Assembly (NCBI RefSeq): GCF_025602895.1
Contig: NW_026516203.1
Coordinates: 62,001 to 126,000 of the forward strand
DNA: 64,000 bases
Reading direction: 5' to 3'
DNA from: Polychytrium aggregatum
Taxonomy: Eukaryota; Chytridiomycota; Chytridiomycetes; Polychytriales
In this document: piece by piece, positions 1-64,000 of the stretch
Position numbering within the stretch: the first letter of the stretch is position 1
Layout: each line of letters opens with the position of its first letter
Position numbers and translations under genes: made by a program
The notes under the pieces: model-generated
What the model was told of the DNA's origin: nothing
The model's database searches: none
Seen by the model: only the letters and a program-made list of their open reading frames with translations

Positions 1-2
1 AC

Positions 3-1871
3 CAGATTGCATGTTTGGCTCAAGAGAAGCCACTTTACACCAAGGCCATGGGGACATACAAGAGAAGCTTGGAGCGAAGTGTTATGTTCTATGGTACCCG
101 TGAGCATCCTGATGTTGCCCAGACCCTCAACAACATGGGTGCAGTGGCAAGATCCCAAGGACGCCTGGACGATGCACTCGCCTTCTACCAAGAGTCGCTC
201 GACATCAATGTCAAGATCAATGACACCCGCGAGCATCCCAGTGTCGCCCAAACGGTCATGAACATGGGCAATGTGGCAAGATCCCAAGGACGCCTGGACG
301 ATGCACTTGCCTTCTACCAAGAGTCGCTCGACATCAATATCCAGGTGTATGGCACTCGCGAGCATCCCGAAGTTGCTAGGACCCTCAACAACATGGGCAA
401 TGTGGCGAGTGATCAAAGGCGCCTGGATGATGCACTTGCCTTCTACCAAGAGGACTTGGACATCACCACCAAGGTCTATGGCACCCGCAAGCATCCCGAT
501 GTTGCCCAGACCCTCAACAACATGGGTGGGGTGGCAAGATCCCAAGGACGCCTCGACGAGGCGCTCACTTTCTACCAAGAGGCACTCGATATCAACGGCA
601 AGATCTATGGCACACGAGAAAATCCTGATGCTGCCATGATCCTGAACAACATGGGTTTGTTGGCAAGTGACCAAGGGCGCCTGGACGATGCACTTGCCTT
701 CTACCGAGAATCCTTTAATATCATGGTCAAGGTCTATGGTACCCGCGAACATCCCGATGTTGCCCAGATTCTCAGCAATATGGGTAATGTGGTAGGTAAT
801 CTGGGATACTTGGATGACGCACTTACCTTCTACCAAGAGTCACTGGATATCACGATCAAGGTCCATGGCACCCGCGAGCATCCGGATGTTTCCACAACAC
901 TCTTCAATATCGGCTTGGTGGCAAAAGACCAAGATCGTCTGGGAGAAGCTCTTGCCTTCTTCCGAGAATCACTTGATATCAGGGTCAAGGTCAATGGTAC
1001 CAGCAAGGATCCTACTGCTGCCACAATCCTCGATAATATGGGCAATGTCGCGAGTTCTCTCGGTCGCCTGAGCGAAGCAGTGGCCTTCTACCAAGAGTCA
1101 CTCGATATCACAATCAATATTGGCGACACTCTTGAGCGGGTCGATATTGGACAGATCATGAACTGTATATGCCATTACTCGCGACTTCTGGGTGACATCT
1201 CAAAGGCTCTCCATTATGCCAGTCGATGCCTTGATATTTATCTCAAACTCTATGGTTCCCGTGAACACTCCCCGGTGGCTTGTGTCCTAGATGAGATTGG
1301 ATGGATTCACTTTCTTCAATCCGACTTTCACAAAGCACTCGAATACCACACAGAGGCCCTCGATATTGTCACGAGAATCTCAAACGACCCAACAGGAGCT
1401 CTAGAGGCCGAATTCCTCATCGGCTGTGGCGCAGACCTGATCCAACTCGGGCGCCTCGACGATGCCCAATCCAAACTCGAGAAATCGCTCGAGCTTCTCA
1501 GAGCCATCCACTCCACGACCGATAATGCCTCTGTTGCCCATGCGCTGTGTTTTTTGGGGGATCTTCGTCGACTCAAAGGAAACGACGACGATGCCCTCAT
1601 CCTCTACAACGATGCAATCCACATGGTGAAGCGGCTCCGACAGCCTTCAAACCCAATCATCATTCCACAAGCTCTCCATGGCATTGCAGTCATTCAAAGA
1701 TCCAGGAAGCAGTTTGATGATGCTCGACAATCCATCGCCCAGGCAATTGACATCCTTCTCGAACTTGCCCCCAATCATCCATTTCTCAAGTTGATTGGAA
1801 GGAAGTCAGCCGAGAATCAAACAGATGAAGAAATCGTTTTTAAGAGAGTCCAATGTTGTTTGATCATTTGA
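3..1871 (+). CDS. TPR-repeat (kinesin-light-chain-like) protein, 5' partial, C-terminal CaaX-like box
   Basis: The frame is open to the left window edge, so the true start lies outside. About 13 tandem repeats of 42 residues follow, each built around LNNMGNVA-SQGRLDDALAFYQESLDI, which is the TPR_12/kinesin-light-chain repeat type. The first eight are highly alike at DNA level (a 126-bp period over about 100-1100) and the last four are divergent. Such arrays are protein-binding scaffolds, and in chytrids and other microbes they often belong to large families. The protein ends in VQCCLII, so the last four residues (C-L-I-I) fit a CaaX prenylation box, with a neighbouring Cys available for palmitoylation. 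That would place it on membranes (inference). No catalytic domain is visible in this part. The upstream part could carry one, since TPR arrays are often C-terminal in fungal NB-ARC or phospholipase-like proteins. Confidence 0.85.
   Translation, partial: QIACLAQEKPLYTKAMGTYKRSLERSVMFYGTREHPDVAQTLNNMGAVARSQGRLDDALAFYQESLDINVKINDTREHPSVAQTVMNMGNVARSQGRLDDALAFYQESLDINIQVYGTREHPEVARTLNNMGNVASDQRRLDDALAFYQEDLDITTKVYGTRKHPDVAQTLNNMGGVARSQGRLDEALTFYQEALDINGKIYGTRENPDAAMILNNMGLLASDQGRLDDALAFYRESFNIMVKVYGTREHPDVAQILSNMGNVVGNLGYLDDALTFYQESLDITIKVHGTREHPDVSTTLFNIGLVAKDQDRLGEALAFFRESLDIRVKVNGTSKDPTAATILDNMGNVASSLGRLSEAVAFYQESLDITINIGDTLERVDIGQIMNCICHYSRLLGDISKALHYASRCLDIYLKLYGSREHSPVACVLDEIGWIHFLQSDFHKALEYHTEALDIVTRISNDPTGALEAEFLIGCGADLIQLGRLDDAQSKLEKSLELLRAIHSTTDNASVAHALCFLGDLRRLKGNDDDALILYNDAIHMVKRLRQPSNPIIIPQALHGIAVIQRSRKQFDDARQSIAQAIDILLELAPNHPFLKLIGRKSAENQTDEEIVFKRVQCCLII
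100..1130 (+). repeat. 126-bp coding tandem repeat array
   Basis: Coding TPR units with a 126-bp period. Units 1-6 share long near-identical stretches such as gaccctcaacaacatggg and cgcctggacgatgcact. This homogeneity suggests recent unit duplication or gene conversion, so repeat number may vary between strains. Confidence 0.8.
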
Positions 1872-1924
1872 TTACATCATATTATAAATTTTTATGTTTC
1901 CGATAGTTGTATATTCAAGAATAT

Positions 1925-3840
1925 TCAACATGCCATCAGCACAATGCGGCACCTGTCAATGGGCGCACAAGCAAGCTCACACACCCCTGTTGTGACTCTC
2001 GCCGACTCTCCAGCCCACACGGCGGACCATGCGGGTGAACACTTCCTGCAAGAGGTCCCACAGGGACTCGCATGTCTCGAGGTCCCGCTCACGAACGTTT
2101 CTCTCTGGCCATGGGAGTTCCTCTCCGGAATCTCCTCAAAGCCAATTGTTCGTTGGGCTCGCTGTCGTGGCCTCGTGGCCCTCATCGTCCCAGTCACTCC
2201 ATCTGCCTGGCATTCCGCTTGGTGTGAGGAGAGGGCTGCCTCTCCTGCTGGTCGTGTGAAGTGATGTGTCCACCACTGTGTGTAGGTAATCCGCAGTTGA
2301 GGTGCAGTGCTCCATGTGAAGTCGTACGCGCTGTGCGGAACAGCAAGTTCAGGCAGAATGTTTGTGTCCGGTGGAGCCGCTTCTGTTCGTTCGTTGGGAT
2401 GGGGTCGAGGGCGAGGCCGTATTCCATCATTGGCCGCAGGAATGTGCGGTATGCAATCGTCAGTGTCTTGGCCGTGAGGTTCCCAAGGGTCAGGCCCATC
2501 TTGGCCATGTTGGATGCTGCTTCTCTTGTCCTGGTCACCATTCGGTACTGGCAGATCGTCGATGAAGGCGCTGAACATGAGTGGGCTCAGCATCGATCCC
2601 TGGATCAGACCTTTCTGGAGCCATACTGGCTTGGATCTTCGGCCCTTGCTGACCATTTGGATGGATACCCGGTCAAACATGGCTTTGAGGAAGCCGAGGG
2701 CGATGCCATTCATTCTTCGCTGCTTGAGCTTGGTCCACAGTCGCTCGCGCCATACTGTGTCATAGGCGGCTTTGATGTCGAGGAAGATCAGAGAGTACTC
2801 CTCACCGTTCATCTTGTGGTGCTTGATCAGGGTGTCCAGGGCGACGATCTGATCAAGGGTTCCTCGTCTGGCTCGAAATCCGCCTTGGGCGACGTCCATG
2901 TCTCCTGCCTGTTCTGCCAGGAAGGGGAGCATGATCCTTTCCACGATCTTCCTGCAAGTCTGAGTGAGACCGATCGGGCGATACATGGCCGGGTCCAGGG
3001 TCGATCCCTTCTGCTTGTACACTGGGTGGATCAGCACGCTGTTCCATTCGCTTGGCACCACGCTGGCCTTGAGCGCCGCCATGATGATCAGGCGGAGCCA
3101 CTCGGCTATCACTGGTGCGACTGGTATGAGCATTTCGCTCTTGATCTTGTCGGACCCCGTTGCCTTGCGGCGTGGTGCCTTCTCGATGGTCACTTGGATG
3201 TGCTCCAGCGATACTTCTGGGAGCCGGTTGTCGGGCGGCAGGAGGGTCGCCTCCGTGCTCAGGGGTGGCGGGGTTATACTTCTGTCGTACTCTGTCCCGC
3301 TGTCCTGCGAGGCAGAGGATACCTTGCCAAAGTGCACCACGAGTTTCTCGAGAGTCGGGTCCGGGTTGTCAAAGAGATGGGATCCCTCTCTCTCCTTCCT
3401 CGTGCGCATCGCTCCGATGGTCTTGGTCATCTCGGAGCACTTCTGGGTGTCCATGGTGGCCATGGATTCCTTCCATGACCGTATGCCGTTCTTGCGCTTG
3501 AGCTGGGTGATGGCCTTTCTCGTGGACCGAAGCTGACGACGCAGGTCGTCCAACTCTTCCGTGTCGTACTCGGGGGTCTGGGCGAGCATTCTGCTCAGGC
3601 ATCGCCGTTCTCGTTCCAGGCGTCGAATTTCGGGCCCCTGTGTGCCCTCGATCCGACCAGGGCTGATGCTGGCGCTTCCGATGGTCTCGCTGGCGATCAG
3701 GTCGATCGTGCTTATTCTTTCCACCATCCATGGTTGCAGAGCCAGGATCGACTGTAGTGGTCGAGTTGTCGTTGTCGAGTCATCGGATGTTGCTCTCAGT
3801 CGATCAACACCAGCGACAGTAAGGGGACAGTAATGTTTGT
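1925..3840 (-). pseudogene. Non-LTR (LINE) retrotransposon reverse transcriptase, internally deleted
   Basis: The minus-strand frame encodes a pre-RT region rich in Arg/Glu, then RT palm motifs: SLIFLDIKAAYDTV (first catalytic Asp), a fingers region with VYKQKGSTLDPAMYRPI, and GLIQGSMLSPLMFSAFIDDLP. The YADD box that should follow is absent. At about 2545 the sequence jumps straight into thumb-like sequence (TREAASNMAKMGLTLGN, LRPMMEYGLALDP) in another frame (about 2541-2194). Roughly 100-150 codons, including the catalytic Asp pair, are therefore deleted and the frame is shifted. No upstream APE endonuclease is seen, so the copy is also 5' truncated. The frame appears to start in a microsatellite only because the 9-bp unit keeps it open. 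It lies 3' to 3' with the TPR gene, about 50 bp away. This is a dead copy; the exact clade (I/Jockey/Tad-like) is not determined. Confidence 0.8.
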
Positions 3841-3841
3841 A

Positions 3842-3949
3842 TATTGGATGTATTGGATGTATTGGATGTATTGGATGTATTGGATGTATTGGATGTATTG
3901 GATGTATTGGATGTATTGGATGTATTGGATGTATTGGATGTATTGGATG
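3842..3949. repeat. Minisatellite (TATTGGATG)x12
   Basis: Twelve perfect 9-bp copies at the 5' side of the LINE remnant. The unit length is a multiple of three, so all frames stay open (Ile-His-Pro on minus, Met-Tyr-Trp on plus). This creates several spurious reading frames. Confidence 0.97.
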
Positions 3950-4099
3950 CCAAATACAACACCACTCGGCCATTGCTACTTCATCGGAACCACTTGTCAA
4001 GTTCACTCATTGGTGTCATGGTGTCTGGGATGGGTTGTATGGCTGATCTGATTGCATTTCAGTGTTACGATTTTGTTGTTCGGGAGTGGAAAGTGAGAA

Positions 4100-5668
4100 T
4101 CAGGGCGACTTGTCGAGTTCCTTGAGAATGTCGATGGCATCTCGGAACCCCTGATCGGCGGACTTGCGATACCAGTCAACAGCGGTGTCCATGTTCTCGG
4201 GGACACCATAGCCATATTGGTAGCAATAGCCGAGATAATCTTGTGCGTATAGCTTGCCTTGCTCGGCCGACTTGCGGAACCACTCGAATGCCTTGGCGAG
4301 GTCCTCGGTGACTTCGTATCCCCAGTAGTAGCAATAACCAACCATCCACAACCCATACGAGTTGTCTTGGTTTGCCGACTTGCTGAACCACTCGAATGCC
4401 TTCTTGTAGTCCACCGATACTCCCAGGCCATGACAGTAGCACTTTCCGGTCCAATATTGACTGTAGCTGTGGCCCTCGTTGGCGAGCTGCTCAAAGATAC
4501 CGGCTGCCTTCTTCTGGTTCTTTAAAGTCCCGAATCCATAGTGTAGACACACGGCCATCGGGTGCCTGCACAGCCAGTCACGGTCCGATCCCAGCTGGCA
4601 CAGCTCGAAGAACATGAATGCTGCGGGTGAGTCGGAGTCGGCGTCACTGTTTCCGGCCAGACACTCGTCTTCTCCGAAAGGGAACTCATCTGATTGGTTA
4701 TCGCGGATGATCTTGGTGCCCTTTTGCTTGTCGCGCACGGTGCCCCGGCCGAGGTAGTGCATCCATCCAACCATGTGGGTGGCGATGAACTTGATGATCG
4801 GATCGGTGGACAGGGTGCTGACTTCCTGCCAGCGGTTCAAGGCGTCGACATCGCTCTGTTCGACACCATGACCGATGAACGAGAACCATCCACGGAGGAA
4901 TCCGATGTGGAGTCGGCCGTCTTCGCTGCCTTGGTCGGCGGCTTTGTTGTACCATTCGATGGCTGCGTTCAAGTCTTGATCGACACCTTCGCCATACTGA
5001 TAGCAACTTCCGAGGGCAACTTGAGCCTGAGGGATCCCACGATCTGCAAGACTGCGATACAGCTCGAAGGCCATGGTGTGATCTTGGTCGGCACCAGTGC
5101 CATCGTGATAACATCCAGCCAGGTGAAACCGTGCCATTGGATGGTTTGTGTTGGCGGCATTCTTCAGATAGCGGAAGATTTGCTGGCGGATGGCTTCCTG
5201 CTCGGATTTGTCCACAGGCTGCTGCTTATCGATCTCAGATTGCAACACCCGAGCCAGGAAATACGATGCAGCAGCGTTACCCTGATCGGCTTGAGCCACG
5301 AGCCAGGAGTGGTCGGCTGTGGCTTGTTGATCGCGGTGCAGCGAGAGGGCAATCTGGTCGCTTGGTGTGAGGCCGATCCGCATCTGTCCGTCTGGATTGC
5401 ACAGCCCTTCCTTCTGGCACCAGGTGTGGAAGCGAGCCACCTTGGAGCCCAGGAGAGGACAGGCTCGTTGGCACACTCGGAGGAGGGTTGCGATGGTGGT
5501 CAGGTCGAGAGCGAGCTGGAAGCTGTCGTTGCAGCAGACGATGGTGAAGATATCTGGGCTGTGTTCGAGTGAGAGCTGGGTGATATCGGGCATTGACGAG
5601 GTTGTTCTGGCTTCAGCTTGTGATTGCTGAGTGGCAGATGGCGCCGTGGTTGTAGCAGGCTCGTTCAT
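4100..5668 (-). CDS. Sel1-like repeat protein
   Basis: An intronless frame of 522 residues from the chosen ATG at 5668 (MNEPATTTAP). The frame is open for 73 more codons to an ATG at 5887, but that stretch is low-complexity and looks like leader. From about residue 150 of this model to the C-terminus there are Sel1 repeats of the form A-x-F-x-LG-x-CY-x-G-GV-x-D-x-KAFEWY-x-KSADQG. These alpha/alpha repeats mediate protein contacts in signalling or ER-associated complexes. The C-terminal 300 residues closely match those of the gene at 6908-8989, including the shared signature ATHMVGWMHYLGRGTVRDKQ. The two are head-to-head paralogues. This copy lacks the kinase domain, and its N-terminal about 100 residues are not recognised. 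Function unknown. Confidence 0.85.
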   Translation of the reverse strand: MNEPATTTAPSATQQSQAEARTTSSMPDITQLSLEHSPDIFTIVCCNDSFQLALDLTTIATLLRVCQRACPLLGSKVARFHTWCQKEGLCNPDGQMRIGLTPSDQIALSLHRDQQATADHSWLVAQADQGNAAASYFLARVLQSEIDKQQPVDKSEQEAIRQQIFRYLKNAANTNHPMARFHLAGCYHDGTGADQDHTMAFELYRSLADRGIPQAQVALGSCYQYGEGVDQDLNAAIEWYNKAADQGSEDGRLHIGFLRGWFSFIGHGVEQSDVDALNRWQEVSTLSTDPIIKFIATHMVGWMHYLGRGTVRDKQKGTKIIRDNQSDEFPFGEDECLAGNSDADSDSPAAFMFFELCQLGSDRDWLCRHPMAVCLHYGFGTLKNQKKAAGIFEQLANEGHSYSQYWTGKCYCHGLGVSVDYKKAFEWFSKSANQDNSYGLWMVGYCYYWGYEVTEDLAKAFEWFRKSAEQGKLYAQDYLGYCYQYGYGVPENMDTAVDWYRKSADQGFRDAIDILKELDKSP

Positions 5669-6907
5669 GCTGGCCGTGTTGACGGAGACGGGAGGGAGGC
5701 AAGTGGATGATGGAGATGGACAGGGGACAGGCAAGTTGTGGCGAAGTAAGCCAGATGCTGGCCAGCCAAACACTGGCCATCGAGCACACACAAGCCTGGC
5801 TCGATCCGATGGTTTGATGGCTGGAGTCGGTGTTGTACAAGCACTGCCACAGGCATTGCCACATTCATCGAACATGGAATCGATCATGAAATCGAGTCTT
5901 CCTATTCACAGCACAGAGTCGACTAGACTCGGTCATGAAATGTAGATATGGAATGAGATTTGCGTTGGAGTGTGAGAAGGATCGACCCGAGGAACAACAA
6001 TACTGGCCACATCACAACCAGGCACGCATGAGATGATTGAGTGGAGTTACGTCGTTCCTTGGTGGAATGGAATGCGCAGGTGTCAATCGGGCCGCGAAGC
6101 GCGGGAGTGAGAGCAGGGTGCAAGCATGGCAAAGGGTGTGCAATGGAGTCAATGAGAGGCAGGGACCATTGGAAAGAGAGTGTGTTCGCAGATCGCTCAT
6201 AATCTCCGCTCTTTGTTCAGTGGAAGTTGGCGCAGTGGGTACGCTATATGGAGCAGACATGGCTGGTGTTGCTGGTTGGTGCTGATGATGTATTGATGTG
6301 AGTTCCATACGGATGGCTGGTGTTCCAGAACAGAGAGCCGATAATAGCTACTCCTTCGTGGAGGCCTGGATCGACTGTACCTCGAGGTGTCATTGGTTGA
6401 GGGTAGATGGGGTGAAGGGGGGGGTGAAATCTCTGATACTTGCAGTTGCACTGAATCGGGTGATGGCCATGTTCGCCTCTGTGCGGCAGAGCCAACACCA
6501 TCCGCTGATTCTCATGACCCAGCACACCCCTCATATTCAATCCGCTCCACGCGACCGAACAAGGGCGCTGATCATCTGGGTCGAACAAAACAGCCTGCGG
6601 CGATGCAAGATGAGGTCAGCGACATCCTCCAAGTTTGAACACTCAACGTCGCAGTCGAATCCAGGCAGACCCACACCGCTGCTCTCTACCAGCCGTGGTC
6701 GCTGTTGCACCTGCCATCCAAGTACCCCACTCGGCTGGCTGGCTGGTTGGATGGCAATCCCCGCCCGATTTGGATATGCTGCGCATCTGTGGCGCGCGTC
6801 TCAAATGCCATTCCCGCGTGATGCCCCTGTTCGCGCCCGACACTTTTCCACGCTCTGGGCGACCCCTTTCGCTCATTCCCCCTCGTCCTTCGCCTTTCAC
6901 CGCCGAC
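5669..6907. other. Intergenic region between head-to-head Sel1 paralogues
   Basis: About 1.2 kb that should hold the divergent promoters of both Sel1 genes. I see no convincing RNA gene or conserved motif. Weak open frames here are not supported by domains. The longer start codons at 5887 (minus) and upstream of 6908 (plus) would extend coding into this stretch. Confidence 0.5.
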
Positions 6908-8989
6908 ATGGCCAGCAAAGCCATTCCCCGACCCGCTCCCGATCCCCCGTCCTGGTACCTCTCACCCAGCGACATCACCGACCGCTCGGCCAACCCCATC
7001 GGCCGTGGTGGCTTTGGCGAGGTCTTCACCGGCACATACTTTGGCTCCAACGTCGCCATCAAACAGCTCCTCGGCACATGCAACAACCGAGAGCTCGCTG
7101 ACTACAACCACGAAATCGATATCTGGCAGAAACTCAGCCACCCCAACATCCTGCCTCTGCTCGGTGCCTGTGACAAAGACGAAGACGGCAACCCGATCCC
7201 TCCCTTCATGGTCTCGCCGTTCATGCCCAACGGCACCCTTCGCAACCATGTTGCCAATAACGACGTCCCACTCGAGGAGAAGCTCCGTCTCCTCTTCCAA
7301 GCAGCATCTGGAATGGCTTATCTTCACGGCCGCCGCATCATCCACGGCGATCTCAAGGCTGCCAATGTCCTCCTGGATGCCTCGTTCAATGCCGTCGTCA
7401 CCGACTTTGGAATGTCCCGCACCAAACACACCTCTGCCTCATTGAATCCCAACAAATCCAATTCCCTGAACGGCGGCACCGAGGGATACATGGCCCCCGA
7501 GATGCTTGATGAAGATGACCCCAGTGGCACCACCATGAAGACCGATGTTTATGCCTTTGCCATCACCATGTATGAGGTTCTCAACGATGCCAAGCCCGTT
7601 TGGGCTTCTCGAGATGGCCACCCAATGAAGCCCTTCCAGATCTTGTCGCAGCTCCTCCAACGCAAGCGCCCCAAGCGGCTCGATGGCATCACTGACGACA
7701 TATGGGCCCTCATCGAGCGCTGCTGGGCCCACAACCCCTCCGATCGCCTGTCGTTTCGGGAAATCCTTGCGGCCCTGCAGCCCTACAACCGTGCTGTCAT
7801 CCCTGCTGCTCCTGTTCCTGTTCCTGTTCCTGTTCCTGTTCCTGTTCCTGTTCCTGTTCCTGTTCCTGTTCCTGTTCCTGCTCCTGCTCCTGCTCCTACT
7901 CCTGTCAAGATATCTTCCGTAGACCAAGTTAGCAGTCCCTTGGACACTCTCAGCATGAAAAATCCCTCACCAGCCCAGCTCAGTCGACCCGGCGAGCTCA
8001 AATTTGATGGCATTGACTCGACCACTTGCCTGTCCGACCCTCTCATCTCCCGAGTCAAGCTTGGCGACCCCGCTGCTTGTCTCGGTGCCGCCCAGTTGGT
8101 CTCGGAAGGTCTCCCTGCCCATCACGCAGATTGGAAGCTCGTCGCCCAGCTCTACAAGGCCGCTGCTGACCACGGCAGCCTCGAAGCTTCCTTCCAACTG
8201 GCTTGGCTCTCTCTCTTGGGCGAGGGAGTGGCCAAGGACGACTGCAGTGCATTCTCCTTCTGGCAGGAAGTCAGCACCAAGTCTACCGACCCAGTCTTCA
8301 AGCCCATCGCCACTCACATGGTTGGGTGGATGCATTACCTCGGCCGGGGCACCGTGCGCGACAAGCAGAAGGGTATCGACATCATCCGAGACAACAAATC
8401 GAATGAGTTCAAGCTTGGAGAAGATGAATGTCTGGCATCTCACTGGAGCAACATCGAGCCCGACTCACCCGCGTCCCGCAAGTTCTTTGAATTGTGCCGA
8501 CTGGGATCGCAACGGGATTGGCTCTGTGACCACCTCATAGCCATTTGTATGTACCACGGATTTGGAACCACGAAAGACTGGGCAAAGGCAGCCGGTATCT
8601 TTGAGCAGCTCGCCAACGACGGCCACTGCGACAGCCAGTTTTGGATTGGGTGTTGCTATTTGGATGGGTGGGGAGTGCCAAAAGACTACGAGAAGGCATT
8701 CGAGTGGTTCGGCAAGTCCGCCGACCAAGACAACTCGTATGGGCTGTGGATGGTTGGCTATTGCTCTTTCTACGGACGTGGAGCCACCGAGGACAAAGCC
8801 GCAGCGGTCGAGTGGCTCTGCAAGTCGGCTCAGCGCGGTAATCGATACGGACAGTGCTGGCTCGGCAACTGCTACATAAACGGCTGGGGTGTCGCAAGGG
8901 ACATCGATACCGCAGTGAACTGGTACCGCAAGTCTGCCGACCAGGGTCACGAAGGTGCTATCGGTCGTCTCAAGGAAATCGGCAAGTGA
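6908..8989 (+). CDS. TKL-like protein kinase fused to Sel1 repeats
   Basis: 693 residues from the ATG at 6908 (MASKAIPRPAP); the frame is open upstream but that part has no kinase homology. The kinase domain is at about residues 15-290: glycine loop GRGGFGEV, VAIK lysine, catalytic loop HGDLKAANVLL (HGD in place of HRD), DFGMSR activation start and GYMAPE. The SHPNILPLLG and RCWAHNPSDRLSF segments are typical of TKL/tyrosine-kinase-like enzymes. All catalytic residues are present, so activity is expected. A (Pro-Val)n then (Pro-Ala)n linker coded by a CCTGTT repeat joins the kinase to 6-7 Sel1 repeats (about residues 410-690). The Sel1 half is a recent duplicate of the gene at 4100-5668. Kinase-Sel1 fusions are known from amoebae and chytrids; the substrate and pathway are unknown. 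No intron is needed. Confidence 0.88.
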   Translation: MASKAIPRPAPDPPSWYLSPSDITDRSANPIGRGGFGEVFTGTYFGSNVAIKQLLGTCNNRELADYNHEIDIWQKLSHPNILPLLGACDKDEDGNPIPPFMVSPFMPNGTLRNHVANNDVPLEEKLRLLFQAASGMAYLHGRRIIHGDLKAANVLLDASFNAVVTDFGMSRTKHTSASLNPNKSNSLNGGTEGYMAPEMLDEDDPSGTTMKTDVYAFAITMYEVLNDAKPVWASRDGHPMKPFQILSQLLQRKRPKRLDGITDDIWALIERCWAHNPSDRLSFREILAALQPYNRAVIPAAPVPVPVPVPVPVPVPVPVPVPVPAPAPAPTPVKISSVDQVSSPLDTLSMKNPSPAQLSRPGELKFDGIDSTTCLSDPLISRVKLGDPAACLGAAQLVSEGLPAHHADWKLVAQLYKAAADHGSLEASFQLAWLSLLGEGVAKDDCSAFSFWQEVSTKSTDPVFKPIATHMVGWMHYLGRGTVRDKQKGIDIIRDNKSNEFKLGEDECLASHWSNIEPDSPASRKFFELCRLGSQRDWLCDHLIAICMYHGFGTTKDWAKAAGIFEQLANDGHCDSQFWIGCCYLDGWGVPKDYEKAFEWFGKSADQDNSYGLWMVGYCSFYGRGATEDKAAAVEWLCKSAQRGNRYGQCWLGNCYINGWGVARDIDTAVNWYRKSADQGHEGAIGRLKEIGK
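7803..7900 (+). repeat. Coding hexanucleotide repeat (CCTGTT)n with CCTGCT end
   Basis: A coding microsatellite giving (Pro-Val)n followed by (Pro-Ala)n. It forms the linker between kinase and Sel1 domains and is likely length-polymorphic without frame loss. Confidence 0.95.
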
Positions 8990-9320
8990 CCGTAATGGCG
9001 ATATTGATATTCAATACATTGACACCTTGGCTGATCGAGAGACTCAGCAGCTTCCAAATCACCGTCGTCGCACGGCATCGTTGTCCCGATTGCCCTCTGT
9101 TTCCCTCGCACGCATAACCCGGCAGCCTTGCCTTCGACGAGCCACCAGTTTGCTGACCAACGCGTCTGATCCGCTCGTCCACGGCGATCCCACTGCGTCC
9201 CTCATCGACCTTTCGATTCACCCCGGCCTCGCCCACCGTTGTCGTCTGCCGGATCCGCCAAACCACCACCCGGGCGACGAGACTGTGCTCCCCCTCATCT
9301 GCCCTAGACCCACTCGCCAA
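8990..9320. other. Intergenic, no gene seen
   Basis: About 330 bp between the kinase-Sel1 stop and the ECI1 start. It is presumably the 3' UTR of the former and the promoter of the latter. No specific element recognised. Confidence 0.5.
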
Positions 9321-10444
9321 ATGACCACTCTCTTCCGGAAATCTGTCCGGGCCCTGCCGTTTGCAGCCCCTTCATCTCTGGCTGCGTCGCCTGCGGTGCC
9401 CCATCGCCTCATTGCCGCTTTGCGGCCAATGACCTCCTCGACGACGTACTATCCGCCGCTCGTCCGCCTCTCCAAGGATCTCTCGGCCCAGACCTATGCC
9501 GTCATCCTGTCGTCGCCTCCCGTCAATGCCCTCACACCGACTCTGCTCCGGCAGCTGCAGGCCCATCTCCTCCACCTGCACGCCGACCAGCAGAGCTACC
9601 TCAACCACGGCCTCATCCTCACCTCGACGTTCCCCAATATCATGTCCGCCGGGCTCGACTGGGACTGCCTCATCCACAACGAGGAGACCGAATCCTTCCA
9701 GGACTTCGAGATTCGCTTCCGCAACTACCTCAACCTCTTTCAGGACTGTTGCAAGCTGCTGCTGACCATCAGCATGCCCACCATTGCTGTCGTCCGTGGT
9801 GCCTGTCCAGCGGGCGGAACGGTGGGTATCCTGAACGAACGATATTTCGGCCGCTGATCGACCTCGCTTCCAGCAGGACCGCTCGCTGTCCGGATCGCTC
9901 TGTCGACTCCCTCCTCAACTGCCCCGCGACTCTATTCTTTCTTTGGCGAGAGAATGCTTATCATCGCCACCCAATTCCGTTGCGTGTTGTGTAGGTTCTG
10001 TCGCTCTGCTGCGACGAGCGCATCGGTGTGAGCTCGCCGTCCTTCTTGATGGGTCTCAACGAAGTCGCCATCGGCATGAACTTGCCCAGCTGGATCCACC
10101 ACCTCGCCTACCAGACCCTGGGTCAGAACTCCAAAACCCGACGCTTCCTGCAACAGGGGTACCTGGTGCGTTCGGCCGAGGAGGCGCTCGAACTCGGCTA
10201 TATCGACAAGCTCGTCTACTCCAATGAGGACATTGCCGAGAACGTCGGCAGCGAGCTGCGTCACTATTTGAGCCAGCCTTGGACCGCCCGCACCCTCACG
10301 AAAAAGACGCAAAATCAGCACGTCGTCGACTCCATGGGGCCCGCCGCCATCGACGATTTGTGGATGACCGTTGGCAGTGCCGAGTTCCAGGAAAAAGTGA
10401 AACTGTTCAAGCAAAAGATCAGGAATCGGGCAAAAGATGCTTGA
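9321..10444 (+). CDS. ECI1: Mitochondrial 3,2-trans-enoyl-CoA isomerase
   Basis: Two exons, 9321-9821 and 9995-10444, with a phase-0 GTGGGT...TAG intron of 173 bp, give 316 residues. Residues 1-36 (MTTLFRKSVRALPFAAP...) are basic, rich in Ser/Ala and free of acidic residues, a mitochondrial presequence. The crotonase fold follows: SSPPVNALT, the oxyanion segment SAGLDWDCL, VVRGACPAGGT across the intron, LSLCCDERI, GLNEVAIGMNLP and GYIDKLV. The order and the GLNE motif match ECI1/DCI. The enzyme moves 3-cis/trans double bonds to 2-trans so that unsaturated fatty acids can enter beta-oxidation. The C-terminus (AKDA) is not a PTS1 peroxisomal signal, which fits mitochondria. An alternative start at MTSSTTYYPP would remove the presequence. 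Confidence 0.9.
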
Positions 10445-11063
10445 GACAGGCGCCCACCAGCATGCTCTCCTCGCCCTGCCACGGCCTCCGCCCTCCCAAG
10501 TAACGAATGGGATACGTGGATTATGGAGTGGCATAACCATTCTGATCGTGCGATTGTAGAATCGGCACCTCGGATGGTCGACAAGCATGCAGCTATGAAC
10601 ACGATCGCTAGAACAATCCCATTTTGAAACGGGATATCCAGTTTGGAGCCAGGGCTGTCGCTTGTTTCTGGGTCCTCAATACACCAGTCCATCGCTGCGC
10701 AGCGATGCTGCAGTCCCAGCTCCCGTCCAGTGCGGAAACACAGCGTCAATACGGTGCACAACATTACTGCTGTGCTGGTCGGCTGTAAAGACCGGAGAGC
10801 CCAAGTGAACAACGAGCGGTTACGGGCATTCGGGGTCCCTGAAGGAGCCACCATCCGCGCCCTATTCACGGAACTTTGGCCGAGTTCGGGAACGCTGTCA
10901 CTGTATTGGTGGATCGCAGCGCCGTGCGTTGATGGACAGGCGAAAGCAAGCTCAGGCTCGCAAGGAAGTGGGTGAGAAAGCAAATCAGGGGAATCGGGAC
11001 GATGGATATTGAGCTGTCGCATTATCGGACCCACATATCATGATGCAGTGTCGCTTGCTACAT
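10445..11063. other. Intergenic between convergent ECI1 and HEM2
   Basis: About 620 bp of 3' flanks of two convergent genes. Open frames on both strands (for example 10643-10975 plus) have no recognisable domain, and I do not call them. Confidence 0.5.
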
Positions 11064-12914
11064 TCACAAGCCCTCGTTGATCCAGTCCAAGATCAGGGGG
11101 GTGTAGTAGGTGATGAGGATGTCGGCGCCTGCAGGCAGACATGGGTTTAGGGACATGGCGGCAGAGTGATCGTGTTAGAGCAAGAGCGCACTCGGCAGCA
11201 CTGGAACATGCCACCGACCAACAACAGCATCGTACCTGCACGAAGGGCGCTTTCCAGGGACTCGAGGACGCCGACCCTGAGGTCAAAGACCTTGTTCTGG
11301 GCAGCATGCCACAACATGGCATACTCGCCAGAGACCTGATCGTAGCCACATGAGAGCGCAGTGGAAATGCGGTCAGCACATCATCGCCTTCACAGTCAGC
11401 AGTCGCACGAAGGAAGATGCATCGCGAACTGGGAATCAACCTGGTAGATCGCGAGTGGGAGGTCGGGGCAGAGCTCCTTCGAGTCGCGAACAATATCAAG
11501 GTAAGGGTATGCGGGCTTGACCATCAGGATATCGGCGCCTTCGCCAGCATCACGGAGCTGCAGGTCCGACAGGCGGCATGGGTCAGTTCGAGCTCATCTG
11601 TGGCGAGAGCATGGGGCACCATGCACAGCCATTTGCGATCAAAGTCGGCACCAGCGGAACCGGGTGCTGCTGAGGGCTTACGGTGGCTCTGCGGGCCAAG
11701 CCGCGGGCTCCTGGGGGCAACTGATAGCACTTGCGATCGCCCGAGGTGGGAGCGGAGCAGGCAGCATCGCGGAAGGGTCCGTAGAAGGCCGAGGCAAACT
11801 TGGCGCTGTAGCTCATAACCGAGACGGTGTTGCCGAGGCCATGTTCCAGCAGGATCTGCTTGATGGCGCGGATTCGGCCGTCCATCATGTCCGAGGGTGA
11901 GATCACTTGGCAGCCTACACACGAGCCGAGAGTCGAGGCGAGGATGGCCAAACGGGGGTCAGATGTACACCCAGTCGCTAACGCCTCGCACACCAGAAGC
12001 AACCCAGCAACGGCCCAGAGCCAACGATGACACCATGGCGACATCCAAGATATCCCAGAAAGTCCGGCCTTACCCGCTCTGGCATAGTTCAGCGACACCT
12101 CGGCCAGACGTTCGATACTGGCCTGGTTGTCGAGCGCATGCTCGCCCATGACGCCGCAGTGGCCGTGGCTGGTGTAGGCGCAGAGACAGACGTCGCAGGC
12201 AACCAGGACCGAGGGGAAGGTGCTGCGGAAGAAGCGAACGGCGCGAACAACTGGGCCCTCCGGGTCGTCGGCGGCAGATCCGCGGTTGTCCTGAACGAAA
12301 CGGCATCGAGGGATCCTTGGCGTAAGCACGAGCAGTGCCGCTGGTTGCTGCCGCTGGCCAATGTCGTCAATCCAGCGGGATCAACCTGCGCCAGCGACGC
12401 AACCGTCACCGGATCCACTGGCAGCAGCCGAGGGTCCACGGCAGGATCCAGGCGAAACCGGCCACCCTGAGCCACGAACGACGCCTTACCTTCTCGACCG
12501 AGGTGGGAACGCCAAAGATCAGGACGGTCTTGAGGCCCTTCTGGACCAGAGGTTCAAACTCTTCCTTCAGAGTGTTGACGCCATATCTTGTCGATGGACG
12601 GACCAGTCAGCAGCTTGCCCAGCCGAGGCTCCCCAGCAGCCACGCCAACACGCAGCATCCGCAGCAAAAGGCCCGCGAGATCCGAGTCAAGCTCTCCAGC
12701 AACGGTCCTCGCTGCCGTACCGGTACTGGCCAGGAAGGGTCGGGATGGGGTCCTTGACATCGTCCTTATCGTGGATGAAGATCGGGAAGATCAGCGACTC
12801 CTTGGTGACGGTCTTGCCCTCGTTGGACTGCCATCGGCGCAGGACGGGATGGTGGAAGCCCGAATGCAGCAGCGAAGTGTGCTCGAAGGTGGCCTTGAAG
12901 GGGATGCTGGACAT
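11064..12914 (-). CDS. HEM2: Delta-aminolevulinic acid dehydratase (porphobilinogen synthase)
   Basis: Seven exons on the minus strand: 12914-12721, 12586-12490, 12290-12074, 11914-11682, 11557-11441, 11335-11236 and 11128-11064. All junctions are GT-AG, phases agree and the sum is 340 residues, the usual family length. The enzyme condenses two 5-aminolevulinate molecules to porphobilinogen in cytosolic heme synthesis. Visible motifs: RWQSNEG near the N-terminus, [12 protein letters not shown], the zinc-binding triad region [15 protein letters not shown] (three Cys, so a Zn-dependent enzyme), [23 protein letters not shown] with the first active-site Lys, [10 protein letters not shown], and [13 protein letters not shown] with the Schiff-base Lys. 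One donor (GTTGAT, intron 5) is weaker than the others. The identification is firm. Confidence 0.96.
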
Positions 12915-13383
12915 TTCGGCAGAGCGACGGGCTGCGATGATGGCGACGGCGACAGAGCTGGCTGGCGATGCTGCGGGCGGCTGCGGGCCAAGATGAGCTG
13001 GATTGCGGGCTGTTTCCTGCGGACCTCGCTCCGTCTCGCTTGCCTCTCGCTGGCGCCTCGTCGTGGCGAGGGGGCTCTCGCCGTTGGCGCGCCTCCCTTC
13101 TCCTTGCGGACCTTCCCCTGGCGACGGGGGTTGCTGTGGCGCCGGGGTGGGGCTGTGCGCCCCAGAGGCTGCATTTGTGCTCTGCGCGAAAGAGCAAGAT
13201 GCGACGGGGCCGGCCGGGATGTGTCCCAGCGCACCAAGCCGACCTTGTTCTGCCCAGCCTCCACCCGCCAAGTAACGGTGTCGATGGCGGCCTGGCAAGC
13301 ACCGTGTTGGGAGATGCTGGCGCTGAGGCCCTGGTGCTGTTGTCGCCTTCGCCGGCCTCGACGGCCATTCCCAGACAGATGCG
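12915..13383. other. Intergenic between HEM2 start and POLD2 stop
   Basis: About 470 GC-rich bp that should contain the HEM2 promoter and the POLD2 3' UTR. Long open frames here on both strands are shadows of high GC content. Confidence 0.5.
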
Positions 13384-15994
13384 TTACTGCAAGCCCTCCT
13401 GGAACCGGACGGGGATGCAGTCCAGCGAGTTCAGGTCAACCAGAACAATCGTCGCCGTCTTGCTGAACTCGGGCAGCAAGACCACGCGGGTCACTTCGCC
13501 ATTGGGTCCTGTTCGGCGTTGTCGCCGGTTCAGGAAAATCGCCCAGATGTGCATGTCAGCTCGCGGTCTCTTGAGTACATAAGCTCCAGCCCTGTCTGCC
13601 CATTGGCCCTGACGTACCTTCCATGAACGACGTCGCGAACGACGGCTGATTGCCGACGAAATAGACATGCGGGCGCTGTTGGACGATGAACGGATCGCGG
13701 TCCTTGTATGGGTAGCACCCTTTTGGATTGACGGGATGGGCATGAAGGGTAAGAGACAGCAAATAGGGTCGCCCCACAGCGCTCCCGCATGAGCAGCGTT
13801 GGTCTGCAATCGACGTTGGTCCCGCAGCCTTACACAGCGTGTCCGGTGCCGTCGGCGCAAGATGGCCCCACTCGATTGTCTTCTCGGCAATCTTCAGGCG
13901 GTCCTCCAGGTCCACAAACTTGTAAATGTCGTCAATGTTCTGTCCTGACGTTCCCAGAAACCTGGCCAACAATCATGCAGTACTGATTAGCCAATGCACT
14001 GGCCCGTCGGAGCATGGGAGCACCGAGTTTCATCGACTAGCGCATCCCATGCCCAGCAGCGTCAAGCACAGCAACGAGCGTACGTGATGTCCCCGATCGA
14101 AAAGCTGTGCGGATTCGTTGCCGTGTTCAGGTTCGACACCCGGCAGGCCTTGGGGAAGATGGAAAAGTGCAGAGCCTGCTGCGGTAGGGCACAGTTGGTT
14201 GGGTCGGTGTCGCCCGACATGATATCCAGTGGTACCGAGCTGACCAGCTCGCCCAGCAGCGCATCGCATGTATCGAACGGCTGCTGGTCAAACTGGATGG
14301 CCTCGGCTCTTCGGCCCTGTAAGCGGTCGCAGCCATAGCGTCGTTTGGTCATGTCAGAAAGCATCGACGATGATGGGCTCCCCGGGACGGCCGTAATAGC
14401 AGCGGATAGCAGCGGGCAACTTCACCACGGTCGAGAAAGGCAAACAGCCAGAGCCCTACCAGCTTCTTGATCTTGTCACTCTTCTTGCGGGCAAAGGTGT
14501 TGCCGGCGATCACGACACGCACGATCCTCGATGCCCGTCGTTGGTCCTGAAGATTCAGAGCCAGGACTCGTAAGGGAATGTTCGCCATGCCCACGATTGA
14601 TCCTCGGCCCCGCCTGAGGCTTTGCGAAGGGCCGCTCAGTCCGGCGGTATGATCTCGCCGTTCATCTGTGGCAAATGCTTCGGTCTCACCTCGAGTGTTC
14701 CCAGCTCTCCGGTAAGGTAATCGACCATCATCTGGATCGCATGCTCGCGGTTGTCGGCTTCTCCAAAGTTAAGCCCCGACACAAAGGCAACCATTGGCGA
14801 GTCTGTTGGACACACAGCCTTGAGCGTCAGCAAAAGCTGTCCATATGACAGTCCAGCAACGCCGATCGTGGCATGTCATATCGTCTCGTCCCATGCCATG
14901 TCATATCGTCTCGTCCCATGCCGTGCCATATCGATTGCACATACTCTCCGGAAGCTGGGTGATCTGTTTCTGCGGCTGCAGCTTGGCACAGCACACCGAG
15001 AGCACTTCAAAGCTTCCGCCAGGAACTTCGCGACCCAGAACAGCGACCACAGTGCCTATCCATTTCAGAATTCAGCGGCCGACGCACAAGCGGCAAAGCA
15101 AGACAGAGCGAGCGAGCGTGTGTATGGCTGTCAGTAGAGTCCATCGGCATGGCTCCCTTCCAGCAGCACATGCGAACTCGAGCTCCTCAGCAGGGACATC
15201 GGCATACCCGTCACCAGGTGCTCGTCAGACAGTCTCGATCCGGTGAGATTCACTCGCCCTGACTCATCTTCGAGAGTGATCTGGTCGTCTTGGCTCACAT
15301 ATTTCGATCTGGCTTCGGCTGCAGTCTCCCAGCTCTATCGCCGTGGTTGTCGAGAGCCAGCGATCAGAGAATGATGGCCCCCCCGGCAAAGGTTTGGTAT
15401 TTGCCGACTCGCTGATCTCCATTTTGCTAGCAAATCCACTGCTGCCCCTTGATGATGAGGCATCCTGGACCCACGAACAAGCCCGTATCTATATCAGCTC
15501 CTGACTTGCACTGCGGCTTACCTCGTCTGCGACTTCCTCAAGGACGTTGGGCTTCAGAGACATTTCAACATAGACGGTGCCGATGGCGTAGCAGATTTCA
15601 CCCGCAGTGATGTCCAGCAGTTTCGGAACGTACTTGGGTGCCTGGCTTGTGCCTGGCAGAGCAGCGAATCCACAGCGAGCGGCAAAGCACAGAAAGATCA
15701 GCATCGAGCAGTCGGCCGCACAATAGGACGATGCAGGGCCGATCGCAACATATTGTGCTGGTCGTCGCAGGACGAGTCAGTCTCCGAGAGCAGCTCACCA
15801 TGCAGCTTCTGCCACTTTGCCCTTGCGTTCTGAAGCACGGCGGGGCGGAGCGCATTCAGGCGGCTAAAGTACAAGCCGGCATACTGCTGCGTAAACGTTG
15901 GATCCTTGACGACGAATCGATCGTCGTGCGATGCGTACGGCAGTGTGATCCGTTCGAATGCGACGCTGTCCTCGGGCTGGTCGATCTCCATCAT
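13384..15994 (-). CDS. POLD2: DNA polymerase delta small (B) subunit
   Basis: A multi-exon gene. First exon 15994-15799 (starts MMEIDQPEDS), second 15652-15522, last 13508-13384; several internal exons lie between. Conserved blocks in order: FTQQYAGLYFSRLNALRP, PKLLDITAGEICYAIGTVY, DDQITLEDESGRVNLTG, MVAFVSGLNFGE, VVIAGNTFARK, VPLDIMSGDTDPTNCALPQQ, NPHSFSIGDI, LGTSGQNIDDIYK, HLAPTAPDT, DPFIVQQRPHVYFVGNQPSF and VTRVVLLPEFSKTATIVLVD. These match the OB-fold plus inactive calcineurin-like phosphoesterase architecture of POLD2/Cdc1/Pol31, which tethers the catalytic subunit and Pol32 in the nuclear replicative polymerase. One intron holds a 25-bp direct repeat (14872-14930). The internal exon borders were not all resolved. 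Confidence 0.92.
14872..14935. repeat. 25-bp direct repeat in a POLD2 intron
   Basis: Two and a half copies of a unit reading catgtcatatcgtctcgtcc plus five more bases, the last partly diverged. Intronic; no function visible. Confidence 0.85.
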
Positions 15995-16580
15995 GGCAGC
16001 TGGGTTGACAATTGGGATCTGTCCGCCGAGCGACGCTGCAGGATCGAGGGCGGCGATGAAGGATCGAAGGTGTGGTCGAGTTTCGAGGAGCGGATGCACA
16101 GTCCGCCAAAGGGCAACTCACACTATCAATTTTTTCCGGCCCCTCGCGGCTGCTCATCTCGGTCACCTGAAAGTCACGTTGTATGTAGCGCAGCAAAAGT
16201 TGGAATCCGGCCATGGTCGATGGGAGGTGTTTGACTCCTTTGTGCAAAGTGTGTGTGTGTGACGGCGAGAGGCTTCTCGCCAGAGACTGCTCTTCTCGCC
16301 GACCGAGGTGGCTCCGAGAGCGCGTTTTTTCGTTCTCGCTCATTTTATTAACAACAATTTTTTTTCAGTGTCATTCGACCATTTTGGGAACACGATCGAG
16401 CCGCCACTCCCTCTGTATCAAGTTCGGTCACCCCGCGGCATCGCCCTCATGTGTTTAAGAGACCGCAAACGGAGATCGCTAATCGTGTTGATTCCCGAGT
16501 GCAAAATCCAACATCCTGGTTTCTCCACCAAAAGCCCAAACGCACTGGGACGAAGGCGACGGAGAGCGCTTCTCAGCAAA
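15995..16580. other. Intergenic between POLD2 start and PRP2 stop
   Basis: About 590 bp with a short GT run near 16250 and T-rich stretches around 16320-16370. It holds the POLD2 promoter and PRP2 3' UTR. No other feature seen. Confidence 0.5.
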
Positions 16581-21830
<5,250 letters not shown>

Positions 21831-22726
21831 GCTAGCGTGCGACCAGTGGGATGATACTGATGGCGGTGAGATGGGCAGCGACCGTGAGTGCTGGTGCTGG
21901 TGCTGGTGCTGGTGCTGGTGCGGGGCTGAGGTGGTCGAGCGGATCGATTGTTCAGCGTTGCCGATGAGTGCGGTCTGCCGTCGTGGAGAGCAATGCTCCA
22001 GCTGCGAAAATGACGGTGTCGAGTGGGGCAAGGATCGTCGGAGATCGGACCAGATCTGATCAGAGCAGAACCGGCAAACTCGAGGACGCATCCGCGACCG
22101 GCCACAAAACCTGCTGGGCCGCCATTGGGCAGCATGCGATGCTGGCCTTCTGCAGCATGTGCATTGCGATGGTGAAGCACTGTGGTGGCATGCTGTATCT
22201 TGCTCCGTCTCACGATATACGATCCGGACCCAGCAGCGCACTCTGTATGGTCGATGCAATGTGATGCATAAACGACAATTGGACACATCACTTTGCTCGG
22301 ACACATGGATCGTGTGCCATCAGCGACCAAGTGAGTGAAACCATATCCCTGTATCCATCCCATGGGAACAGGGCGAGCGCCGTTCGGTGCCATTCAGCCA
22401 GACTGCCGGTCAATGTCCTTCAATCCACGCAATCCATCCGTGTGCTGAAGTGCCTCGATTCAAAATGGGTACACTGCATGTATTCATGAGAAAGGAAAAA
22501 ACAAGTGACCATCGGCCCCCAAGACAGCGCGGCTCGCTTCATTTTGCAGGCGCTGCAATACGAGGGCGACAGACGATGCGCGGATGAGGGGGTGCACTGA
22601 GGCCGCTTCTCCGACAAGAGTGTCTGTCCCTGGAACAGCAGGGAACGTACTCGGCGACCGGCACCTCCGGCTCTTCTGAGAGATGGTCGCGACCTGCCGA
22701 CAGCCCGTAAGGTGGCTGACGATTGC
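21831..22726. other. Intergenic between PRP2 start and F-box gene stop
   Basis: About 900 bp. It contains a (TGCTGG)n hexanucleotide repeat at about 21893-21921, 60-90 bp upstream of the PRP2 ATG, probably in its 5' UTR or promoter. Otherwise no gene is supported. Confidence 0.55.
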
Positions 22727-24355
22727 TCACGCTTCGGTTTCACCGTCTGAGCCATTGATGCAGTCGTCGAAATCCATGCTGAGAGCCTCCTCAAAGGTCA
22801 GCAGCCCCGTCGAGACGTGGTCGAGCTTGGCCTTGAAGTTTTCATAGCCAAGGTCGATTCCGATGGCGCTGTCGGAGGCGAGGACTCTGCGGATAGCACG
22901 GGCCCACAGCTCGTCGCCATCGACACACTCGAGCACCGCAGCGGTCGAGATGCTGCCGCTGTTGATGCCCTTGCCCATGAGCTGGTCAAGGCCGAGCCAA
23001 TAGTTCTGGTGAGTGCCGGCATCGCGCTCGTCGTCCAGGCCCTGGATGATGCAAATGTCGAGACCGGCGTGGGTCTTGATGATGTAGAGAATCTCGGCCA
23101 GGTCGTCAAAGGCGGCGTAGCTGGCAGCAAAGTACTGGACCGACTGCAGGGTGCCGAGCAGCGAGCGGATGCGGCCATGCGTGTTGGATTCGTCCGTCAG
23201 CTTGAGCCACTTGAGCGATGACCCGTGCTCAAGAAAGTCACCCAAGGGGCCGTCGTAGTGCTCGATGCGCTGAACCAGAGCCTGCAAGGCCTCAGAGTGA
23301 GCAAAGGAGAGCGAGTTGATGTGCCCGTTAATCTTGAGGCTGGACAGCGCGTAGCACTGGCTCTGGACGGACTCGACGACGACATCGAGAATCTCCGAGT
23401 TGATCTCGAGAGCACTGAGCTGGCCCAGGTCCTGGAAGAAGGCGGCGACTTCCTCTGGAGAAGCCGCGGACCACTTGCCGACGGCAAGGTAAGTCAGCTG
23501 CGAGCCGTGGCGCCGGATCCACGGCAGGATCGGCGAGAGCTCGCTCAGTGACGGGAGCCAGAGCAACTTGAGCGTATCGCCACACAGGTCCAAGAGCGCT
23601 CGGACACTCTGGTCCAGCTCATCGAGCCCGCGCAGATCCAGGCTGGTGAGGTGGTGCAGATTGCCGTACTCGCCCAGCAGCCCGATGGCGCTGTCGAGGG
23701 TGGCGGCTTGGGCCACACCCACACGAGGGAACTTGATATGCTCGAGCTTGTTGAGCAGCGACGGATTCAGCAGACATGTGAGGATGTCCGAGGCGTCGCG
23801 GCTGTCGTAGTCGACCAGGGGCAGGTCCAGCTGCAGCCGCGAGAGATTGGGCAGCAGCGGCAGGAACGATGCGAGGGTGGATGTGTCAATGACATCGTCG
23901 ACTTCGGAGAGGGCATTGTTGCGGATGGTGATGGCCGAGATGAACTCGGGGTACTCGAACATGGCATCGACGCCGATTTCGCCCATGAGCGACGACTCGA
24001 CGATGGTCTTGAGCTCGCTGGCCATCAGCGACGACGAGATGGTTGGCGAGCTCCAGAGCAGTGGGACCGCCACCTGGGCCCATGACTTGCTGACGGTGGC
24101 CAACTGGAAGAGCAGCTCCAGATCCAGGTCGAGATTGAGCCAGGGCACGGGGACACCGATGGGGACGTAGTGAGATGCCGATGACGAGGTGGGCGAGGCC
24201 ACGAGCACGAATATCCGCTGCAGGACATCTGGGGGCAGGTCCCGGATGCTGGTGCCCGAGGGACTTGCCAGGGACTTGCGATATTCGCGATACCTGTCGG
24301 CAGCGACTTTGATGCCGTAGATGACCGAGAGGGTGATGGTTGTGATGACGACCAT
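22727..24355 (-). CDS. Membrane-anchored F-box/leucine-rich-like protein
   Basis: A single-exon frame of 542 residues. Residues 1-18 (MVVITTITLSVIYGIKVA) are hydrophobic and followed by basic residues, a likely signal anchor. At about 38-100 the sequence SIRDLPPDVLQRIFVLVAS ... LATVSKSWAQVAVPLLW reads as an F-box: the LP-x-DVL-x-RIF helix and a late W. The rest has irregular Leu-rich repeats (SRLQLDLP, LTSLDLRGL, LSALEINSEI, LSSLKINGHI), the usual substrate-binding half of F-box/LRR proteins. F-box proteins recruit targets to SCF ubiquitin ligases through Skp1. A membrane anchor would restrict this one to an organelle surface. The C-terminus is acidic (DFDDCINGSDGETEA). Substrate unknown; the F-box call rests on pattern only. 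Confidence 0.75.
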   Translation of the reverse strand: MVVITTITLSVIYGIKVAADRYREYRKSLASPSGTSIRDLPPDVLQRIFVLVASPTSSSASHYVPIGVPVPWLNLDLDLELLFQLATVSKSWAQVAVPLLWSSPTISSSLMASELKTIVESSLMGEIGVDAMFEYPEFISAITIRNNALSEVDDVIDTSTLASFLPLLPNLSRLQLDLPLVDYDSRDASDILTCLLNPSLLNKLEHIKFPRVGVAQAATLDSAIGLLGEYGNLHHLTSLDLRGLDELDQSVRALLDLCGDTLKLLWLPSLSELSPILPWIRRHGSQLTYLAVGKWSAASPEEVAAFFQDLGQLSALEINSEILDVVVESVQSQCYALSSLKINGHINSLSFAHSEALQALVQRIEHYDGPLGDFLEHGSSLKWLKLTDESNTHGRIRSLLGTLQSVQYFAASYAAFDDLAEILYIIKTHAGLDICIIQGLDDERDAGTHQNYWLGLDQLMGKGINSGSISTAAVLECVDGDELWARAIRRVLASDSAIGIDLGYENFKAKLDHVSTGLLTFEEALSMDFDDCINGSDGETEA

Positions 24356-24866
24356 GGAGGCGAGAGAGGGCCGTGGTTTGATGAATGGGCAGATGGATTG
24401 GCCGAGGCGAGCCCAGACTGGGGAGGATTGTCGAGGCTTTGTGGGTGCGATGCGCCGCTGCTAGCTGAGAGCCGATGGCCAAAGAATATGGGCAACCGAG
24501 GATGAATGCGAGGGATCGGCTATGGACTGAAGTTGGCGATGGACGATGGACGGTGGACGGTGGACGATGAATCAGAGGGGAGATGGAAGAGTGGATGTGG
24601 GGTGAAGAGCCGGATTGCGGGTCTCAGGAGACAGGGGCGGCACAGAGACACAGTCGGCGGCAGTAACAAACGTGCAGCACGCCCGCCCCACACAGACTGC
24701 AGGTGGCGCTGCGTGGCGTCGCGCACGGCGCCCAAACAGGAAAGACCGCGCGGGCGCGCCGGGCACAGAGCGCGTCGTCATGCGCTGCGCACGTGGCTGG
24801 CCAGCCACCGGCCGGCTCTTTCGGTCCAGCACCCCGTGCCATGTCGTCGTGTACACTTTATTCAGA
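24356..24866. other. Upstream region of the F-box gene, up to the transposon edge
   Basis: Contains (GATGGAC/GGTGGAC)n near 24536-24570 and otherwise GC-rich sequence. No gene. Its right end (about 24846-24866) is host DNA flanking the Fanzor transposon. If the TnpB/Fanzor model holds, its minus-strand reading would be the guide segment. Confidence 0.5.
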
Positions 24867-24881
24867 AAAAAACGGGACACC
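24867..24881 (+). repeat. Left terminal inverted repeat
   Basis: aaaaaacgggacacc, 15 of 15 identical to the reverse complement of 28456-28470. The Fanzor stop codon is only 71 bp inside it. Confidence 0.85.
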
Positions 24882-24951
24882 ACAGCCGTTTCCATGAACA
24901 TGTAGTATGTGCTGTGCTTGCGTCAAGCAAAGCCACAAGAAATAAAACAGA
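24882..24951 (-). other. Fanzor 3' UTR, candidate guide-RNA scaffold region
   Basis: The short stretch between the Fanzor stop (24952) and the element end. In TnpB and Fanzor systems the guide RNA (omega-RNA/fRNA) derives from the transposon end 3' of the nuclease gene and overlaps its 3' coding end, with the guide reading out into flanking DNA. By position this segment plus the last part of the gene is the candidate. I did not identify a fold. Confidence 0.35.
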
Positions 24952-27324
24952 TCACTTTGGCAGCCTCCGAGTGAAGACCGCCGGTCGCTCTCCGATCTCC
25001 ACAATCGACCTGCATACTGTGATCATGTTGCGCGCCGCATTGACGTCGCGATTCCACACTGTCCGGCAGCTGGGATTCTTGCAGCTCCTGACAAAGTGGG
25101 AATTCGCAACACTGGGCGCATCGAGTCCTTCCAACCGAACTGACTCCAGGCACTTGGAGCACACTTGCGAGGTGTTGAACTCGTTCGTCGAGGCCACCTT
25201 GACGCTTCCGTGATGGTGATTGGGACGGCGTCGGTGGTGCTCGAACTGCTCAAAGTACTGAGCAAATCGCTGCCTCCGAGGGCTGGATGCATAGCCCTTG
25301 CCTTGCCGCCATGAGGCATTGCCAAAGGCGATCACCACATCGGTCCGTATCGGGGCGTGCTTCAGGACGGCCTTGCACATCCTGTCGACGGCCACTTGGC
25401 GCCTCTTGTGGCCCGTGAATCGATGGTGACGAGCCTTCTTGCCAAGGTGGAAGTCGAGCTGCACTCGCAGCTCCGGTCGCAGGACATGGGTGAGATGAGC
25501 CTTGAAAGCCTCCGAGGACGACACCTTGGGCGAGGGGGTGGTTGACATCCAGGTCTCGATGCTGAGTCGATACTTCATGGTGTTGTGCCACCTTGTGTTG
25601 GACGTATGGCCACACATGTGCTGGTAGTGACCATTGGAGAATGAGACCACCTCGTCTTGGTGGCCCGGTGCTTGGATGACCGCCGTGAAGATGGAGCCGA
25701 CTCCAGGATCGATGCCAATCCAAGTGGTCTTGTCGGGGTCTGGGTTGCCGATGTGGGCCTGGATGCGCTGCTCGGCAGTCGGAGGAGGCTCGGAGGTCTC
25801 GGTGCGATCGGTTCGACGCACAAACTTGACGAGGCCGATGGTGCATCCAATGCCATCGGTGCTGATCTCGTAGTTGAACAGCTTGTGATTGATATCCCGG
25901 TCACGGAAGAGGGAGCTACGCAGCTTGAAGCAACTGCGCCAGAGACGATCCTGGTTGTTGATGCCGTCCTCACCTTGTTCCTTGAGCTTGTCCCTGGTGA
26001 GGCCAAGGCGCTTCTTTGGACCCAGGAGCTCCCAGAGTGCGACGGTGTCAATCTTGACATACTTGGCCGTGGCAGTGCATAGAGGAACTATCGTGCACAC
26101 GGCCGGAGGAGTGTCCAGAGCGAGCTACTTGAGGGCCCAGTTGATCCTGGATGCCAGCTTGTTGATCTTGGACTTGGTGGTGCCGAGCTCAGACTTGGCC
26201 GTGGTGAACCTCTTGTCGTCGGAGGGAATGCCTTGGGTAGTGAGCTCGTCCAGCTTGGCCTGGCGCTGCAGCTCGGTGACTCGGAGGGCGGGCATGTCAC
26301 AGTCGATCCACTTGTGGACATTGTCGACCATCTTGTCTCGGGCGAGGATTCTCACATGGTGTGAGAGGCGGTGGAGGGCCCGGAAGCGGTCCTGGTCGTT
26401 GCTGTACCGAAACTCGTCCAGGACGTGGCCAAAGTCCGGGTAGAGGAACTCGAGATCGGCCTTGGGTGGAGTCTGCCCTGGTTTCTCGAAGAGCTCGAGA
26501 CAGGCCTCGATGGCTTCGTGCTTATGCTTGTTGGCTGGGAAGACGGCAGCGCAGAAGCGGCGAAGGAGTCGCCAGTAGGCCAGGTCGAGGTGGGTGGTGC
26601 AGTTGGTGGCATAGGCATTGACAGCCAGGGTGAGAAGCTGACTGTGAGCACCATCAGGCAGACGAGGGGCCGGAGGCAGGTCTGCATGTCGAGTGGTCTG
26701 GTAGTCGCGAAAGGAAGCGACCAGATGCTCGTTGTATTTCTCATTGTCCCCGGTCGGGGAGAGGGCACCGTCCTGGACGATCTTGAAGCATTGGCGGATG
26801 AAAGCAGGGGTGGACTTGGAGATGACGGGGATGGGAAGATCCTGCTCGATGCACCGGAGGATGTGCAGGTTGAGCAGCCTGGATGCCTCGAACTGGATCT
26901 GGGTCATGGCCTCGACGGTGGCCTGGATCTTGTCGCGGAGAGCGGGATTGAGACAACAGCCATCCATCGTCTGCTTGAAGCAGCTGAACTGAGGGGCGGA
27001 TGACCTTCCATCCACGAGTGGGACGACAGAGCTCTTGAGGGGCCGGTATTTGGGACATTTGCTAGTGTTGCTTCGCTCGTGATCGGTGCCATCGCACTGG
27101 CGACATCGCTTGCCGGTACTCGAGGAAGTGGATGGACCAGGCTCGGTGGGATCGACATCCATTGGATCTGCAGAAGCAGTGGTGGTGAGCGACGGAGCAA
27201 CAGAGGAACAAGCATGCGTGGGGTCAGAATACGAACCAGAGACAGGCTCCGACTGTGACTTGGCTTTCTTGGGCCTGGGTGGCCGAGGCTGGCCATCACC
27301 GGTACCCTTACGCTTCGGAGGCAT
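24952..27324 (-). pseudogene. Fanzor (eukaryotic TnpB-like) RNA-guided nuclease with one in-frame TAG
   Basis: One frame from ATG 27324 (MPPKRKGTGDG) to 24952, 790 codons, interrupted only by TAG at 26127-26125. N-terminal part: basic NLS-like PKRK and RPPRPKKAK, and a zinc knuckle C-RQ-C-x4-H-x7-C. A helical region of about 250 residues follows. After the TAG come the WED-like KIDTVALWELL, then RuvC-I TWIGIDPGVGSIF with the first catalytic Asp. The RuvC-II position reads VVIAFGNASW with no Glu. An alternative Glu sits in STNEFNTSQVCSKC, which runs into a CxxC...CxxxxC zinc finger (SCKNPSC), and RuvC-III is NRDVNAARNM with the last Asp. These are TnpB/Fanzor hallmarks; the family makes RNA-guided cuts. 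With the TAG the product stops before the nuclease, so this is a decaying copy unless the codon is read through. No GT-AG intron that restores the downstream frame is evident. Confidence 0.9.
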
Positions 27325-27570
27325 GGGGGCAGAGAATGCTGGATGCCTGCCAGTGGTACTGGTCAGAGCAGAGACTTTTTTATCGTACAATAGCGCGAAT
27401 GATCAGATCAAGGCGAGATGAGGGAAGAAAGCAGCAGGACGAAGGTGTGGCATTTATACCCGAGAGCAGGAGCCCGTCTGTGCGGGCTGGTTGGGGAAGT
27501 GACCCTGTTCAAAAATCGCCGAGAGGTTCAAGCCAGGGATGTGAACGTGAAAATGGCGGCGTGATTGGGG

Positions 27571-27632
27571 AGCTCAACCCCAAATTGGAGGAACTCAACC
27601 CCAAATCGGTGGGGACTCAATCCCAAAGAAGT
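27571..27632. repeat. Three 21-bp imperfect direct repeats at the transposase-Fanzor junction
   Basis: Units around actcaaccccaaatcgg at 27571, 27592 and 27613. They lie exactly where the transposase frame is cut off after its catalytic Glu motif, so they may mark the join between the two modules. Confidence 0.8.
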
Positions 27633-28399
27633 TCTCGATGGGATTGAAGTCGGGCGAGGCAGGTGGGGTGAAGATCACTGACCATCCTCGGCGCTCGATG
27701 CAGTCCAGGACAGCCATTGTCTCGTGCATGCTGACATTGTCCATCACAACCACAGAGTCGTCTGGGAAGCTCGCTCGCTCAAAGAACTCGACCATCGAGT
27801 GTGTCTTGAATGATGTGGGGATGTACATGCGATGCAGCACACCAGAGTGGTTGATTGCAAATGCAGCCGAGACAGACTTGTGTTTCATGTGATTGCGCTG
27901 GCGAAGCGGAGCACCCTTCGGTGAGTATCCGTAAAGAGGAAAAATGGATCTCCTGATCCCCGTCTCATCGACAAAAACGAATCGTCGTGGGTCGATGGAG
28001 CGGACCTGGTCCCTGAACTGTGCCACTCGCTCATCCAGTCGCTTGGACTTGTAGAGGTGTGTTGCTCTCTTGTGTGAGACCTGCTCGCTGGATGGCAGTG
28101 TGGCAGAGTGAGAGTGATACTTTCCTCTGGAGGATGGACTCGAGCTTGCATCGCAACACAGGACCAGTCTGGAACGGGTCCTGTTCAATCAGGGTGCGAA
28201 TGACTGGACATGCCTGCTCGAAGAAAGTGGATCTGCGAGCTGGGACTCTGGGTGGGTCATCCAGCTTGCATCCTCGGTGCCATCGATGGATGGTGCTCTT
28301 GGATACACTGAATATGGAGGCGACCTTACGCAGGCTATGGATGAGGGCGTAGCATCGCAATGCGGCGGTGCGAAAGTCGGATGTGTGGCGAATGGTCAT
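27595..28399 (-). pseudogene. Tc1/mariner-family DDE transposase remnant
   Basis: Starts at ATG 28399 (MTIRHTSDFR), 57 bp inside the right inverted repeat. The N-terminal half has a homeodomain-like HTH (LRKVASIFSVSKSTIHRW) and the linker region. The frame is then lost around 28070-28100. The second half, in another frame, carries the three catalytic motifs: FVFVDETG (Asp1), VVVMDNVSMH (Asp2) and PDFNPIENFF (Glu). The protein is truncated immediately after the Glu motif and runs into the 21-bp repeats. A frameshift plus the missing C-terminal about 30 residues make it inactive in cis. Movement of this copy would need a related transposase supplied in trans. Confidence 0.88.
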
Positions 28400-28455
28400 G
28401 GCCAGCGCGCGATAACATTGGGTAACAAAATATTCGATGAATGGTCAAAAACCCG

Positions 28456-28470
28456 GGTGTCCCGTTTTTT
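28456..28470 (-). repeat. Right terminal inverted repeat
   Basis: Reverse complement is aaaaaacgggacacc, identical to the left repeat over 15 bp. A TA follows at 28470-28471. The host gene stop codon begins at 28526. Confidence 0.85.
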
Positions 28471-28523
28471 ATTGGATCGCCCGTAAACACATACGGCCAT
28501 GATTCTCAGGCCGGCCATCGGAT

Positions 28524-31199
28524 CTATTGCTTGAACCACTTGGGCCGCCAGTCCTTGCGCGAGGATCCGTCCCCCAGAGATGTCTGCGAGCCGCCCTGTG
28601 AGCCGCCCTGTCTGCGCTGCCTGGCAGCTTCGTCGCCATGGCGGTCGTCCTGATCATCATCTTCTGGCGACGCCGCCACACCAACCGAGTCCACCTGCAT
28701 CGCTGAGGCACTGCTTCCTGCGCCGACTCTGGGCTCATCGGGCAGCGGGAAAGGCTCCATCCTGGCGAGATAGTCGGCGGATAGATAGGGGCCGTCTGCG
28801 CAGCCGTTGAGGTTCACGGGTCAATCATAGAGACACTCGGGTCAGCAACATCATCAAGGCAGTTCGGAGTGTGGTCGGACCGAGCGCTTGGCAATCATCA
28901 ACGCCCAGCTGGCATGATCTGTTGGCATCCGACTCAATGCGCTCTTACCAGAGGGCCCGTCGGTCCAGTGGAAGTGTACGATGCTGGCTGGGGAGAGTTG
29001 CGCTGTCCAGAAAGTCTCGCTTGGGCTCAAGTTCCGGTGGGGAGGTGTCGCCACGAGATGGAATGCCCGACCGGACACTGCGAGGGCGGCCTCCAGGACC
29101 TTGAAGAGTTCCGAAACCGGCTCCACAGAGCGGAAGGTTGCCTGGAGGATGCTGCGGTCCATGAAGCGCACACGCACCAAGGTCTGCCATACCGGCTGCT
29201 GGTTAGCTTCTGGGCAGGTCGAGCGACACGCTTGTCCATCTGCACTCGCATTGAGCAGATCAATGCGATCCGGAGCGCATCAGCCCCTCTTTCAGTCAGC
29301 AGGTGAAAGGTCGGCACACGCACCTTTGGGTATTTTTGCATCTTGGCCTCCATCTCTTTCTCCCGGATGTATCGGGTTTTGAGCGGGGCGTTTTCGTGCT
29401 CCTGGCGATGCTGCTTGGCCGAATCGTAGATTTGCTTCAGCTCGACAGAGGTCAGCGTGAAGAACGAGTCGGGAAGATCGACTGGCGGCACGACACGGCG
29501 AACGAGGGTTAATATGACGGGTGCGGGCGAAGGATGCAATATGCACGCATTTGAGATGCGCCAGAGCTCTGTGGTTCGCCATCACAAGCCTGCCACAGCA
29601 AGCAGATGCCCTGGCACCCCAGATCTTCTCTCGTTTCCTGCAGCCTGCTTACTCTTGGCATGGCTCGTGTAGCCTTCCGGAGGTGGGGCGAAAACCTTGA
29701 TATCTCGGTTAAACACCGCAGGCTTGTCCTCAACAGCTGCCTGTGAAGATGGGATTGTACCATCGCAGTCAGCACTGTGTCCCGCCCGCCAATACACCGG
29801 GTTGCAAAAATGTGGGTACCTCAGTCATGTCCGTGTCGAGCGGCTGGTCAGCGACTTGGAGCTCAGTCGGCGGCTGGGCTGCGGCAACGGGGTGCTGCTG
29901 TGGAATAACAGCCTGCTGCTCCACCGACGATGCGGCGTTGACTGGCTGGGTGGCCAGAGTCGGAGACGGCAGGGCTGCTGCGGGTGCTGATTCGACAGCG
30001 GGAGGGGCCTCGGACACCGATGCGTTCTCGGAAGCAAGATTCGCCATCGGACCACCAGCAGCAACTGGTGCAGTAGCGGGGGCAGCAGCGGGTGCCGTGG
30101 CGACAATCTCCTGGAGCGCACTCTCCAGAGTTTGCTGCGTGTACTTGAACAGCACACGGATGACGGTGTTGCCAGAGGAGATTCCGGCGCTCAGCAGAGT
30201 TGTGTTTTGGAGCGCCGCGATCGTTGAAAACTGTGGTTGAGATCCAACTTGTTCAGCATATACCCGAACCGTTCAGCATATACCCGAGCCGTTCAGCACA
30301 AGGCCCGAGATCCAGGTACGGGATACTTCGCACTGATGGCTCGATCGAGCCAATGCACGCCGGCAGCGACGGAAACTGGCGCTCGACATACCTCCTGGTT
30401 CATCAGAATGCAAACCGGGATCATGTAGACAGGGGTTTTCTTGCGGATATCGATCCCAAAGAAGCCAGATTTTTCGGGTGTCGGGATACCTGTCCGGGTC
30501 GTCAGCACCAGCGAGCTGGATGGCCGGGATTGTGCACGTTACTGGCCATGTCGGACACCACCGGAGCAGTCGACATAATAGCTGGCTGGACTAGAGTGCT
30601 GGGCAGGTCTGTTGCCTCTCTGCAGCTCAAGCTCGCGCCTGGAGCCACTTACCCTCCAGACTTGCTCTCAAAGTGCGAGAGGATATCCCAAAGCGTCGTG
30701 GACAGCGTAAACTTGCCGACCAGGCGGCTGCCGTCGTCGAGCTGGAGAGCGATTGTCACTTCGGAAGCTGAAGATGGAGGGAGACGGCGGTGTCAGCAAC
30801 GCCAATGCAGCATCATTCGTTTTCTTGCCCAAGAGTGACAGCGATGTGAATGCGCCCAACATGCAAGGTCATCGCTGGTCGAGGTGGAGGGGGCAGCTCC
30901 AGACGGAAGCCTGTGCCTCGTCCTATCAGCAAGATCACCCCGAGCACACACTTACTCGGCAGCGGCCGGGCGTTGGTCGAGGACGCAACCAGAGACAGCT
31001 TGGCGGAAGCAGGGAGGTTGGCGAACCGGACCGACAACGAGGGATCGAGGATCTTCTTGTTGTATTTGAGGGCAAACTGCTCCTCGCTCAAGCCAAACTG
31101 CTGGCAGGCCTGCGACAGGATCGACCGGACCGACATGGCGGGGGTGGTCTTGACTGTGAGCTTGCGAAACTCGTGCTCGACAATGACGCTGGAGGACAT
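28524..31199 (-). CDS. TUG/ASPSCR1 (yeast Ubx4)-like UBX-cofactor protein
   Basis: A multi-exon gene from ATG 31199 (MSSSVIVEHEFRKLTV) to stop 28524. The N-terminal ubiquitin-like TUG domain is LKYNKKILDPSLSVRFANLP. The following Ala/Pro-rich section contains VLFKYTQQTLESALQEI. Then come NRDIKVFAPP, the linker LPDSFFTLTSVELKQIYDSA and KTRYIREKEMEAKMQKYPKV. The UBX fold is VRVRFMDRSILQATFRS ... FHLVATPPHRNL ... SPASIVHFHW, and the end is basic KDWRPKWFKQ. This order is that of human ASPSCR1 and yeast Ubx4, which bind the p97/Cdc48 ATPase and act in ER-associated degradation and membrane traffic. An intron carries a short repeat (tcagcatatacccgagccgt type) near 30254-30295. Its 3' end is 54 bp from the Fanzor transposon. 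Confidence 0.85.
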
Positions 31200-31547
31200 G
31201 GATGCAGGTGCAGGCGATCGGGAGAGACGGATGCGACGATGACGGCGATGATGGTGATGGCGATGGTGGAGCCGGCGGTGCGATTGGCGATGGTGGCAGG
31301 ACCAGCACCATGGATCGGCTGGAGCCGGATCGAGGGCACGCCAGGGTGTGCGACCAGGGTCGCAGGCGAGGACCAGCGAGGTGCTTCTCGGCGACGCTCT
31401 CGCTGGGCAGTCGCTCTCGCTCGGATGTCTGTTGTTTGTGTGCGCGCAAGAAGCCTTGCTTGTCCAAATGCCGCAATCGCAACATTGCATCGATCATCAC
31501 CAGCATCTGAAGCATTGTCTCCTGCATCGCCTTTGGATATATCGATC
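31200..31547. promoter_or_regulatory. Divergent promoter region of TUG-like and TMEM42-like genes
   Basis: About 350 bp separate the two start codons, so this segment must serve both. It contains short GATGGCGATG-type repeats (31230-31270). No specific binding site recognised. Confidence 0.5.
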
Positions 31548-32141
31548 ATGTCCAGCAGCTCGCCCAAGGCGGCCCTGTCCCATGCACACAGCTACCTGCC
31601 GTTGGCCCTTCTCGCCGGTCTCTGCGGCGCCCTGGCCTCGGTGTCGGCCAAGCTGGCATCGCTGTCGTCGCCGACATCGTCACTCGTCCACTCGGCCCTC
31701 TGTCTGGCCTTCAACACCGCCAAAGCATGTGCCCAGGATGGATCCGAGGGCCTCGTTTACTACATCGATCTGGAGCGAGCCCTGCGACTGCTCTCGGGCG
31801 CCTCGGTGCTGCTCTGGAACGCCCTCATGTGGATGTCCTTCACCAAGGCCCTATGCCTGTCGTCGTCGTCGGTACAGGCCACCGTGGCCTCGACTGCCGC
31901 CAACCTGTGCGGATCGGTAAGACAGCATTCCCTCGTCTGCGCTCGCCTCATCGTCTGCGCCGCATTTCTCTGGCCAGTTCGTCTCACACCCGGCCCTCTG
32001 GCTTCTTCCACACAGGCGGTTGTTGGGCAGATCCTCTTTCGCGACTCGCTATCGCTCCAGTGGTGGTGCGGCGCCTCGCTGGTTGTTGTTGGGACGATGC
32101 TAATGAGCCACGGCCAAGCCAAGAAACTCAAGTCGGACTGA
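31548..32141 (+). CDS. TMEM42/EamA-like small membrane protein
   Basis: Exons 31548-31916 and 32016-32141, phase-0 GTAAGA...CAG intron of 99 bp, give 164 residues. Four to five hydrophobic helices are visible: LALLAGLCGALASVSAKLA, the central ALRLLSGASVLLWNALMWM, the SSVQATVASTAANLCGS segment and a C-terminal WWCGASLVVVGTMLMS. The pattern of small residues, VVGQILFRDSLSLQWW and the length match TMEM42, a half-size relative of EamA/DMT transporters. Such proteins lie in internal membranes; the transport role is not established. Translating through the intron also stays open, which could mislead a gene finder, but the spliced form restores the family signature. Confidence 0.72.
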   Translation: MSSSSPKAALSHAHSYLPLALLAGLCGALASVSAKLASLSSPTSSLVHSALCLAFNTAKACAQDGSEGLVYYIDLERALRLLSGASVLLWNALMWMSFTKALCLSSSSVQATVASTAANLCGSVRQHSLVCARLIVCAAFLWPVRLTPGPLASSTQAVVGQILFRDSLSLQWWCGASLVVVGTMLMSHGQAKKLKSD

Positions 32142-32820
32142 GGACTCGGGCTCGAAACAACGGTCGCCACATGCGGGCATGCTGGGAATCCCCTTGGGGC
32201 TACTGCATGATGCCGCGGATCCGAGACAGCATCAGTTGGACAGTGGACTGTATCTCGTTCCCACGGAGGCTCGAACAATGTCACGGTCCTCGGCGATTTT
32301 CTGGGGACCAACTGGTCTCATTCCGCAGTGTATATCTATTTCCTTGTTTCTTTCCTCCATTCTCGCTTTCGGGCCATAGGTTGTGGGCGGGAGCTTTGGC
32401 AAGCCGACACACTCTCTGGTGAATGGCACACGCCCTGTTGCTCTGAGGAAGCAGCGTCTCAATATCCCACGATCGATTCCGATGGGTTTGGAGGTTGCAG
32501 TCACTCCGTGACCGAGGCATCCGACTCCACTTGCGCTGCGGTCGGGTCTGAGTGCAGTCGGTATCGCAGTCGGTATCGCAGTCGGTATCGCAGAGGCCAC
32601 GGGCGATGGCGATGGCGATGGCGATGGCGATGGCGATCCATTCAGTGGGGTATTCGATACGTGACGCAGCATTCATGTTGATGTTTGCCGCCACAATCGG
32701 GAGTGAAAAATGGGAGTGGAGGCGGAGTGGTACGAGACAGTGTCAGCACTCAGGGCAGCTCAGTTGTTTTCCAGCAGCGAGGGCAGCAGACGCACCGCCG
32801 ATAGAGTCTGCGACCGAGCC
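32142..32820. other. Intergenic with two coding-like microsatellites
   Basis: No gene supported. It holds (CAGTCGGTATCG)n at about 32556-32594 and (GATGGC)n at about 32603-32638. Both keep reading frames open and give repetitive spurious peptides on both strands. Confidence 0.8.
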
Positions 32821-33774
32821 TCACTTGTCCCAGGGGTAGTTGATAAAGACTGTAGTTTGGCCAACTCGCCGCAGAGCCCCACCTTCGGCCGGAGGCGGCA
32901 CTATCCTTCGAACCACCACCGAGTCCTCCGAATCGTATTCTGTGGGCTCCATCAGCAGCGCGACCCGCTTTGCGCTTGACCCAAACAGCGTATGGCTGCC
33001 CTTGTTGATGGAGAGGCCTTCGGCTGCTGTTGAAAGCAAATCGTCGTCCTCTTCCTCGTTCACGCGCACGAGTCGGCTGAAGCGGTTGAAGAGCCCGCCC
33101 GGCGGTCGTCCGCCTGCGGGCGTGGGAGCAGGTGAGCTCTGTTCGGATGAGCTTGTGACAGGCGGCTTGGATTTGCCTGGCAGGACACTCTGGAGTGCCG
33201 AGAGTGTTCTGAGCTTGCTCTTATCCTTCCGGATCGACGAGTCCTTGGTGCGCAGAAACGACGGACTTCCGAGTCCGAGGCGATGCTTCTTGGGGCTTGC
33301 GGCGGCGTCTGCTGTATCTGAGGCAAGGAATGCATAGAGAAAGCCGCAGTTGTCGATCAGTGCGGCTGGTCCGCAGAGTTCATGCATGTTGCTGCATATC
33401 CTTTGGTGGAGTGAAGAGCCCAGTATCAATGGGCTGCATGCATCTGCCCGATCAATGTAGGGCTGCGCCTACCTTTCGGGGCAGCTTGCTTGGACAGTAC
33501 ATCCCACTGAGGGTCGCACACAACACTAGTGAGTCCGAGCGACTTGAGGGTCTCTGAGTGGATACGTGGAGGACGGAAGAGAATAGAATGGAGTGAGTGG
33601 GGCGGAAAAGGGTGTAACAGAATGGGTCAGAGCGAACGAAGTGTGCTTTGGCGAGAATGAGCTCGCTCGGAGGCACGCCGTTTGCGATTGACGACATTTG
33701 ATCGGCCAGTGTGCTCCCGATCGAAGGGCCAGGCTCATACCCATGCTTCGGTATTCGAACGTCACTGCCAGCAT
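32821..33774 (-). CDS. Unidentified protein, 3' exons
   Basis: Two or three coding segments are plausible. One (about 33774-33690) reads SPMLAVTFEYRSMGMSLALR. A second (about 33560-33470) reads LGLTSVVCDPQWDVLSKQ and ends at a GTAGGC donor. The last (about 33400-32821) reads NMHELCGPAALIDNCGFLYAFL, then a Ser/Lys-rich stretch, GGRPPGGLFNRFSRLVR, and ends TTVFINYPWDK. The codon texture and the conserved-looking N- and C-terminal blocks suggest a real protein, perhaps a complex subunit with a disordered middle. I do not recognise the family. It could be the 3' part of the gene at 33762-34622, but I could not find phase-consistent junctions. Confidence 0.45.
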
Positions 33775-34622
33775 CGGCGAGTCGTCGAGGTTTTCAAAGT
33801 ATATGCTCTTGGCAGGAACCGACGCGCGATTGACGATATCACCGAGCCTGGCCCGACAACGAGAGCGTCGCTCAGGTTAACAATACCGACGACGATGCTG
33901 CTGTCGCTGACCAGCCAGTGCCGCTCGTCCGGACGCATTCCATTCGTGCCGTAGGCGCCCTCGGCACTTGCAGCAGCAGCGCTGGATGCGCAACGAAGCA
34001 CCCACTTGGTCAGATGGCTGATTTGCGAGGCGCTCTGGACGAGCTTGGGAACAATGCGGCTGTCCTCGTCCACTTCCATGCACGGCGCGCCGTCGACAGT
34101 TTTGGTGACCATGATCCGGTAAAACTCGACCCGGATCGTTCCAAAGGCGCTCAGATCCTGCAGTCCCTCGCTGACGTCGAGCATGTGTGCGTCTCCATCG
34201 AGGTCTCGCTGGCGGCGGTCGCGAGCATCGGGATCAGCATGCGGATGGGCCACCCGGCGAAGCCGAGCAATGTCCTCCAGCTCCTGCGGGCTTGAGAAGA
34301 AAAACGGCTGGATTTTCCTGCCCTCGGTCGTGACGGCCCGGCCCTCGATCGTGACGTGCTCAAGGAGCGGCAGGTGCGAGCGGTTGTGTAGGACGCCGTC
34401 GACAAAGGTGTGGATGGCGATGCTGCTGTCGCTGCTGGTTTCGTAGGAGAGATTGGCGGCCTTGACGATGAACCGGACGTTGGTCTCGGACGGAATGTAG
34501 ACGGTGACGGTCTTGGAGGCCTCGACCGAGTCGTCCACGACGGGGCTGTATTCGGGCAGAGGAGCCCCCGTGGCCTGGACGGCGGTGTGGATGAAGACCG
34601 AAAACTGGCCGAGCCTGGGCAT
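33762..34622 (-). CDS. DUF7918-like fungal protein
   Basis: From ATG 34622 (MPRLGQFSVFIHTAV) the frame runs 286 residues. The beta-rich N-terminal half (PLPEYSPVVD, VTVYIPSETNVRFIVKAANL, IAIHTFVDGVLHNRSHL, RKIQPFFFSS) resembles the fungal DUF7918 fold, a domain common in chytrids and basidiomycetes with no known function. It is followed by GTIRVEFYRIMV. After about residue 240 the frame may leave the true exon, because another frame (RASVPAKSIYFENLDDSP) becomes plausible. The 5' flank carries imperfect repeats. The domain assignment is from pattern only. Confidence 0.5.
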   Translation of the reverse strand: MPRLGQFSVFIHTAVQATGAPLPEYSPVVDDSVEASKTVTVYIPSETNVRFIVKAANLSYETSSDSSIAIHTFVDGVLHNRSHLPLLEHVTIEGRAVTTEGRKIQPFFFSSPQELEDIARLRRVAHPHADPDARDRRQRDLDGDAHMLDVSEGLQDLSAFGTIRVEFYRIMVTKTVDGAPCMEVDEDSRIVPKLVQSASQISHLTKWVLRCASSAAAASAEGAYGTNGMRPDERHWLVSDSSIVVGIVNLSDALVVGPGSVISSIARRFLPRAYTLKTSTTRRCWQ

Positions 34623-35230
34623 CGTGGGCGGTGGAGCAGTGCCGAGAGAGGCCGAGGACGCAAGGAATGCAGGACCCACCGAGATGGAGGATAAGGGTTG
34701 CCCGGACGACGCTGGCCATCCCCACAGCAACCTCATGACGGGGCCTGCCGGGGGTGGTGTGGTGCCCGCGCAACTCCCGACCGGGGGGATTGGCCGGCAG
34801 CGGTTCGCGGAAGTCTCCCGCCAGATTGTGTCGATGGCAGACATTTGCACCAACGAACAGATTACCGCCGGGACAGGTCGGCCGGAAATGTGATATCGGC
34901 CACCATCGAGCTGATCAAGTATATCAAGTAGATTGAGTTGATCGAATAGATTGAGTTGATCAAATGGATTGAATTGATCGACTTGATACTGGCCTATTGA
35001 CATCCCGACCACATCCTGCCAATTGACATCCCGACCGCATCCTGCCATCAATACACATGCTTATCTCGCCGTCCTGGCGATTCAAATACATCGTGGCTGG
35101 AGAGTATGGCTCCCCCAAACTAACAGTGGCTGGACTGTGAAACAGCGCAGATGGACAGAGAGAGTTTGGATGGCGACGGCCCTGGCCAGTCCGATGTCCG
35201 GGCGGGAGTTGGTGCAAGTCGGTCAGGGCC
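34623..35230. other. Intergenic with short tandem repeats
   Basis: Contains an imperfect repeat of ttgagttgatcgaatag units (about 34905-34985) and a 26-bp direct repeat at about 34997-35046 (ttgacatcccgaccacatcc and six more bases, twice). No gene supported. Confidence 0.7.
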
Positions 35231-35871
35231 TACTTTCACTCTCCACCAGTGTCCAATGTCGATGACTACATTTGGCGTTATGTCAAGAGCTGCATCCAGC
35301 TTGGCATTGCCCCCTCGCATGCCACCATCATCACGACGACCATGAATCCTGTTGACCATGTGGCCAGGGTGATTGCCGCCATCGCAGCCTCGCCCGAGTC
35401 GCTCTTCAAGTTTGTGTTTCATGTCAGCAACTCGGACAATAGGTGAGACAGGTGCGTTTCGGGATATCATCCGAGCAACAGAGAGCACTCACTCACATAC
35501 CGCATCATGTCGATCGCACCAGCACCCTCGCCGAGAAGAAACTGTTCGAGCTCGTCAATGCCTATGGCTGGCCCGTTCTCTTCGAGACCCGCGAAGTCTT
35601 CCTAACCATTCTCCAGAACAACCCATCGCCCGAGAGCAATGCCCTGTTCCCACTCATGCACATGATGATGGACATGTCCTTCAGGGTCGAAAGCAAAAAC
35701 ACCCAGTCGATCTATCCGGCTCCGAGTGCCCCGGCTGTCGAAGTGGCTGCAAAGTGCCTCGTCTACCTCTTCCGCGCGGGATTCTTGCCTCGCCCCATCA
35801 ATCCACCCACGCCCCTCAAGGAGGAGGAGTACCCCGAGGTCAGCATCTTTGGTCGCACCGGCCGTCACTGA
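35231..35871 (+). pseudogene. 3' fragment resembling LYS2 aminoadipate reductase (reductase domain end)
   Basis: Two segments. The first (to about 35443) reads NVDDYIWRYVKSCIQLGIAP ... TMNPVDHVARVIAAIA ... FKFVFHVSNSDN. After a possible GTGAGA...AG intron the second reads TLAEKKLFELVNAYGWPV ... SPESNALFPLMHMMMD ... CLVYLFRAGFLPRP. The order (DD-x-WR-x-KGCIQLG, PVD-VAR, FHV, LYPL-HM) is that of the C-terminal NAD(P)-dependent thioester-reductase domain of fungal alpha-aminoadipate reductase or related NRPS-like reductases. A full protein is about 1400 residues, but only the last about 190 are present. Upstream is an unrelated divergent gene, so the adenylation, carrier and Rossmann parts are missing. 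Probably a dead duplicate; a lineage-specific short gene is possible. Confidence 0.55.
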
Positions 35872-36577
35872 GGTCCTCCAACGGTCTCTCGCACTGCCCT
35901 TTCCAAGGAATATCCAAGCATCTTGAAGTGTTTTTGAAAGTCGCCTCGAATTGGGCTGCTGCGAGTGACATGCGGCGTCAGTCAAGCTTTGTCCTGTGAT
36001 CAAGAGCAGGCACAGCCCGCAATCGAGTATTGCTGGGCTGTCCTTTCTTGTAGATCCAGGGCCAACTTCCCGTAGAAGTGAATACCATTTTTTATTTTTT
36101 CCGTACAGAGTATCAAATGAATCGCAGTGAATCCAAGCCGCCATTTTCTCAATAGACTGTCGTTGTATCGGCCGCATTTTGCTCCTCCTCTCACTCTCTC
36201 ACCAATCTTGAGGCCCGACCATCGGTCACAGCCTCGGCAGACGTTTGTCGGCGAGCGCCTGCCCAGGGTGTAGCTCTCGTTTGTTTGCCCAAGCCGTGCG
36301 AGCGGGTGCCTGTTGCGGATCCCTGGTCATTCAGTGGAGAGGCTCGTGTTGATGTTACAGGCTCGTGTTGATGCAAACAGACGCCATCCACCTGGCTTCC
36401 ATTGATCCGCCGATCGTTCGGCCATGTTAGAGGGTGGATTGAACCCAAGCTGCTCGGCATTCTGACCTCTGGTCCCCATAGCATCTGCTTGCATCCCGCC
36501 CGTTTGCATCCTCGAGCAACTCGCAACTCGCAACTCGCAGCTCCATCCTCCGTCTTGCCCACCCCGCTTGCATCCCA
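35872..36577. other. Intergenic, no gene seen
   Basis: About 700 bp between the LYS2-like fragment and the EF-hand-like gene. Open frames on the minus strand show no domain. Includes a tandem gcaactc repeat at about 36519-36538. Confidence 0.5.
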
Positions 36578-37670
36578 ATGGGCCAAAAGCTTACCCGCCA
36601 GCTCGAAGAAAGCAGCCAAGGTGGCCCTCAACCCTGGTGTACGATCCCTCCTACTTCGTCCCGCACATCAGATTGCCGCAAAACCGATCCCCGTTCTTAC
36701 CGCCACCCCTTTCTCTCTGCTTTGTTCAAGTCACCAAGGAGCAAATCATGGACGTTGTTCAAATCCTGACGCGGTAACATCTGTTGCTCGTTTCCGAGCC
36801 ATCTGAATCAGTTTCGCACAGAGGCACCAGGCACCACGGTCGTTCAGGCGGGCTGATTCTTACATCTGCCTTCCGTGCGATTCCTCCCCTACTCCTTGTG
36901 GTTCGGTGACAGCATCAATGCCGCCAAGGCCGATCTCACCGACAAGTATCTCAGCCGAGCGACCCTTGAGACGCTCTTCAAGATGTGCAAGTTCAATGAC
37001 TCCCAGCAACGGTTCCTGCTGAGCATCTTTGCTACATTCGACTCCCAGCGGTCCCAGAAGGTGGACTCGCGCAAGATCGTTGTGGGAATGTCGGCGTTCT
37101 GCACAATCAAGATCAACGATCGGCTCGCTTGTACGTAGCCAGCCCACAGCAGCAGCAGCAGCAGCAGCGGCGGCGGCGGCGGCTTCGTGGTGGTATCGTA
37201 GTGGTATCGTGGTGGTATCGTAGTGGTATCGTGGTGGTTTCGGACGCATCCTGTGATTTTTGTCTTCGAACCAAGCCAGTACTGATTAGATCCGCTTGAC
37301 TGGTCGCTCAGTCGCCTTTGAAGCCTATGAGCTCATGAGCGAAGGGCTGACAGAGGAAGAAAGGTACAGTTGGTGTCCGAGATGCCAGAAGCGATGCATA
37401 CTCTCCACACACCTCGCCGATGGATTGCTTTGCTCTGACAGCGATCTGGATTCTTTCCCCAACCACCGCAGTGTCCTGACCAAAGATGTTATCGAAACCG
37501 TCATTCTGTGCCTGATCGAGACGATTTACAGCGCAGAGTCTGTCCAGGGCGACAAGACCGCCGCCGCTCCCACGCCTTCCCCAAAGCCTGCCCCGAAAGC
37601 AAAGTGTATCACGCCTGAGGACCGGCAGGCGCTCCGCAAATGGATCAACGATGTGTTCATGGAGGCGTAA
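36578..37670 (+). CDS. Myristoylatable EF-hand-like protein (calcineurin B/calaxin-like)
   Basis: Five exons, 36578-36620, 36731-36773, 36913-37130, 37312-37363 and 37472-37670. All are GT-AG with consistent phases and give 184 residues. The start MGQKLTRQLEES has Gly2 and a basic patch, an N-myristoylation context. The middle (LETLFKMCKFNDSQQRFLLSIF, ATFDSQRSQKVDSRKIVVGM, RLAFAFEAYELMSEG) has the helix pattern of paired EF-hands as in calcineurin B, NCS or calaxin proteins. The loops lack the canonical DxDxDG, so calcium binding is doubtful. A Pro/Ala/Lys linker (TPSPKPAPKAK) precedes a last helix RQALRKWINDVFMEA. Intron 3 holds an (AGC)n(GGC)n repeat. The role is not identified. Confidence 0.7.
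37143..37240. repeat. (AGC)n(GGC)n and GTGGTATCGTA repeats in an intron
   Basis: Trinucleotide run of about 8 AGC then 5-6 GGC, followed by about five copies of an 11-12-bp gtggtatcgta unit, all within intron 3 of the EF-hand-like gene. Confidence 0.9.
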
Positions 37671-37884
37671 ATCGAGTCCGTTGGGGGGGGGACTTGCTGG
37701 GTACTGTCCGGTGACCTGTCCGCCGTAGTGAATTGTCTGTGTATTTGGAATCAATGTAAACTCCAGCAAAGACATTGGCCTCTGATGGGAAAGGGTCCTC
37801 CGCCTGGTGTGTGGCCTTTGCTGGCCAGAGGGTTCTACGGACTTGATCATTCGAGCGGCGTGGATGAGCCCAGCACATTTGTAG

Positions 37885-40031
37885 TTAGTGGCGCGCGCTC
37901 TTCAGGCGATGGACTTGCTCCTCGGCATCAAGAGTCTTGGCATGCTCCGCCCCAAAGGCGACCTTTCGCATGTCCCAGCACTTCCGGAAAGCATCGAGGG
38001 ATACGCCATAACAGTCATCCGCACTCTTGCTGCCTTCGAGCCCGGTTTCGAGCCCCGTCTCGAGCCCGGCTTCAATGGCTTTGGCCCGGATCTCTTCGAC
38101 GTCGCCAAGATGGTAGTAAAAGTCGGACAGCTCGGGCCAGTTGGCGGGCATCACATGCGAGCCTTCCATGGTTCTGATGATCTCCTGGATGTACCCCGAG
38201 GCATCCTTGAAGTTCCGCTCCTTCATGGAGCAATTCATGAGCGGCACCAGCGAGTTGAAATAGTGGTGGTGCTGCGGACAGATCTGCCCGGCGTACTTTT
38301 TTCTGAAGCGCTGGAGGGCTTGCAGGGCCGAGGATGTATGGCGCGCCTTCACAAAGTCAAATGCTGCGTCAAAGTCGCGCTCGACCGCTGCCTGGAAGTC
38401 GTTGAACGCACTCCGCTCGAGGGACGAGCCACAGTTGGAGCACTTCATGAGTTCGTCGTCGCTGCTGTCGGAGATGTAGATCCCCTCCCGACAGTCGCGG
38501 CAGTAAACTCCCTCCAGATACAGATCCGGATCGACGATGCCCTCCTGGGCCTCTGGCGAGCATCGGGAACAGTCGCAGAAGAAGAACTTGGTCTCCAGGA
38601 GCTTTTCTCGGCGCTTGTCTTTGGGATAGAACAGGTCCACGTAACTCACACAGAGCTCCTCGCCCCTTGCGATCGGCCGGAGAGTCCGAATCACCAAGCG
38701 GCCATGCGAGCCGCCCACGAACGAGCAGTTCGGGGAGCACGAGTGGTTGAACATCGACGCCAGCGGGAAGAGGCCAACCCCGATCACCGAGTTTGTGTTG
38801 CCGACCGGATCCAGCAGCCCGTGCGAGTTGGAGTTGATCTGGCATGCCATCGTAACCTGTTTCAGTCCGACAACACAGACGAGTCGGTCAGACTCTGCAA
38901 AGAATAGATCGAGAAGGTACTTGTGCATGTTGTTCGAGGAGACATGGTTTTGGGCAGGGCGGCCTTACCAGCTCAGACGCCGATGCGGCAAGATCACTCG
39001 GTAACTGCGAAGAAAGGTCCTCGGCTGTACAAAAGGACCCACGTTGGTGAGAGTGGCTCCGGCTCATTGGCACATTTCGGCCATCGGCGCTCCATGTCAT
39101 CATTGTGTCGAGACGTTGCCTCGTGCAATCCGATCCTGCAATGCAGCAGAGCTCCACCCGCCTCAGGCACCGGCTGCACCGGATATCCTGGCTTACCCGC
39201 ATTCTGCACGGCATTGAGCCACGACTGCTTGCACGAAGAGCGATGGCTAACTAGATCCCGAACGTACGAAAACGGCGTGGGACCGCTGCATCCCGCTCCG
39301 CTTGATTCCTCTGGCACGAAGCCCTCGGAGCCGTCATCCTCGGGGGACCGGTTGGTCAGGATGGCCAGGATCAAGCGGAATAGCCCGTAGTCGACCGAAT
39401 GCGACGAGGTGATGCCGGGCAGCTCTTTCAAGATATCACATTCGCGCGAATGCCGCGATTCATCGAGCTTCTGGCATGCCTCGGAGCACCAGTACGATTG
39501 CTTCCGACATCCTTTGCAGACGATGCCTCTCTGTCCACGCTGGGGGCCCAGGAATGCCGAGTCGTCGTCCGTCGCTGGCTCGAGCGCCTTCAAGGGGCCC
39601 AGACAGTAGAGACACACTTCGTCCATGAGAGGCTTCATGATCGAGAACCCGGAGGCAGTCTCTGATATCACGAGCGAGCCTTCGGCGAGGTCTTCTTTTG
39701 CCACGATGTGCCGGCCCTTGCTCTTTGATGCTGCAAGCTGGAGACACATATCGACGAGGATATCCGCAATTAGCTTCTCATCGCGGCTCGCCGAGGACCG
39801 GGACTGCACCGCTGCTGTTGGCCGGAGCAATGGCCATCACTGATTGTATGATCGGCAAGCCCGAGGATGATGTCGCTGCAGTGCTGTTGCTGGTGGGAGA
39901 GCGAGAGCGATGGCCCGAGGCGAACAACAGACCTTGATCGGCCACGGTCTCATGAGTGCTTCGTACCGAGCCTTCCGCTCATGTGCCCGTCTGCGCTTTG
40001 CCTCGGCTGCTGCTGCTTCTGCGTCGGCCAT
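37885..40031 (-). CDS. SMYD-type SET/MYND lysine methyltransferase
   Basis: Exon 1 40031-39933 (MADAEAAAAEAKRRRAHERK, charged and Ala-rich). Exon 2 starts near 39803, and the last long exon ends at 37885. The split SET domain opens with KSKGRHIVAKEDLAEGSLVI. The inserted MYND zinc finger is CLYCLGPL ... GIVCKGCRKQSYWCSEACQ ... SRHSRECDIL with the full Cys/His set. The catalytic SET core has MFNHSCSPNCSFVGG and GEELCVSYVDL, followed by post-SET FFFCDCSRC. The C-terminal third is a TPR-like helical region with an imperfect (ETGL)3 repeat coded at 38040-38080. The family uses S-adenosylmethionine to methylate lysine in histones or cytosolic proteins. One or two small exons near 38950-39200 are not fully resolved. 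Confidence 0.88.
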
Positions 40032-40972
40032 CGTGCTGGATCTTGGTTGTGCTGGATGCGAGCTGTGCTGGGTGCGAGCTGATCCGCCTCGGTCGAATCG
40101 GCTCGGCAGGAGAAAAAAAGCCAATCACGTGTGCGGCGATTGGCACACCGATTCTCCAACCCAGCCGATGGACTACTGGGCTACTGGGCTACTGGGCTAC
40201 TGGACTGCTGGACTGCTGGACTGATAGATGGTTGGACCAGCGGGGGCTGGACGAGCGCCCGCAAGCCAGACTCGCCACAAACGAGAAACGTTCGGGGGGG
40301 GGGGCACGGCCCAAGTGGTTGCCCTGGAGCCTGCAACAACAAACCTGACCGCGTGCTGAGGGGCAGGGGTGATTTGATCGCACCAGCCTCCAGCCGGGGC
40401 AGTGGTCGTCGGACACCGCCTGCCTCGACTCTCTCTGCACGAGGGGCCCTGAGCCACACCATGTCGATCTCGATCGTTCAGACACGCAGGGCACCAGGGA
40501 CCTCGGTTGCTGCTGTCCTGGTCGGCTTTGGTATTGCCGACAGGCCACGTCCAGCGCCGTCATTCGTCTGAGCGGGATTGTCTATCGGGTCGACACATAT
40601 CGCACCCATTGCGTATCACCCATTGCATATCACCCATCGCTCACTGCGGCGCGCCGTCCTGGTCGCAGACTTGCGATTGGCCAGGAGCCACCGCACGTGC
40701 AGTTGTTGGCTGGCACATCACCCCTGTTTGCACCCAGCCCAAGCCACCGTGGCACAGACTACCCCTACAAATCGCTCGTGCGATTGGCTGTCGAATTCCT
40801 CCAGCGCTGCCCAGTGGACCTTCCAGTGGGGGCTGCTGGGTGATCGTGCGTGCACGTTGCTGGGCTGGTGGGCTGGTGCAGCGGTCTCGGGATTTATATA
40901 TCGTCACTCGCTTCCCACCCCCCTCGAGCTCCATCGCCCGCTGCTGCCTTCCTTCTGCAGAGCATTGACAGC
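40032..40972. other. Divergent promoter region of SMYD and phosphate symporter genes
   Basis: About 940 bp between start codons. Contains an 8-bp tandem repeat (CTACTGGG x4 then CTGCTGGA x3, about 40168-40224), a run of 10 or more G at about 40294, and short cccattgc-atatcac repeats near 40607-40640. No gene supported. Confidence 0.65.
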
Positions 40973-42642
40973 ATGACCGAAAATCCCCGAGCTGCCCGCT
41001 CAAAGGCATTTGCCCACCTCGACGACGCCAAGCTGGGATGGTTCCACTTGCGCGCCGTCCTGGTGTCCGGTGTCGGCTTCTACACCGACTCGTATGACAA
41101 CTTTGTCATCAACCTGGCCCTGCCCATGCTCTATCACGTCAACTATCCAAAGACGCCGAGCATGCAAGCCCCTTCGGACTTTGCCAAGAACAACCCCAAC
41201 TACGATGCCTGGATGAAAGCCAGCACGTCCTACGGAAACCTCATTGGTGAGCGCGTGGCCGGCCTGTCCCGGTCCCGGTCCCGGTCCCTGTCCCTGAATC
41301 CGCATTGTCTGTCCGCACTTTGGGTGCGTGGGAACCCCTCCCCGACTCGCTTCTCATCCTCAGTACCGTGAATGATTTTGCAGGTCAGGTTGGCTTCGGC
41401 TACCTCGGCGACAAGCTCGGCCGCAAGAACATGTACGGTGTCGAGCTCATGATCATGATCATCTGCACCATCGGCTCGGCCTTCTCGGCCAGCGCTATCC
41501 GCGGTGCCAACATCCTCCAAGTTCTTGCTATATGGCGCTTCTTCCTCGGCATCGGTATTGGCGGTGACTATCCTCTCTCGGCCATCATCACCTCCGAGTT
41601 TGCCAACACCAAGTGGCGCGGTACTATGATCGCCGCCGTCTTTGCCATGCAGGGCATCGGAATCCTCACCGGCGGCCTCGTCACCCTCGCCACCCTCGCC
41701 GCCCTCCAGAGCAACATCCAAAGTGATCCAAGCTACCTTGATCTCGTCTGGCGCATCATCCTGGCCTTTGGTGTGATCCCTGCTATGGCTGCCGTGTACT
41801 TCCGTCTGACCATCCCCGAGACCCCTCGCTACACCGTCGATGTCATGGGCGAGGTCGAGCAAGCCGAGGCCGACATCAACAAGGTGCTTGCCATGAACGA
41901 GACTCGCGATGTGTCGTCCAACTGGAAGAGCGAGGAAGTCAAATCCTCGCATCGTGCCAACGTCAAGAAGGGCGGATTCTTGGCGCACTTTGGCCAGTGG
42001 AAGAACGGCAAGGTCTTGTTTGGCTGTGCCTTCACCTGGTTTGCGCTCGATGTCGCCTGGTATGGTCTCTCGCTCAACGCCAGCACGATCCTGACGCTGA
42101 TCAACTGGAACGGCTCCAACTCGCTCCCTCCGTACGACAACTACTGGCAAAAGACCGTCGGCCAGGTCATCATTGCGTGCATGGGCACTGTTCCTGGATA
42201 CTGGGTCTGTGTCGCCCTGATCGACCGCATTGGCCGCAAGCCCATCCAGTACCTCGGCTTCGCTATCATCACCATTTGCCTGCTCATCCTCGCCATTGCT
42301 TGGGACACCATCAAGAACAACACTGTCGCCTTCTGCGTTGTCTTCACGATCGCCCAGTTCTTCTTCCAGTTCGGCCCCAACACCACCACCTTTGTTGTTC
42401 CTGGTGAGGTCTTCCCGACCCGCTTCCGCTCCACCGCCCACGGTATCTCTGCCGGCTTTGGCAAGCTCGGTGCCATCATCGGTGTCGAGGCTGTCGGTCC
42501 TTTCTTCAACAATGCCCCCGTCCCTGTGCTGTATACCTTTGCTGTCATCATGGCCCTCGGTGGCATTGCCACCTACTTCATCCCCGAGACCAAGGGAAAG
42601 ACCCTCGAGGAGCTCTCTGGCGAGGACGAAGCCTTCGAGTAG
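40973..42642 (+). CDS. High-affinity phosphate:H+ symporter (PHO84-like, MFS)
   Basis: Exons 40973-41246 and 41384-42642, phase-1 intron (GTGAGC...CAG, 137 bp), give 510 residues. The N-terminus is cytosolic, TM1 is in SGVGFYTDSYDNFVINLALP, then GYLGDKLGRKNMYG (MFS loop 2-3 motif). The family signature GIGIGGDYPLSA and 12 hydrophobic helices follow, with a central loop at about 245-320. LIDRIGRKPIQYLG is the second-half repeat of the motif, and VPGEVFPTRFRSTAHGIS and FIPETKGKTLEEL close the fold. All match the PHS subfamily (yeast PHO84, Neurospora PHO-5), which imports phosphate with protons at the plasma membrane and is normally induced by phosphate starvation. The intron has a small (CCCGGT)n repeat. 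Confidence 0.93.
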
Positions 42643-43227
42643 ATTCACTTCAATCGCACCGATCTCTTGATCGTGACGGCTCTGGCTGTTTACGGATCGT
42701 TGCCTCGGCTCGGTGCATCTTTTCAATTCTCTCCTTCGATACAGTGATCGGTATGAAAGGGCAAAGCACAACCACCTGTCACACAAATACACAATATTTC
42801 ATCATTCATCGCTCATCGTGGAGAGTTCGGTGCATCAGCCGCAGAGAGAACAGGGCACAGCCATCAATCCAGGGTTTCCAACCGTCTCCAGTTTTCATTG
42901 CATTCACTGTATTCAGGCGACACGATGATTGACGGTATCATCACCGACGACGTTCCGTCTTGGGATACACAGAGGCGACTGGCCATTCAACAGAGGGCTT
43001 CAAAAACAATCAAACGAAAGAAACAAGGTCAAGAGCAGATATGGGTGGACTTGCACGACGAGCATATTCATGATGCCGGCCGCTGCAGATTGCATTTGCC
43101 GATCGAATCGTTGGGGGGGGGTACTGTCTGAGGGCACATTTTTGCTCGGCAGCGCATATCGATACGGGATTCGCGTCTGCAGGACCCATCGCAGTAAAAT
43201 GGCCGAATACATGCCATTCGGGGTGCG
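42643..43227. other. Intergenic between convergent transporter genes
   Basis: 3' flanks of the phosphate symporter and the P4-ATPase. One G run near 43113. No gene supported. Confidence 0.55.
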
Positions 43228-46200
43228 CTATTCATTGGGATGCGGAGCGACATGTGGTCGTGACTTGGTCAAAGTATTCCATTTGTCCTTGGCGCTTTCA
43301 GTCGGCGCTGTCTCGACCCGTGGAGTGGGCCACTCGAGGTTTTCGCCCTCCCACACCTGCCAGAGTTCAATCATGGTTGATTCCAGCCACATCGAGGGCG
43401 GCGCATTTGATGGGGTCCAAAAGTATGGAACCTCGCCGGTCTCTTTGGAAACGTCGCCAGTGGCTCGTGTCTTTCTGGCACCGACTACGTCGAACAGAAA
43501 CTTGTTGGTTCGCGGGATGACCCAGGTCCAAGCGCGGGCGATGACATCGTTGAACAGGATCGCAAAGATCACTGACAGAACCGTCGTTGCTATGAAGGGC
43601 AAGAATGCGGGGCCGAGCCCATACTGCATCCCTGCCTCGTCGATGCCCAGGTCAAACAAATGCGGCCACACCTCGGGATAGACAAACTCGTAGATGAACC
43701 AGACGGCGATCGAGGCCCAGGCAGCGAAATGCGTGAATATGTTCCAAGTGTGCGACTCGATGTAAGAGATCTTGAAGGTGATGATCACAACGACGATTTG
43801 GTAGATGAGCGTTCCGATCACGTAGAGTGACGCTTCCTGCGAGTGGCCCGACAGGTCGCTGCGCAAATAGGTTGCCAGCGTCAAGGTGGAGTCCGTCACC
43901 TCCAGCTTGTAGTATGCTCCGCAGTAGAGTATCATCGGAATCGACAGCGACACCAGGGCATGGAAGAACGCCTGCAGCATCCATCTCCAGAAGATGATCA
44001 TGTTGAGTCCCTGGTTTTCGGCGCCGTAGCGGTAGAGTTCCGGGACCTTCAGCAGAGTCGCCTGACTCAGATCTTTCTCGAAAATCCCAATGGCGATCAC
44101 CGGCAGCGACGAAAACAGAATGTTGAAGAGTGCCAGGGTCCATTGCTCGTACAGCGACGTGCCCGACCATCCCGTCCAGAGCTGGAAGACTCCCTGGGTG
44201 GCATAAAACGTGATGCATTTGTAGAACGTGCCCACGGTGAAGAGGCAGATGCGATTGTAGGAGTAGCGCCCGTGCACCAGCAGCAGATGCTCCAGGAATC
44301 GAAACTGTGCGATGGTGTAATCCGAGGCGCGGGCGGCGGCGAGTCCCTCCTTGCCGGTGATGCCGATGCCGACGTGGGCTGTTTGGATCATCGGTATGTC
44401 GTTGGCGCCGTCGCCAATGGCCAGGGTCACGCCAGAGGGATGCGATGAGAGCTTGAATCGCCGGATCCATTTCTTTAGGAACTGGTAAACGACCACCGAC
44501 GATCCGTACAGGTCCCGCTTCAGCGGCGAGCTCACCATGTAGCTCTCCTTTTGCTCCTGCAGCGCCTTCTTGACCACACCGACCATCAGAGCCTTCTGAG
44601 AGGGCGAGAAGCGACAGCATATGCCGTTGTCGCACATGATCCCCACTTCTGCCAGCCGATGAAGCAGCGATATGTGACGGATCTGGATGTTCCTCAAGGA
44701 TGAATCAAAGTTCTCCTCCAAGTTCCGGAGCTTCGAGCCGGTATTCTCGCAAATTTCCCAGCAGGCGTGCTGGCGCTCGATCTTGTTGAGGGCGTCGCCG
44801 TCAATGACCATCACCAGATGCTCCGCTTTGGTTTTGTCCGAGATGGTTGACTTTGAGCGATGCTTGTCCACGTTTTTAGCGACAGCCCTGTGAAGGTCCA
44901 CGCATACTTGGTGTGCGTATGATATGGAGTGATCGATCTCGACGTCGTTGTTGCCGTCGATCAGGAGCACCTTGCTGTCGTTGGATACGAGGCCACAGTT
45001 GTAGGCAATGTTGACGGCCGTTTCTTTCTTGTCCCCCGTCAGCATCCACAATCGGATGCCGGCTCGCCTCATTTTGCCGATCGTCTGCGGCACGCCTGTC
45101 TGGAGCTTGTCCTCGATGGCCGTCGCCCCGAGTAGGATAAGATCCTGCTCAATGGTGTCTGCGACCTCGTCCATGAACTTGGCCCGCTGATCTAGCGACG
45201 TTGACGCCAGCACATAGCTCTTGTGCCAGTCCTCAAAGTCTTCCGGTGTCAGGATCTTGCAGGCATATACAAGCGTGCGAAGACCCTCCTTGGCAAACTG
45301 CCCGACGTGCTCCAGAGTGGATTTCATAACGCCGATCTCGTCGGAGGGGATGAGGTCGATGGGCACCAGGCGCGGGATAATGACAGAGTCGGCGCCCTTG
45401 CACAGCAGTACGATTCGGCCGTCTGGGTACTTGTATATGGTCGACATTCTCTTCCGTGCGCTCGTGAACTCGATGGTCGTGAGAACCATGTACTCGATGT
45501 CTGTCGGCGAGTTGAGGACATTCAGGGTCACCTTGGAGGAGGTTTTGCTGCGTAAGCTGAAGAAGAGGTCTCGCGCGGCGTTGACCAGAGCCACCTCGTC
45601 TGGCGACGAAGACTGATACGAGATTTTGAGGTCGCTCTCTGACCGCGAAGGCGGCTCCCATCCGTCGTCGCCACCCGTCTCGAATGAGTTCACCCAGTTC
45701 TTTGCGTCTGCGGCGGATTTTTGGTCTGGTATGGCTGTGTGGCAGAGTGCCATAGCTTCGAGAAAATCCTCTGCTCTGCGAAGGATGGCGTTTTTCATGG
45801 TCTGCTGCGAGGTGTTGCTCGTGAACAGGTCTTGCAGCAGCAGTTTCGTAGAAAGACAGTCTTCGTGCGCGTCCTGCGGGTCCATCGTGCCTCCGTACGA
45901 ATGAACCCAGCGGATGCCACCCAGCGACATTTTTTTGAAGAGCATGATGTTCTCTGTCAGGGTTCCGGTCTTGTCGCTGAAGATGTACTGCACTTGACCA
46001 AGGTCCTCGTTGAGGGTGCTTGTCATGGCTTGGGCGGGGGTGTCCGAGTTCTCGTCATACATGTTGATGTCGTGGTTGATGAAGAATACCTGCGCAAGCT
46101 TGACGAGCTCCATGGTCACGTAGAGGGAGATTGGAATCATGGTGTTGTACAGGATCACGAACGAGAAGAATGTTGATGCTAGGCTGGATGCTGCGTATTT

Positions 46201-47899
46201 CTGGGCGACGTAGATGCTTGCTTGCCCACTTTCGACGTTGACATCAGTGCAGGCGGCGCCAAGATAGCAAAGGTACCAGTGGTGCTCCTGCCAGGTGTCC
46301 ACGACGGCGTTCCATCCGACATAGAAGATTGTACAGGCCCCCGAAAGCAGCACGACGGCGAGAAAGACAAAGATGACGATTCCGTTTGTGAGCCGCTCGA
46401 GGGCCGGCGCCTTGGTTCTGCTTGAGGACGTGGCGTTTTTTCGGATCTTGGTGTCTTCGCCTGTGTAGACGGCGATTCCGTAGACGTACTTTGTGTTCTT
46501 GAGCGTGGATCCACGAAGGAGGAGTTGGTTGACGGTCAGCGGATATCGGCCGCCTGAGCTATCCTCCAAATACCCGTCAAAGCTGTATAGGTCCTCCTTT
46601 GGTGGCTGCGCGTGAATGTAGCCTGAGACCAGTGCGAAGCAAATGTCAGCCCGGCAGTCTGGGCCGCCCGCACTCGGAGGTGAATGTCACCCGCGGTCAA
46701 AGTTAAGCAGAACGCATTCATCGCATGTTTGCTGCGGGGACCACGACAAAAGCGACATGCACAGGATCATTCTGCGCGCGTTCCTCACCCTGGAATCCCG
46801 ACAGGCTCTCGAGGCTGGTGATCGCGTTGCATGTGGAGCTGAGGGCTTGTTTCTGTTTGAGATTGGTTTCGCCGTCGAGGTTGGCGGTTTCGACGAACGC
46901 GATTCCTTCTGGATGGGACGACGCCAGGACCACCAGATCGACCGGCAAGACCTCGTGCTCGTCGATCCGAACGATGGTGCCGACGGTGATGTTTTTCCGG
47001 AGCTCCTGGCCCCACTCAAAGCGCGGTGGACTGGAACCTTTGGCGGCCTCGAGCTTGGTCACGATACCGTTGTTTTCGGTGTTATCGGATATGTGTCTGC
47101 AGTAGTCGTCGTAGCCCTCGCGTGCCATCGAGAGAAGCACGGTGAGGCCCAGCGGGAAGATGGTCGTGAACCGGCCAGTGGGACTCCAACCCGGCACCAT
47201 CTGCAGCCCACACACCAGCAAAAAGTACATATTGGCGACCTTGCTGAACTGGGCGTAGAGCTGCTTCGGCACAAAGGTCAGCGGCGTGTAGCGCGACGTG
47301 CGGACGGTGTTGTCCTTGAATCCGCCGCTTGGGCCACGGAGAAGCGGGACGACGACGGAGAGAAAGGCATTCGCGAGCCAGACCGTGAAGCCAAAGTGCC
47401 GGGTGATGAAGTTGGAGTGACGCGATACGACCGGGAGGTCGGGCATATCGAGGTTGACCGTGAGACTGGCCTCGGGCGTAGGCGGGTTGATGGAGATGAT
47501 GCGGCCGATCTTTGGAGTCGTGTTGATCTTTCCGGCCATCGAGCTCAGCGCCGACGACCGTCGCCGGTCTTCGGAGGATTTTTTCGAGAGCTCGTCAGCA
47601 AGCGAGAAGATGGACTCGTTGCCCTGCTTTGTGCCTCCAAACGCCCGGTTGACGTGCGATTTGACTTTGGTGCTGCTGGCAGATTTTTTCAACTCGTCTT
47701 TATACTCCTCGTGTGATTCCGAATACGATGCATCGCACGACTCGGCGTGCGATGTCCCAACGTTCTCGGTCGATTTGGAAACGTCCTGGGCCGACGTGCT
47801 TTCGCCAGGATCGGCGCTGATGCCATTTTCGCTGTCATCTGAGGCACTGAGGACCGCGAGTCGCGGCAAATTCGGATACGAAGGTGGCTTTGCATCCAT
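43228..47899 (-). CDS. P4-type ATPase, phospholipid flippase (DNF-like)
   Basis: Exons 47899-46789 and 46622-43228, phase-1 GTGAGG...CAG intron, give 1501 residues, the upper end of the family. The N-terminus is Ser/Glu-rich and disordered to about 120. YTPLTFVPKQLYAQFSKVAN opens the transporter. The A-domain DGETN, the phosphorylation loop IFSDKTGTLTEN, the N-domain SSPDEVALVNAARD, LTGDKKETAVNIAYNCGL and the hinge AIGDGANDIPMIQTAHVGIG are all intact, with ten TM helices in total. DGET and the P4 loop signatures show a lipid rather than ion pump; size suggests the yeast Dnf1/2 or Neo1/ATP10-like side. It moves aminophospholipids to the cytosolic leaflet and normally needs a CDC50 partner. The C-terminus is long and charged. 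Confidence 0.92.
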
Positions 47900-48562
47900 G
47901 ATACCCCAGAGCTTACGCGAGTTGACGGAGAGCTATTCCAAGGCGGAGGCGAGAGACTGATGGCAAAACGGGTACTCGGGTAAATTCAGCGATGCTCCAG
48001 AAGCAGAGAATGGCCGAAAGATTATGGTTAGAGTGCTGCTTCGACATTGACGCCCCCCAAAGGTCTGCACCTGCGCCCGTGCTCTTGTCAGGTTCGTGTG
48101 TGGCCCCATTGCGGCCTTGATTGGTGACATCAGTCGCTGGGGCATCAGTTGTACATGAATCGACGGCATTTTTGAGCACGTTGCTTGTATGGCAATCTGC
48201 AAGCGGGATATTTCATTCGCTCACAAAATGGCTGAGGCACTCAGTGCCTATCGTTCGTTTCTTTGATGGAACGCATTCACCCCCATCTTTCATCCACAAC
48301 GACCATACACCTCTTGGAGGCAACGCAAGGGATATGCCTCCCGCTGCCGTCGCCCGAGCCCCGTCAAGTACTTCGATATCGACTGGATGTATTCAGGCCA
48401 TACCGGCGGAGATAACTCCATTCCGAGAAAGCGAGAACGCCACTGGTAGCCTTGATGGTAAGCAACAGTAGTTGACGTGCACATGGCCTGTCGACAAACT
48501 GCAGCAAATACCCGAGCATCCGTTGTCTCGCGCTATCTATTGAGGATGGCGAGTGCTCAAGC
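47900..48562. other. Intergenic, no gene seen
   Basis: About 660 bp containing the P4-ATPase promoter and the 3' flank of the EFHC1-like gene. No supported feature. Confidence 0.5.
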
Positions 48563-51246
48563 CTATGCTGCGATCTCGCGGGCAGCCTGCGGGAAGTACT
48601 CGGGATGGGCAGACATATACTTGACCGTGTACTCGTCGGCGTTGGTGATGACGAACGGATGACGATGAAACACCAGACGAGCGCCTGAGAGAAGCAAGAT
48701 GGAGATGAACACCCACGTCCGATTGCTCAGCATGTACATGACTGAGTAGCAGCTCCGGAGATGTCATGTTGCTGGGCTGCTCAACCTCGCACCATCCAGT
48801 CGCAGTACTTACCAACATAAAAGTCCGAGGTTCCGTAGTAGGTGGTGCCGTCGGGCTTGCGAATCTTGCCTTTCTCAAGGAACTTTCCGCCAATGATTCC
48901 AGAGTTGCGCTGGTGGGGTTCAAAGACGGCAATGGTGTCGTCGGCCAGATAGAAGCTGATAACAAACTTCCGGTCTTTGTCGATCTGCTTCTCGGTCTCG
49001 AGAACAGCAGAAAAGCGGAGGCAAACGCCGTCGTACATCATCATCTGCTTGAAGTCCTTCTTTGGAGCTTCATCAGGGAGAAGCTGCGCGACAGGAGCAC
49101 GATTTACGAATGAGGCAGCGACTTCTCGGCTGAGGGCCGCAGCGGGATCGGGCTCCTCGTAGTCCTCGATCCGGATGGGATCAAAGTTCTCTAGGCCGTA
49201 CTTTTCGGCATAGTACTGTCGCGTGAAGCCATCACAGTCGCAGATAACGAACGGTCGGCCATAAAAATGCAGAACAGAGCCGATGGACAGATCGCTGTCT
49301 TTGTAGTAGCCCTCGGGGTTCTCGAGCTCGGCGCCACCGCCATTCACATAGTGGTTGACCCGAACATGGGGCCGTTTGGGCAGGCGGCAGCGCCCAAGGA
49401 ACTGCGTGTTGCTCTCTCGGCCCGAGTTTGCCGGGATCGACTCAATGATTTCGATCGTGTCATCGGACAAATAGTAGTGGACGATCATGTGTCTGACATC
49501 ACCAAATACCGAGTTGGTGTCGTCCCAGACACAATAGAACCGAAGAACGCGTCTGTCGTTTTCGAGGAACTTTTTGAGCGAGGTTTTGGGAGGGCAGGGG
49601 CGGGTGGCCTTCATTCGCGAGAGCAGCTCGTTGCGGTACAGTTCGTACTGATCCTTCGGGAACTCGCCGTTCTTGGGGACCGCGATATCCAGGGCCACGA
49701 GAAAGTCCTGGTGAAGGTATTGCGCCGGTTCAGTTCCATGCCGCGTCGTGTGAGTGCTCGAGTTCTTGCCGACCGACTCGGACACGACTGGTATATAGAA
49801 TTGGCCACACGGCCTGCTACCAGCTACGATGAAATGATCCGTGTAGTTCCACAGAGTCCCAGGCTCGTGCTTCGGAACAAGTGCCACTCGACCCTGCGCC
49901 CCACTATCGCAGCCGCCATACCCTAGTGAACTGATCGCATCCAACAATCTTGAAAGTGCGGGCATAGAAGGTCACTTCTCGGTCGACATTGAAGTCGTTG
50001 ATGGTGTAGTGCTGTCCCTTGGGAGAGTCTGCCTTTGGAATGCGGTGTCGCCGGATCAGGGTGCCTGAAACAGGAGAGGGTAGATCGCTGAGTCGAGGCC
50101 GATGGGTTGCTGAAGGAGCCACCTCAAGCAGGTCGCCTCAGCCGCTACATAGGAGGCGCGGCAAGGATGCTCGTCTGCCTACCCTGAGGGATACCACTGT
50201 TGGGAGTCTTGGGCTCGCTGACATGCACAGTGTCGTCTTCGAGGTAGAAGTAAATGTTGACTCTGCGCGAGGAACGCCAGATGCACACCAGTTAGTACAC
50301 ACCGTCAGCAGGATGGAGTCTGTAATAACGGAGAGTCTGTAATAACGGAGAGCCTGCATTTACCAAGACATCAACGGACTCGCTGCGCTCCTCAATGCGC
50401 TGAAAACGCTGCGGCTCCCTGATTTCGCCAGCTGCAATGCCGCCCGCCCCGACTGGCCGTCGCTTACTTTCGGACTCGGTACTGTTCCTCGCGCTTCTCG
50501 TGGACGGCTTCCTGGAAGTACGCATAGAACCTGAGCACCTTGAGAGAAAGGCAGGAGTCAGCCCTGGGTCCACGAATGACACTGTTTTCAGACGCCCAGA
50601 CACGCCATTTGGACTGGACATCATAGTCCCTCGAACCAGGAGCATTACTGCGTGGCGCTTGGAAATGGCCGTACTTTGCGATCAAAGGCCACCCAGGCTG
50701 GCACGCTCTCGCCCATGTTGTTAGCATGGGGATACATCTCCGCCGACGTCTTCAGCTTGGACTCATTCTGGCCGCGAAGCAGCTCGCCCCCTATCGAGAA
50801 TGCCAGTTAGCGGCGTTTGATTCTCCATCATTCACAGTACAATGTCGTCATGTTGAAGCCAATAAACAGCACAGACGGCTCATCACGAAGCGTTGCGAGT
50901 CGCTGTCGACCGGGCCGTGTCTGGCGCCAGCATCATAGGGAGATGCGATTCATGTCTCGACCGAACAGTTACCAATCCCAGGAGCCTCCTCGCGAAAGAC
51001 CGGAACGCCGTTGCAGTAGTCAAAGGCGTGGGATTTTCTCTTGTTATCGATGTTCTGAAACGAGGCGGCCGAGCAAGTTCGCCAAAGGTGAGTCCGGCGG
51101 TCGTGCTCGCCCATATGGCGACGCATTTCCTCGACGCTCCTTCGCAGAGCATCAGGTTGAGCTACTGCACCTACCCGGTTCAAATCGAACGTGTGTCCCG
51201 GGAGAAACGGGAGTTGCTTTTGAAGCTCGTTGAGGGTGCCGTCCAT
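48563..51246 (-). CDS. EFHC1/RIB72-like ciliary doublet-microtubule protein (three DM10 domains)
   Basis: A multi-exon gene from ATG 51246 (MDGTLNELQKQLPFLPGHTF, the family N-terminal motif) to stop 48563. DM10-1: VLRFYAYFQEAV ... VNIYFYLEDDTVHV ... NSGIPQGTLIRRHRIPK ... FKIVGCDQFTR. DM10-2: RVLRFYCVWDDT ... MIVHYYLSDDTIEI ... RPFVICDCDGFTRQYY. DM10-3: MMMYDGVCLRFSAVLE ... FVISFYLADDTIAVFE ... GTTYYGTSDFYVGK ... HPFVITNADEYTVKY. This triple DM10 set is EFHC1/EFHC2/RIB72, an inner-junction protein inside axonemal doublets, which implies a flagellated zoospore. The protein ends 20 residues after DM10-3, so the C-terminal EF-hand pair of animal and algal homologues is missing. Confidence 0.9.
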
Positions 51247-51663
51247 CTTGTGTGTGTCGTGATGAACTTTGGAGTAGTTTGCCGAACAAGTGGTCTGATT
51301 TGCAGCTGAGGATGTGCTGACGGGCCGTGGATGCGACGATGGTATGGACTTGACAAGTCAGTGCTTTGCGAAATATCCCGATACCGTCTGCAGGCCCTCC
51401 CGATGGTGGCTAGAACACTGCGATCCCGTCGTTGCTGATGGCCGTCGCCCCAGTCGATACTGAGGTGGCCGGCGTCAGCAGTGCTCCAATCGAGCCACCA
51501 AATGACGTCGCCGCGAGATCCTGTGATTCGGTCGATTGGACTGCCCAAGCCAGTGTCGCGGCGGATTCGATTTAAAAGCGAGCATATGGAGAAACTGAGA
51601 GCATATGGAACGGCTGCGAGCATATGCAACGGCGGCGCTATAAGACGCCAGAGCTCCGCGATC
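51247..51663. promoter_or_regulatory. Shared divergent promoter, with a 19-bp triple repeat
   Basis: 417 bp between the EFHC1-like and receptor start codons. At 51581-51637 a 19-bp unit (gagcatatggaacggctgc type) occurs three times, placing CATATG at 51583, 51602 and 51621 exactly 19 bp apart. It lies 40-80 bp upstream of the receptor ATG, a plausible regulatory or 5' UTR element. Confidence 0.55.
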
Positions 51664-54600
51664 ATGAAGCCATCCAGGATCTGCCTCGACGTCGCAAGCA
51701 TGCTCGACCGCAGGCCAACGTGGATGTTCATGCTGTTCCTGCTGCTTCCACTTCAAATCAAAGTAGTTGCGGGAACGCAGCGCACCACCCCCTTGGTTGT
51801 TGGATTCCTCTGCGCCATCAGCGATCCGCCACTATGGTAAGCATTGCCATCGCGACAGGACCGAGATCTCGAAGACGAGGGAAGGAAAGCCAAACGTGTG
51901 TGGATGGAAAGCTGCATATCCAGAGTCAAGGCTTCACAGCTCTCGCGACGACGGCTCACTCGGCCAGCGGGTTGTGGGCATGGGAATACCTTCCGCACAT
52001 CCAGGAGCCACGAACTGGCTCGCGCTCATGGCTTTGGTTCTCGCGTTGCTTTCGACTGCAGGTGCCCCACTGTCGCCGAGATGCTCAGCTTTCGCATTGA
52101 GCAGATCAACAACAATACCTTTGATCCGAATCTTTTGCCCGGAGCCCAAGTATCTTTGCTTTATGATACCGTCAACCCAGTGCCATCCAGTGTCGTCCAG
52201 CGAGTCTACCAGATGATCGCGAGTGGCGCCACCGCCATCATTGGTAACGGGTCGAGTTTGGGGATGCTACTCCGGAGCTTGTCGTGTATCAACCGCAAAT
52301 AGCCCAGCTATCAATCTCAGTCGATGCCTTCCGCCGTTTCGCCCGCATCGAGTGCACTTCCCAATAGCCGTTTGCTGATGCCACAGGTCCAGGGGTCTCG
52401 AGCGTTGCAACAACGGCGTCAATTATAATGCAGGGCTACACGATTCCCCAGTGCGATGGCGTGACGACCCTCGCAGATTTAAGCAACAAGGTTTCGTATT
52501 TCAACTTTGTAGGTAACATGTGCGCTTATCGGGCGTGCTGCTCGGGATTTCGCGGCTCTGTATCTTGCGCAGCGCCTGGCTACTGATACCAACTCGACGA
52601 AACTCCCCCGCCTCAAAGCTCCGAACCGTCCAACCCGATAATCACCGAGTCGCCTCGTTGCTTGAATTTGTGAAATGGAAGTCGTGGAGAATGATTGCGA
52701 TCTTGGTATGGCGAGCCCCGTGTGCTGCAGCCATACTGGTGGCGTATTTTGCTTGATGGAGACTGTCCTTGAGCTGAACCAAGTTGCTCTCGCTACTGCC
52801 GGCAATGTCGATTGATAGGCCACCAATGATGCTCTTGGCACTCAATGTACGTATTTTCAGCATTTGGCACGATAAATGGGTTGCTCGGGGTGAGTCCCAC
52901 ATCTCCAGCCGACCACGACCGCTTATTCGCACATATCGGAAAACGCCAGTGCTCGACAATGCCCTGCAGCAAGCCGCAACCAGCAACATCATCGTCCTCG
53001 CCTCAGCCCAGATCAGTCCCCAAGTCAATACTGGCGAAATCGAGAACGCCGTCATTACTCTCAAAACCTGTGGCGCGGCCATATTCTTGTTCTTGGGAAC
53101 TGCGGATGTGTGGGTGAAAACGCAAGGATATCTCAGGTACAACCGTCTGCAGCTGCCACGGAGGGATAGATTGCGAAATGGCATCCCTCTCGGAATCGAT
53201 GTCGGTGGTGGCGAGCAGAGCATTTACAAATGCGTGGGCAGCTCAGCGGCACTTCTGACGAACTCGCCTCCTCCTCCTGAATCAGTAACGGAGGAATATA
53301 CGGGCCAGACTATGTGTGGATGCTCGAAGTCGACCAGAATCAGACACAGCTCGCATCTGCGTCGGCCTTAGACGGTACAATTGTGAGTCTCGAAGCAACC
53401 GCAATCCATTTGCATGCACTTGCCTACTTGACTTGGAGCGGCACTGTAACTCGCTGCGCGTCGCTGTTCATTGTTGTTGTTCAGATTAGTACCCCGCTCG
53501 AGCAAATCGAGCCATACACTTTGAACTTTACATCGGCGTGGGGCGCTTCGAACATCACACGGTAAGGCTGAGTAGGTATACAAGGCATCGACAGGATGCA
53601 GAGGCGATATGTGGGGAGCGTAAACCCGTGCTAGGTGTCTCAAATCTCATCTGCTGTTGGCTATCACTGATGTCATTTGCGCCGGTACAGCTATCCATAT
53701 TCCCGGCTGCCCTTGTTGAGCGACTCTCTGTAAGTTGTGAAATATGGCAGTGCGGCGTTGCCATGCACTTTATTGGTAGTTCCACGGTCCAATTGCACTG
53801 GCTCTTTACACTCGTGAAGATGCTTGCTGGCCTGTGACTGCATTGTGCCCTCGAGACTTGCGCCCGTATCTCCAACATGTAATGTGGACAATCATGGACA
53901 TCTCTGAGAAGCCAAGCTCACACGATATGCGCACACCCAAACTCTGCACTCGTAGATATACCTTGGATTGTCTCTCAGTGCTCCTCTACGGATTCAACCA
54001 GGTAGTGGGTCTGATGCTGCAAGTTGGCGAGAATGATGCCGCGCTCGCACTGCGTCTCGCATGATTTACCTAACCCTGTGTCCTTGTGTCTTTGACTCCA
54101 CTGTGCCGGGCGCATCGTGATCAAGTTGTTGCAATCAAATACATCGTACTCGCTGGCCAATCTTGCCGCTGGGAATCTCAGGGGGAGCTATCAGTTTCCT
54201 GCAACCTTCAGCAATCCAAACATCTCTCTGCAGACTTCGCCACAGATGTTGCTCGATTGTACGTATCTTGGCACCGTTGCTCTCGGCTGGTGAAAACGAT
54301 TCCTGGGCCTTGGGAGTTTGAGGGATGAGGAAGCAGCAAGATGGCAAGGTCGTCGCTGTGTCAGCCTAACCGATGCTTGACTTGACTGTCGATTCCCTTC
54401 ACCAGCGAACGGGGATTTGATGGGGTATGATATCATTCCTGTCGGCATAATTGCACGCATACCATATTCTAGGGCCAGCAGCATCCGATGTGTCCAAAGC
54501 CGCCAGAGCCGCTCGCTTTGATTTGAGGCACGATTTTCACGCGATGAGACTCAGCCCCGCTTCGGATCCGATCTGGCTTTCCACAGCGCATATCAGTTCT

Positions 54601-57406
54601 ACTACTCGAGACTAGGCAGCGCCATTCCGTTTGCCGTGTACTATTCGAGCAACAACACATGGTCCAATATCTCGGGTGCAACGCTTGTGTATGCTGGAGG
54701 GTCCACCGTTGATCCACCAGATACCTTGAAAAGTGGGTATTCGTTGCGTGGGTCCGAAAAACGTGATCGCCAAAGCATCGTGCCTATTCCCGACACACCG
54801 AAGCCATCGAAGCCGCGCCGACGCCGCTCTCATCTCTCTCGCACGTTTGATTCAGATCTAACCTGTCCAGCGGGCACGGCAATGTCGCTCACAAGTGTCA
54901 ACAACATCAATGTGATGATATGCACTTCATGCCAGTCTGGAACATTCAACCTTGTTCCAGGAGATCCCTGCTGGCCGTGTCCCCCGGGAGGCATATGCTC
55001 TGGCGGGGGCAGTCTGCTGGTCCAGGCCGGGTGGTGGCGAGATCCATCTTCAAGCCTCTCCAATCCGCAGCTCTACTACTGCACCAGTGGCACGAACTGC
55101 TGTTCGGTGGGTGATCGGACTGCGATGTCAACTGCCAAGCACCCTGAAAGAGAGTGCCGATATCCCTCTCGTGAAAGCGCGTGCTGACACCTACTCTTCA
55201 TCGTGATGCCTCAAAGAGTGGCGGTTGTCCGCTGGAAACGCAATGCGACGGCGACTCGAACGGCATTCTCTGCGACGGCTGTCCGAGCGGCATGTCCATG
55301 TGGGGATATACATGCAGCGTATGCAACTCGGTATCAGGTGGCCTGATGTTCTTGATCTTGATCGTTGGGATCGGAGTCAGTATCCTCAGCATCATTCTGC
55401 CGGGGGCTTCGTCCGTGTTTCTTCAGGAAATGGTGAGTCATGACCGCCGTGTGTATAAATGGGGCAGCATCGAATCGACTTGCACCAGACTATTGTCATT
55501 GGGCCTGATGTGGCCAAGGCGATAATGATCGCAAGGCAGCGTATGCTGAGAATGAACGCTATCCGTCTCAGCTCTTCTTTTACCAGGTATGCCTCACCAT
55601 GCGGGATTGCGTCGCGCCATGCAATACTCCGCATAATCCAGGACGGGAATCATGGCTGACACGCGCGAGCAGCTCGCAGGTCTCATATTGGACCCGCAAG
55701 CAGAGATCTGGAAGTATCTGTCGCTCCTGCGCATTCAACTCAGCAATCTGATGAGCCTCAGCACAAGCACAAGTCTTTGTCTCTTCCCGACCCAAACCTA
55801 CGGTCGCGTCCTCTTCAACTTTGTCTGGCCGGCGACTTTCCGTAAGTCGCTGAAAGTTGGAGCCATCGATGCCGCCGTTTGTTTGCGAGGCAGAGCACCG
55901 GACATTATAATAGCATTGGATTCTGTCTCGATTCATCGGGAGTGCCATTGCCCATGTTTGCTGATGGCATATCATCCATTCGACTGACCGTATGCACTCG
56001 TTCACCACCCTCCAGTCATCGAGCTCCTTTTGATTTATCTCGCAATCCGAATGATCCATAAGCTGGCGGCAACAAATGCGATGGCTGAATGGATCCAAAG
56101 GCGTCTGCCGACCTATCTCCAGCCAAATATGATGAGGAGTGTGTTCATGAAAAGTAAGCCTCGGCACCCTGCTCGGAGTAATCGGCACCCAGCACGGAGT
56201 AATCGGCATCATCTTGGCATGCCTCCTGCTGGCTGGTGGCCATTTACCTCTGGAGAGCGGCGCCGCGTCCCGCAACTTATCAGTCTGTTGACATCCTGTT
56301 TTGTGGGTGGGGATGGGAATCGCGCAGGTCTGATCACCATCACGCTCCTGATCCACCTTCCCGTCGTCGATTTGAGCTTGGCACTCTTTGACTGCGAGCG
56401 CATCGGCAGCCAGTCCTATCTCCGAGCCCATCCATCAATCCAGTGCTTCAATAGCCAGCAGCACATCATCCTGATGGTCATTGGAACGATTGTGTTGGTG
56501 GGCTGCATCATTGTCTTTCCCATTCTGACTGCTTGGCTACTCTGGAAGCGCAACCACGGCGACAAGCTGGACGACCATGATCTGGCCGCGCTGGTGACGC
56601 CATTCAAGCGCCGATACTACTAGTAAGCCAGCGATGATGGGGGGGTGGATATCGGGATGTCATCGTGAAACCAATGTCGCGGCAGATGTACCGGATGTGG
56701 CAGATGCGATGGAGGTGAGGGACGGACTGTGGACTGTGGACTGCGTGCGCTCCGGCCGCTCGATGTTGCGGCTTTGCACTCATCGCCTCTCGTGCTCGTC
56801 CACTCCGACGTCCCCCCCCCAACTCTCACGGCCGCCAGCTACTACGTTGTCGATGTCATGGAACGCACGTTGTTGATCATTTTGACAGTCGCCTATGGCT
56901 CGACCGACGCCTCGGTCTATGCCACGGGCGTATTCGTTGGGCTCTGGGTGATTGCCGTTCCCCACGGAATTGTGCGGCCGCACTCGACGGTCTTTGAAAA
57001 CGTCACCAAATCAGCCAGGCTCCTGTGTCTCATGGGCCTGTGCCAACACCGCACTTCGTCCAACGAGTACTGGACGACCGGCATTCTGCTGGTTCTGCCG
57101 GCTCTCTTGGTCGTGTGGCCGATCTACCAGGGCTGTCGATATGTTTCGACCGAGGGCGTCCAGCAGATCCGGAAGAGAATGAACAGCGTTCCCAAAGGCG
57201 TCCTCACGAACCAGAGCCCGAATGAGAGCCAGAGCCAGAACTCGAGCTCAAGCCCAAGTCCAAGCCCAAGCCAGAACCAGAGCCGCAAGTCCGTGTCCAA
57301 GGTCGAGGAAATGCGCCTCGGATATAAGACAACGACAAGACTGCGTGAATCGTCCGTCAGCCGCACAACGACATCGGGCTCCGGGCATGGCATAGACCAG
57401 TGTTGA
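51664..57406 (+). CDS. Large multi-exon membrane receptor: ANF-type ligand-binding region, Cys-rich region, multiple TM segments
   Basis: Many short exons. Start ATG 51664 (MKPSRICLDVASMLDRR) with a hydrophobic core FMLFLLLPLQIKVVAG, a signal peptide or anchor. The next exons resemble periplasmic-binding/ANF_receptor folds: TPLVVGFLCAISD, EMLSFRIEQINNNTFDPNLL, QVSLLYDTVNPVPS, IASGATAIIGNGSS, WKSWRMIAIL and KTCGAAIFLFLGT. A Cys-rich juxtamembrane region follows (CTSCQSGTFNLVPGDPCWPC, CDGDSNGILCDGCPSG ... CSVC). The membrane part has at least seven hydrophobic helices (GGLMFLILIVGIGVSILSII, HIILMVIGTIVLVGCIIVFP, VVDVMERTLLIILTVAYG, GILLVLPALLVVWPIY). The cytosolic tail is Ser/Gln/Asn-rich and ends GSGHGIDQC. 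The layout recalls class-C-like receptors, but the TM part is not a clear GPCR. Exon borders are approximate. Confidence 0.7.
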
Positions 57407-57735
57407 GCGCTAGTGCACCGAGCTGAGGCGCATTCCTCGGCAGTACAGGGCGCCATTGGCACACATGTATCGGCTGAACACACAGCGCGTGTAAGTTACG
57501 GGGATCAATCATGGACAAGAGGGTTCCCAAGGCTGTTCATTCAGACTGAATCGCACAAAGCAACAAGACAAGGTTCAAGGCATTCCATGTTGTCATTCAG
57601 AAACAGCGCCTCTGGGTCGGACAGCATGGACGAGGCAATATACAAGATGTATGAACCCATGTCTTTTGTGCTGGCAAAAGAGGCATGATGCACATCCAGG
57701 AAACGGTGGGGGGGGGTGGAAGGGGAAGGGGAAAC
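57407..57735. other. Intergenic between convergent receptor and eRF1 genes
   Basis: About 330 bp. Contains a run of nine G near 57708 just beyond the eRF1 stop. No gene. Confidence 0.55.
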
Positions 57736-59621
57736 TTAGAAGTCACTGTAGTACTCGTCATCCGAGTCGAGCTGCTGGGCGGCAAAATCGACCTTGTATC
57801 GCAGCAGACCGCCGATGCCACCGAAGCCCTTGACGAACTGCGATCCTTCCTGGGATCGGTTGGTGACAAACTCGAGCGAGGCACCAAAGTCCTTGTACTT
57901 TTCCGCCAGCTGTGGATGTGGATGTGGATGTGGATGTGGATGTGGATGTGGATGTGGATGTGGATGTGGATGTGGATGTGGATGTGGATGTGGATGTGGA
58001 TGTACAGCAGAACCAAACAGCCAGGCGCATGCCGCAAAAGTGGGGTCAGTGTTAGTCAAGCGGCAGGGCCATGCGTGCTCGTCCCAAATCGCGCAGCCAT
58101 CTTCTTGTTCCCAGAGACAACCCCAGATATCCGGCTGCATGACCAATCAGAGTCCGCAACCTTACCCATTCGAGGAGCGTGATCTTCTCGACGATTTCCA
58201 GATCGACATTGTTTGCCGAGTCGGTAAAGTAGCTTCTCTGCTTCTCCTGCTCCTTGGTGAGGTTCAAGACCGTGACGTCGCCGGTAGCAGGGTTCTTGAG
58301 GGTGTACCGCTGAATGTCCAGGTTCTCCCAGATGATGAGGGTCTCGACGGCGCCTTGCGAGAGGCCCTCGAGGGTGTCGACGACACCAAAGCAGTATTTT
58401 CCGGTCTCCTGGGAGATCTCGTCAAAGTACCGCTGGATCAGCTTCTTCTCCTGGATGAACTTGACGTTCTGGAGCACCTCGGTCGACAGCTCGATCGCCT
58501 GGTTGAATCCGTTCTCACCGCCGTAGGAGACGTCGACAACCTTGACGATCTTGGCCTGCAGGCGCTGGTCAAACATGTCGGACTGCGAGAGCTCGGTCTT
58601 GAAGTCGGCCGAACCAGCAAGGACCAGGCCGGTGACGTTGACCTTGTCGTTGGTGATGTAGAACTGGACAGCAAGCTCGGCAATCTTGCGGACGTAGTTG
58701 TGGCGCTTTTCCTCACGCAGACGGGCGAAACGCAGGGCGGACTGACCACCGCGGCCGTGCTTCTTGGGCAGGTCGACGGTCAGCTTGTGCAGAATCTCGC
58801 GGGTGTTGCCGGCCAGGGTGCCAAAGAGAGTGCCGTTACCATCCATGACGATGAAGCCGAATTTGGAGTCGGACTCGAGCAGTTCGGCCAGGGCCTGGGT
58901 ATGGAATTTGTTGTCGCACATGTAGAGCGAGGTGTTGATGGGCTTGAAGGGCTCCAGATCAATGTTGACCTTTTTCTCCTTTCCCTCCTCGGTGATGATC
59001 GTGCCACAGTAGATGACCAGACCGTTGGGGGGCACCTTGGTGTAGAGCTTCAGACGCTGCTGTGTTGAGGTGATGGCGCCCAGCACGGAGAGACGGTTGA
59101 CACGCGACTTGATGTTGGAGGCTGTTCCATATTCATCTGCCAGCATTCTGACAACTCGCGAGATCTGATCCTTGGGCTGCACGTTGCGATTCAGGTGGGC
59201 ATGATCGTGGACCGAGCAAGTCCGAAGCGCATTGGAGGCGGCAGGGTCGGTTTGGTTGCGATGGAATTGGGTGTGGCGTGTCGCAAACACATGCGCCATC
59301 AAGAAATGACATGGGTCAGTATGCGTGCACTTTCCCAAAAACTACTTTGGCGACACTGGCGATGTGGATCACAAGATGCATTGGACACAGGCTGGACATG
59401 GCCAGCTGATCCACCACAAATCGCAGAGTTCTCTCTGTGAAAGAGATGCAAAGACGGATCGACGCAAGGCTGGAGCGATGAAATGATGGAGCGATGCGTA
59501 CGGGAATGATCAAGGAGATCATGGAGGTTCCGTTGCCACGGGCAGCCTCGAGGCCCTTGATGAGCCTCTTGATCTTCCACATCTCAATGTTGGAGTCTCC
59601 GGATTCGGGCTTGTCGCTCAT
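57736..59621 (-). CDS. SUP45: Eukaryotic peptide chain release factor 1
   Basis: Exons 59621-59502, 59176-58166 and 57909-57736, all phase 0, give 434 residues, the standard eRF1 length. Domain 1 has the stop-codon-reading motifs TASNIKS and YGTASN context plus the YxCxxxF region (SLYMCDNKF). Domain 2 has the universal GGQ in [13 protein letters not shown], which triggers peptidyl-tRNA hydrolysis. Domain 3 ends with the acidic tail [10 protein letters not shown] that contacts eRF3. The factor recognises all three stop codons in the cytosolic ribosome. Residues known to change when codes are reassigned look standard, so normal stop usage is expected. The 3' splice site of intron 2 lies directly at the end of a TCCACA microsatellite. 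Confidence 0.97.
57911..58004. repeat. Hexanucleotide microsatellite (TGTGGA)x15 abutting an eRF1 splice acceptor
   Basis: About 15 perfect copies. On the coding (minus) strand the last copy, CCACAG, forms the acceptor AG of eRF1 intron 2 and supplies its pyrimidine-containing tract. Confidence 0.95.
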
Positions 59622-61213
59622 TTTGGTTGCTCTGGCTTGATGCTCTGATGGGTGCTGTTAGGGGGATCGGGATGGCAGGGAAACGATGTCTAGGATTGGA
59701 GGGCCACAGCAACCGACATGGCGAGCCACAATGCACGACCACGGGAAGATGGGTAGCAACGATGTACATGGATTAGGATAATATTGGGCACATGGTTGCC
59801 TGGATGCGAGCTTGGGAGCGGTTGAAACCAATCAGAATAAATAAAAGTGGGGGAAGGAGGCAGAAACGTGCTGAAAGCGGCTTGGAAAGGATTGACAGGG
59901 GGGCGAGCTGGTTTGGAGTCTTGCAGATAGATGCCAGGAGGCAAATCCACGTCGGACATGTGCGTCGTTGTCTCGGCGAATGCGAGGGTTGTGTGCAGCG
60001 AGGGCCTGTTGGCTCCAGCCCGAATGATGATCCAGGAGTCGAGTGACGCCGAGCTTGGGCAGAGGAGCAGACGCGGTGGCTTTCCGGGATCAAGCGAGAT
60101 CCATCGACGAGATACAACGAGGTCGATTGACGGCGAGAACGATGCCCTGAACCGGACAATGCCCGTCAGGAAGCAAGACCACGACGACAGGCGCGGCCGA
60201 GCGTCTGCGAGCGGAATCGCAACAGACAGCGAGCATCGGACAGCGGCTCTTTCCCGTCCCCGAAGGAAAGACAGACAGGAAAGGGGGGGGAGGGTAAAGA
60301 TGGAGGAGTTCGAATGGATGCAGGATCAAGGAGCTTACCCTCTCTTCTCTACAGCTTGGGCGGCAGACGCACGGGATGGCGGTGATAGGAGGAGGAGCAG
60401 GAGGAGGAGCAGAGCAGGACCGGGGGCCGGACTCGACGCTGGGCTATAATCCAAATCGGCAAAGCGTTCCCAAGAGGAGAATCAAGCACCCGCAAACGAC
60501 GCAATCGCCGCGGCCCGACTTTTGCCCGAAAAGGCACGAAAAAAAGAGGGAAAAAAAGGGCGCAGTCGCATGCGCCACAGCCACTGTGTGTGTGTGTGTG
60601 TCTGGCGTGTGTGTGTGTCCGGGGCATCTCGGCAATGGTCTCGGCGATGGTCTCGGCGATGGTCTCGGTGGCATCTCGCCAAGCGAGAGCATCCCATACA
60701 CACACACACATCGATGGGAATTCATGAAGATGGCTTGCCAATGGAATCGCTCAAGCTACTTGCACTTGGCCGCTCCCAGCCGGGTCCAGGACACGATCCC
60801 AACGTCCTCCTGTCGACCAGTGATCAGTCATGGCGTATATTCTGTACTTTGACATGCCTCGATATGCCCCTCTGAGCGCACTGGAGACACCAGAGTCCTG
60901 GACAGGTGAGGTCGAAATCGCGACCGATTGACCTGGCCTGGCTCTCATGGGCTCCGCCCCCCCCCCTTGTCGATGAGCACATTCGCTCGGAGGCTGAGAA
61001 ACCAAAATGCTGCGGCAAAGCTGCTCCACACAAACGACTGGGGCGAGGGGAGCCATCACGACCCAGGATCATATATCAAGTGCAGTGGCGGGTGACGGGC
61101 GAGGCTGGGACAGCAACTCTCGGACGGTCCCAGCCGAGGACGGGGGTTTGTCTTGGACTGGAGCCTGGAGAAGCAGCAGCTCCCACCACCATCCTCCCTC
61201 CCCCTCCTTTTAC
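59622..61213. other. Intergenic, low-complexity, no gene supported
   Basis: About 1.6 kb upstream of eRF1 and downstream of the HMG-box gene. Holds (GT)n stretches at 60585-60625, (CTCGGCGATGGT)n at about 60632-60670, (CA)n at about 60698 and C/A runs. Frames on both strands are repeat-driven. Confidence 0.6.
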
Positions 61214-62534
61214 TTACTCCTCCGACTCGGCGGTGGCCGTGCCGCGGCGAAGCTTGGCCCGACGGCCCTTCTTGCCATCGGCGGCGCCAGTCGGCGAGGT
61301 GACGGGAGCAGCGGCAGGCTTGGCAGCCGAGTTCTTGGGGTTGGGCGACGGCTGGCTCTTGGGTGTCGGGGTGCCGGGAGCAGGCTTGCCCGTGGAGATA
61401 GGCTTGGGAACCGCCTTGGGAGTGCCGGCGGGATTGGCCTTGGCATTAGGAGTGGTCGGGGTGGTCGGCTGGTTCTTCTTGGCAGAGTCGTCCTTCTTGC
61501 CTCCCTGGGCCTTGGGCTTGGGAAGCGCGGGCTCAGGGATCGTCTTGGCCTTCTTGGCCTTGGGAATCTGGACGACGGGGACCGGGGGTGCCGGAGGCTC
61601 TTCTTCGTCTTCCTCCTCGTCCTCCTCCTCGTCTTCCTGAGAGCCATCGTCGTTCTCCTCTTTCACTCCCCGCAGAGGCGTCTCCGGTTCGTCGCTGTCG
61701 CCCTCCAGGGTATCCGCGGCTTTGCGCTTCTCGGCACCCTTGGAGCTCAGCGAGCGGTTGTACTTCTCCTTGGCAACGTCGTAGATCTGCTTGTCCTTGT
61801 GGTAGGCGTCGTAGAAGGGCTGGGGGGGGGTGCGTGCATGCAGCCACAACGATGAATTCCACCGATGATACCAGCAAGATCGCAGTGGAGATGGGTATGA
61901 AAAGTGGAAATGGGATCAGCCAGCGGGTCCACAGTAAGTGCCCGATACGGCGACGCGCTTACTCTACCTGTCGCTCCTCCGGAGTAAGCTTGGCCCACAG
62001 TCCGGCGGCAACGGTGGTGATCGCCATCTGATTAAAGTTGGGGTTTTGCTCCCCAATCTCGTCGCGGACCGAGGCGACGAAGCGGAGATAGGCCGAGGTA
62101 GGCGGAGCCGGGCGGTTGGGATCACGCACTTTCTTCTTGTGGGCACCTCCGTCCTGTCTGTTGTTTTCTTTGTTGGTCGGGAGGAAGCTTGCCAGCTGCT
62201 CGGTCAGAGCACGCAGGCCGTCGACGACTTGGCCGATGGCGTTGATGAACTGGAGCCGCCAAAGGCAGTGCGATATGAGCAAGCATGCAGCAGCAAGGAT
62301 GTCGAGGTTTCATGGATCACGATTGGAAGTCAAGGAAACTCGATTGCCCGTGCGATCCTTCGACGGACCTTCGGGATATGAACATTTGGATCGCCACACA
62401 AAGTACAAATAAACGACGCAGAAGGAAGGACTGGAGGGTCTTACCTTCACGCCTGTCTCGGTTGCGGCGAGTTCAGCGCTGAGACGGTTCTGCTGTTGCA
62501 GAGCAAGAGTCGCGGGGCTCGGTTTTCTGCCCAT
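61214..62534 (-). CDS. HMG-box chromatin protein
   Basis: Exons 62534-62445, 62249-61968 and 61819-61214, all phase 0, give 325 residues. The N-terminal helix is MGRKPSPATLALQQQNRLSA. A segment FINAIGQVVDGLRALTEQ follows. A single HMG box spans about 72-150: KKKVRDPNRPAPPTSAYLRF, the NPNFNQMAITTVAAGLWAKL core with the conserved Trp, and PFYDAYHKDKQIYDVAKEKY split by the last intron. Then come an acidic stretch (EDEEEDEEEDEEEPP), Pro/Lys-rich repeats (KAKKAKTIP, ALPKPK) and a basic C-terminal GKKGRRAKLRRG. The box bends DNA without strong sequence specificity; the acidic plus basic tail layout is usual for architectural or remodeller-associated HMGB proteins. The G run at 61822-61829 is the last intron's pyrimidine tract. 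Confidence 0.87.
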
Positions 62535-63621
62535 GTCTGTGAGTTCTGGGCCGGATGGAAGCCGCCGGGGGAACAGACGGGATTGGGTTACAGGGAGTCA
62601 CGGTGGGCCGGGATCAAGATCCCAACGGATAGGACCAGGGTTGGGGATGGATGGATGGATGGATGGATGGGCAAGATGGGAGACATGGAGGGCAAGGTAG
62701 TGGTGGGGACAGGTTTGTTGTTAGTTGGTGGGGGCACCTGGGAAAGATCTGCGCTCCGGAACAAGATCGAGCGATCGCTCCGAGCCACAGCCCGCCGGCG
62801 ATCGGTGACAAAGGCTCAACGATCGCCAAGCAGGGAGCCAGTAGAGAGGCTACAGAGGATCCATGTGGATGAATGGCGAAATGCAGACATCCGAGCACAG
62901 CGATCGAACCTGGTGGGGGGGGGCGGGAGATTGGTGTCTAACGGGACGACCAGGGATGAGCGATAGAGGGGTTAGGGGAAATGAGGATGCCGCGCTTGGG
63001 TCAAAGACGGGAAGACGGGCTGGAGAGCACGAGAGGGAGATGTGGGAGAGGGCGACAGCAGCGCTAATGACAGGGGGCCGCGGGCATTAGCGCGGGAATC
63101 GAGAGCGACAGCGAGAAAAAAAAAAAAGGTGGGTCGGTATGACAACAGAACACACGTGCTGACGTGGCTGACAGGCGTTTGCTGTTGGTCTGGCTGTTGG
63201 TCTGGCTGTTGGTTTGGCTGTTGATAGCGACAGAGACGATCGCTCCAATCAGTGTTTTGGTGAGGGGAGAACGACCAGCACCCAAAACAAACACGCCCCA
63301 GGATGCAATCAACCGAACCCTCTCTCTCACCACACCGTAGTGCTGTGGAATGAAAGCGTGTTTCGCACAGCAGAATCAAAATTACAGCTAGTGAGTCCCG
63401 CACAAAGGGACACCAGAGGGGCGGCAGCTATCCAGAGCTCTGGACAAACGTTATCGGTTTTCCGTTGCGTGGACAGCTGGGGGTTGTGATAGATGCGTTG
63501 GTATGCATTGGGAGGGGGTGAGATATATCTCCTCCTTCCTTTTCGGCCGACATTGGGCTAGGATTGAATCGTTCGCCGTCTCTCGGCCGGATGGTGGAGG
63601 GGATGATGCCGAGGTGGGAAA
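62535..63621. other. Intergenic, no gene seen
   Basis: About 1.1 kb with (GGAT)n at about 62646-62670, a G run near 62914, an A run near 63116 and (GGTCTGGCTGTT)n at about 63182-63222. Promoter of the HMG-box gene and 3' flank of GND. Confidence 0.6.
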
Positions 63622-64000
63622 TTAGGCGTTGTAGGTCGACGAGGCGACACGGCCGCCGCGGCCGGTCCAGTTGGTGTGGACCCACTTGCCCTCCTGGCCC
63701 TCGATCTCGTAGGTGTGGGCACCAAAGTAATCACGCTGTTGGCAAGGAGAAGTAGAAGCGTCAGCAACCAGATCGGCCGACAGGGCTGATTGCCGTGGTA
63801 AATGCGCCATGGCGAGCGGTATGACTGATGACAACCCATCGTCTAAACCACACACAATCAACAGCCAGACGGGTGGATCATGCTCACCTGGGCCTGGAGG
63901 AGGTTGGCGGGGAGCTTGGCAGATCGGTAGCCGTCGTAGAAAGACAGGGCAGACGAGAAGCAGGGAACGGGGACACCGAGGAGGACGGCCTGCGAGACGA
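63622..64000 (-). CDS. GND1: 6-phosphogluconate dehydrogenase, decarboxylating (C-terminal part)
   Basis: The window cuts the gene on its 5' side. Two exons are visible: the first runs from beyond 64000 to 63888 ([20 protein letters not shown] ... LPANLLQAQ), the last is 63735-63622 ([14 protein letters not shown] ... [19 protein letters not shown], stop). These are the diagnostic C-terminal sequences of 6PGDH: the helix with SFYDGYR, the [11 protein letters not shown] segment that reaches into the partner subunit's active site, and the near-invariant NWTG-GG-x-SS-x-YNA end. The enzyme makes ribulose 5-phosphate, CO2 and NADPH in the cytosolic oxidative pentose phosphate pathway. The intron (63887-63736) is GTGAGC...CAG. 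Confidence 0.95.

Follow-up and report, generated by a model that had tools for sequence, protein, structure and literature searches.

Background

Fanzor1 genes inside Mariner elements with TA target site duplications (TSDs), in some cases together with a Mariner transposase, were published in 2013 (PMC3627910). In Spizellomyces punctatus, the element Spu-1 has putative TA duplications (PMC3627910), and the motif measured for SpuFz1, CATA, consists of a conserved CA preceding the 5' repeat plus the TA (Saito et al. 2023, PMC10432273). The study that demonstrated RNA-guided nuclease activity of Fanzor describes the biological role of the protein as unknown (PMC10432273). The element analyzed here is of this already described kind, and its informative feature is a one-sided TTA beside the insertions. 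An earlier note had called the locus rare and useful; "rare" has to be tempered because of the Fanzor1-bearing Mariner elements of 2013. The reading that we favor, and consider probable, is that the locus is a decayed Tc1/mariner (DD34E) copy with Fanzor1 downstream of the transposase, in a family in which retention by Fanzor leaves the one-sided TTA. In this family, transposase and Fanzor occur in a single genome with two haplotypes, along with many insertion sites, deleted derivatives and a candidate guide RNA.

Boundaries and copies of the element

The window, the 64-kb stretch of Polychytrium aggregatum DNA that was analyzed, contains a 3,630-bp Tc1/mariner (DD34E) element at 24854-28483. 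It is flanked by TA duplications at 24852-24853 on the Fanzor side and at 28484-28485 (minus strand) on the transposase side; these limits were adopted because the sequence common to the copies runs up to a TA. The perfect 15-bp inverted repeats previously claimed were found at 24867-24881 and 28456-28470, each arm occurring once in the window, but they are not the element ends. They form the inner part of imperfect termini of about 28 bp (24854-24881 at the Fanzor, or 3', end and 28456-28483 at the transposase, or 5', end), which reach 13 bp beyond the repeats at either end. Of the two genes said to neighbor the element, the F-box gene has a PF12937 match, and the TUG-like gene gave no convincing Pfam match when single reading frames were searched. 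Scanning the window against Rfam and for tRNA genes returned no match.

In the 64.7-Mb assembly, in which two haplotypes are present in places, end patterns allowing up to three mismatches matched 220 Fanzor-side and 327 transposase-side ends, while reversed control patterns matched none for either end; the inverted-repeat unit is therefore more than a chance arrangement. A third, rarer related end occurs at 11 places. The whole element as query gave 1,241 candidate places, and the best 40 of these, which were scored, comprised 26 end-to-end matches in one piece (the window copy included) and 14 matches in pieces; among the same 40, pieces starting at the Fanzor end were 95-97% identical, leaving out the 100% self-match. 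Both ends were present at 30 of 30 loci from this search and at 8 more among 30 loci from the Fanzor-side end pattern, the stretch taken at the other 22 not reaching a visible second end. Other copies with the same boundaries, which the earlier note had suggested looking for, are thus present. The 31 full-length copies read share these boundaries at TA sites, terminal inverted repeats (TIRs) are common to the copies, as in Tc1/mariner elements generally, and internally deleted copies retain both ends. The proposal that a Fanzor and a Tc1/mariner transposase share one TIR-bounded unit is borne out by these copies, and joint mobility, which had been offered as an inference, is supported in the sense of joint spread, both genes being enclosed by the same pair of ends at numerous unrelated TA sites.

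The transposase and Fanzor genes

The window copy is a decayed derivative in which both genes are broken. The transposase remnant (27595-28399, minus strand, ATG at 28399; DDE_3, E = 3.5e-21) is frameshifted: the first frame stops after codon 122 and the gene continues in another, the DDE catalytic part being in frame over 27595-28188. At 27583-27617, beside short imperfect repeats, a scar marks the place where the window copy's class lacks about 105 bp that longer copies have, and intact frames of this class then end in VESPPIWG or similar. In an uninterrupted copy, the transposase matched DDE_3 (2.2e-23) and NCBIfam IS630 (120 bits, cut-off 100). Counted by eye, 34 residues separate the second D from the E, and the N-terminus scored 18.7 bits against HTH_23, below the Pfam cut-off of 24.6.

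The Fanzor1 gene (24952-27324, minus strand; 790 codons plus stop) has a PF07282 C4 zinc-ribbon/TNB domain above the Pfam cut-off (1.7e-9 in an intact copy) and is interrupted in the window copy by an in-frame TAG at codon 400 (26125-26127, minus strand), where 21 of 21 intact copies encode glutamine. Fanzor was intact in 21 of the 31 copies read, and of the 57 places scored, which were the best-scoring ones, 50 had a Fanzor without stops; both genes were uninterrupted at seven places, likewise among the best-scoring. Across the 21 intact copies, chosen for being intact, pN/pS was 0.32, and the RuvC motifs, DPG at residues 539-541, described as a Fanzor signature (PMC10711439), and NRD at 758-760, were invariant. 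NCBIfam and PHROGs matches covered mainly the TnpB zinc-ribbon region. A phmmer search with the Fanzor found no relative of solved structure; a profile of seven Fanzor copies gave four matches, headed by SpuFz1 (8gkh, E = 0.091). A search for viral relatives produced two pattern matches, neither of them confirmed. The carrier of Fanzor1 here is a non-IS607 eukaryotic transposon.

Target sites and the one-sided TTA

A TA lies directly outside the element at 46 of the 47 distinct junctions on the Fanzor side and at all 83 distinct junctions on the transposase side; a pattern that itself contains TA had supplied 60 of the 100 flanks behind the latter count. On the transposase side the sequence is TTA at 81 of the 83 junctions, against a background of 11.9% of NTA in the window. 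On the Fanzor side, a T precedes the TA at only 7 of 47 distinct junctions, and there is no preference beyond the TA. In the window copy the conserved T is at 28486 (A on the plus strand), and the TTA at 28484-28486 (minus strand), read in the Fanzor direction, is the presumed target-adjacent motif, judging from the junction flanks of the copies. One insertion in a 17-nt minisatellite keeps the repeat phase only if this T is pre-existing target, which rules out, at that one deciding site, the T as part of the element. A second Fanzor family is unusable as a control for the TTA because its end lies in a larger repeat and only 10 of its 40 flanks are distinct, 8 of which have a T preceding the TA. 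The pattern is one of a fixed motif on the 5' flank and free sequence on the guide flank. The flanking bases look like a record of Fanzor recognition, and by analogy the Fanzor motif would lie near WTTA, which is the specific prediction for the Fanzor of this family.

The TTA could also reflect a preference of the transposase. Fanzor would then be a mere passenger, spreading because it is located between the element ends, and a transposase with unequal ends would select TTA in one orientation. Such a choice agrees with the short deleted copies, which lack Fanzor and keep TTA at 6 of 7 distinct sites (the exception, locus L039, lies beside CTA and also occupies both haplotypes, which speaks against retention by Fanzor), and with a weak A/T preference one base beyond the TTA on the transposase side. 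The two element ends are also only partly similar to each other, so an oriented complex is conceivable. We nevertheless consider this explanation unlikely. The TA target is palindromic, and we know of no mariner targeting model with a preference tied to one end, which speaks against selection by the transposase. Open Fanzor frames with the pN/pS reported above are more than a neutral passenger needs, and SpuFz1 combines the same layout with a measured motif (PMC10432273).

Candidate guide RNA and proposed mechanism

Predicted Fanzor1 guide-RNA scaffolds contain the TIR and TSD (PMC10711439). In the window, the candidate scaffold (omega-RNA/reRNA) is the 3' non-coding end at 24852-24948 (minus strand), with a putative hairpin in which upstream sequence is predicted to pair with the TIR and with the U of the TSD; host sequence below 24852 would serve as the guide. 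The fold was not clearly better than that of shuffled sequences (z = -0.44 for 80 nt and -1.24 for 97 nt), nor was it better than that of the opposite end of the element, and essentially no covariation was found in the candidate scaffold across copies. Variability between copies in the last 100 bp at this end (3.7%) is similar to that elsewhere in the element (median 4.6%).

In the retention reading, the transposase would cut and paste the unit between TA sites, as the TIRs, TA duplications, many copies and uninterrupted transposase frames in other copies suggest. Judging by the architecture, the guide RNA of Fanzor would come from the 3' end of the element: its final ~100 nt, TIR and TA among them, would be the scaffold, and the ~15 nt of host DNA that follow would be the guide. 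The Fanzor-RNA complex would be able to cut an unoccupied site but not an occupied one, since the flanking TTA would directly precede the guide match only in the former. An empty sister or homologue, once cut, would be repaired by copying the element back, so that the element would persist despite excision. This would favor insertions that face TTA and would account for the bias observed at transposase-side junctions. We infer a retention role for Fanzor in this mariner family.

Haplotypes and allelic differences

Queries with joined flanks for 30 sites found no empty allele, two of the three queries covering the best 40 of 160 and the best 40 of 527 candidates; this absence is also expected if the insertions predate the haplotype split. 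The element is complete in two contigs at 17 of the 30 sites, and at 10 of these 17 its length differs by more than 100 bp, in one case 3,629 versus 308 bp. Allelic copies differ by about 0.1% in their flanks, whereas four of six pairs differ by 3.0-4.5% in their interiors, which is close to the value for random pairs, and among 29 copies linkage between variable sites is at background beyond 30 bp. CpG decay as the cause of the lost linkage was not supported, since transversions behave alike.

These differences could arise from fast, element-specific conversion, in which breaks made by Fanzor or the transposase are repaired off other copies. The contrast between flanks and interiors, the unequal lengths and the short linkage all favor such conversion, which we nonetheless regard as rather improbable. 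The conversion does not appear element-specific, because the haplotypes differ by a similar 100-bp tract in host gene-like sequence next to one copy. Some 200 exchanging copies with ordinary tracts of a few hundred bases would, by our estimate, already predict short linkage, and repeat copies mixed during assembly could mimic part of the divergence. The interior divergence looks like general gene conversion or, in part, an assembly effect. As for accidental enclosure of both genes by inverted repeats, the hundreds of ends and the 31 full-length copies with common boundaries at TA sites leave it practically no probability.

The retention reading can be extended, tentatively, to Fanzor as a built-in homing and retention module: full and deleted copies would supply guide RNA, empty alleles beside TTA would be cut, and insertions would be propagated to both homologues and would survive excision. 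If so, its record would comprise the one-sided TTA, the unequal allelic sizes, the absence of empty alleles and the deleted copies that keep the motif and guide-RNA end, and the predicted population signature is that no empty alleles last.

Comparison with known systems

TnpB of IS200/IS605 and IS607 also takes its motif from one flank and its guide from the other, and its cutting of empty sites aids persistence (PMC10711439, PMC10432273). The transposases of those elements differ from Tc1/mariner, and the retention role described there for TnpB is proposed here for Fanzor. The motif measured for GtFz1 of Guillardia theta is 5'-TTAAN, the first three bases of which are the TTA of the present family. 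GtFz1 has A at position 4, whereas here the base that follows TTA on the Fanzor side shows no constraint, and by its authors' statement the GtFz1 locus seems to have neither inverted repeats nor transposase, unlike the present element (PMC10432273).

Spu-1 shares ~30-nt inverted repeats, Fanzor1 and putative TA duplications with this family (PMC10432273, PMC3627910). Its deleted "ghost" copies keep the 3' end, and deleted copies occur here too; the host bases beside its 5' repeat are conserved and match the measured motif, the corresponding flank here being T plus TA (PMC10432273). The authors report finding no transposase between the Spu-1 repeats (PMC10432273), whereas the Polychytrium aggregatum family has one. 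The similarity detected between SpuFz1 and the Fanzor here is C-terminal only.

PGv-1, PUl-1 and PUl-4 (Bao and Jurka 2013, PMC3627910) likewise carry Fanzor1 within Mariner-type TIRs and TA duplications, and PGv-1 and PUl-1, as described there, also encode a Mariner-like transposase, as here. PGv-1 is reported as single-copy and virus-integrated, whereas the Polychytrium aggregatum family has hundreds of ends. Compared with the published descriptions of these three elements, the present family adds uninterrupted and deleted copies, two haplotypes, 83 distinct junctions and the one-sided TTA.

Element structure and copies

An earlier note had described a perfect 15-bp inverted repeat at 24867-28470 as bounding a Fanzor nuclease gene and a Tc1/mariner transposase gene in one transposon. 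The repeat is present there, each arm being unique within the window, but the boundaries lie further outward: the sequence common to copies elsewhere in the genome extends to a TA at both sides and gives an element of 3,630 bp (24854-28483). As the note had stated, both genes have the same orientation (minus strand, transposase first). This copy belongs to the middle length class, in which about 105 bp are absent close to the 3' end of the transposase; its Fanzor carries a TAG at codon 400, and its transposase shifts frame after codon 122. Two other copies, allelic to each other (L014 and L018), have a Fanzor stop at the same codon, so copying or conversion may have passed on the broken form as such. 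At 27569-27617, the shorter class has its scar within imperfect short repeats; the ends of the reading frames vary from copy to copy, as if adjacent sequence had been filled in during break repair.

In the assembly, which its size and content mark as eukaryotic (64.7 Mb, 418 contigs), the Fanzor-side (3') end has 220 matches and the transposase-side (5') end 327 with up to three mismatches, while reversed control patterns of both ends have none; these numbers do not count independent insertions, since both haplotypes are partly present. From the listed places, 100 on the Fanzor side and 41 of 100 on the transposase side, both ends could be matched up for 29 elements: four shorter than 1.2 kb, 13 of 3.38-3.64 kb and 12 of 3.71-3.79 kb. 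Short copies were read at seven distinct sites (307-308, 380 or about 1,110 bp; L037, L039, L040, L049, L051, L053 and L061), all retaining the Fanzor-side end, with TTA at six of the seven.

Coding capacity

The transposase matches DDE_3 (2.2e-23) and, above cut-off, the NCBIfam IS630 model; counted by eye, 34 residues separate its second aspartate from the glutamate. Its helix-turn-helix match is under Pfam's cut-off. The Fanzor contains a Cas12f1/TnpB zinc-ribbon domain above Pfam's cut-off, and its DPG and NRD are invariant in 21 copies. Compared as a profile with solved structures, it finds SpuFz1 (8gkh) first of four matches up to E 10, weakly (E 0.091) and at the C-terminus only; the single-sequence search of solved structures gave no match up to E 0.1. 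A second Fanzor family in this genome, 48% identical over residues 546-790, lies in the transposase-side flank of L005 (338-1075 of 1,497, Fanzor direction); an end pattern derived from it occurs 360 times, mostly within one larger repeat (same flank in the 40 flanks read).

A stop-free transposase match over at least residues 1-306 was found at 32 of 112 scored places (131 listed rows, some places giving two) and a stop-free Fanzor at 50 of 57 (one of them split into two same-frame pieces), the other seven having one stop; these fractions lean high because the scored places are the best-scoring ones. The middle class has a transposase frame of exactly 268 codons in 14 of the 30 copies for which a script located the start codon. 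Comparison of the two lists shows both frames uninterrupted at seven places; those on contigs C13 and C331 score identically and may represent a single site on both haplotypes. Of 31 full-length copies read, 21 have an intact Fanzor. The pN/pS ratio is 0.32 among those 21 and 0.19 for the first 268 transposase codons in 14 copies (one allelic pair included), both values leaning low because the copies were picked for intactness.

Target signature

With flanks counted as distinct when differing at more than four of 20 bases, 83 of 100 transposase-side and 47 of 62 Fanzor-side flanks were kept. The base preceding the transposase-side TA is T in 81 of 83 (C in L039, G in L110), against a background of 11.9% TTA among NTA in the window (binomial p ~3e-72); 60 of the 100 flanks came from exact end-pattern matches, in which TA is built in and the T lies outside the pattern. 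The next base outward is preferentially A or T (A 36, T 28, G 14, C 5). At the Fanzor side, TA is found at 46 of 47 distinct junctions (TG in L003) with no preference further out, and T precedes TA, read toward the element, in 7 of 47, which fits background. For an insertion in a 17-nt minisatellite (L017), the repeat phase continues across the element only on the assumption that the T pre-existed and a single TA was duplicated. Together with the junction counts, this indicates that the element uses a TA duplication with an oriented TTA.

In the Fanzor-side flanks of L016, L020, L029 and L037, the shared TA adjoins sequence resembling a related mariner element's end; beside L029, this sequence includes 38 residues that are 82% identical to Fanzor. 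On its Fanzor side, L053 (contig C122) adjoins an approximately 71-bp tandem repeat, with matches at successive 71-bp steps.

Allelic sites

The genome was searched with the joined flanks of 30 distinct sites, 29 of which gave listed matches: 17 complete in two contigs, 11 in one contig only and one (L019) with its Fanzor flank in two contigs. No empty site was found among the 30 (40 of 160, 40 of 527 and 29 of 29 candidates scored); a match without interruption would probably have ranked high. Element length at the 17 two-contig sites is equal in four and different in 13, by more than 100 bp in 10 (for example, 3,629 versus 308 bp, 307 versus 3,614, and 1,110 versus 3,735).

In the allelic pairs read, flank divergence is about 0.1% (22 mismatches over some 19 kb, not counting the flank of L044/L045 with its 26 over 1.4 kb), while the interiors of six pairs diverge by 0.4, 1.4, 3.0, 4.1, 4.1 and 4.5% (two compared over the entire element, four over the final 1.5 kb). 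Median divergence of unrelated copies is 4.1% at full length and 4.6% over the last 1.5 kb. Linkage (195 sites, 29 copies) is at the shuffled level beyond 30 bp, also for transversions and rare variants. Divergent allelic interiors and short linkage are read as frequent exchange among copies, although mixing of repeat copies during assembly may have contributed. Nor is the exchange pattern proof of Fanzor action, because a similar 100-bp divergent tract lies in host gene-like sequence, about 525-624 bp from the element in the Fanzor-side flank of the otherwise near-identical L044/L045 haplotypes; it may stem from short gene conversion of a general kind or from the assembly.

Candidate guide RNA and proposed mechanism

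For the 3' non-coding end, a hairpin is predicted that pairs upstream sequence with the TIR and with the U of TA. Against shuffled sequences, the fold scores z -0.44 (80 nt) and -1.24 (97 nt), and the two strands of the other element end -1.03 and 0.05. Among 39 distinct sequences, no pair of the drawn structure is changed on both sides; in RNAalifold's own consensus, two of 36 are. The last 100 bp diverge by 3.7% among unrelated copies, little less than the rest of the element. As evidence for a guide RNA, these data are weak.

In the most probable scheme, the transposase mobilises the element and the Fanzor secures its presence. A guide RNA would bear the host sequence adjoining the 3' end, its TTA-flanked matching target would be present only where the element is absent, and repair of the Fanzor cut at such an empty site would copy the element in. 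L039 counts against this retention mechanism, since it is present on both haplotypes although its flank is CTA.

Comparison with known systems

The note had called it rare that both modules and both ends can be delimited in one locus. Mariner elements carrying Fanzor1 have, however, been on record since 2013, and two of them, PGv-1 and PUl-1, also have a transposase (PMC3627910). The covered portions of PMC3627910, PMC10432273, PMC10711439 and PMC11423790 contain no description of the present family, which is unusually well suited for testing the purpose of Fanzor. According to the excerpted text of PMC10711439, predicted Fanzor1 guide-RNA scaffolds include the TIR and TSD, the same layout as the candidate hairpin here. 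In the portion of PMC10432273 consulted, SpuFz1 offers a parallel for a motif adjoining the repeat, and ghost Spu-1 elements retain the 3' end, as do the short copies here. The motifs of other Fanzor1 proteins differ, being ATN for PpFz1 and, in the same portion of PMC10432273, TTAAN for GtFz1.
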